The notes under the pieces were generated by a model that worked only from the letters and a program-made list of their open reading frames with translations, did not search any database and was not told the origin of the DNA. The position numbers and the translations under genes were made by a program. Shown here one piece after another: positions 1-34,316 of a stretch of 34,316 nt of DNA (the stretch's first letter is position 1; each line of letters opens with the position of its first letter). Origin of the DNA: Acidobacteriota bacterium (GTDB lineage Bacteria > Acidobacteriota > Thermoanaerobaculia > Multivoradales > JAGPDF01); assembly GCA_012521815.1 (NCBI GenBank), contig JAAYLR010000042.1, positions 1 through 34,316 on the forward strand, written 5' to 3'.

Positions 1-20
1 GCGGCCGCGCGGCCGCCGCG

Positions 21-29
21 ATTATCTCA
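21..29 (-). promoter_or_regulatory. possible extended -10 promoter facing off the left edge
   Basis: On the minus strand the bases read TGA-GATAAT, which fits an extended -10 element (TGn plus a TATAAT-like hexamer). It points toward the left edge, so it could serve a gene outside the window. The first 16 bases of the window form a perfect GC palindrome (two GCGGCCGC blocks) near the expected start of that transcript. No convincing -35 box is visible and no gene can be seen, so this is weak. Confidence 0.25.
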
Positions 30-49
30 CAGCCGGTGCGGAGGCGGTT

Positions 50-865
50 TCAGAAACGCGCGAGGATCGACTGGAGCGCGTGCAGCGCCGCCGCGGCGTC
101 GTCGAGCACCAGACCCATGCCGGCCGGACCGCTGCCGGGTGAGGTCGCCGGGCGGCTGTGGACCACCTCGGCACGGGTGCAGAGCGGCTGCACCTCCGGC
201 AACGGCAGGTGGACCTCGAGCGTGCAGACAGTGCCGACCGGGAGCGGCTCGTCACCCGGAATGAAGATCCCTCCGTAGGCGAGATCCTGCTCGACGATCC
301 GGCGCAGCTCAGCGAGCGCCCGGATCGTGAGACGGACGAGGCTGCCGGGCTCCAGGCTCACCTCGAACCGTGCGGGCAGAGGCTCTTCGGGATTCCCGGG
401 CTCTTCGAGCTCTTCGAGATCTTCGAGCTCTTCGAGAACTTCTGGCTCTTCCGGAAGCGGGTCGGGGACGGCTTCGGAAGCCGGTGACGGCTCCGGGAAC
501 GCCTCGGCCTCCTCTTCCGGCAGGAGAGCGGTCGCGGCGGGAATCGTGGCGCTCGTGGGGAAGAGCTCGCTCACCAGCTCCACGGGGGAGAGGAAGCGCA
601 CCCCCACGCCTTGCGGACGGACCTGACGCAGCTGGAGCGGGACCCGCACGAGCCGCGCCACCTGCCCCTCGATCACGACCTCCCGCTCCCGGTGGGAGAT
701 CTCGAGGCGCAGCCGCTCGCCCCGCTCGAGCGCCACGTTGGTGCTCAGGAAGAGACCGCTGAACGAGACGTTCATCGTGAACCCCTGATGAACCGTTCTC
801 GTGGCCAGACGGTTGAACTTCACCGTGAGGCGACGCGGGTAGCGCCGGTTCTCTCTGCGTTCCAC
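50..865 (-). CDS. two-domain PilZ protein with acidic linker
   Basis: A 271-residue soluble protein, probably a c-di-GMP receptor. Residues 4-102 form a canonical PilZ domain: the arginine motif is R7-R8-Y-P-R11 (RxxxR) and the second motif is N32-V-S34-F-S-G37 (NxSxxG), the residues that bind c-di-GMP in the family. Residues 115-165 are a Glu/Pro-rich linker with LEEL/EDL repeats. Residues 166-271 form a second, divergent PilZ-like domain of the type found in myxobacterial PilZ-like proteins (GGIFIPG, then LPVGT). It lacks the arginine motif, so it probably does not bind nucleotide. The GTG start is chosen because it directly precedes the PilZ motif and lies 9 nt after a TATAAT box; no Shine-Dalgarno sequence precedes it. 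It is the last gene after the M23 peptidase, 77 nt downstream. The target process is unknown. Confidence 0.85.
   Translation of the reverse strand: MERRENRRYPRRLTVKFNRLATRTVHQGFTMNVSFSGLFLSTNVALERGERLRLEISHREREVVIEGQVARLVRVPLQLRQVRPQGVGVRFLSPVELVSELFPTSATIPAATALLPEEEAEAFPEPSPASEAVPDPLPEEPEVLEELEDLEELEEPGNPEEPLPARFEVSLEPGSLVRLTIRALAELRRIVEQDLAYGGIFIPGDEPLPVGTVCTLEVHLPLPEVQPLCTRAEVVHSRPATSPGSGPAGMGLVLDDAAAALHALQSILARF
401..436 (-). repeat. four 9-nt tandem repeats encoding the acidic linker
   Basis: The plus strand carries four consecutive 9-nt units (ctcttcgag three times, atcttcgag once). On the coding strand these give the Leu/Glu/Asp-rich stretch around residues 144-155 of the PilZ protein. 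Imperfect copies flank the block. The repeat is in frame, so slippage would change linker length in steps of three residues without breaking the gene. Confidence 0.8.
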
Positions 866-874
866 TGGAGGTGG

Positions 875-902
875 ATTATACCCACCCGTCGGGGTAGGTC
901 CA
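875..902 (-). promoter_or_regulatory. promoter for the PilZ gene, near-leaderless
   Basis: On the minus strand there is a perfect TATAAT at 880-875, with TGGACC 16 nt upstream at 902-897 (4 of 6 matches to TTGACA). The -10 box ends 9 nt before the GTG start at 865, so transcription would begin at or within a base or two of the start codon. The 9 nt between contain no Shine-Dalgarno sequence. This predicts a leaderless mRNA and lets the PilZ gene be expressed apart from the upstream operon. Confidence 0.55.
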
Positions 903-942
903 GAGGGCGACTCCGCGGGGGGAGACCCACTCTCCCGGCGGC

Positions 943-2007
943 TCAGCGCAGCGGCGAGGGCAGCGGGAAGCGTTGAGCGGGAGGGGTCCGCACGATCTCG
1001 AAGAGCCCCTCTTCCTCGTCCCAGACCCGGTCGAGGACGTGCAGCCGGGGATCGACCGGACGCGGATCCCTCCCCACCCCTTCCCGGATCTCGTAGTGCA
1101 GGTGCTGGGTCGTGGTCCAGCCGGTCCCGCCCACGGTCGCGATCGGCTGGCCCCGCCTGACCCGCTCCCCCCGCCGCACCAGCAGCTGATCGCAATGGCC
1201 GAAGAGGGTCAGGAAACGCTCGCCGTGGCGCAGCGCCACCAGCCGGCCAAGCCGCCACCACTCCCCTTCCCGGCGATCGAAGACCCCGGCGAAGACCACG
1301 TTCCCGTCGGCGGGAGCGAGCACCGGAGTGCCCAGAGGCGCCGCGAGATCGAGCCCGGCGTGGAAGTCGAGCTCCTGGGTGTACGGGTTGCGCCGAGGTC
1401 CGAAGCCGGCCACGAGGACCGATTCGGCGCGCCCGAGGGGCGAGATGCTGGGCACCTGCGCGAGCCACGGCGGCCGCTGCCGGTCGATCCCCTCGATCTC
1501 GTCGAGCATCCGCTCCGTGCGGGTGAGGACGCTCGCCACCTCGGCCTCGAGCCGCAGACCGCGGCGGGCCACGGCGGCGAATACCGTCTCGACCTCTTCC
1601 CGGGCCGGCGGCGGGGTCGTCATGGGGTGGTTCGGCAGCGCCAGGAGCCGATGCGCCTTCTCCACCTGCCGGGCGGCGGCCGCCGCCAGCCGGGCGCTCT
1701 CCTCGAGCTCCCCGGTGAGCGCCTTGAGCCGCTCGCCGAGCTGCGTCCGCCGCTCGCTCTGGACCGCCGCCGTGCGTTCCGCGCGGGGAACTCCGAGGGT
1801 CCACGGCAGCGTCGCCCAGCCCGCGGCGCTCCCGGCCACCGCGAGCAGCACGAAGAGCCCGAACAGCCGGGCGGTCCAGGGGCCGAGGTGGAGGCGCAGC
1901 GCCCGCCGGCGCGGGTTCTCGGGCACGATCTGGAGCTCGAGCCCCCGACGCCGGACGAGCTGGGCACCGGTGGGGGGGGTGGGTCGGAACTGCGGGGGCT
2001 GACTCAC
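943..2007 (-). CDS. membrane-anchored M23 family metallopeptidase
   Basis: A 354-residue predicted peptidoglycan endopeptidase acting outside the inner membrane. One transmembrane segment spans about residues 46-66 after a basic cytoplasmic N-terminus. Residues 80-125 are probably coiled coil, and 195-320 form the LytM/M23 domain. The zinc ligands H216 and D220 (HAGLD) and H304 (HLHYE) are all present, as are the catalytic histidines H271 (FGHCD) and H302, so the enzyme should be active and not a degenerate activator. The start is a GTG overlapping the stop of the upstream suhB-like gene (GTGA), which implies translational coupling. Family members of this shape trim or remodel cell wall during elongation or division. 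The exact substrate bond cannot be read from the sequence. Confidence 0.88.
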   Translation of the reverse strand: MSQPPQFRPTPPTGAQLVRRRGLELQIVPENPRRRALRLHLGPWTARLFGLFVLLAVAGSAAGWATLPWTLGVPRAERTAAVQSERRTQLGERLKALTGELEESARLAAAAARQVEKAHRLLALPNHPMTTPPPAREEVETVFAAVARRGLRLEAEVASVLTRTERMLDEIEGIDRQRPPWLAQVPSISPLGRAESVLVAGFGPRRNPYTQELDFHAGLDLAAPLGTPVLAPADGNVVFAGVFDRREGEWWRLGRLVALRHGERFLTLFGHCDQLLVRRGERVRRGQPIATVGGTGWTTTQHLHYEIREGVGRDPRPVDPRLHVLDRVWDEEEGLFEIVRTPPAQRFPLPSPLR

Positions 2008-2828
2008 CGCGCCAGCCGGGCGACCCGCTCCTCGCTCGCATGGCCGTGGATCAGCGCGAGCAGCTCGCGGTGCACCGGGATCCCGCCCGCGAGCACGTTG
2101 CCGCTCGCGAGATAGCCGTCACCACCGTCGAAGTCGCTCACCGCCCCGCCGGCCTCCTCGACGAGCAGGGCGCCGGCGGCGATGTCCCAGGCCGAGAGGC
2201 GCAGCTCGAAGAAGCCGTCGTAGACGCCGGCGGCCGTGTAGGCGAGGTCGAGGGCGGCGGCGCCGCAGCGCCGGATCGCCCGGGCCTGTCGCAGCGCGTC
2301 GCGGAAGATGCCGAGGTAGAGATCGAGGGCGCCGAGGGCGCGGAACGGATAGCCGGTGGCGAGAAACGAGCCATCGAGGCCGCGCCGGGCGGAGACCGCG
2401 AGCCGCTCGCCATCGAGGAACGCGCCGCCTCCCCGGGTGGCGCGGAAGAGGTGCCGGCCCACCGGGTCGAGGATCACGCCGGCCACCGGCCGGTTCCCTT
2501 CGAGGCAGGCGATCGAGACCGCGAAGATCGGCAGCCCCTGCACGAAGTTCGTGGTGCCGTCGAGCGGATCGATGAGCCAGGTCAGCTCGCCCGCCGCGCC
2601 CCGTCCGCCGCTGGAGCCGCCCTCCTCGCCGACGATCCGGTGATCCGGGAAACGGCTGCGCAGCTCGCTGGTCACCGTCCGCTCGCTCTCGCGGTCCGCC
2701 TCGGTCACGTAGTCGTTCTTCGCCTTCTCTTCCACCAGGAGACCGGCGCGGCGGAAATGATGCCGCAGCACCGCCGCTCCGGCTTCGGCGGCGGCGGTGG
2801 CGGCGGCGAGCAGCTCGACGTACGGCAT
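2004..2828 (-). CDS. suhB: inositol monophosphatase family protein (SuhB-like)
   Basis: A 274-residue Mg-dependent sugar or inositol phosphate phosphatase. The family metal-binding motifs are intact: G67-E-E-G, motif A W84-L-I-D87-P-L-D90-G-T-T, and motif B W214-D215 followed by EEAGG. Length matches bacterial SuhB/IMPase. It lies 6 nt after pyrC and overlaps the M23 gene at its 3' end, so it is co-transcribed with the pyrimidine genes. The substrate is uncertain: bacterial members hydrolyse inositol-1-phosphate, glycerol phosphates or nucleotide-derived phosphates such as PAP, and E. coli SuhB also acts in rRNA transcription complexes. The symbol reflects family membership only. Confidence 0.85.
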   Translation of the reverse strand: MPYVELLAAATAAAEAGAAVLRHHFRRAGLLVEEKAKNDYVTEADRESERTVTSELRSRFPDHRIVGEEGGSSGGRGAAGELTWLIDPLDGTTNFVQGLPIFAVSIACLEGNRPVAGVILDPVGRHLFRATRGGGAFLDGERLAVSARRGLDGSFLATGYPFRALGALDLYLGIFRDALRQARAIRRCGAAALDLAYTAAGVYDGFFELRLSAWDIAAGALLVEEAGGAVSDFDGGDGYLASGNVLAGGIPVHRELLALIHGHASEERVARLAR

Positions 2829-2834
2829 CCGGTC

Positions 2835-4114
2835 TCAGGGCAGGCGGACGGGCACGCCACCCAGGATCGTACCCACCGGCGCCCCCCGCAGCTTCCAGCC
2901 GGCGAACGGCGTGTTGCGCCCCTTGCTCCGGAAGGTCGCCGGATCGACCGTGACCTCGCGGTCGAGAGCGAGCAGCGTGAGATCGCCCGGCCGCCCGGGA
3001 GCGAGGGTGCCGGTCTCGAGCCCGAGGATCCGGGCCGGCCCCGCGGTGAGCAGCTCGACGAACCGGCCGAGACCGATCACCCCCGGCCGGACCAGCCGGT
3101 CGAGCCCCAGGCTCACCATCGTCTCGAGCCCGACGATGCCGAACGGCGCGGCGCTGAACTCCACGTCCTTCTCGTCGGCATGGTGCGGCGCGTGGTCGCT
3201 CGCGAGCGCGTCCACGGTGCCGTCGGCGAGCCCGGCGAGGAGCGCCTGCCGGTCGGCTTCGGAGCGGAGCGGCGGGTTCATCTTCACGTTCGTCGAGAAC
3301 GTGGTGTCCGCCACCGCCTGGTCGGTGAGGAGCAGATGATGGGGCGTCACCTCGCAGGTCACGCCGAGCCCGCGGCGCTTGCCCTCACGGACCAGCTCGA
3401 GACAGCGCGCGGTCGAGAGGTGCATGACGTGGTACCGGCCGCCGGTCTCGGCGAGCAGGAGCAGGTCGCGGGCGACCATCACCTCCTCGGCGAGCCCCGG
3501 GATCCCGGGCAGCCCGAGCCGGGTCGACCACTCCCCCTCGTGCATCACCCCGTTGCCCGAAAGGAAGAGATCCTGGGCGTGCTGGAGGATCGGCCGGCCG
3601 AAGTGCTGGGCGTAGAGGAGCGCCCGGCGCATCAGCTCGGTGTCGACCACCGGACGGCCGTCGTCGGAGAAGGCGACGGCGCCGGCGGCGGCCATCTCCC
3701 CCATCTCCGTCAGCTCCTCGCCGGCCATCCCCTTGCTGATCGCGCCGACCGGATGCACCCGCGCGAAGCCGTGGCGGGCGGCCTCGGTGACGATGAACTC
3801 GGTCACCGCGCGCTCGTCGTTCACCGGCGCGGTGTTGGCCATGCACGCCACGGAGGTGAAGCCGCCGGCCGCCGCGGCCGCGGTCCCGGTCCGGATCGTC
3901 TCCTTGTACTCGTGTCCGGGCTCGCGCAGGTGCACGTGCATGTCGATCAGCCCCGGGGTGACCACCAGCCCGGTGGCGTCTACCACCTCGCAACCCGCCG
4001 GCGGCGCGATCTCCGCGGCCACCGAAGCCACGACGCCCCCTTCGATCAGGACGTCGAACCGGCCATCCCGGCCGGCGGCAGGATCGACCAGCCGCCCGCC
4101 CCGTACCAGCAGCT

Positions 4115-4118
<4 letters not shown>
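2835..4118 (-). CDS. pyrC: dihydroorotase, class I
   Basis: A 427-residue enzyme interconverting N-carbamoyl-aspartate and dihydroorotate, the third step of de novo pyrimidine synthesis. Metal and substrate residues are visible: D59-x-H61-x-H63-x-REPG, the SDDG motif at 151-154, H180, H233 (VMHLS) and the catalytic D308 (SDHAPH). Length and order fit the class I bacterial dihydroorotases that often pair with aspartate carbamoyltransferase. One detail is unusual: the usual HxED around the metal ligand H180 reads H-A-Q-D, so the conserved Glu is Gln; the ligand His itself is kept. The ATG start overlaps the pyrB stop (ATGA). Cytoplasmic; probably active. Confidence 0.95.
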
Positions 4119-5052
<934 letters not shown>

Positions 5053-5056
<4 letters not shown>

Positions 5057-5607
5057 GCCGGCTCCTCGCGGCCGAGGATCTCGACCTTGTCCACGCCGTC
5101 GGTGGCCTCGAAGCTCACCCGGATCTCCTCCTGGGTCGAGGTCGGAACCCGCCGCCCGACGATGTCCGCCTGGACCGGGAGCTCCCGGTGGCCGCGGTCG
5201 ATGAGCACCGCCAGCTCCACCCGCCGGGGCCGGCCGTAGTCGCGCAGCGCGTCGAGCGCCGCCCGCACCGTGCGTCCGGTGTAGAGCACGTCGTCGCAGA
5301 GCACCAGCACCCGCCCGTCCACCGGTCCCGGGATATGGCTCGACCGGACCACCGGGTGCGGCCCGATCGTCGAGAGATCGTCGCGGTAGAGGGTGATGTC
5401 GAGGCTGCCGATCGGCACCTGGCGCCCCTCCATCTGCTCGAGCTCGCGCGCCAGCGCTTCGGCCAGGGGCACCCCGCGGGTGCGGATCCCGACCAGGATC
5501 AGATCGGCGCTGCCTCCGGTGTGTTCGAGGATCTCGCCCGCCATCCGGCGGACGACACGGCGCATCTGGGCGCCGTCGAGAATCGTCACCTTCGGAATCA
5601 GTTGCAA
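5053..5607 (-). CDS. pyrR: PyrR, pyrimidine operon regulator / uracil phosphoribosyltransferase fold
   Basis: A 184-residue phosphoribosyltransferase-fold protein that in other bacteria binds pyr mRNA in a UMP-dependent way and often has weak uracil phosphoribosyltransferase activity. The PRPP loop is clear at about 101-113 ([13 protein letters not shown]), and the family N-terminus (VTILD, then MRR) and C-terminus (VDKVEIL) are recognisable. No ATG fits the N-terminus. The TTG at 5607 keeps the whole first strand and gives a family-typical length; a GTG at 5589 (178 residues) is the alternative. A perfect GGGGGCCCCC palindrome directly abuts the TTG. It heads the pyr operon, and its TGA overlaps the pyrB ATG. 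Confidence 0.9.
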
Positions 5608-5617
5608 GGGGGCCCCC
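5608..5617. promoter_or_regulatory. pyrR: GC palindrome abutting the pyrR start codon
   Basis: The ten bases next to the TTG start of pyrR are GGGGGCCCCC, a perfect palindrome. They occupy the place where a Shine-Dalgarno sequence should lie, with the G-run as the only possible one. In mRNA the region could pair with itself or a neighbour and hide the start. This would suit translational control, but no more than the symmetry is seen. Confidence 0.4.
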
Positions 5618-5631
5618 GTCGAACGGGCGGC

Positions 5632-5661
5632 AGGATAGCGACGCCCCGGAAGGGGTGTCAA
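5632..5661 (-). promoter_or_regulatory. promoter of the pyr operon
   Basis: On the minus strand a perfect TTGACA (5661-5656) is followed after 18 nt by TATCCT (5637-5632). The expected transcription start is near 5625, giving a leader of only about 18 nt before the pyrR TTG. The spacer contains CCCC-TTCC-GGGG, an inverted repeat that could be an operator. The leader is far shorter than the roughly 100 nt or more needed for a PyrR-type antiterminator/terminator pair. Confidence 0.65.
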
Positions 5662-5742
5662 ACGGCCGAAGGTTGATAGACTGTTCGCTTCCGCCGGCGC
5701 CGGTGCCGGCGGGTTGACCCGGACCCGAACCCCGAGACCGCG

Positions 5743-6285
5743 ATGACCGACCCGACCTCCACGCCGCCCGCCACGGGCTGGCGCGCCCACCGCCAGGAGA
5801 TCAAGTTCCTGGCGCTCTTCCTCGCCCTGCTGCTGGGCAGCTTCACCGTGATCGCCTTCAAGCCCGTCAACGACCACGTCATCGAGCCGTTCACCGCCGG
5901 TGTCGCGAAGGCGAGCGGCTTCGTGCTCGCGGCGATCGGACAGGGGACGGAGATGTCGGGCACCATCATCCGCAACCAGCGCTTCGCGGTGAACATCCGC
6001 AACGGCTGCAACGGCGTCGAAGCGATGCTGATCTACGGCGCCGCGGTGCTCGCCTTCCCCGCCGCCTGGCGCACCCGCATCCGGGGCTTCCTGCTCGGCA
6101 TGGTGGCGATCCAGATCGTCAACCTCGTGCGGGTGGTGGCCCTCTTCCTGACCGGCGCCTACCTCCCCTCGCTCTTCGACAGCTCGCACACGGTGATCTG
6201 GCAGACGATCGTCATCCTCTCCAGCGTGGTGCTCTGGATCTACTGGGCGCAGCGCATCGTGCCGCGGGCGCAAGCCGCGTCATGA
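5743..6285 (+). CDS. xrtH: exosortase, short XrtH-like form
   Basis: A 180-residue integral membrane protease/transpeptidase that in this family recognises C-terminal sorting signals of exported proteins. The three catalytic positions are in the usual order: C89 in N-G-C-N-G, R130 in N-L-V-R-V, and H149 in S-S-H-T. About four or five hydrophobic segments are visible (22-40, 92-107, 113-136, 150-168). The short length and the gene for a small membrane protein directly downstream resemble exosortase H, whose known targets end in an IPTLxxWG-type signal; the subtype is from memory and unverified. No protein in this window ends in such a signal. The ATG has only a poor Shine-Dalgarno sequence. 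It is divergent from pyrR across 135 nt. Confidence 0.8.
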
Positions 6286-6875
6286 AGAGCCGTGACGGCG
6301 AGCGCGCCGAACGCTCCTGGGCCAGCCGCTTCCTGCGCAACCTGCTGCTCTGGGCGGTGCCCGTCACCCTCGTCTGGATCCTGCTCACGCCGTACTACAA
6401 CCGCTTCCTCACCGTCAGCGCCGAGCGGCTCCTCCGCCTCACGGAGTCGCCGGCGGCAACCGGTCTGACCCTCAGCGACCGGCATTTCGCCGTCGTCACC
6501 CGGGCCGACCTCTCGGCTGCGCGCGGCTACCTCTACCGGATCCGGGTCAGCGACATCCATTTCAACTGGCTGATGCTCGGGACCTTCTTCCTGGCGGTCC
6601 CCGGGGTCACCTTCCGGCGGCGGCTCGGCAACCTCGGGTGGGCGGCGCTCGCCACGGTCTGCTTCCACATCGTCTCCCTCTTCCTCTTCGTGAAGTTCGT
6701 CTACGCCACCCAGCTCGCGAGCTGGAGCCTCGCCCAGTACGGGGCGGCGGCGCGGGAGACCTGGGGGATGGCCAAGCACGTCTTCGACCTGCCCCTGAAG
6801 TTCGCCTGGCCGTTCCTCCTCTGGGCCGGCTTCTATCTCCGGGCGTTCTTCGCCCCGTCCGACCCCTCCCGGTAG
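6282..6875 (+). CDS. membrane protein partner of the exosortase
   Basis: A 197-residue protein starting inside the exosortase stop codon (ATGA overlap), so the two are translationally coupled. It has a basic N-terminus, a first hydrophobic segment at about 20-36, a polar stretch of about 55 residues that is probably periplasmic, and further segments at about 94-110, 119-137 and 176-192. No catalytic motif is recognised. Position, size and topology match the small membrane proteins encoded next to exosortase H genes; a role in presenting or processing the sorted protein is inference. Confidence 0.7.
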   Translation: MKSRDGERAERSWASRFLRNLLLWAVPVTLVWILLTPYYNRFLTVSAERLLRLTESPAATGLTLSDRHFAVVTRADLSAARGYLYRIRVSDIHFNWLMLGTFFLAVPGVTFRRRLGNLGWAALATVCFHIVSLFLFVKFVYATQLASWSLAQYGAAARETWGMAKHVFDLPLKFAWPFLLWAGFYLRAFFAPSDPSR

Positions 6876-6914
6876 GCCGGCGACCCCCAGATCTGGCGGC
6901 GCCGCCGCGCACCG

Positions 6915-6954
6915 CCACAAGCTCTTGTGGGGCACACCCCTCCTCTGGTAGTTT
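6915..6954 (+). promoter_or_regulatory. smc: possible smc promoter with inverted repeat
   Basis: An inverted repeat with 7-bp arms (CCACAAG, 2 nt, CTTGTGG) covers 6915-6930. Its right half contains TTGTGG, which has a TAGTTT hexamer 18 nt downstream at 6949-6954. Both hexamers are weak matches to sigma-70 boxes. The arrangement would put an operator-like dyad over the -35 box of smc. The 2-nt centre is too small for an RNA hairpin loop, so a DNA site is more likely than a terminator. Confidence 0.35.
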
Positions 6955-6971
6955 CGCCGGCCGAGGTCGTC

Positions 6972-9900
6972 ATGCTCAAGCTGCAGAGTCTGGAGCTGTC
7001 GGGGTTCAAGTCGTTCGTCGATCCAGCCACCGTGCGGTTCGCCGGCGGGGTGACGGCGATCGTCGGCCCGAACGGCTGCGGCAAGAGCAACCTCACCGAA
7101 GCGCTCACCTGGGTCCTCGGCGAGCAGAGCGCCAAGTCGGTGCGCGGCGACACGATGGAGGACGTCATCTTCAACGGCACCGAGCAGCGCCATCCGCTCG
7201 GCATGGCCGAGGTGACCGTCACCTTCGCCTGCGACCCCTCCTTCGAGCGGGCCGAGGAGGGACGGCTGACGATCTCCCGCCGCGTCTTCCGCTCGGGCGA
7301 GAGCCAGTACCGGATCAACGGCCGGGTCGTGCGCCTGCGCGACGTGAAGGACCTGTTCATGGACACCGGCCTCGGGATCCGGGCCTACTCCGTGATCGAA
7401 CAGGGGCGGATCGGGATGATCCTCTCGGGCAAGCCGCAGGAGCGGCGCCGCCTGATCGAGGAGGCCGCCGGCATCACCCGGTACAAGGTACGCAAGCATC
7501 AGGCCGAGCTGAAGCTCCAGGAGGCGACGGGCAACCTGATGCGCCTCGACGACATCCTCGCCGAGGTGGAACGCAACCTCCGGGTGCTCAAGCGGCAGGC
7601 AGCGGCGGCGCGCCGCTACGAGGAGCGGCGCGCCGAGCTGCGCACCCGCCAGCGCGAGCTGCTGCTCGGTCGGCACGCCGAGCTCGCCGGCAGCCTCGCC
7701 GGCCAGCGCCACGGCCTCGACGCCGCGGTGGCGGCCGAGGCGGCCTCGACGGCCGAGGTCGCCCGCGAGGAGGCCGCGCTCGCGGCCCGGCGCGAGGAGG
7801 TCGAGCGGCAGGCCACGGCCCTCGCCGAGGAGGCGCGGCAGCAGGCGGCGCTCGTCGGCACCATCGAAGGGCGGCAGGAGTTCCTGCGCGGGGCGCTGCG
7901 CACCGGCGACGACCTGCGCGCTCGCGCCCGGGCCGGCGCCGAACAGGCCCAGCGGCGCGATGGCGAGATCGCCAACCGCGAGCGGCGGCTCGCCGAGCTC
8001 GCCACCCAGCGCGCGGAGCTCGCCGACCTCGTCGCGCGGGCGGCCGCCGCCGTCGCCGACGAGGAGCAGGCGCTCGCCACCGCCCGGCAGACCGCGGCGC
8101 TCGCCGAACGCCAGCTCGAGAGCCGCCGCGAGGAGCTGCTCGTCTCGCTCGGCGGCCTCGACACGCTGCGCAGCCGCTCCCATCGCGAGCAGATCGAGAT
8201 CGAGAAGGCCGACCTCCGGCTCCGCCACCTCGGCGCGGAACAGGAGGCCCGGGAGCGGGACCGGAGCGAGGCGCGGGCGGAGGCCACGGCCGCCGCCACC
8301 CGCCTCGACGCGCTGGAGGCGCGCGCCCGGGAGGGCGAGCTCGCGCTCTCCCGCGCCGAAGGCTCGGTCGCCGAGGCGCTGGCGCTGGAGGCCGCGGTGA
8401 CCGAACGGCTGCGCGGCTTCGAGACCGATCTCGCCGCCCGCCGGGAGCGGCAGCGTTTCCTCGGCGAGCTCGCCGCCGCCGAGGCGGCGGGACGGCAGGA
8501 GCTCACCGACCGCCTCGCGGCCGCCGGAGTCGGCGAGGCCGGCTTCCTGGGCGACCACCTGCAGTCGCGGCGGCGGGGTTGGGAGCGGAGCCTCGACCGC
8601 TACCTCGGCGAGCTCGTCGACGCCGTGCTCCTGCCGCCCGGGGCCGATCCGCTCGCGGTGGCCGAGGCGCTCGCGGCGACCGGCGACAACGGCGCCATCG
8701 TGCTCCAGCCGGCGGCTCCGGAGACCCCGGCGAGCCCGCCGCCTCCCGCCGATCCGGCGATCCTTGGCCCGCTCGCCGACGCGGTCGGCCTGCCGCCGCC
8801 GATCGCCGCCTGCCTGCCGCCCGCCTTCCTGGTGGCGAACCGCGAAGCCGCCGTCGAGCTCGCGCGGCGTCATCCCGGAATCGCCTTCCTCACCCGCGAC
8901 CGCCTCTGGGCCAGCTCCGGCCTGCTGCGCCTGCTCGGCAACGGCGCTCAGCCGGGCCTTCTCGCCCGCACCAGCGAGCTCGCCGATCTCGAGGCGCTCC
9001 TCGCCCGGCTCGAAACGGAGCGGCAGGCGGCCGCCGCCGAGCTCGAGCTGCGACTCGCGGCCCGCTCCGCGGCGGCGCAGGCGCTCGGCCGGGAGCGCGA
9101 CGAGCTGGCGGCCGTCCGCCAGGATCTCGCCGTGGCCCGCGCCCGGCGCGAGGAGACGTCCGTGCGGGTGCGCCGGTCCGAAGAGGCGCTCGCCGCGGTG
9201 GCAGCCGAGGCCGCCGAGCTCGCGGCCAGCCGCCAGCGGATCGAGGAACGGTGCCAGCTGCTCTCCCGCGAGCTCGCCGAGGCCACGGCCGCCCACGCCG
9301 TCCGGGAGGCGGCCTTCGACGCCGCCCAGCAGGAGGTCACGGCGGCTCGCGAGACGCGGGAAAACCGGCGTTCGAGCGGCGCCGGCCAGCGCGGACAGCT
9401 CGAGGTCCTCGGCGAACGCCTCCGCTCCCTCGACTTCGAGGCCTCCCGGCTCCGGGAGGAGGCGCGGGACCTCGCAGCCCAGAGCACCGGCTGGCGGCAG
9501 GAGGCCGCCGAGATCGAGAACCGCCTCGCCGAGCTCGCCGCCGCCACGGCCGCGGCCGAACGGGAGCTCGCCGCCGCCGTCGCCCGGCAGGAGCGGGAAG
9601 GGGAGCTCCTGCAGGCCGGCCAGGAGGCGCTCGACTCCGCCCGCGCCGAGCTGCGGCGGCGCGAACAGGAGCTCGCGCAGCTGCGCGCCCGGCGGGAAGA
9701 GGAGCGGAGCGCCGTGGAGGGCGTCCGCGTCGCGCTCGTCGGCCTCGAGCACGATCTCGCCCACCTCGACGCGAGCTACCGGGAGGAGTTCCGGGAGCCG
9801 CTGCCCGAGATCCCGGGCGAGGTCCCGCCCAACCTCCCCGAGCTGGGGGCCGAGGTCGAACGCCTCCGCTCGCTGCTCGAGGCGATGGGTCCGGTCAACG

Positions 9901-10511
9901 TCCTCGCCGCCGAGGAGTACACCGAGCAGGAGGAGCGCCAGCGCTTCCTGAGCGCGCAGCGGGCGGACGTGGCGAGCTCGATGGAGAGCCTGCGCCGCAC
10001 GATCCGGGAGATCAACGAGACCTCCGTGACCCGCTTCTCGCAGGCGTTCGCCGAGGTCAACCGGCATTTCGCCGCGACCTTCGTCGAGCTCTTCCGCGGC
10101 GGCGAGGCGGAGATGCGGCTGCTCGACGAGGAGGACCTCCTCGAGAGCGGCATCGAGATCGTCGCCCGCCCTCCGGGCAAGCGCCTCCAGAACCTGATGC
10201 TCCTCTCGGGAGGCGAGAAGGCGCTGACCGCCATCGCGCTCCTCTTCGCCCTCTTCCGCACCAAGCCCTCGCCGCTCTGCATCCTCGACGAGGTGGACGC
10301 CCCGCTCGACGACGTCAACACCCTCCGTTTCGTCGGGATGCTGCGGCAGCTCGCCCGCGAGACGCAGTGCATCGTCGTCACCCACAACAAGCTGACGATG
10401 GAGATCGCCGGCACCCTCTATGGCGTCACCATGGAGGAACGCGGGGTTTCGAAACTGGTCGAGGTGCGTCTCGAAGAGGTCCAGCCGGAGAGCGAAGCCG
10501 CGAGCGCCTGA
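6972..10511 (+). CDS. smc: chromosome segregation protein SMC
   Basis: A 1179-residue condensin ATPase that organises and helps segregate the chromosome, normally with ScpA and ScpB (not in this window). The N-terminal head carries Walker A GPNGCGKS at 32-39. Long Ala/Glu/Arg-rich coiled coils lie at about 160-515 and 670-1000. The hinge is at about 521-665 and contains a Pro-rich loop. The C-terminal head has the signature LSGGE at 1078-1082 and Walker B LCILDEVD at 1102-1109, then the THNKLTME segment. Length is typical of full SMC. The ATG at 6972 is chosen because GAGG lies 5 nt upstream and the protein then begins with the family N-terminus (MLKL..LSGFKSF); the frame is open from farther upstream. 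Confidence 0.97.
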   Translation: MLKLQSLELSGFKSFVDPATVRFAGGVTAIVGPNGCGKSNLTEALTWVLGEQSAKSVRGDTMEDVIFNGTEQRHPLGMAEVTVTFACDPSFERAEEGRLTISRRVFRSGESQYRINGRVVRLRDVKDLFMDTGLGIRAYSVIEQGRIGMILSGKPQERRRLIEEAAGITRYKVRKHQAELKLQEATGNLMRLDDILAEVERNLRVLKRQAAAARRYEERRAELRTRQRELLLGRHAELAGSLAGQRHGLDAAVAAEAASTAEVAREEAALAARREEVERQATALAEEARQQAALVGTIEGRQEFLRGALRTGDDLRARARAGAEQAQRRDGEIANRERRLAELATQRAELADLVARAAAAVADEEQALATARQTAALAERQLESRREELLVSLGGLDTLRSRSHREQIEIEKADLRLRHLGAEQEARERDRSEARAEATAAATRLDALEARAREGELALSRAEGSVAEALALEAAVTERLRGFETDLAARRERQRFLGELAAAEAAGRQELTDRLAAAGVGEAGFLGDHLQSRRRGWERSLDRYLGELVDAVLLPPGADPLAVAEALAATGDNGAIVLQPAAPETPASPPPPADPAILGPLADAVGLPPPIAACLPPAFLVANREAAVELARRHPGIAFLTRDRLWASSGLLRLLGNGAQPGLLARTSELADLEALLARLETERQAAAAELELRLAARSAAAQALGRERDELAAVRQDLAVARARREETSVRVRRSEEALAAVAAEAAELAASRQRIEERCQLLSRELAEATAAHAVREAAFDAAQQEVTAARETRENRRSSGAGQRGQLEVLGERLRSLDFEASRLREEARDLAAQSTGWRQEAAEIENRLAELAAATAAAERELAAAVARQEREGELLQAGQEALDSARAELRRREQELAQLRARREEERSAVEGVRVALVGLEHDLAHLDASYREEFREPLPEIPGEVPPNLPELGAEVERLRSLLEAMGPVNVLAAEEYTEQEERQRFLSAQRADVASSMESLRRTIREINETSVTRFSQAFAEVNRHFAATFVELFRGGEAEMRLLDEEDLLESGIEIVARPPGKRLQNLMLLSGGEKALTAIALLFALFRTKPSPLCILDEVDAPLDDVNTLRFVGMLRQLARETQCIVVTHNKLTMEIAGTLYGVTMEERGVSKLVEVRLEEVQPESEAASA

Positions 10512-10526
10512 ACCGCTCCGGACGGA

Positions 10527-10555
10527 TTGCGCCGCCCGGCCCCCTGCTCTAGAAT
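10527..10555 (+). promoter_or_regulatory. promoter for tRNA-Thr
   Basis: TTGCGC at 10527-10532 and TAGAAT at 10550-10555 are separated by 17 nt. The -10 box matches the consensus at five of six positions. Transcription would start near 10562 and give a 5' leader of about 30 nt before the mature tRNA at 10593. It begins 15 nt after the smc stop, so the tRNA need not depend on smc transcription. Confidence 0.55.
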
Positions 10556-10592
10556 CCCCCCGCTGCCCGGGCGCTCCCCGCGCCCCGCATTC

Positions 10593-10667
10593 GCCGATGT
10601 AGCTCAGAGGCAGAGCAGCCGATTCGTAATCGGCAGGTCGTCGGTTCGACTCCGACCATCGGCTCCA
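10593..10667 (+). tRNA. tRNA-Thr (anticodon CGT)
   Basis: A complete cloverleaf can be drawn. The acceptor stem pairs GCCGATG with CATCGGC, the D arm is GCTC/GAGC, the anticodon stem is GCCGA/TCGGC around the 7-nt loop TTCGTAA, and the T arm is GTCGG/CCGAC with the loop TTCGACT. The anticodon CGT reads ACG, a threonine codon favoured in GC-rich genomes. The discriminator is T and the 3' CCA (10665-10667) is encoded in the DNA. The gene stands alone between smc and the convergent permease operon. Confidence 0.97.
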
Positions 10668-10720
10668 TCCCCTCCTCTCAGCCCCCCGACAGCGTGCCGA
10701 GACGGCGGGCGGCGGTCCGT

Positions 10721-11971
10721 CTATTCGTACCGGAGGGCTTCGATCGGATCCTGGCCGGCCGCCTTGAGCGCCGGCCAGATGCCGAAGAGGAGGCCGACGG
10801 CGGTCGAGACGCCGAAGCCGAGGAGGATCGACCAGAGCGGCGCGGCCGCCTGGAAGTCGAGGGTGAAGCGGACCAGGAAGGCGGCCCCGAGGCCGAAGGC
10901 GATCCCGAGCGCGCCGCCGAAGCCGGTGAGCGTCACCGCCTCCATCAGGAACTGCTGCGCCACGTCGCGCCGGGTGGCACCGAGCGCCTTGCGCAGGCCG
11001 ATCTCGCGGGTACGCTGGGTGACGTTGACGAGCATGATGTTCATCACCCCGACGCCGCCGACGAGGAGGGCGATGCCGGCGATCACGAGCATCGCCGCCG
11101 CCACGCCGCTGGTGATCTGCCGGAACGACTTCAGCTGCCCTACGGTGGTGGTGACCGCGAAGTCGTTCGGCTGCCCCGGCCGCAGGCCGCGCCGGGCCCG
11201 CAGGATCGCCGTCCCCTCCTCGATGAGGGCGTCGTAGACCGCGGTGCTGCGGGGAACGGTGCTGATGTAGAGCACCTCGCCGCTGCGGTACTTCACTTCC
11301 GGGAACTGCTCGTCGAAGGCGCTGATCGGGATCGCGAGGTAGTTGTCGTTGCTGCCGCCGAAGGCCGAGCCCTTCTTCTCGAACACCCCCACCACCCGGT
11401 AGGCGCGGCCGGCGACGAGGACCTCGCGGTCGATCGGATCCTGGAGCGGGAAGAGCGCGTCGACCAGGTCGGTGCCGATGACGCAGACGCGCGCGTGCTT
11501 GCGCACGTCGGCCTCGGAGAGGAACCGGCCGTCGTTCACGTACCGCTCGTTGGCCACCGCGAAGTCGGCGTTCGTGCCCACGACCGTCACGTCGTTCGTC
11601 TCCCGGCTGCCGGCCTTGGCCGCGCCGTTGTAATACCGCTCCGGAGAGACCGCGGCGGCGTGGCGCGAGAACCGTTTGAGCGCCTCGGCGTCGGCGAGCG
11701 TGAGGTTCGGCCGGTTGCGCTCCTCTTCGGGAGGCGGGCCGCCGGTGAAGCGCGGCTCGAACTTCTGGAACTGGATCAGGTTCGTGCCGAACGAGGCGAA
11801 CCCCTCGGCGATCCGCCGGTCGAAGCCGACCACGAAGCTCACCATCATGATGACGGTCGCGACCCCGGCCATGACTCCGATCAGGGTCAGGAAGCTGCGC
11901 AGCTTCTGGGCCCGCATCGCGTTGAAGGCGAAGCGGATGTTCTCCCACCAGCGGGCGGCGAACTGGCTCAT
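10721..11971 (-). CDS. MacB/FtsX-type ABC transporter permease (second of two)
   Basis: A 416-residue inner-membrane permease of the MacB class. A cytoplasmic N-terminus (MRAQKLRSFLTLIG) leads into the first transmembrane helix at about 24-46. A large periplasmic MacB_PCD domain follows (about 50-280), then three transmembrane helices with the FtsX-family segment GVMNIMLVNVTQRTREIGLRKALGA between them, and the C-terminus ends DPIEALRYE. The N-terminal ATPase domain of true MacB is absent, so a separate ATPase is needed. It starts within the stop codon of the first permease (ATGA). It is probably part of a tripartite efflux or lipid/lipoprotein export system; the substrate is unknown. Confidence 0.9.
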   Translation of the reverse strand: MSQFAARWWENIRFAFNAMRAQKLRSFLTLIGVMAGVATVIMMVSFVVGFDRRIAEGFASFGTNLIQFQKFEPRFTGGPPPEEERNRPNLTLADAEALKRFSRHAAAVSPERYYNGAAKAGSRETNDVTVVGTNADFAVANERYVNDGRFLSEADVRKHARVCVIGTDLVDALFPLQDPIDREVLVAGRAYRVVGVFEKKGSAFGGSNDNYLAIPISAFDEQFPEVKYRSGEVLYISTVPRSTAVYDALIEEGTAILRARRGLRPGQPNDFAVTTTVGQLKSFRQITSGVAAAMLVIAGIALLVGGVGVMNIMLVNVTQRTREIGLRKALGATRRDVAQQFLMEAVTLTGFGGALGIAFGLGAAFLVRFTLDFQAAAPLWSILLGFGVSTAVGLLFGIWPALKAAGQDPIEALRYE

Positions 11972-13191
11972 GTCTCGTCTCTCAGGGCGTCGACGACCAC
12001 GAGCCCCGCGGCCCGGCGCGCCGGGAAATAGCCCGCGAGCATCCCCACGATCACCGCGAGCACGAGACCGGCTGAAAGCAATGCCGGAGTGAGACGGGCC
12101 GGAAAGTTCAACGCTCCCTTCACGGCGACCGCCGCGATCGCCCCGAGAGCGATGCCGATGAGCCCGCCGACGCCGGCGAGCATCGCCGCCTCGAGCAGGA
12201 ACTGCCGGCGGATGTCGCGCTGCCGGGCGCCGAGCGCCCGCCGCAGCCCGATCTCCCGGGTGCGCTCGGCGACGCCGACCAGCATGATGTTCATGATCAC
12301 GATGCCGCCCACCCCGAGCGAGACCGAGGAGATCAGGAGCGTGAGCAGGAAGGTGGCGGTCGAGATCTGGCGCCAGAGATCCTGGAGGCTGTCGGCGGTC
12401 ACGATCCCGAACGGATCGGGGGCGCGGAAGTCGGTGTGCCGGCGGGCCCGCAGCACCGCGCGGACCTCGTCCATCGCCGTGGGGAGGCCGGGGACCCCGC
12501 CCCGGGCCTTGACGAGGAGGGAGAGCGAGCGCCGGGCCCCCCAGCTCTTGCGGAAGGTGGTGATCGGGACCCAGACGACGTTGTCCTGGCTCTGCCCGAG
12601 GGTCTTGCCCCGCTCGGCAAGGACCCCGATGATCCGGAAGCGGTGATCGCCGACCAGCAGATCGCGGCCGATCGGATCGACGCCGGGGAAGAGCTCGTCG
12701 CGGACGTCCCAGCCGATCACCGCTACCCGGGCGGCGGCGGCGTTCTCGGCTTCGGTGGAGAGCCGGCCGCCATCGAGATCGAAATCCCAGACCGAGCCGA
12801 TGTTGGGGGTTCCCCCCTGGACCTGGACGCCGGCGAGCCGTTTCCCCTGAGAGCGCACCGTCGTCCGCGTCTCGAGCGTCGCGGCGACGGTCGTCGCCCG
12901 GGTGAGCCGCTCCTCGAGCAGCTCGTAGTCGCGGATGTCGAGGTTCGGCCGTTTGAGCGCCTCGAAGAACTCCTCACGGCTCTTGATGATCCCGAACTTC
13001 GTGACGACGAAGACGTCCGGCGAGAGGAGGATGATCTTCTCCTGCACGTACCGGTCGAGGCCGTTGATCACCGCCGCCACGCCGACGATCGCCGTGACGC
13101 CGATGATCACCCCGAGCAGCGTCAGGAAGCTGCGCAGCTTGTGCACCCGGATCGAGGCCAGGGCTACGCGCGCCAGCTCGCCGAATCCCAT
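11968..13191 (-). CDS. MacB/FtsX-type ABC transporter permease (first of two)
   Basis: A 407-residue permease with the same architecture as its downstream neighbour: helix 1 at about 21-43, a periplasmic MacB_PCD domain to about 275, then three C-terminal helices with the segment MNIMLVGVAERTREIGLRRALGA. The two permeases are clearly related but well diverged, so they probably form a heterodimer. No ATPase domain is present. The ATG lies 1 nt after the adaptor stop, and its own stop overlaps the next permease start. Confidence 0.9.
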   Translation of the reverse strand: MGFGELARVALASIRVHKLRSFLTLLGVIIGVTAIVGVAAVINGLDRYVQEKIILLSPDVFVVTKFGIIKSREEFFEALKRPNLDIRDYELLEERLTRATTVAATLETRTTVRSQGKRLAGVQVQGGTPNIGSVWDFDLDGGRLSTEAENAAAARVAVIGWDVRDELFPGVDPIGRDLLVGDHRFRIIGVLAERGKTLGQSQDNVVWVPITTFRKSWGARRSLSLLVKARGGVPGLPTAMDEVRAVLRARRHTDFRAPDPFGIVTADSLQDLWRQISTATFLLTLLISSVSLGVGGIVIMNIMLVGVAERTREIGLRRALGARQRDIRRQFLLEAAMLAGVGGLIGIALGAIAAVAVKGALNFPARLTPALLSAGLVLAVIVGMLAGYFPARRAAGLVVVDALRDET

Positions 13192-13192
13192 C

Positions 13193-14443
13193 TCACCCTC
13201 GCGCCGGCGCCTTCTCGTTCTCGTCCTTCACCGGCTTCTCCTCGCGCACCGGATCCCCTTCCTTCAGGCTCCGCAGCGCCCGGAACGGGCCGGTGACGAT
13301 CCGCTCGCCGCCCGTGAGCCCCTCGAGCACCTCGAGGTTCATCTCGCCGAGGATGCCGGTCTTGACCGGCTGGAAGCGCACCGTCCCGCGCTCCTTCGTC
13401 CCCTCCACCAGCCAGACGCCCTCTTCGTCGCGGTCCGCGCCATGGACAGGGGCCTCCCCTTCGGGCCGCTCCTTCTCCCGCAGCACGAGCGCCTGGATCG
13501 GGATCGTCAGCGCCTGCGGCCGGAAATCGGTGCGGATGTCGGCCTGCACCGACAGCCCGGGGCGGATCCCTTCGGGCGGATCCTCGATCCGGACCTTCAC
13601 CTTGAACTTGATCGCGTCGGCCTGGGCCGCGGAGGCGAGGAGCGGCGAGCTGCCGACCTCGGTGACCGTTCCCCGGAACGTCTTGTTCGGATAGGCGTCG
13701 ATCCGCACGTCCGCCTCCTGGCCGACGGCGACCGACGGGATCGAGGTCTCGTCGACCTCCATCTCCGACTCGACGACCGACATGTCGGAGATCGTCAGCA
13801 GCACGGTGCCGGGGCTGTTCTGCACCCCGATCACCGCCACCTCCCCCTCCTCCACCCGGCGGGCGGTGACGATCCCGTCCATCGGCGAGCGCACGGTGGT
13901 CTTGGCGAGCGTGTCCTCGGCCCCTTCGAGCGTGGCGCGCGCCTGCTCGACCCGCCGCTCGGCGGCGAGCACCGTCGCCTCGGCGGTGGCGGCCATCGTC
14001 CGGGTCCGGTCGACCTCGGCCTGCGGCACGATCCCGGCGGCGAAGTTCCGCTCCGCCCGCTCCGCGTCAAGGCGGGCCTGCTCGCGCTGGTGGCGCGCCG
14101 AGTCGAGATCCTTGCGCAGCGCCTCCATCGAGAAGGCGCTCGACCGCGCCGCCGCCCGCGGATTCGTGGCGTCGATCTGGAGGAGGAACTGCCCCTTGGT
14201 CACCTCGTCCCCCTCGCGCACCGCGAGCTGGACGATCTGTCCGGGGATGGTCGCGGAGATGTCGACCTTCCGCTGCGCCTGCACCTTGCCGTTGGCGGTC
14301 ACCCGGGCCTGGAGATCCTCCCGTCCGACCTCGGCCAGCTGCACCGGCGTCGCCTTCGGCTGGCGCTGGGCGAAGATGCTGCCGCCCACGATCGCCGCCA
14401 GCCCCACCACTCCCAACGTGATCCAGAGTCCCTTCCGCTGCAT
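13193..14443 (-). CDS. efflux periplasmic adaptor subunit (MacA/HlyD-like)
   Basis: A 416-residue membrane fusion protein bridging inner-membrane permeases to an outer-membrane channel. One signal-anchor helix (about 7-26) is followed by a barrel-sandwich/lipoyl half, a coiled-coil hairpin (about 100-190, rich in Ala/Glu/Arg), the second lipoyl half (TTVRSPMDGIVTAR) and beta-barrel domains. The tail is charged and Lys/Glu-rich. The ATG at 14443 is preferred because AAAGGA lies 5 nt upstream on the minus strand and the protein then starts MQRKGLW; an open frame continues 57 nt upstream without a better site. It is the first gene of the operon with two permeases. No outer-membrane TolC-like gene is in the window. 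Confidence 0.9.
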   Translation of the reverse strand: MQRKGLWITLGVVGLAAIVGGSIFAQRQPKATPVQLAEVGREDLQARVTANGKVQAQRKVDISATIPGQIVQLAVREGDEVTKGQFLLQIDATNPRAAARSSAFSMEALRKDLDSARHQREQARLDAERAERNFAAGIVPQAEVDRTRTMAATAEATVLAAERRVEQARATLEGAEDTLAKTTVRSPMDGIVTARRVEEGEVAVIGVQNSPGTVLLTISDMSVVESEMEVDETSIPSVAVGQEADVRIDAYPNKTFRGTVTEVGSSPLLASAAQADAIKFKVKVRIEDPPEGIRPGLSVQADIRTDFRPQALTIPIQALVLREKERPEGEAPVHGADRDEEGVWLVEGTKERGTVRFQPVKTGILGEMNLEVLEGLTGGERIVTGPFRALRSLKEGDPVREEKPVKDENEKAPARG

Positions 14444-14567
14444 GGCGTTCCTTTCGCTGCGGGGCCGAGGCCCTTCCGAGATACGACCGCGCCAGGGCAA
14501 GGTTTCGCGGCGCCCCCGGCGAGCGAGCCGAGCCTAGCCGAGATCGCCCGGCACCGGCGGCCGGGGA

Positions 14568-14596
14568 TGTCATAATCCGGCGCCACGAAGGGGAGG
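14568..14596 (+). promoter_or_regulatory. extended -10 promoter and Shine-Dalgarno site of the PFK gene
   Basis: TG-T-CATAAT at 14568-14576 fits an extended -10 element; no good -35 box is seen, as is common for that class. A strong GGAGG at 14592-14596 lies 5 nt before the GTG at 14602 and decides that start over the GTG at 14596, which overlaps the site, and the ATG at 14626. Confidence 0.5.
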
Positions 14597-14601
14597 TGCA
14601 C

Positions 14602-15720
14602 GTGGCAGGGAACGATCGGTACGGGATGAAGATCGCGATCAACACCGGCGGCGGCGACGCCCCCGGGCTCAACGCGGTGATCCGCGCCGCTACCCTCACC
14701 GCCCTGCGTCGTGACTGGCGCTGCTACGGGATCCGTGACGGCTACAACGGCCTGCTCCTGCCCGAGGAGTACGTCGGCGGCGGCCTCGTTCCGCTCACCG
14801 CCGAATCGGTCGCGGGGATCACCGCCCTCGGCGGCACGATCCTCGGCACCACGAACCGCGGCAACCCGCTCCGCTTCCCCGTCCGCCGGCCCGACGGCAG
14901 CTGGGAGGAGGTCGACCGGAGCGACGAGCTCGTCCGCCTCTTCGCGCTCCACGGCATCGAGGCCCTGATCGCCGTCGGCGGCGACGGCTCGCTCGAGATC
15001 GCCAACGTCCTCGCCGAGAAGGGGCTGCGGGTGGTCGGCGTGCCGAAGACGATCGACAACGACCTCGACCGCACGGTGGCGACCTTCGGCTTCGAGACCG
15101 CGGTCGAGTTCGCCACCGAGGCGATCGACCGCCTCCACTCCACCGCCGCCGCCCACGGCCGGGTCATGGTGGTCGAGGTGATGGGCCGATATGCGGGCTG
15201 GATCGCGCTGAGCGCGGGGATCGCCGGCTCGGCCGACGCGATCCTGATCCCCGAGATCCCCTACGACCTCGAGCGGGTGGTGACGAAGATCCGCGAGGTC
15301 GAGGCGCACGGCAAGCGATACGCGCTCGTGGTGGTGGCCGAAGGGGCGCGGCCGGTGGGCGGCGATCTCGCCCGCCGTGCCGCGGCGCAGCCGGGACAGG
15401 CCGAGCGGCTCGGCGGCGCCGGCGAGCGGGTGGCGGCGGAGATCGCCGAACGCACCGGCCGCGAGGTCCGGACGGTGGTGCTCGGACACCTCCAGCGCGG
15501 CGGCACCCCGACGCCCTACGACCGGCTCCTCGCCCTGCGCTTCGGTGCCGCGGCGGTGCGGGCGCTCGATCAGGGGGAGAGCGGGGTCATGGTGGCGCTC
15601 GATCCGCCAACCGTCCACCACGTCCCGCTCGTGGAGGCGACCCGGCGGATGAAGACGGTGCCGCTCGACGCGGACACCGTCCTCACCGCCCGCGATCTCG
15701 GGATCTCCTTCGGGGACTGA
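14602..15720 (+). CDS. pfkA: 6-phosphofructokinase, group III type
   Basis: A 372-residue enzyme phosphorylating fructose 6-phosphate to the 1,6-bisphosphate in glycolysis. Family motifs are present: GGGDAPGLNAVIR at 16-28, GGDGS at 126-130, PKTIDND at 148-154 and the MGRYAGW segment. The phosphoryl-donor positions read Gly129 (equivalent to E. coli 104) and Lys149 (equivalent to 124), with the same spacing of 20. Within the family Asp plus Lys marks pyrophosphate enzymes, while Gly plus Lys is found in actinobacterial-type group III enzymes that use ATP. ATP use is therefore predicted. The GTG start is set by GGAGG 5 nt upstream. Confidence 0.9.
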   Translation: MAGNDRYGMKIAINTGGGDAPGLNAVIRAATLTALRRDWRCYGIRDGYNGLLLPEEYVGGGLVPLTAESVAGITALGGTILGTTNRGNPLRFPVRRPDGSWEEVDRSDELVRLFALHGIEALIAVGGDGSLEIANVLAEKGLRVVGVPKTIDNDLDRTVATFGFETAVEFATEAIDRLHSTAAAHGRVMVVEVMGRYAGWIALSAGIAGSADAILIPEIPYDLERVVTKIREVEAHGKRYALVVVAEGARPVGGDLARRAAAQPGQAERLGGAGERVAAEIAERTGREVRTVVLGHLQRGGTPTPYDRLLALRFGAAAVRALDQGESGVMVALDPPTVHHVPLVEATRRMKTVPLDADTVLTARDLGISFGD

Positions 15721-15738
15721 CGCCCCCGCGAACCGCCC

Positions 15739-16392
15739 CTACTTCAGGGCGGCGAGCCGCTGCACGAGCTCGGCGTGCAGCGCCGTGATCGCCTCGATCT
15801 CCTTCTTGTTCAGGCGCAGCTTGTCCGGGCAGTCCTTGCACAGCACCCGGTTCTGATCCCACTCCTGCACGAGCGAGATCGCCTCGCCGACCTGCTCGCC
15901 CACCGCCTCGCGCTGGGTGCGCAGGGCGGTCACCTCGGCGATCAGATCCTCGCGGGCTCCGCTGACGTCGCTCGCGACGGTGGCGAGCGTGTCCTGCTGC
16001 TTTTCGAGCGCCGCGGCCATCCGCGCGTTCTCGGTGGCGAGGGCGCCGAAGCCGGCCTCGAGCTGCCGCACGAGCTTGTTGAGCTGCGCCTCGACCTCGG
16101 CCCGCACCTGCGCGGGCAGCTTCTCCTCGACCTGGAGCTTCCACTCCTTGACCCCGGCGATCACGTCCTGGGTGCGCGCGTGCTCGCCGCCGAACGCCTT
16201 CATCGCCTCCTGCCACTGGGTGTTGCAGGCGGCGAGGTCGGCCTCCTTCTGGGTCAGCGTGGCGCGGACCGAGGCGAGCTCCTGCTGCGCCGCCGCGAGG
16301 TCGGCGGCGAGCGCGTCGTATTCACTCTTCTTCACGCAGGCGGTACTGAACAGCAGCAGCGTGGCCAGGCAGACGAGCACGAAACGGTTCAT
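15739..16392 (-). CDS. coiled-coil lipoprotein of unknown function
   Basis: A 217-residue exported protein not assignable to a named family. The N-terminus has a basic residue, a hydrophobic run (VLVCLATLLLFS) and Cys19 in S-T-A-C, which fits a lipoprotein signal except for Ser at the -3 position. The rest is mostly long helix rich in Ala, Glu, Gln and Leu and likely coiled coil (about 22-170). A CxxC pair (C-K-D-C) lies near the C-terminus, with another Cys about 40 residues from the start. The ATG is chosen because AAAGGAG lies 6 nt upstream. The gene is convergent with PFK and has its own promoter with dyad symmetry. Confidence 0.7.
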   Translation of the reverse strand: MNRFVLVCLATLLLFSTACVKKSEYDALAADLAAAQQELASVRATLTQKEADLAACNTQWQEAMKAFGGEHARTQDVIAGVKEWKLQVEEKLPAQVRAEVEAQLNKLVRQLEAGFGALATENARMAAALEKQQDTLATVASDVSGAREDLIAEVTALRTQREAVGEQVGEAISLVQEWDQNRVLCKDCPDKLRLNKKEIEAITALHAELVQRLAALK

Positions 16393-16414
16393 GGAACGCT
16401 CCTTTCTGGGCCGT

Positions 16415-16432
16415 GCCTGCCGGACGGCAGGC
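16415..16432. promoter_or_regulatory. 8-bp inverted repeat in the lipoprotein gene leader
   Basis: GCCTGCCG and CGGCAGGC are separated by 2 nt. The dyad lies in the predicted 5' leader of the lipoprotein gene, 22 nt upstream of its ATG and close to the Shine-Dalgarno site. It could be an operator or an RNA hairpin influencing translation. Confidence 0.4.
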
Positions 16433-16452
16433 GCGGTGGGAGGGTGGTGTCT

Positions 16453-16481
16453 GGGCCGGGAAAGTATAGCCAACCCGGCCC
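16453..16481 (-). promoter_or_regulatory. lipoprotein promoter framed by an 8-bp inverted repeat
   Basis: On the minus strand TATACT (16468-16463) matches the -10 consensus at five of six positions. It sits between perfect 8-bp arms, GGGCCGGG (16453-16460) and CCCGGCCC (16474-16481). A repressor bound to the arms would cover the -10 box. No recognisable -35 hexamer is present, so activation by another factor is possible. The predicted leader to the ATG at 16392 is about 60 nt. Confidence 0.45.
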
Positions 16482-16558
16482 GACGGCCGGGACGACTCCC
16501 TCGCGAAGCGAGGTGACGAAGCCGCGCCGGGCGCTCCCCCCTCGCCGTGGCGCTGCGC

Positions 16559-16564
16559 TAGGCT
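16559..16564 (+). promoter_or_regulatory. TANNNT -10 box 7 nt before a GTG start
   Basis: TAGGCT is followed by 7 nt and then the GTG of the small membrane protein gene. This matches the spacing of leaderless genes in GC-rich bacteria. No Shine-Dalgarno sequence is present in the intervening bases and no -35 box is obvious. Confidence 0.35.
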
Positions 16565-16571
16565 CGGCTCC

Positions 16572-17018
16572 GTGTCGGGGAGCGAACGCAGCGAACGGCT
16601 GGCCATCTGGGCGGCGATCGCGCTCGGCCTGCTCGGCTTCGCCGGCAGCCTCGGGCGGCCGGTGCTGCCCCCGCTCCCGGCGGCCTGGGGCTGGCCGCTG
16701 CAGGCGCTCGTCGTCCTCCTCGGCTGGCTCGCCGCCCGGCTCGCCCGGCGGCGGATCCGCGAGATCGAGCAAGCCCGCTGGGCCGCGGTCGAGGATCCTC
16801 TGCGCACCGGCCCCGAGCGGGAGTGGGCGCACAAGGAGGCCGAGCGGGCCCGGCGGGCCTGCAACTTCGCCTTCCTGCTCGCCCCGCTGATGCTCGGCTA
16901 CTTCCTCGCCCACCAGTTCGGCGATAACGCCACCGCCGCCGTCCGCGCGCTCGCCGGCACCCCGCTGCTCGGCTACGTCGCCGGCCTGTTCTGGGGGCGC
17001 GAAACCGCACCTTTCTGA
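16572..17018 (+). CDS. small membrane protein, function unknown
   Basis: A 148-residue protein starting with GTG. Hydrophobic segments lie at about 11-27, 44-60, 97-113 and 126-142, so four membrane spans are likely. The loop between spans two and three (about 61-95) is highly charged with many Arg and Glu and is probably cytoplasmic. No family motif is recognised. The gene is divergent from the lipoprotein and followed by a hairpin that begins inside its last codons, so it appears monocistronic. Start choice rests on the absence of a better codon and on the upstream TANNNT box. Confidence 0.6.
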   Translation: MSGSERSERLAIWAAIALGLLGFAGSLGRPVLPPLPAAWGWPLQALVVLLGWLAARLARRRIREIEQARWAAVEDPLRTGPEREWAHKEAERARRACNFAFLLAPLMLGYFLAHQFGDNATAAVRALAGTPLLGYVAGLFWGRETAPF

Positions 17019-17030
17019 GGTTCGCGCCCC
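16994..17030 (+). terminator. hairpin at the end of the small membrane protein gene
   Basis: GGGGCGCGAAACC (16994-17006) pairs with GGTTCGCGCCCC (17019-17030), apart from one bulged A, around a 12-nt loop containing the stop codon. The stem is long and GC-rich. No T-tract follows, so it is either a terminator working without a U tail or a processing or stability element. A second small dyad, GCCGCA-T-TGCGGC, follows at 17035-17047. Confidence 0.5.
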
Positions 17031-17063
17031 GATTGCCGCATTGCGGCGTTCCGATGCCGCAGT

Positions 17064-17093
17064 TTGACGTCCCCCCGCCGGGCATGCGATCCT
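17064..17093 (+). promoter_or_regulatory. promoter of the aldehyde dehydrogenase operon
   Basis: TTGACG (17064-17069) and GATCCT (17088-17093) are 18 nt apart. The -10 box ends 7 nt before the ATG, so the transcript would begin at or just before the start codon. The intervening GAAGGGC contains AAGG but would largely be excluded from the mRNA. The spacing resembles the pyr promoter (TTGACA, 18 nt, TATCCT). Confidence 0.5.
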
Positions 17094-17100
17094 GAAGGGC

Positions 17101-18720
17101 ATGACCGACCCGCTGGCCAACGCCGCCGGGCCCGGTGCACCCCCCGTGGCCCCCCACCCTCGCCTCCGTCCCGATGGCCTGGCCGAACGCCTCGCGGCGC
17201 TCGCGGGCCGGGTCGCCATCAGCAGCGGCTCCGAGCCGCCCGATCCCGTCGTCTCGCCGCTCGACGGCTCCCCCCTTGGCGCCGTCCCGCGCTGCGGGAT
17301 CGACGATGTCGGCCGGGCGGCAGCAGCGGCCCGGATCGTCCAGGAGGACTGGTCCCGCCGCGCGTGGGCAGAGCGCGCCGAGCCGTTCCTCCGCTTCCAC
17401 GATCTCCTGCTCGAGCGGCAGGACGAGATCCTCGACATCATCCAGCTCGAGACCGCCAAGGCGCGCAAGCACGCCTTCGAGGAGGTCGCCGACGCCGCGA
17501 TCGTGGCGCGCCATTACGCGCACCACGGCGAGGAGATCCTCGCCCCCCGGCGGCGCAAGGGAGCGCTCCCCGGGCTCACGACCGCCTGGGAGTACCGCCA
17601 CCCCAAGGGAGTCGTCGGGCTGATCGCGCCGTGGAACTACCCGCTCTCGCTCTCCGTCTCCGATGCGATCCCGGCGCTGCTCGCCGGCAACGCGGTGCTC
17701 GTCAAGCCCGACCGCCAGACGCCGTTCACCGCGCTCTGGGCGTTCGCCCTGCTCGCGGAGGCGGGTCTGCCCGCAGGGCTCGTGCAGATGGTCACGGGCG
17801 CCGGCAGCGAGCTCGGCCCGGCGCTGGTGGCCGCCTGCGACTACCTGAGCTTCACCGGCTCGACCGCCACCGGCCGCCGGGTCGCCCGCCAGGCCGGCGA
17901 GCGGCTCCTCGGCTGCTCGCTCGAGCTCGGCGGCAAGAACCCGATGCTCGTCCTCCCCGACGCCGATCTCGACGCCGCGGTGGAGGGGGCGGTGCGCGGG
18001 GCGTTCAGCAACTCCGGCCAGCTCTGCATCTCGATCGAGCGGATCTACGTCCACGACGAGCTCTTCCGGCAGTTTACCGACCGCTTCGTCTGCCGCACCC
18101 GCGGCCTGCGGCTCGGCGTCTCGCTCGACTACGAGAGCGACATGGGCGGGCTCGCCTCGGCCGACCAGCTCGCGAAGGTCGACGCCCACGTGCGCGACGC
18201 GGTGGCCGAGGGGGCCGAGGTCCGCTGCGGCGGCCGCGCCCGGCCCGACCTCGCGCCCTTCTACTACGAACCGACGATCCTCACCGGCGTCACCCCGGCG
18301 ATGGCGCTCTACGCCGAGGAGACCTTCGGGCCGGTGGTCTCGCTCTACCCGTACGCCTCGCTCCACGACGCCATCGAGCGTGCCAACGCGAGCCAGTACG
18401 GCCTCAACGCCAGCATCTGGACCGCCGACCTCGACCTCGCGATGCGGGTTGCGACGCGCCTCGAATGCGGCACCGTGAACGTCAACGAGGCGTACGCCGC
18501 CGCCTGGGCCTCCGTGGATTCGCCGATGGGCGGCTTCAAGGACTCCGGGCTCGGCCGGCGCCATGGCGTCGAGGGGATGCTCAAGTTCACCGAGGCGCAG
18601 ACGGTGGCGGTGCAGCGCGGCCTGCCGATCGGCGCGCCGCCGGGGGTCGCCGACGAGCTGTTCAGTCGCGCCATGAGCCAGGCGCTCAGGGTGCTGAACC
18701 GGGTTCCCGGGCTGCGCTGA
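17101..18720 (+). CDS. NAD(P)-dependent aldehyde dehydrogenase
   Basis: A 539-residue enzyme oxidising an aldehyde to an acid. The ALDH active site is complete: N179 (APWNYP), K202 (VKPD), E275 (LELGGKNP) and the nucleophile C309 (SNSGQLC), followed by the EETFGPV segment. The sequence is closest in feel to the succinate-semialdehyde dehydrogenase type. A roughly 40-residue N-terminal lead precedes the core and a roughly 50-residue tail follows it, making the protein longer than most soluble ALDHs. The SDR gene starts 28 nt downstream, suggesting linked handling of a fatty or other long aldehyde; the substrate is inferred only from that neighbour. The ATG is fixed by the promoter just upstream. 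Confidence 0.9.
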   Translation: MTDPLANAAGPGAPPVAPHPRLRPDGLAERLAALAGRVAISSGSEPPDPVVSPLDGSPLGAVPRCGIDDVGRAAAAARIVQEDWSRRAWAERAEPFLRFHDLLLERQDEILDIIQLETAKARKHAFEEVADAAIVARHYAHHGEEILAPRRRKGALPGLTTAWEYRHPKGVVGLIAPWNYPLSLSVSDAIPALLAGNAVLVKPDRQTPFTALWAFALLAEAGLPAGLVQMVTGAGSELGPALVAACDYLSFTGSTATGRRVARQAGERLLGCSLELGGKNPMLVLPDADLDAAVEGAVRGAFSNSGQLCISIERIYVHDELFRQFTDRFVCRTRGLRLGVSLDYESDMGGLASADQLAKVDAHVRDAVAEGAEVRCGGRARPDLAPFYYEPTILTGVTPAMALYAEETFGPVVSLYPYASLHDAIERANASQYGLNASIWTADLDLAMRVATRLECGTVNVNEAYAAAWASVDSPMGGFKDSGLGRRHGVEGMLKFTEAQTVAVQRGLPIGAPPGVADELFSRAMSQALRVLNRVPGLR

Positions 18721-18748
18721 GGAGCCCGGGCCGAGAGAGGGGGATGTC

Positions 18749-19843
18749 ATGGCCAAGGTCTTCTTCACCGGCTTTCCGGGCTTCCTCGGCTCCGAGCTCG
18801 TGCCGCGCGTCCTCGCGCGGAGCGACGCCCACGAGGTGGTCTGCCTCGTGCAACCGAAGTTCGCGCCGCTCGCCCAGAAGCGGGCCGCGGAGATCGCCGC
18901 CGCCGAACCGCGCTTCGCGGACCGGATCTCCCTCGTCGAGGGGGACATCACCCAGCCGAGCCTCGGCCTGCCGGTCGATCAGTACACCCGCCTCGCCGGC
19001 GAGGTGAGCGAGATCTTCCATCTCGCCGCGGTCTACGACCTCTCGGTGAAGCGGGAGCTGGCGATGAAGGTCAACGTCCAGGGCACCCGCCAGATCCTCG
19101 ATTTCGCGGGGCGCTGCACCCGTTTCGACCGGCTCCAGTACGTCTCGACCTGCTACGTCTCCGGCCGCTACCCCGGCATCTTCGCCGAGGAGGACCTGGT
19201 CAAGGGGCAGACGTTCAACAACTTCTACGAGGAGACGAAGTACCTCGCCGAGGTCGAGGTGCAGGAGCGGATGCGGCGCGGGCTGCCGGCGACGATCTAC
19301 CGGCCGGCGATCGTGGTCGGCGACAGCCGCACCGGCGCCACCCAGAAGTACGACGGCCCCTACTACGTGATCCGCTGGCTGCTACGCCAGCCCGGGCTCG
19401 CCCTGATGCCGGTGATCGGCGACAGCCGCCGCACCCGGCTCAACGTGGTGCCGCGGGAGTTCGTGATCGACGCGATCGCCCACCTCTCGACCGCGCCGGT
19501 CGCGAGCGGACGGGTCTATCAGCTCGCCGACCCCGAGCCGCTCACGATCGACGAGCTGCTCGACGCGCTCGGCAGGGCGACGCACCGCGTGATGCTGCGC
19601 CTGCCGTTGCCGCTCGGGCTGGCGAAGGCCGCGATCGACCACCTGCCCGGGGTCTATGCCCTGATGCGGATCCCGGCGAGTGCGATCGACTACTTCGTCC
19701 ACCCGACCTACTACGCGACGACCCACACCCGAACCGATCTCGCCGGCACGGGGATCGAGGTGCCGCCGCTCGCCTCCTATCTCGGCAACCTCGTCGCCTT
19801 CGTCCGGGCCCACCCGGAGATCGCCTCCGACGCGATGGTCTGA
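18749..19843 (+). CDS. SDR family oxidoreductase, acyl/thioester reductase-like
   Basis: A 364-residue extended short-chain dehydrogenase. The nucleotide-binding loop is T7-G8-F-P-G11-F-L-G14 and the catalytic pair is Y160 and K164 (YEETK), with S133 in YVST. The general layout, with the IFHLAAVYD segment after the second strand and the VNVQGT helix, resembles the reductase domain of fatty acyl-CoA reductases and thioester reductases. No acyl-carrier or fused domain is present. It is the second gene of the operon with the aldehyde dehydrogenase; a plausible joint role is interconversion of acyl thioester, aldehyde and acid. A G-rich stretch with GAGAGGGGG lies before the ATG. It converges on the diguanylate cyclase gene, 16 nt away. 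Confidence 0.85.
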   Translation: MAKVFFTGFPGFLGSELVPRVLARSDAHEVVCLVQPKFAPLAQKRAAEIAAAEPRFADRISLVEGDITQPSLGLPVDQYTRLAGEVSEIFHLAAVYDLSVKRELAMKVNVQGTRQILDFAGRCTRFDRLQYVSTCYVSGRYPGIFAEEDLVKGQTFNNFYEETKYLAEVEVQERMRRGLPATIYRPAIVVGDSRTGATQKYDGPYYVIRWLLRQPGLALMPVIGDSRRTRLNVVPREFVIDAIAHLSTAPVASGRVYQLADPEPLTIDELLDALGRATHRVMLRLPLPLGLAKAAIDHLPGVYALMRIPASAIDYFVHPTYYATTHTRTDLAGTGIEVPPLASYLGNLVAFVRAHPEIASDAMV

Positions 19844-19859
19844 GCCGGAGTCGCCCGGT

Positions 19860-21188
19860 TCAGTCGGCGACGTCCGGAACCCGGTCGAGAAGCGGGTCGT
19901 TCGCGATCCAGCGGTTGCCCCCCGCCGCCTTCGCGGCGTAGAGCGCCGCGTCCGCCGCCGCGATCAGGGTCTCGGCGCGATCCTCCCGCCGGGGCTGGTA
20001 CGCCGCGACCCCGATGCTCACCGTGCCGCCTTCGATGCCGTTCGCGGAGGCGGCGGCCGCGATCTCCCGGCGGAGGCGGTCGGCGACCGCTGCGGCGCCC
20101 TCCCGGTCGGTGCCCGGCAGGAGGATCGCGAACTCGTCGCCGCCGTAGCGGGCCGCGAAGTCCGAGTGGCGCAGCAGGGCGTTCTCGAGAACCTCCGCCA
20201 CCCGCCGCAGCCACGCGTCGCCGGCGAGGTGCCCCTGCCGGTCGTTGAGCGGCTTGAGGCCATCGAGGTCCATCATGAGCAGCGCCACCGGCAGCCGCTT
20301 GCGCTGGGCGAGCCGCCAGGCCTGCCGGAGCTGCCGATCGAAGCCCCGCCGGTTGGCGATGCCGGTGAGCGCATCCACGCTCGCCAGCCGGGCGAGGCGG
20401 GCGTTGGCCTCCTCGAGCTCGGCCCGGGCCGCCATCAGCTGCTCGTAGAGCTCGGCCTTCTCGATCAGCGTCGAGACGTGACCGGCGATGAAGAGGCAGA
20501 ACGCGATGTGCCGGCGCTTGTAGGCGTACGGCCGGAAGCTCGAGAAGAAGAGGAAGCCGAGCGCCCGCCCCCGGGAGCGCAGCGGGCAGGTCAGGCTCGA
20601 GCGGACCCCTTCCTCGATCATGTCGCGGGTCGAGGCCGACTCCGGATGCGTGCGCAGGTACTCCTCGAGGTCTTCGAGGATGCGGGGCTCGCCGGTCGCG
20701 AGGAGCCGTTCGAGGCTGCTGCCCGCGAGCTCCGCCGAATACCCCCGTCCGATCTTCACCACCGTCCCCAGCGTGCGGGCCCAGGCGGCTTCGACGCGGT
20801 ACCGCTCCGCGCCGCCGCCGCGCACGAGCGCGCAGCCCATCCGGTCGAACGGGATCAGCGGGCGCAGCGCCTCGAAGAGGAAGTCGAGCGCCTCCTCGAA
20901 CCGCACCGTCGCGTGGAGGCGTTCGGTCAGCTCGTTGAGCCGCTCCAGCTCGTCGAACCGCCGGGTGAGCGACCGGCCCAGCTCGGTGAGGGCCTGGCCG
21001 AGCGCGTCGAGCTCGCCCCCGGCGCCCTCCTCGGGCAGCTCGGCGTCGAACTGCCCCTGCGCCATCCTCGCGACCGCCTGCCGGAAGCGCGTGAGGACGG
21101 CCTCGCGCTCGCTCCGGCTCCGGAGCGCCGGGGTGCTCCCGGCCCGCCCTTCCGCCCGGCTCGCCTGCTTCCGGGTGCGGCGCGTCAT
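19860..21188 (-). CDS. GAF-GGDEF diguanylate cyclase
   Basis: A 442-residue soluble enzyme making c-di-GMP from two GTP. Residues 28-88 resemble a HAMP-like helical segment without membrane spans, 90-250 form a GAF sensory domain, and 268-432 form the GGDEF domain. The active site is intact (DLDGLKPLND at 307-316, GGDEF at 349-353). The inhibitory site R340-x-x-D343 lies five residues upstream, so product inhibition is expected. The N-terminus is Arg/Lys-rich. The start is the ATG overlapping the aminotransferase stop (ATGA), so it is coupled to that gene and probably to the long operon upstream. The GAF ligand is unknown. Its product could be read by the PilZ protein at the other end of the window. 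Confidence 0.92.
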   Translation of the reverse strand: MTRRTRKQASRAEGRAGSTPALRSRSEREAVLTRFRQAVARMAQGQFDAELPEEGAGGELDALGQALTELGRSLTRRFDELERLNELTERLHATVRFEEALDFLFEALRPLIPFDRMGCALVRGGGAERYRVEAAWARTLGTVVKIGRGYSAELAGSSLERLLATGEPRILEDLEEYLRTHPESASTRDMIEEGVRSSLTCPLRSRGRALGFLFFSSFRPYAYKRRHIAFCLFIAGHVSTLIEKAELYEQLMAARAELEEANARLARLASVDALTGIANRRGFDRQLRQAWRLAQRKRLPVALLMMDLDGLKPLNDRQGHLAGDAWLRRVAEVLENALLRHSDFAARYGGDEFAILLPGTDREGAAAVADRLRREIAAAASANGIEGGTVSIGVAAYQPRREDRAETLIAAADAALYAAKAAGGNRWIANDPLLDRVPDVAD

Positions 21189-22339
21189 CGTCCGAGCAGG
21201 CCGGCCAGGATCTCGACGCCGCGCAGCGCGCGCTCCGGCTCGACCGAGGTGTAGCAGAGGCGCACCCAGGTCGGGTACGGGCCGAAGCTCGCCCCCGGCG
21301 CCACCAGCAGGCCGCGATCGGCGGCGCGCTCGAGCAGCCCCGCGAGACCGCGCTCGTCGAGCGCGGGGGCGACGTCGAAGAAGAGGAAGGTCGAGCCCTC
21401 CGGCGCCGGCAGCCCGAGGCGCGCCGCGGCGCGCCGGGCGGTCGCGCCGTAGAGCTCGCGGGCCGTGGCGGCCCAGGCCTCGCCCGGGCCGGCGAGGGCG
21501 CGCGCCGCCGCCAGCTGCGCCGCGGTCGGCGCCGCGTAGAAGGCGTGGGTCGAGACCTTGCGGACCTCCGTCATCACCTCCCGCGGGCCGACGATGTAGC
21601 CGCACCGGTTGCCGGCCATCCCGTACCCCTTCGAGAAGGTCTGCGCGAGGAAGGTCCGCTCCGGCGCGAGCGGCAGCGCCGGCACGTGCTCGCCCGCGTA
21701 GACGAACCGGTCGTACGCCTCGTCGGTGATCACCCAGAGGCCGTGTTCGCCCGCCCAGGCGACGAGCGCCTCGATCCAGTCGCGCGGCAGGAGCCGGCCC
21801 GAGGGGTTGTTCGGGGACGAGAGGTAGAGCGCCACGGTGCGCCGGCTCAGCCCCCGCGCCGCCGCTGCCACCGCCTCCGCCGCCGAGCCGGCCTCGCCGG
21901 CGAGCACCGGCACCGCGACCGGCCGGCCGTGGAAGGCGCGCACGATCCCCTCGATCAGCGGCCAGTACGGCGCGAGGATCAGCACCTCGTCCCCGGGCTC
22001 GACGAGCGCCCCGATCACCGCGGCGAGGCCGCCGGTGGCGCCGGCGGTGATGAGCACCTGCTCGCGCTCGAGCGGGAGGCCGGTCAGCCCCCGCTCGCGC
22101 TCGAGGACGGCGTCCACGAGCGCCGGCAGGCCCTGCACCGGGGCGTACCGGTGCATTCCCGGGTGCGCGGCGACCGTGAGGTCCTCCATCCGGCACCGTT
22201 CGGCCGGCTCCATCCAGGTGTCGCCGACGTGGAGGGGGTAGGTCTCCCCCGGATGACGCGCCAGCCGCCCCGCGAACGCGGAGTAGGCCGCCGCCGGGAT
22301 GGCGTGCAGATGCGAAGCGGAATCGGGAAATCTCGGCAT
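21185..22339 (-). CDS. class I/II PLP-dependent aminotransferase
   Basis: A 384-residue fold-type I aminotransferase. PLP contacts are visible: N177 in SPNNPSG, D206 and Y209 in TDEAYD, the Schiff-base K237 in T-F-S-K-G-Y-G, and R245 in G-N-R-C-G-Y. The C-terminal region WVRLCYTSVEP supplies the usual region for the carboxylate-binding Arg. The start is uncertain: the ATG at 22339 gives a normal N-terminus (MPRFPDSASHLHAIP) but has no Shine-Dalgarno sequence, and a GTG at 22393 would add 18 residues. It follows the radical SAM gene by 75 nt and overlaps the cyclase gene. The amino donor and acceptor cannot be told from the sequence; it could serve amino-acid metabolism or tailor the product of the upstream cluster. 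Confidence 0.85.
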   Translation of the reverse strand: MPRFPDSASHLHAIPAAAYSAFAGRLARHPGETYPLHVGDTWMEPAERCRMEDLTVAAHPGMHRYAPVQGLPALVDAVLERERGLTGLPLEREQVLITAGATGGLAAVIGALVEPGDEVLILAPYWPLIEGIVRAFHGRPVAVPVLAGEAGSAAEAVAAAARGLSRRTVALYLSSPNNPSGRLLPRDWIEALVAWAGEHGLWVITDEAYDRFVYAGEHVPALPLAPERTFLAQTFSKGYGMAGNRCGYIVGPREVMTEVRKVSTHAFYAAPTAAQLAAARALAGPGEAWAATARELYGATARRAAARLGLPAPEGSTFLFFDVAPALDERGLAGLLERAADRGLLVAPGASFGPYPTWVRLCYTSVEPERALRGVEILAGLLGR

Positions 22340-22414
22340 GATCGTGGAGAGGACCGGCGGGGACGTTTCAGCGCCGGGGCCAGAGCATGCCACGAGACGG
22401 CCGCGGCCGCCAGC

Positions 22415-23482
22415 TCAGGCGAGCGCCCCGGCCGCCGGCACGAGCTCGCCGTCCTCGATGCCCACCCGTTCCCCCGCTCCGGCGGCCCGTTCGACGATCT
22501 CCGCCCGCGCGCACGCCTCCCGCGCCGGCCCGGCGAGGTCGCCGTCCTCGACCAGCGCCTGGGCGGGGCAGCGGCCGCAGTAGTCGTAGCGCGCGCAGCC
22601 CGCGCAGCCGTTCAGGTCGCGGCGGCGGAGGGAGCGGACCCGCCGCAGCCAGTGCGAGCCCTCCCAGACCTCCCGGAACGGCCGCTCCCGCACGTCGCCG
22701 TCGGCGCCGGGCAGGATGCTGCAGGCCATCACCTCCCCCGCCGCGGTGATGCAGGCGTAGCGGGTCGCGGCGGCGCAGAGCGGCGCCTCCGGATCGAGCC
22801 TCCGCTCGCGGTCGAAGCAGCCGAGCACCGACCCGCCGAGCTCGCGCGCCAGTTCCGCCTGCGGCACCCGCAGGGCGAGGGGGGCGGGATCGCCATCCTT
22901 CCGGGCGGTGATCGTCGGCGAGATCCGCACCTCGCAGCCGCGCGCCTCTCCCCAGGCGGTGATCGCCCGCGCCTCCCGGTAGTTGAAGGTCATCAGCGGC
23001 ACCTTGAGGAGCGTCCGCACCCCGGCGGAGCGCAGGTGACCGATGCCGGCGACGACCCGCGAGAAGGTGCCCTGACGGCGGACGAAAGCGTCGAAGACGG
23101 CCGCGTCGAGGGTGTAGAACGAGACGTGCACCGTGGCGTCGAGGCCGGCGAGCGCCGCGGCCGCCGCCGTGTCCACCCGCGTGCCGTTGGTGAAGAGGTG
23201 GAGGTCGAAGTCGAGCGCGCGCGCCCGGCGGGCGATTTCGAGCCAGTCGGGGCGGAGGAGCGGCTCGCCGCCCGAGAGCGCCACCACCAGCGTGCCCATC
23301 GCCGCCAGCTCGTCGAGCAGCGCGAGCAGGCGGGCGGCCGAGAGGCGGTCGGGACTGCCGAAGTCGGGGATGTAGCAGTGCCCGCACCGGAGGTTGCAGT
23401 GGTGCGTCAGCTCGATCATCACCTCGATCGGGATCGTCCGCGCCGCCGCCTCCCTCCAGAGCCGGTCCCGCTGGCCGCTCAC
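22415..23482 (-). CDS. radical SAM/SPASM domain protein, peptide-maturase type
   Basis: A 355-residue enzyme with three predicted iron-sulfur clusters. The radical SAM cluster motif is C29-N-L-R-C33-G-H-C36, followed by the SAM-binding GGEP at 71-74. The C-terminal SPASM domain carries C236, C244, C254, C293-x-x-C296, C302-x-x-C305 and C324, the full set for two auxiliary clusters. Enzymes of this layout (PqqE, AlbA, anSME, mycofactocin maturase) install thioether, C-C or similar bonds in peptides, or oxidise Cys/Ser in proteins. The GTG start overlaps the stop of the HprK-like gene (GTGA). A 31-residue tail follows the last Cys. With a PqqD-like gene in the same operon, a peptide or protein substrate is likely. 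Confidence 0.9.
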   Translation of the reverse strand: MSGQRDRLWREAAARTIPIEVMIELTHHCNLRCGHCYIPDFGSPDRLSAARLLALLDELAAMGTLVVALSGGEPLLRPDWLEIARRARALDFDLHLFTNGTRVDTAAAAALAGLDATVHVSFYTLDAAVFDAFVRRQGTFSRVVAGIGHLRSAGVRTLLKVPLMTFNYREARAITAWGEARGCEVRISPTITARKDGDPAPLALRVPQAELARELGGSVLGCFDRERRLDPEAPLCAAATRYACITAAGEVMACSILPGADGDVRERPFREVWEGSHWLRRVRSLRRRDLNGCAGCARYDYCGRCPAQALVEDGDLAGPAREACARAEIVERAAGAGERVGIEDGELVPAAGALA

Positions 23483-24279
23483 GCCGCCACCTCCCCGGCG
23501 AGCGCCGACCAGACGCCGGCATCGGGCCGGAACCGCAGCTCGGCCACCGGCACCTCGACGAGGAGCCGGGCGAGGAGGTCGAGGGCGCGCTCCGCCGCCT
23601 CCGGCGCGAAGGTCGGCCAGACGACCTCGGCGGCGAGGCGGCGGCGCGCCGCTTCCGGCGGGAGCCGCCGCAGCTCGTGATCCGGTCCGTGGGCGAGCAG
23701 GCGGACGCCGGCGAGCCGGCCGCCTCCGGGCCGGCCGTGCCAGTAAGGGAGCGCATGGGCCGTCCAACCCTCCTCGCCGCGCCGGAGCAGGCAGAGCTCG
23801 TCGCAGAGCCCCCGCTCGCCGAGGAGGGCGGCCAGCGTCGACTTCCCCGCCCCCGACGGCCCGGCACAGACGAAGGCGCGGCCATCCGCGGCGGCGAGCG
23901 CGCCGTGGAGGAGGAGCGACTCCGGCGTGGTGAGCGCGAGGAGGGCGCGGAGCAGGGAGTCCACACCGTGCCGATGGACGGGGGCGCTGAGCTCGCCTTG
24001 CCCGGTCGTCAGATCCACGGCCGCCGCGACCGACGCCGAACGCAGGGTGAGCCGGCCGCCGGCCGCGACGATGTCGAGCGGCTCGGCCATGAGGCGGGCC
24101 AGGGCCGCGGCGTCCCGCACCTCGCCGGCGCCGGTGAGACGGATCACGAAGCGGGGCGCGCGGCGGGTGGCGAAGGCGCCGTAGCGCGGCGCGAGCGCCG
24201 CCGGCCACGCCTCATCCGCCGCCTCGAAGGCGACGGCGAGCCCGGCGAGATCGACGGTGAAGCGCCTCAGAACTGGCAC
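23479..24279 (-). CDS. HprK-like P-loop protein
   Basis: A 266-residue protein with one clear nucleotide-binding site, GPSGAGKST at 140-148, preceded by SLLLHGALAA as in HPr kinase C-terminal domains, and a possible acidic metal site D160-E161. The N-terminal 120 residues are not the HPr kinase sensor domain. Proteins of this kind occur beside PqqD-like genes and are named HPr-kinase-related proteins (family naming from memory); their reaction is not established. The GTG start is the only reasonable one and lies 13 nt inside the upstream PqqD-like gene; no Shine-Dalgarno sequence is visible, so translation probably depends on coupling. Its stop overlaps the radical SAM start. Confidence 0.8.
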   Translation of the reverse strand: MPVLRRFTVDLAGLAVAFEAADEAWPAALAPRYGAFATRRAPRFVIRLTGAGEVRDAAALARLMAEPLDIVAAGGRLTLRSASVAAAVDLTTGQGELSAPVHRHGVDSLLRALLALTTPESLLLHGALAAADGRAFVCAGPSGAGKSTLAALLGERGLCDELCLLRRGEEGWTAHALPYWHGRPGGGRLAGVRLLAHGPDHELRRLPPEAARRRLAAEVVWPTFAPEAAERALDLLARLLVEVPVAELRFRPDAGVWSALAGEVAA

Positions 24280-24671
24280 TGCGGGTTGCCGGGATGCTGG
24301 GACGGCGAGATCTGGTTCGTCGCCCGCGCCACCTCCTCCCGCCAGAGCAGGCGCGGGGCGTTCCCGGAGCGGACCGGGAACGCCTCCCCGCCCGCGCCCT
24401 CCTCGGCGGCCACCACCAGCCCGAGCGCGACGAGCTCGGCGAGGAAATCGCAGAGCGCCGTCTCCTCCCCGGTCTGGCGCGCCGCCGCGCGGAGCGCCGC
24501 CGTCTCCGCTCCCTCCTTGAGCGCCAGGAGCAGCTCTCCCCCCTCCGGGTTGAAGCCGTAGATCCGGCTCTCGCGCAGGTCGAGAACGACCGTCTCCTCC
24601 CCTACCTGCCGCTGCGCCAGATGGGTGGCACGGCGCAGTATCGGCGGCAACACGACCGTCTCTCCGCGCAT
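24267..24671 (-). CDS. PqqD-like peptide-binding protein with C-terminal tail
   Basis: A 134-residue protein. Residues 10-92 follow the PqqD pattern: GEETVVLDLRESRIYGFNPEG, a Leu-rich helix, then DFLAELVALGLV. This is the RiPP recognition fold that holds leader peptides for radical SAM enzymes. Usual PqqD proteins stop near residue 90, while here a further 42 residues follow, Gly/Ala-rich first and then Arg/Glu-rich, ending in the polar stretch NQISPSQHPGNPQCQF with a single Cys near the end. The tail has no recognised domain and could be a substrate region, a docking tail or a linker. The gene starts 2 nt after the stop of the secreted-protein gene and its 3' end overlaps the HprK-like start by 13 nt. 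Confidence 0.8.
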   Translation of the reverse strand: MRGETVVLPPILRRATHLAQRQVGEETVVLDLRESRIYGFNPEGGELLLALKEGAETAALRAAARQTGEETALCDFLAELVALGLVVAAEEGAGGEAFPVRSGNAPRLLWREEVARATNQISPSQHPGNPQCQF

Positions 24672-24673
24672 CG

Positions 24674-25264
24674 TCAGGGCTCCAGATGGAAGAGGGCGGG
24701 AGCCGCGCACGGCTCGTCCGCGCCGTCGAGATGGACCGTGACCTGCCAGCTCCCCCAGAGCGCGGCGTCCACGATCGCGGTTCCGGCCACCGGCAGGGGT
24801 GAGGTGACCCGCAGCGCCGGCGCCTCTCCGGCCAGCGTCGTCCGGGCGACGAGCCCGAGCGGGACGGGGAACGGGTAGCCGGCTACCCTCCGGGCCGCCC
24901 CCGGCGGCGCCTCGCCCGCCGTGAACGGCACCGCCACGCTCTGGTAGAGCTCGCCCCCCTCGGCGAGCGTCCAGCGCAGCTCGAGCAGATGCTCGCCGGT
25001 GAGCGCCGGATCGAGATCGACCAGCGCCAGCAGGTCGTCGTTGGCGGCCGTCGAGAAGGCCGGCACCGGCGCCCGCCCCCACGCCGAGGTGTCGCCGCTC
25101 TCGAAGCCGTCCGAGAGCAGCGCCGTGCCGGCGGCGTTGCCGACCACGCTCACGCCGAGGCAGAGCTCCGCGGCGGCGAGCGGCGCGGCGCCGAGCAGCA
25201 GGAGGCCGAGCAGCAGCGCGCCGCCGGCCAGGAGGGGCCCACGCGAAAGGTACGGGGTGCGCAT
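24674..25264 (-). CDS. secreted protein with FESGDTSAW motif, function unknown
   Basis: A 196-residue exported protein. Residues 1-32 form a clear signal peptide with a long Leu/Ala core ending in AAA. The mature part begins with Cys35, contains D-G-F-E-S-G-D-T-S-A-W at 52-62, a motif seen in many secreted proteins of environmental bacteria, and is otherwise beta-rich with a second Cys at 186 that could bridge to Cys35. No enzyme motif is seen. The ATG is supported by GGAGGAG about 6 nt upstream. It lies 14 nt after the S8 protease stop and 2 nt before the PqqD-like start. It could be a substrate of the protease or of the modification genes; neither is shown. Confidence 0.75.
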   Translation of the reverse strand: MRTPYLSRGPLLAGGALLLGLLLLGAAPLAAAELCLGVSVVGNAAGTALLSDGFESGDTSAWGRAPVPAFSTAANDDLLALVDLDPALTGEHLLELRWTLAEGGELYQSVAVPFTAGEAPPGAARRVAGYPFPVPLGLVARTTLAGEAPALRVTSPLPVAGTAIVDAALWGSWQVTVHLDGADEPCAAPALFHLEP

Positions 25265-25278
25265 CGTCGTCTCCTCCC

Positions 25279-28200
25279 TCACGGCAGCGGCAGCTCCACG
25301 GCGACGACCCGGCCCGAGCGCGAGCCGGCATGGAGCATCGCCGGGCTCTGGGTGCGGTCGATCGTCACGGGGCCGAGCCCGCCGACGCCGGCGAGATCGT
25401 AGGTCTTCGGGGTGGCCCAGGCGTTCGCGCCGTCGAGCTCGATCACCCGGCCGTTCGTGCAGGCGGCGTTGGCGCAGGCACCGAGGTAGACGCGCGCGGT
25501 GCCGTAATGGAGCAGCGGCCGGGTCGGCGAGACGAGCCCGCCGACCGACCAGTCGCTCCCCGTGGCGCCGCTCGCGGGGATCGCCCAGACCGTCGTGTTG
25601 GTGGTGAAGTAGAGGCGCGCGAGCGCCGGATCGAAGTAGATCCAGGTGCGGATGGCGCCGTCGCCGAAGGCGCGCGACCAGGCGGTCGCCCCGGTGGCGG
25701 GCACGAGCGCGTGGACGCTGCCCGCGTTCGTGCCGACGACGATCCGGCCGTTCGTCCAGTCGTGGGTCGGGGAACCGTCGATGTCGCCCAGGTCGCGTGC
25801 CCAGGCGAGCGTCGCGCTGCCGGCGGTGAAGTCGAGCGCCCAGAGCGAGTGCGCGCTGCCGCCGGTGCGGGTGCGGCTCGCGAAGTAGGCGCGCGAGCCG
25901 AGGACGAGCGCCGGACCGCTCACCAGCCCCATCGCCTGCCCGTCGCCTCCCTGCGTCGCGCTGTTGGTGAACGCCCAGGCGGTGGCGCCCGTCTGCGCGT
26001 CGACGGCGTAGAAGCCGTTCGCGCCGCTCGCGTTGCGCGACCCGAAGAGGACCCGGCGGTTGCCGACATCGAAGATCGGCTGCGCCTGCACCATGCCGAA
26101 GCCCTGGACGCTCCGCCCGCCCGCCGGCCAGCCGGTGCAGCCGGCGCCGGTGGCGGCGTCGAAGCAGTAGAGGTAGCCGTCCTGCGCGGCGACGTAGGCC
26201 GCGTCGTGCGGCAGCCCCGCCTGCGCGGCGAGGACGACGAGCGGCGCGTCCTGCGCCGGGCCGTTCATCGCCGCCGGGCGGTAGCCGCTCTTCCAGAGGC
26301 CACCCGCGGCACCGCCGCCGAGGGCGTAGAAGGCGCGGTCGTTCGACGGCACATAGATACCGAGCCCCCAGCCCTGGATCGGCGGCGCGAGCGCCGCGGC
26401 CGGGGTCGCGAAGTTCCACTTCCAGTTGCCGGCGGTCGCCTGCGGCAGGGCGGCGATCGTGCGCCGCGCCGAGAAGGTGCCGGCACCCGAGTTGGCAAAG
26501 GCGGCGTCGTAGACCGGCGTGCCGTTGCTGAGGCCGGTCTGTGTATAGCTCGCCTTCTGCCCGGTCGTGCCCGCGAGATCGACCACCAGCGTGCCGGCGG
26601 CCGGATCGGCCGGGTAGGAGGCGAGCGAGGAGCGCAGCCGGGTCGAGGCGAACGGGCCGGTGGCCGGGTTCAGCCACTCGAGTGTCGCCTGCGTGCTCTT
26701 GCCCGTCGCGGTCAGGAACTCCACCGGCTGCGGCGCGGCGGTGCAGCCGGCCACCGGATCCCGGGTGATCGCGACGTCGTCGATGAACCAGCCGTCGCCG
26801 GTACCGGTAACAAGACTACAGAAGAATCCGCCCGTGGGTGTGATCGCAATCCAGGCGACATGGAGCGTGTGCCCGGCACAGCCGCCGCTCACCCCGGGGA
26901 TGGCGTTGCAGACGGCGTCGAGAGCGATCGTCGTCGTCTGCATCGTGGCCGATGCGTACCCGCTGCTGGTGCCGCTCCAGACCGAGTCTCCGCTGCCACC
27001 CGGGGTGCAGCTCGACGAGAGGGTGTCCGTGTAGCCGGCGCCGCTGATGGCGGACGCCGGCACGAGGGTGTAGGTCGTCGAGTCGTCGAGCGCGACGCCG
27101 ACAAGCCCGCCGCTGACCGCCCCGTACAAGAGGGAGGTCGGGAACTCCCAGCGGTGCCGGAAGGTGAGGCGGAGGTTGGTGCTCCCCGGGGCGATCACGA
27201 TCCCGGTGCCGCCGCCCGGCTCCCGCCCCCGGAGCGTTCCGCGACCGTAATCATCGTTGCAGCCAGCGCCGCCGAAACGGAAGATGTTGCCGCTGCAGTT
27301 CTGCCGGCCCCGCCATTGGAGATTGGTGCCGCCGAAGTCCACGTCGACCCAGTCGAAGAACGGAGCGCTCGTCGCGCTCTCGAAGTCGTGGGCGTAGACC
27401 GTGCCGCTGAGCGCCGTGCCGTTGACGTAACCCGACAGCTCCGCGTCGTTGGCGTCCACGTTGCCGCCGTTGCACGGACCGTCCCCCGCGGCGCCGCCAT
27501 CCTCGGCGCGGACGACGTAGTAGAGGTCGGTGTCGAGCGGCATCGTGGTGTCGTCCCAGGCGGTGCCGCTCAGGCAGGCGGCGATCCGGTTCGCCGGCCC
27601 GGGGGTGAAGCCGGGGGTCGGGGAGCGGTAGACCGCGTAGGTCACCGGTCCCTCGCACTGCGCTGTCGCCGGGTTCCAGGCGAGGCGCAGGCCGCAGCCC
27701 TGGCCGCCGCCGAGGTCGCTCACCGAGGCGAGGCCGGCGAAGAGCGGCGGCAGGAGGCAGTCGCCCGTCGCGGTGGCCGACGCCACGTTCGAATCGGCCG
27801 ACTCGCAGGCGGAGCCGTTGCTGCCGTAGCTCCGGACGACGTAGTAGTAGGTCGTGCCCCCGGAGACCTGGGTGTCGGTGTAGGCGGTCGCCGGCACCGG
27901 CACGGTGGCGAGCGGCGCGTACGGCCCGCCGGCGCTCACGCTCCGGTAGAGGCGGTACTCGGTGGCGCCCGCGACCCCGTTCCAGGAGAGGTCGATCCGG
28001 TTGGCGGCGGTCGCGCTGGCCACGAGCCCGGTCGGAACCGGGGGCGGCGTGCACCGCCGCAGGTCGCCCGAGACGACGAGCGCGAAATCCTGCCCGGCGA
28101 GGTTCGGCGGGTTCACCGCGACGTTCGCAGCTCGCACCTCGATCGTCCAGTCGCCCGTCGCGGGCGTCTGCACGAAGACGTTCTCCACGTTGTTGGCGCT

Positions 28201-30351
28201 GTCCCTGGCCGTGCCGGGGTCGGGAGTGGACCAGGCGCCGGTGAACCGGTTGCCCCGGTAGGTCACCCCCGCGGGGGAGGTGACGATCAGATCGAGATCG
28301 TTGCGCAACGGCGATGAGGAGTTGACGGCCCCCGGCGGGTCGGTCCAGACGAGGGTGATCTTGAGCCGGGTCGAGCTGTCGGCGACCGGCTGCGTCAGCG
28401 TGTAGGAGCGGCCGGTGGTGAGCAGACGGGAGGACGACTGGTCGAGGAACTCGATCTGGCCGGTCGGCGGGCCTTCGATCGCCTGCCGCAGGTCGATCCG
28501 GCCCCAGCCCTGGGCATAGGAGGGGTAGCCGAGGCCGATGTCCACCGCGCCGTTGATGAGCGCCGCCTTCGCGAGCGCCGGCGACGGGTCGGCGAAGAAG
28601 CTGGTGCGGTAGAACTCGTAAAAGACCGCGGCCGCGCCGGCGGTGAGCGGGGTCGACATCGAGGTGCCCGGCATGAGGCGATAGTTGCTGCCGGTCCATC
28701 CCTGATCCCATCCCTCTTCGCAGGGGTCCCCGGGTCCACTTGTGCAGTTGAGCGAATCGACCGAAAGAACGTCGGCTCCGACCGCCACGACGTCCGGCTT
28801 CACCCTTCCCTGACTCGGGCCGCGGCTGGAGAAGGTGGTGACCGTGCCGATATTCGGGCCTCCCTGTTGACTCGGCACGTACGAGCCGCACCGATCGTTC
28901 TGTGTGGCTCCCACCGTAAGGGCGTTCTTCGCCGTCCCAGGGGCTCCCACGGTGCTCGCATTCGGCCCGGAGTTGCCGGCCGAGAAGAGGATCATGAGCT
29001 CCTGGTTGCCGGCGGCGGTGGCGGCGTCGCGAACGAGGCCATCGACCGCTACGGCTGCCGTGCTGTAGCTATAAGTGTTCCGATAACCCCACGAATTCGT
29101 GTTGAGCCGTGCCCCCTGGGTGTACGACCACTGCATCATGGTCGTCTCGTCGGTGGCCCCTCCGTCGAAGAGGTTGTTGGTCACCAGCTGGGCGCCCCAT
29201 GCCATCCCGCGGACCGTGGAGAGCGGGGTGGTCTGATCGCCACAGCCGGAGGTGTTCGTCGGCGAACCCCCTGTCGCGAGGCCACGCCCCACGACCGAGC
29301 CCGCGGTGTGGGTGCCATGCTCGTTGTTGGTGTTCGTCATCGCGCCCCGGGTCGCGATGATCACGCCGGTGGGGAAGTCGGGGTGGATCAGACTGACGCC
29401 GCCGTCGTTGTGGCCGACGATCACGCCGGCACCGTTGTAGCCGAGCTCCCGCCAGACCGGCTCGATGTTGAGGATGTAATCCTTGGCGGCCAGGTTGTTG
29501 TGCAGCTCCCGCTCGTAGACCGGCTCGAGATAGGCGAGGTCGTCGATCGCGGCGAGCAGCGGGAGGACCTCCGGCCCGCTGGCGGCGAAGGCGTCCTCCG
29601 CCCCCCAGGCGAGCTCGGGCTCGACGCGCGGCAGGTACCGGGCGACCGCGGCGAGCACGGCTTCGGCGTCGGTGCCGGGATGGGGGAAGGCACGCACGAT
29701 CACCGCTCCGTCCGCCGTCCGGAGGAGCCCGGGCAGATCATCGGCGGCGAGAACCCCGGTCGCGAGCGCGAGGAGCGTCTCGCTCAGCCGGGCCTCCACC
29801 GGCAGCGGGAGGAGCGACTCGACCACCGGGAAACCCTCGGAGGTCCGGATCCCGGCGGCCTTCTCGAACCCTTCGCCGCCGCCGCGCAGCAGCACGGTGT
29901 ACGGCGCCTCGTGGTCGAGGACGTCGAGGCCGGCGCTCGCGAGCTGCGCGAGCCAGGCGGCGTCCACCGGCCCCACGAGCCGGGCCAGGTAGTAGCCCCG
30001 GGGCAGCGCCGCCAGCTCCGTTCTCGCGAGCGGCGGGTAGCTGCCGGTCCAGGAGCGGTAGGCGGCCCGGTCGCTCTCCGCCACCGCGCTCAGCCGCGAC
30101 TGGAGCGCCGGCGTGAGCGCGGCGGTCGTCCCGATCCGCACCAGATTCGCCTCCGGATACCGGTGTACGATCGTGCCCGCGGCGGCGGCAGGCAGCCGGG
30201 CATCGGCGGGCACGAGGAAGAGGCCCCCCGCCATCCGGAGGGTCGCCTTTCCGGGCGGCTCCTCGGCGGCGAGCGGCACGACGGCCAGGGTCACGAGGAG
30301 CAGGGCGCTGCCGAGAGCCCGGAGCGCCAGCGCAAGCAGGGAGCGATCCAT
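25279..30351 (-). CDS. large secreted S8 subtilase with fibronectin and PQQ-like propeller domains
   Basis: A 1690-residue exported serine protease. The signal peptide (1-29) is followed by a roughly 260-residue pro-region. The subtilase domain spans about 305-625 with the full triad D316 (HNDGG), H345 (EHGTHTAG) and S564 (PGTSMSTP), plus the oxyanion N460 (SAGN). A beta-sandwich domain follows (625-765), then two fibronectin type III domains (about 770-862 and 866-957), a Cys-rich module beginning with DFESATS at 989 (about 985-1200), another FnIII-like stretch, and a C-terminal beta-propeller of PQQ/BamB-like repeats (about 1310-1690; phrases such as YCFDAATG, YAVDAQTGATAW, HALVPATGATAW). 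The ATG has AGGAGG 5 nt upstream. There is no C-terminal sorting signal. It heads the operon with the PqqD/radical SAM genes. Substrate unknown. Confidence 0.92.
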   Translation of the reverse strand: MDRSLLALALRALGSALLLVTLAVVPLAAEEPPGKATLRMAGGLFLVPADARLPAAAAGTIVHRYPEANLVRIGTTAALTPALQSRLSAVAESDRAAYRSWTGSYPPLARTELAALPRGYYLARLVGPVDAAWLAQLASAGLDVLDHEAPYTVLLRGGGEGFEKAAGIRTSEGFPVVESLLPLPVEARLSETLLALATGVLAADDLPGLLRTADGAVIVRAFPHPGTDAEAVLAAVARYLPRVEPELAWGAEDAFAASGPEVLPLLAAIDDLAYLEPVYERELHNNLAAKDYILNIEPVWRELGYNGAGVIVGHNDGGVSLIHPDFPTGVIIATRGAMTNTNNEHGTHTAGSVVGRGLATGGSPTNTSGCGDQTTPLSTVRGMAWGAQLVTNNLFDGGATDETTMMQWSYTQGARLNTNSWGYRNTYSYSTAAVAVDGLVRDAATAAGNQELMILFSAGNSGPNASTVGAPGTAKNALTVGATQNDRCGSYVPSQQGGPNIGTVTTFSSRGPSQGRVKPDVVAVGADVLSVDSLNCTSGPGDPCEEGWDQGWTGSNYRLMPGTSMSTPLTAGAAAVFYEFYRTSFFADPSPALAKAALINGAVDIGLGYPSYAQGWGRIDLRQAIEGPPTGQIEFLDQSSSRLLTTGRSYTLTQPVADSSTRLKITLVWTDPPGAVNSSSPLRNDLDLIVTSPAGVTYRGNRFTGAWSTPDPGTARDSANNVENVFVQTPATGDWTIEVRAANVAVNPPNLAGQDFALVVSGDLRRCTPPPVPTGLVASATAANRIDLSWNGVAGATEYRLYRSVSAGGPYAPLATVPVPATAYTDTQVSGGTTYYYVVRSYGSNGSACESADSNVASATATGDCLLPPLFAGLASVSDLGGGQGCGLRLAWNPATAQCEGPVTYAVYRSPTPGFTPGPANRIAACLSGTAWDDTTMPLDTDLYYVVRAEDGGAAGDGPCNGGNVDANDAELSGYVNGTALSGTVYAHDFESATSAPFFDWVDVDFGGTNLQWRGRQNCSGNIFRFGGAGCNDDYGRGTLRGREPGGGTGIVIAPGSTNLRLTFRHRWEFPTSLLYGAVSGGLVGVALDDSTTYTLVPASAISGAGYTDTLSSSCTPGGSGDSVWSGTSSGYASATMQTTTIALDAVCNAIPGVSGGCAGHTLHVAWIAITPTGGFFCSLVTGTGDGWFIDDVAITRDPVAGCTAAPQPVEFLTATGKSTQATLEWLNPATGPFASTRLRSSLASYPADPAAGTLVVDLAGTTGQKASYTQTGLSNGTPVYDAAFANSGAGTFSARRTIAALPQATAGNWKWNFATPAAALAPPIQGWGLGIYVPSNDRAFYALGGGAAGGLWKSGYRPAAMNGPAQDAPLVVLAAQAGLPHDAAYVAAQDGYLYCFDAATGAGCTGWPAGGRSVQGFGMVQAQPIFDVGNRRVLFGSRNASGANGFYAVDAQTGATAWAFTNSATQGGDGQAMGLVSGPALVLGSRAYFASRTRTGGSAHSLWALDFTAGSATLAWARDLGDIDGSPTHDWTNGRIVVGTNAGSVHALVPATGATAWSRAFGDGAIRTWIYFDPALARLYFTTNTTVWAIPASGATGSDWSVGGLVSPTRPLLHYGTARVYLGACANAACTNGRVIELDGANAWATPKTYDLAGVGGLGPVTIDRTQSPAMLHAGSRSGRVVAVELPLP

Positions 30352-30403
30352 TCCGACCTCCTACGCCGAAACCAGCTGCCGAACCATTATGATGCTTCTG
30401 CAT
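30352..30403 (-). promoter_or_regulatory. promoter region and Shine-Dalgarno site of the S8 protease operon
   Basis: On the minus strand CATAAT (30391-30386) is a good -10 box in a locally AT-rich patch; a weak TGCAAA lies 16 nt upstream. AGGAGG (30362-30357) precedes the ATG by 5 nt. Just upstream of the -10 box there is a small dyad, ATGC-TTCT-GCAT (30392-30403), with an imperfect outer continuation, which could be a regulator site. Confidence 0.5.
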
Positions 30404-30491
30404 TTCATTTGCACCGCCTTTGGCCTTTCCCCGGTTCGCCGCGGTACCGTCGCTTCCGGCCCCCGTCGCCCGCGCTCGAGAGGAGAGCCCG

Positions 30492-31058
30492 ATGCCCTTT
30501 CCCAGCCTCCGTGGCGCGCTGCTGAGCGCGCTCCTGCTCACCCTGCTGCCGGCGAGCCTCGCGCTCCGGCCGGCGGCGGCCTCGGCCGAAGAGCCCCTCG
30601 CCGCGACCGGGCCGGACGCCCCCGTGGCCGCCGACGCGGCCGCGGTCGCGGCCGTGCTCGACGCCTTCCATGCGGCGGCGGCGCGGGCCGATGAGGCGGC
30701 GTACTTCGCGCTGCTCGCCGAGGATGCGGTCTTCCTCGGCACCGACGCCACCGAGCGGTGGCCGAAGGCGGCGTTCCGGGAGTACGCCCACCCGCATTTC
30801 GCCGCCGGCCGCGGGTGGCGGTTCGACCCCGGAACGCGCCAGATCGCGCTTTCGGCCGACGGGCGGGTCGCCTGGTTCGACGAGCTGCTCGCGAGCGAGA
30901 GCTACGGCGAGTGCCGGGGCAGCGGCGTCCTCGAACGGCTCGACGGCCGCTGGCTGATCCGGCAGTACCACCTCACGATCCCGATCCCGAACGCGCTCGC
31001 GGGCGAGGTCGTGGCGCGGATCCGGGCGCACGCCGCCGCGCCGCCGCCCGTGCCCTGA
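30492..31058 (+). CDS. secreted SnoaL/DUF4440-like protein
   Basis: A 188-residue protein with a signal peptide (1-33, Leu-rich core, ending near ASA). The mature part has the NTF2-like pattern of DUF4440/SnoaL proteins: a helix with VLDAFHAAAARADEAAYFALLAEDAVFLGTD, a middle segment with HPHFAAG, and C-terminal strands (AWFDELLAS, GVLERLDGRWLIRQYHLT). Such domains bind small ligands or act as simple lyases or isomerases; the substrate is unknown. The ATG is set by AGGAG 6 nt upstream. It is divergent from the S8 protease. A 6-bp GC hairpin follows the stop. Confidence 0.8.
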   Translation: MPFPSLRGALLSALLLTLLPASLALRPAAASAEEPLAATGPDAPVAADAAAVAAVLDAFHAAAARADEAAYFALLAEDAVFLGTDATERWPKAAFREYAHPHFAAGRGWRFDPGTRQIALSADGRVAWFDELLASESYGECRGSGVLERLDGRWLIRQYHLTIPIPNALAGEVVARIRAHAAAPPPVP

Positions 31059-31064
31059 GGGTGA

Positions 31065-31081
31065 GGCGGGCACGCCCCGCC
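31065..31081 (+). terminator. small GC hairpin after the DUF4440-like gene
   Basis: GGCGGG and CCCGCC are separated by 5 nt, starting 6 nt after the stop codon. There is no T-tract, so terminator function is uncertain. A TACCAT hexamer at 31091-31096 just downstream could be the -10 box of the S9 gene, without a clear -35. Confidence 0.3.
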
Positions 31082-31164
31082 GGTTCGCATTACCATTGGC
31101 CGTCGTGCGCTCCCCGTGCCGCCGGCAGGTGGCGGCCGCCGGGCATCTCGCCCCAGGAGATTCC

Positions 31165-33354
31165 ATGGACCGTTTTCCGTCTACCCTGCTGCTGCCCATG
31201 CTCATCAGCTCTCTTCTCGCCCTCTCCGCCCCCGTCCGTGCCACCGCAGAGCCCCCGGGCGGCGGCGTGACCGCTCCCGCGGCGGCCGCCGAGAGCCCGC
31301 CGGCGCCGCCGGTCGCCGCCCGCCGGCCGCACGCCCTCACCGCGCACGGCCAGACCCGGGACGATCCGTACTACTGGCTGCGCGACGACAGCCGCACCGA
31401 CCCCGAGGTGCTCGGTTATCTCGAGGCCGAGAACCGGTACACCGAGGCGCGCCTCGCGCCGGTGGCCGGGCTGCGGGCGCGGCTGCGCGACGAGCTCGCC
31501 GCCCGCCTCCAGCCGAACGACGACTCGGTGCCGTACCTCGACGGCGGCTACTGGTACGGAACCCGTTTCCTCGCGGGGCAGGAGCACCCGCTCTTCGTGC
31601 GCCGCGCCGACGCCGACGGCGCCGCCGAGGAGGTGGTGCTCGACGGCAACCGGCTCGCCGCCGGACACGACTTCTTCCAGCTCGCCGCCGTCGAGGTGAG
31701 CCACGACCAGCGCCTCGTCGCCTGGGCCGAGGACACCGTCAGCCGGCGGCAGTACACGATCCGGGTGCGCGAGATCGCCACCGGCCGCGAGCTGCCCGAC
31801 CGGATCGAGAACACCTCCGGCGAGATCGCCTGGGCGGCGGACGGTAAGACCTTCTTCTACGTCGAGCGCGATCCGCAGACCCTCCTCCCCTTCCGCGTGC
31901 GCCGCCACACCCTCGGCACCGACGCCGCCGCGGATCCGGCGATCTACGAGGAACACGATCCGGCCTTCCACACCGGGGTGGCGACCTCCCGCTCCCGGCG
32001 CTGGGTCTTCATCGAGTCCGACAGCACCCTCACCACGGAGGTGCGCTTCGCGCCCGCCGCCGAGCCGGCGGCGCCTTTCCGCCTCTTCCTCCCCCGCGAA
32101 GCGGGCCACGAGTACGAGATCGAGGATCTCGGCGACCGGTTCTTCGTCCGCTCGAACTGGCAGGCGCCGAACTTCCGGCTGCTGGAGGCGCCGCTCGCGA
32201 CCCACGCCGACCGCGCGACCTGGCGCGAGATCGTCCCGCACCGCGACGACGTCTTCCTCCACGGCTTCCTCGCCTTCCGCGACTACCTCGCCCTCGCCGA
32301 ACGGGGCGAGGGGCTCCGGCGGATCCGGATCAGGCCGCTCGGCGAGGGGGAGGAGCGGCTCCTCGCCACCGACCAGCCGGCGTACGTCCTCCTCTTCGGC
32401 GCGAACCCGACGCCGGAGACGCAGATCCTGCGCTACACGGAGACCTCGCTCGTCAGCCCCGCGACGACCTACGACCTCGACATGGCCACGGGCGAGCGGC
32501 AGCTGCGCAAGCGCGAGCCGGTGCTCGGCGGCTTCGACCCGGAGCGGTACGCGAGCGAGCGGCTCTGGATCACCGCCCGCGACGGCGAGCGGGTACCGGT
32601 CTCGCTCGTCTACCGGAAGGGGTTCGAGCGGAACGGCACCGCGCCGCTGCTCCAGTACGGCTACGGCGCCTACGGCTTCGCGATGGATCCGTACTTCAAC
32701 GCGAACGTGATCTCGCTGCTCGACCGCGGCTTCGTCTACGCGATCGCCCACGTCCGCGGCGGGCAGGAGCTCGGCCGCCGCTGGTACGACGGCGGCCGCC
32801 TGCAGCGGAAGAAGCAGACCTTCTTCGACTTCATCGACGTGACCGAGGCGCTCGTGGCGGGCCGCTACTGCGATCCGCAGCGCGTCTTCGCGCTCGGCGG
32901 CAGCGCCGGCGGCCTGCTCATCGGTGCGGTGGCGAACCTCCGCCCGGACCTCTACCGGGGGATGGTCGCCGCGGTGCCGTTCGTCGACGTCGTCACCACG
33001 ATGCTCGACGAGAGCATCCCGCTGACGACCGGCGAGTTCGAGGAGTGGGGGAACCCGAAGGAGCGGGCGGCCTACGACTACATGCTCTCCTACTCGCCGT
33101 ACGATCAGGTCCGGAAGGTGACCTATCCGAACCTGCTCGTGACCACCGGACTCTGGGATTCGCAGGTGCAGTACTGGGAGCCGGCGAAGTGGGTGGCGAA
33201 GCTGCGCGCCACCGCCCCCGCCGGCGACCGGATGCTCCTGCTCCACACCAACATGCAGGCCGGCCACGGCGGCAAGTCGGGGCGTTTCGCGCGGCTCGAC
33301 GAGATCGCGCTCCAGTACGCCTTCTTCCTCGACCTGGCCGGCATCCGGGAGTGA
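31165..33354 (+). CDS. prolyl oligopeptidase family S9 peptidase (oligopeptidase B-like), exported
   Basis: A 729-residue serine peptidase cutting short peptides, in the oligopeptidase B branch, which prefers Arg or Lys at P1. The N-terminal propeller begins with DDPYYWLRDDSRTDPEVL. The catalytic triad is S580 (GGSAGG), D665 (LWDSQV) and H701 (AGHGGKSG); the spacings of 85 and 36 nearly equal those in E. coli oligopeptidase B. Unlike the cytosolic E. coli enzyme it has a signal peptide (1-28) and a Pro/Ala-rich linker, so it should act in the periplasm or outside. AGGAG lies 5 nt before the ATG. The gamma-glutamyltransferase gene starts 5 nt after the stop. Confidence 0.92.
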   Translation: MDRFPSTLLLPMLISSLLALSAPVRATAEPPGGGVTAPAAAAESPPAPPVAARRPHALTAHGQTRDDPYYWLRDDSRTDPEVLGYLEAENRYTEARLAPVAGLRARLRDELAARLQPNDDSVPYLDGGYWYGTRFLAGQEHPLFVRRADADGAAEEVVLDGNRLAAGHDFFQLAAVEVSHDQRLVAWAEDTVSRRQYTIRVREIATGRELPDRIENTSGEIAWAADGKTFFYVERDPQTLLPFRVRRHTLGTDAAADPAIYEEHDPAFHTGVATSRSRRWVFIESDSTLTTEVRFAPAAEPAAPFRLFLPREAGHEYEIEDLGDRFFVRSNWQAPNFRLLEAPLATHADRATWREIVPHRDDVFLHGFLAFRDYLALAERGEGLRRIRIRPLGEGEERLLATDQPAYVLLFGANPTPETQILRYTETSLVSPATTYDLDMATGERQLRKREPVLGGFDPERYASERLWITARDGERVPVSLVYRKGFERNGTAPLLQYGYGAYGFAMDPYFNANVISLLDRGFVYAIAHVRGGQELGRRWYDGGRLQRKKQTFFDFIDVTEALVAGRYCDPQRVFALGGSAGGLLIGAVANLRPDLYRGMVAAVPFVDVVTTMLDESIPLTTGEFEEWGNPKERAAYDYMLSYSPYDQVRKVTYPNLLVTTGLWDSQVQYWEPAKWVAKLRATAPAGDRMLLLHTNMQAGHGGKSGRFARLDEIALQYAFFLDLAGIRE

Positions 33355-33359
33355 CCGAG

Positions 33360-34316
33360 ATGCACCGACGCGCGCTCGCCGCGATCCTCCTCCTCGCCAT
33401 GGCCACGACCACCGCCCCCGCCCCCGCCGCCACCGCCAAGCCGCCGCTCCACGCGCAGAAGTGGCTGGCGATCACCGGCAAGCCGCTCGCGGCGACCGCA
33501 GGCGCCCGCATCTTCCTGCGCGGCGGCAACGCCGTGGACGCCGCCTGCGCGATGCTCGCCGCCACCGCCACGATCTGGGACACCCTCGGCTGGGGCGGCG
33601 AGACCCAGGCCCTGATCTGGCATCCGGGCGAGCGGCGGGTGATCGCGATCAACGGCCTCGGCGTCGCCCCCACCGGCGCCACGCCGGAGTTCTTCCGCGG
33701 CCTCGGGCTCGACTACCCGCCGGAATACGGGCCGCTCGCGGCGGTCACCCCGGGGACGCCCGGCGGGCTGATGACGATGCTCGCCGAGTACGGGCGGCTC
33801 TCCCTCGCCGAGGTGCTCGCCCCGGCGATCGAGCTCGCGGCGGGCTATCCGATCGAGGCGCAGCTCGCGAACACGATCGAGCGGCAGAAGGGGAAGCTCA
33901 AGGAGTGGACCGACTCGGCGCGCGTCTTCCTCCCCCATCTCGGCGAGCCGCGCGAGGCGCCGCGGCCGGGAGAGATCTTCCGGCAGCCCGACCTGCGGGC
34001 GACGCTCGAGAAGCTCGTCGAGGCCGAGGCCGCGGCGCTCGCCGCCGGCGCCGACCGGAAGGCGGCGATCTACGCCGCCAACGACCGCTTCTACCGGGGC
34101 GACATCGCCGAGGAGCTGGTGCGCGCGGTGCGCGAGATGGGCGGCCTCTTCACCGCCGAGGATCTCGCGGCGTGGAAGGTCGAGATCGAGGAGCCGGTCA
34201 CGACGACCTACAAGGGGATCGAGGTCCACAAGCTCGCCGTCTGGACCCAGGGCCCGGCGATGCTCCAGGCGCTCAACATCCTCGAGCCGCTCGACCTGCA
34301 GGGGATGGGCTACAAC
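33360..34316 (+). CDS. gamma-glutamyltransferase family protein, 5' part
   Basis: The first 319 codons are in the window and the gene runs off the right edge. A signal peptide (about 1-24) precedes the family start, with LRGGNAVDAACAMLAA and the GWGGETQALIW segment replacing the usual GxGGG region, then AVTPGTPGGL and LAPAIELAAGYPIE. The enzyme normally self-cleaves at a Thr to form two subunits and hydrolyses or transfers gamma-glutamyl groups of glutathione or peptides. The catalytic Thr lies beyond the edge, so activity cannot be judged. The ATG is 5 nt after the S9 stop, with GGGAG in the end of that gene as ribosome site. Together the two suggest extracellular peptide breakdown. Confidence 0.85.
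   Translation, partial: MHRRALAAILLLAMATTTAPAPAATAKPPLHAQKWLAITGKPLAATAGARIFLRGGNAVDAACAMLAATATIWDTLGWGGETQALIWHPGERRVIAINGLGVAPTGATPEFFRGLGLDYPPEYGPLAAVTPGTPGGLMTMLAEYGRLSLAEVLAPAIELAAGYPIEAQLANTIERQKGKLKEWTDSARVFLPHLGEPREAPRPGEIFRQPDLRATLEKLVEAEAAALAAGADRKAAIYAANDRFYRGDIAEELVRAVREMGGLFTAEDLAAWKVEIEEPVTTTYKGIEVHKLAVWTQGPAMLQALNILEPLDLQGMGYN

Follow-up and report, generated by a model that had tools for sequence, protein, structure and literature searches.

A gene cassette from an Acidobacteriota bacterium very probably encodes a RiPP pathway whose precursor peptide and recognition element, a PqqD-like protein, are fused into one chain. The cassette lies in the window, the whole 34,316-nucleotide stretch of DNA that was analyzed, where five minus-strand genes run head to tail and encode a giant exported protein, the FES protein, the PqqD-like protein, an HprK-like protein, and a radical SAM/SPASM enzyme (Table 1). 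We identify the C-terminal tail of the PqqD-like protein as the precursor because it shares a register with free precursors of sister clusters, because a profile made from those free precursors recovers fused tails, and because a related operon carries the same components in an unfused state.

Gene content and the tailed PqqD-like protein

The genes are tightly packed. Gaps of 14 and 2 nt follow the genes for the giant protein (1,690 residues) and the FES protein (196 residues), respectively, whereas the gene for the PqqD-like protein (134 residues) overlaps that for the HprK-like protein (266 residues) by 13 nt, and the latter overlaps the gene for the radical SAM/SPASM enzyme (355 residues) by 4 nt (GTGA). 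The maturase scores above the PF04055 and PF13186 cut-offs and contains CNLRCGHC together with both SPASM motifs, C-x12-G-x4-C and CxxCx5CxxC, with all cysteines present. The Walker A motif of the HprK-like protein is GPSGAGKS. An earlier reading of the DNA from its letters alone (the sequence-only reading) had described four packed genes with PqqD-like, HprK-like, and radical SAM/SPASM identities and a full set of cysteines, and the coordinates, Pfam matches, motifs, and predicted RRE fold all agree with that description.

Table 1. Features of the cassette in the window
Feature	Position	Strand	Basis
Giant exported protein: S8 domain, Fn3, C-terminal PQQ-like beta-propeller	25279..30351	-	Pfam S8 6e-35, Beta-prop_ACSF4 1e-8, fn3
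C-terminal PQQ-like beta-propeller of giant exported protein	about 25282-26334	-	Pfam
FES protein: N-terminal hydrophobic segment, FESGDTSAW motif, Ig-like beta-sandwich (predicted)	24674..25264	-	
Predicted RRE-precursor fusion: PqqD-like domain with C-terminal precursor tail	24267..24671	-	
RRE (PqqD-fold) domain, residues 10-90	24402..24644	-	AlphaFold pLDDT about 97; Foldseek
Predicted leader/recognition strand PRLLWREEV, residues 106-114	24330..24356	-	Predicted beta-strand 108-113, pLDDT about 89
Putative core ARATNQISPSQHPGNPQCQF	24270..24329	-	Low pLDDT; alignment with other tails and free precursors
HprK-like kinase, ScmC/lasso-kinase type, GTG start	23479..24279	-	TIGR04352, TIGR04249 below cut-off; H..GxxGxGKS..DE motif
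Radical SAM/SPASM maturase	22415..23482	-	PF04055, PF13186; cysteine motifs; maturase tree

The window PqqD-like protein scores 18.6 bits against PF05402, below the 23.4 cut-off, and its identity as a PqqD therefore rests on its predicted fold. The AlphaFold model is confidently of the PqqD type, that is, an RRE, and the top Foldseek matches are RREs, of which the best, 5v1v, has a modest E-value of 1.9e-3 at a probability of 1.00. The best matches comprise TbiB1 with leader, TigE, ThcOx, a lasso B1 with leader (6jx3), and SuiB. Beyond the RRE domain, LLWREE is modeled as a strand, and since the RRE provides the only other sheet, in DSSP terms this strand must pair with the RRE. The residues that follow are modeled with low confidence, as a disordered core. 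Such a geometry is what would be expected of a leader bound in cis with its core exposed.

Conservation in the tail points the same way. Residues P106, W110, and C132 (window numbering) are invariant among 16 PqqD sequences, and the fused tails carry PR-[ILV]-x-W-x-E-E-[VIL], followed in most by AxxCxFxPGxxxxCxQxPFxS. The W-x-x-[EP]-[VIL] portion of this strand is similar to the W/Y/LxxP/L/I sequences recognized by PqqD- and lasso-type RREs (PMC12710340). Neither the window cassette nor the rest of the window genome yielded a separate short precursor gene. The sequence-only reading took the small precursor to be missing; a precursor present as the C-terminal extension of the PqqD-like protein fits the evidence better, and its alternative suggestion of a peptide made in cis suits the PqqD tail. 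The window's own family (f1), represented by three genomes, has lost the first cysteine and the terminal Ser but kept Cys132. All three members share the core NQxSPxQ....NPxCxF, a conservation that argues against decay, and the product predicted for this lineage probably differs from that of the two-Cys members.

Distribution, free precursors, and the unfused state

With the window PqqD-like protein as a profile, we searched 149 genomes of the same class. Full-length tailed relatives are present in 19 of them, and the score then drops from 112 to 68 bits for ordinary PqqD proteins. The same neighbors occur in the same order in 15 of the 18 other tailed-PqqD genomes, counting one in which the maturase runs off the contig (G007) and one in which the propeller gene does (G143). 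The remaining three, all of family f7, retain PqqD-HprK-rSAM, with the propeller and FES genes at other loci; in this family, the RiPP genes come after a membrane mannosyltransferase-like gene. Two genomes from another acidobacterial family (f78) have the complete set with a tailed PqqD and a divergently oriented propeller-FES pair, so inheritance of operon order alone does not account for the adjacency. A scan of a named collection, for which six PqqD sequences served as query because the alignment of all 16 was too variable, placed relatives in Thermoanaerobaculia/Acidobacteriota, and a plasmid collection searched for the cassette gave no match. Nearly all of the genomes are MAGs, and the distribution is that sampled within Acidobacteriota, the search beyond the phylum being non-exhaustive. 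The proposal of an unrecognised modification system is borne out to the extent that the cassette is conserved as a unit in many genomes, and a profile search of the kind that the sequence-only reading had suggested as a check finds the gene order in most tailed-PqqD genomes, not only in the window genome.

In the sister systems of Terriglobia and gp2 acidobacteria, HprK, a tail-less PqqD, and radical SAM accompany a separate precursor of 53–59 residues. Fused tails and free precursors have one common register, P-x14-C-x9-C-x6-S-COOH. The C-x9-C-x6-S ending is found at 27 of 9,335 ORF C-termini in the fetched loci, all of them tails or precursors and all 27 with the P, a count that includes near-copies and loci fetched twice and corresponds to about 20 independent sequences. 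By itself, P-x14-C matches 683 of the 9,335. The full pattern was read off the same sequences and thus defined after inspection, and its weight comes from its occurrence in two sets that differ in gene structure. A profile built from free precursors alone recovers fused tails in six genomes (G037, G114, G108, G045, G081, and G129) at per-genome E-values of 0.001–0.05. It has no match to the tail of the window family, and scored among all 9,335 C-termini, the free-precursor HMM detects fused tails weakly (E 0.3–5). The unfused state is seen in G080 (L117), where the order is propeller-FES-free precursor-tail-less PqqD-rSAM-HprK and the free precursor itself ends ...RYDPPAVAWEEPIEVRAALTLACTKTDFICSIDSAAS.

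These observations bear on whether the tail could be a structural or regulatory extension of the PqqD, with the real substrate encoded elsewhere in the genome. Such an extension would accommodate the window tail, which has diverged from the consensus and has only one Cys, but we consider it unlikely given that the exact register recurs in the free precursors of the sister clusters, that the unfused intermediate holds its free precursor inside the same operon, and that the profile, run on the window genome and G001, returned no free precursor. The sequence-only reading had named homologous clusters with an ordinary precursor, moved or lost here, as grounds for abandoning its idea. In effect, such clusters exist, as the sister free precursors and G080; they explain the system rather than remove it.

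The Terriglobia (L108, L111, L112, L113, and L114) and gp2 (L084-L088 and L090) free precursors have the form KKPYxKPxxxxExxFExxALxCGK...C...S and accompany HprK, PqqD, and radical SAM, mostly along with a signal-peptidase-like protein; this system is widespread and without an NCBIfam name. At L116, two tandem precursor-like ORFs (8395-9117 and 9121-9330; KKPYEKPAI...C...C...S) are present, and no HprK, PqqD, or radical SAM homologues were detected nearby.

The exported propeller and FES proteins

Homologues of the giant protein in the same slot all end in a PQQ-like propeller, and their N-termini vary, with an S8 domain in a minority and MAM or Fn3 domains in others. We therefore rejected the S8 protease as a defining component, and the label of giant protease given to the window protein by the sequence-only reading does not carry over to most homologues. 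S8 is encoded beside the precursor in the window, L024, L030, L124, and L125, and also in the unlinked propeller gene of L120. This arrangement could suggest that the peptide serves the upstream-encoded S8 protease as a private inhibitor or regulator, a role that seems very unlikely when most slot proteins lack S8 and yet the propeller and FES are kept.

FES is found in 19 of 19 fused-PqqD genomes versus 2 of 129 others, G080 being one of the two (Fisher 5e-22). In the f7 loci L119, L120, and L122, the FES domain is adjacent or fused to the propeller, away from the RiPP genes, and in two of these genomes (L120 and L122), the fusion is in frame. The gp2 genome L090 has a propeller-FES pair beside free precursors. 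Taken together, gene order, co-occurrence, and fusion indicate at the sequence level that the propeller-FES pair is part of the peptide system. A further pair, at the contig end of L118 (9937-11903), belongs to a genome without a fused PqqD (G124), and the same genome has a free-precursor-like match (G124:C209).

A different reading of the near-perfect co-occurrence would be that FES or the propeller protein is itself the substrate and is modified before export, as the sequence-only reading had suggested. In favor of this, FES has two conserved cysteines, Cys35 and Cys186. These are, however, the cysteines expected for a disulfide in an exported protein, FES has no tail-like motif, a dedicated precursor exists, and the gp2 and Terriglobia sister systems mostly lack FES but have a precursor. 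We regard modification of the exported protein as highly improbable and found no support for it. The predicted structure of FES has no confident PDB match. Some FES proteins (L029, L035, and L121) have the DDFESGxTxxW sequence at their extreme C-terminus, whereas in that of the window it lies near the N-terminus, which makes it a movable short motif.

Relation to known pathways and proposed biosynthesis

A radical SAM/SPASM enzyme is present in all complete cassettes, and the maturases keep the three SAM-cluster cysteines and the auxiliary cysteines. In the maturase tree, the fused-type enzymes form one clade (support 100/100) that neighbors the Terriglobia/gp2 clade with modest support (82/76). 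The HprK-like proteins keep H..GxxGxGKS..DE, in which the second Asp is replaced by Glu; the His of L080 is differently spaced. The H..GxxGxGKS..DD/DE motif matters in lasso-peptide kinases (PMC10368454). Several lasso kinases use a C-terminal Ser as their site. All 12 free precursors compared end in Ser, as do 12 of 20 fused tails. The kinase is kept where the Ser has been lost (8 of 20), and that residue thus cannot be the only role of the kinase; the kinase motif is intact everywhere, and no covariation of the terminal Ser with kinase integrity was seen. A B2-type peptidase gene (PF13471) directly follows the rSAM gene in 12 of 19 tailed-PqqD genomes and in both f78 genomes. The peptidase scores 32.3 bits against NF033537, just under the cut-off of 33, and the window genome has an unlinked homologue on another contig (G000:C194). 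NTP_transf_5, considered as a general cassette member, was rejected in that it adjoins the cassette only in G327 and G478. No exporter for the predicted peptide product was identified. A viperin or defense role was also rejected, as PADLOC gave only weak, generic radical SAM and S8 matches.

The closest resemblance is to lasso-peptide clusters with split B1/B2 and an HprK-like kinase, such as the bsf cluster (PMC10368454). Shared with these are a discrete PqqD-fold RRE, a transglutaminase-like B2 peptidase, the HprK-like kinase motif, often a C-terminal Ser, and, in two cassettes, NTP_transf_5. Unlike them, the cassette has a radical SAM/SPASM maturase in place of a lasso cyclase, and its precursor is fused to the RRE. 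One could imagine a lasso-peptide cluster served by an unlinked cyclase, in keeping with the B1-type RRE, B2 peptidase, kinase, and NTP_transf_5 of two genomes. This we judge extremely improbable: on the available contigs, no cassette has an Asn_synthase domain within 30 kb, every cassette has a dedicated SPASM maturase, and the cores lack a conserved N-terminal Gly/Cys plus an Asp/Glu acceptor.

SynChlorMet (ScmA-F, TIGR04248-04251) likewise brings together an HprK-like protein (ScmC), a PqqD-like protein (ScmD), and SPASM maturases, and, among NCBIfam models, its families come closest to the sister-clade HprK and PqqD. The cassette scores far below the NCBIfam cut-offs for ScmC/D/E/F and differs in having one maturase, a fused precursor, and a propeller-FES partner. 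The PQQ and mycofactocin pathways share a PqqD/MftB-type RRE, a SPASM maturase, and a recognition sequence of the W/Y-x-x-P type (PMC12710340), whereas the cassette has a different precursor and maturase family (75.5 bits against the 381-bit PqqE cut-off and 96.7 bits against the 265-bit MftC cut-off), a kinase, and a precursor-bearing RRE. Sactipeptides and ranthipeptides also have a SPASM maturase and a Cys-containing core, but here the RRE is outside the maturase, and a kinase and B2 peptidase are present. In borosins, the precursor is fused to its methyltransferase. The cassette is similar in having the precursor in cis to a handling protein, but that protein is an RRE rather than a catalytic enzyme, and the chemistry is unrelated. 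By the tests made, the cassette is outside the named lasso and SPASM RiPP families and is a variant of RRE-dependent RiPP biosynthesis; we infer that it is lasso-like up to the cyclization step and SPASM-RiPP-like at that step. The open-access literature, to which the search was confined, yielded no report of an RRE-precursor fusion and nothing on SynChlorMet or on PqqD with HprK and radical SAM.

Each step of the pathway that we propose is suggested by a component that is present. The tail strand P-R-[ILV]-x-W-x-E is predicted to bind the RRE in cis and would thereby present the C-terminal core to the radical SAM/SPASM enzyme for modification; in most members, the Cys-x9-Cys unit would probably receive a cross-link or thioether. 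Phosphorylation of the precursor could fall to the HprK-like kinase, with the C-terminal Ser, where present, the likely site, and the B2-type transglutaminase-like peptidase may cut the core free. The product, presumably exported, might then act together with the exported beta-propeller and FES proteins, to which gene order, co-occurrence, and fusion link it. More tentatively, and rather doubtfully, the cassette could define a new RiPP class whose recognition element doubles as the precursor and whose product serves a secreted beta-propeller/FES complex as a dedicated peptide cofactor or ligand. The logic would be like that of PQQ and its propeller dehydrogenases, with no homology of the peptides.

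A precursor inside an RRE gene has practical consequences. RiPP mining expects a short precursor gene beside the RRE, and clusters of this kind are easily overlooked. The fusion fixes the pairing of RRE and precursor and offers a natural single-chain substrate for structures of an RRE presenting its core, and the near-perfectly co-occurring secreted partner opens the peptide's biological role to testing.

Elsewhere in the window, and not linked to the cassette, the plus strand encodes exosortase H (5743-6285; TIGR04177, 113.8 bits, above the cut-off of 86), the end of whose gene is overlapped by an unnamed membrane protein gene (6282-6875).
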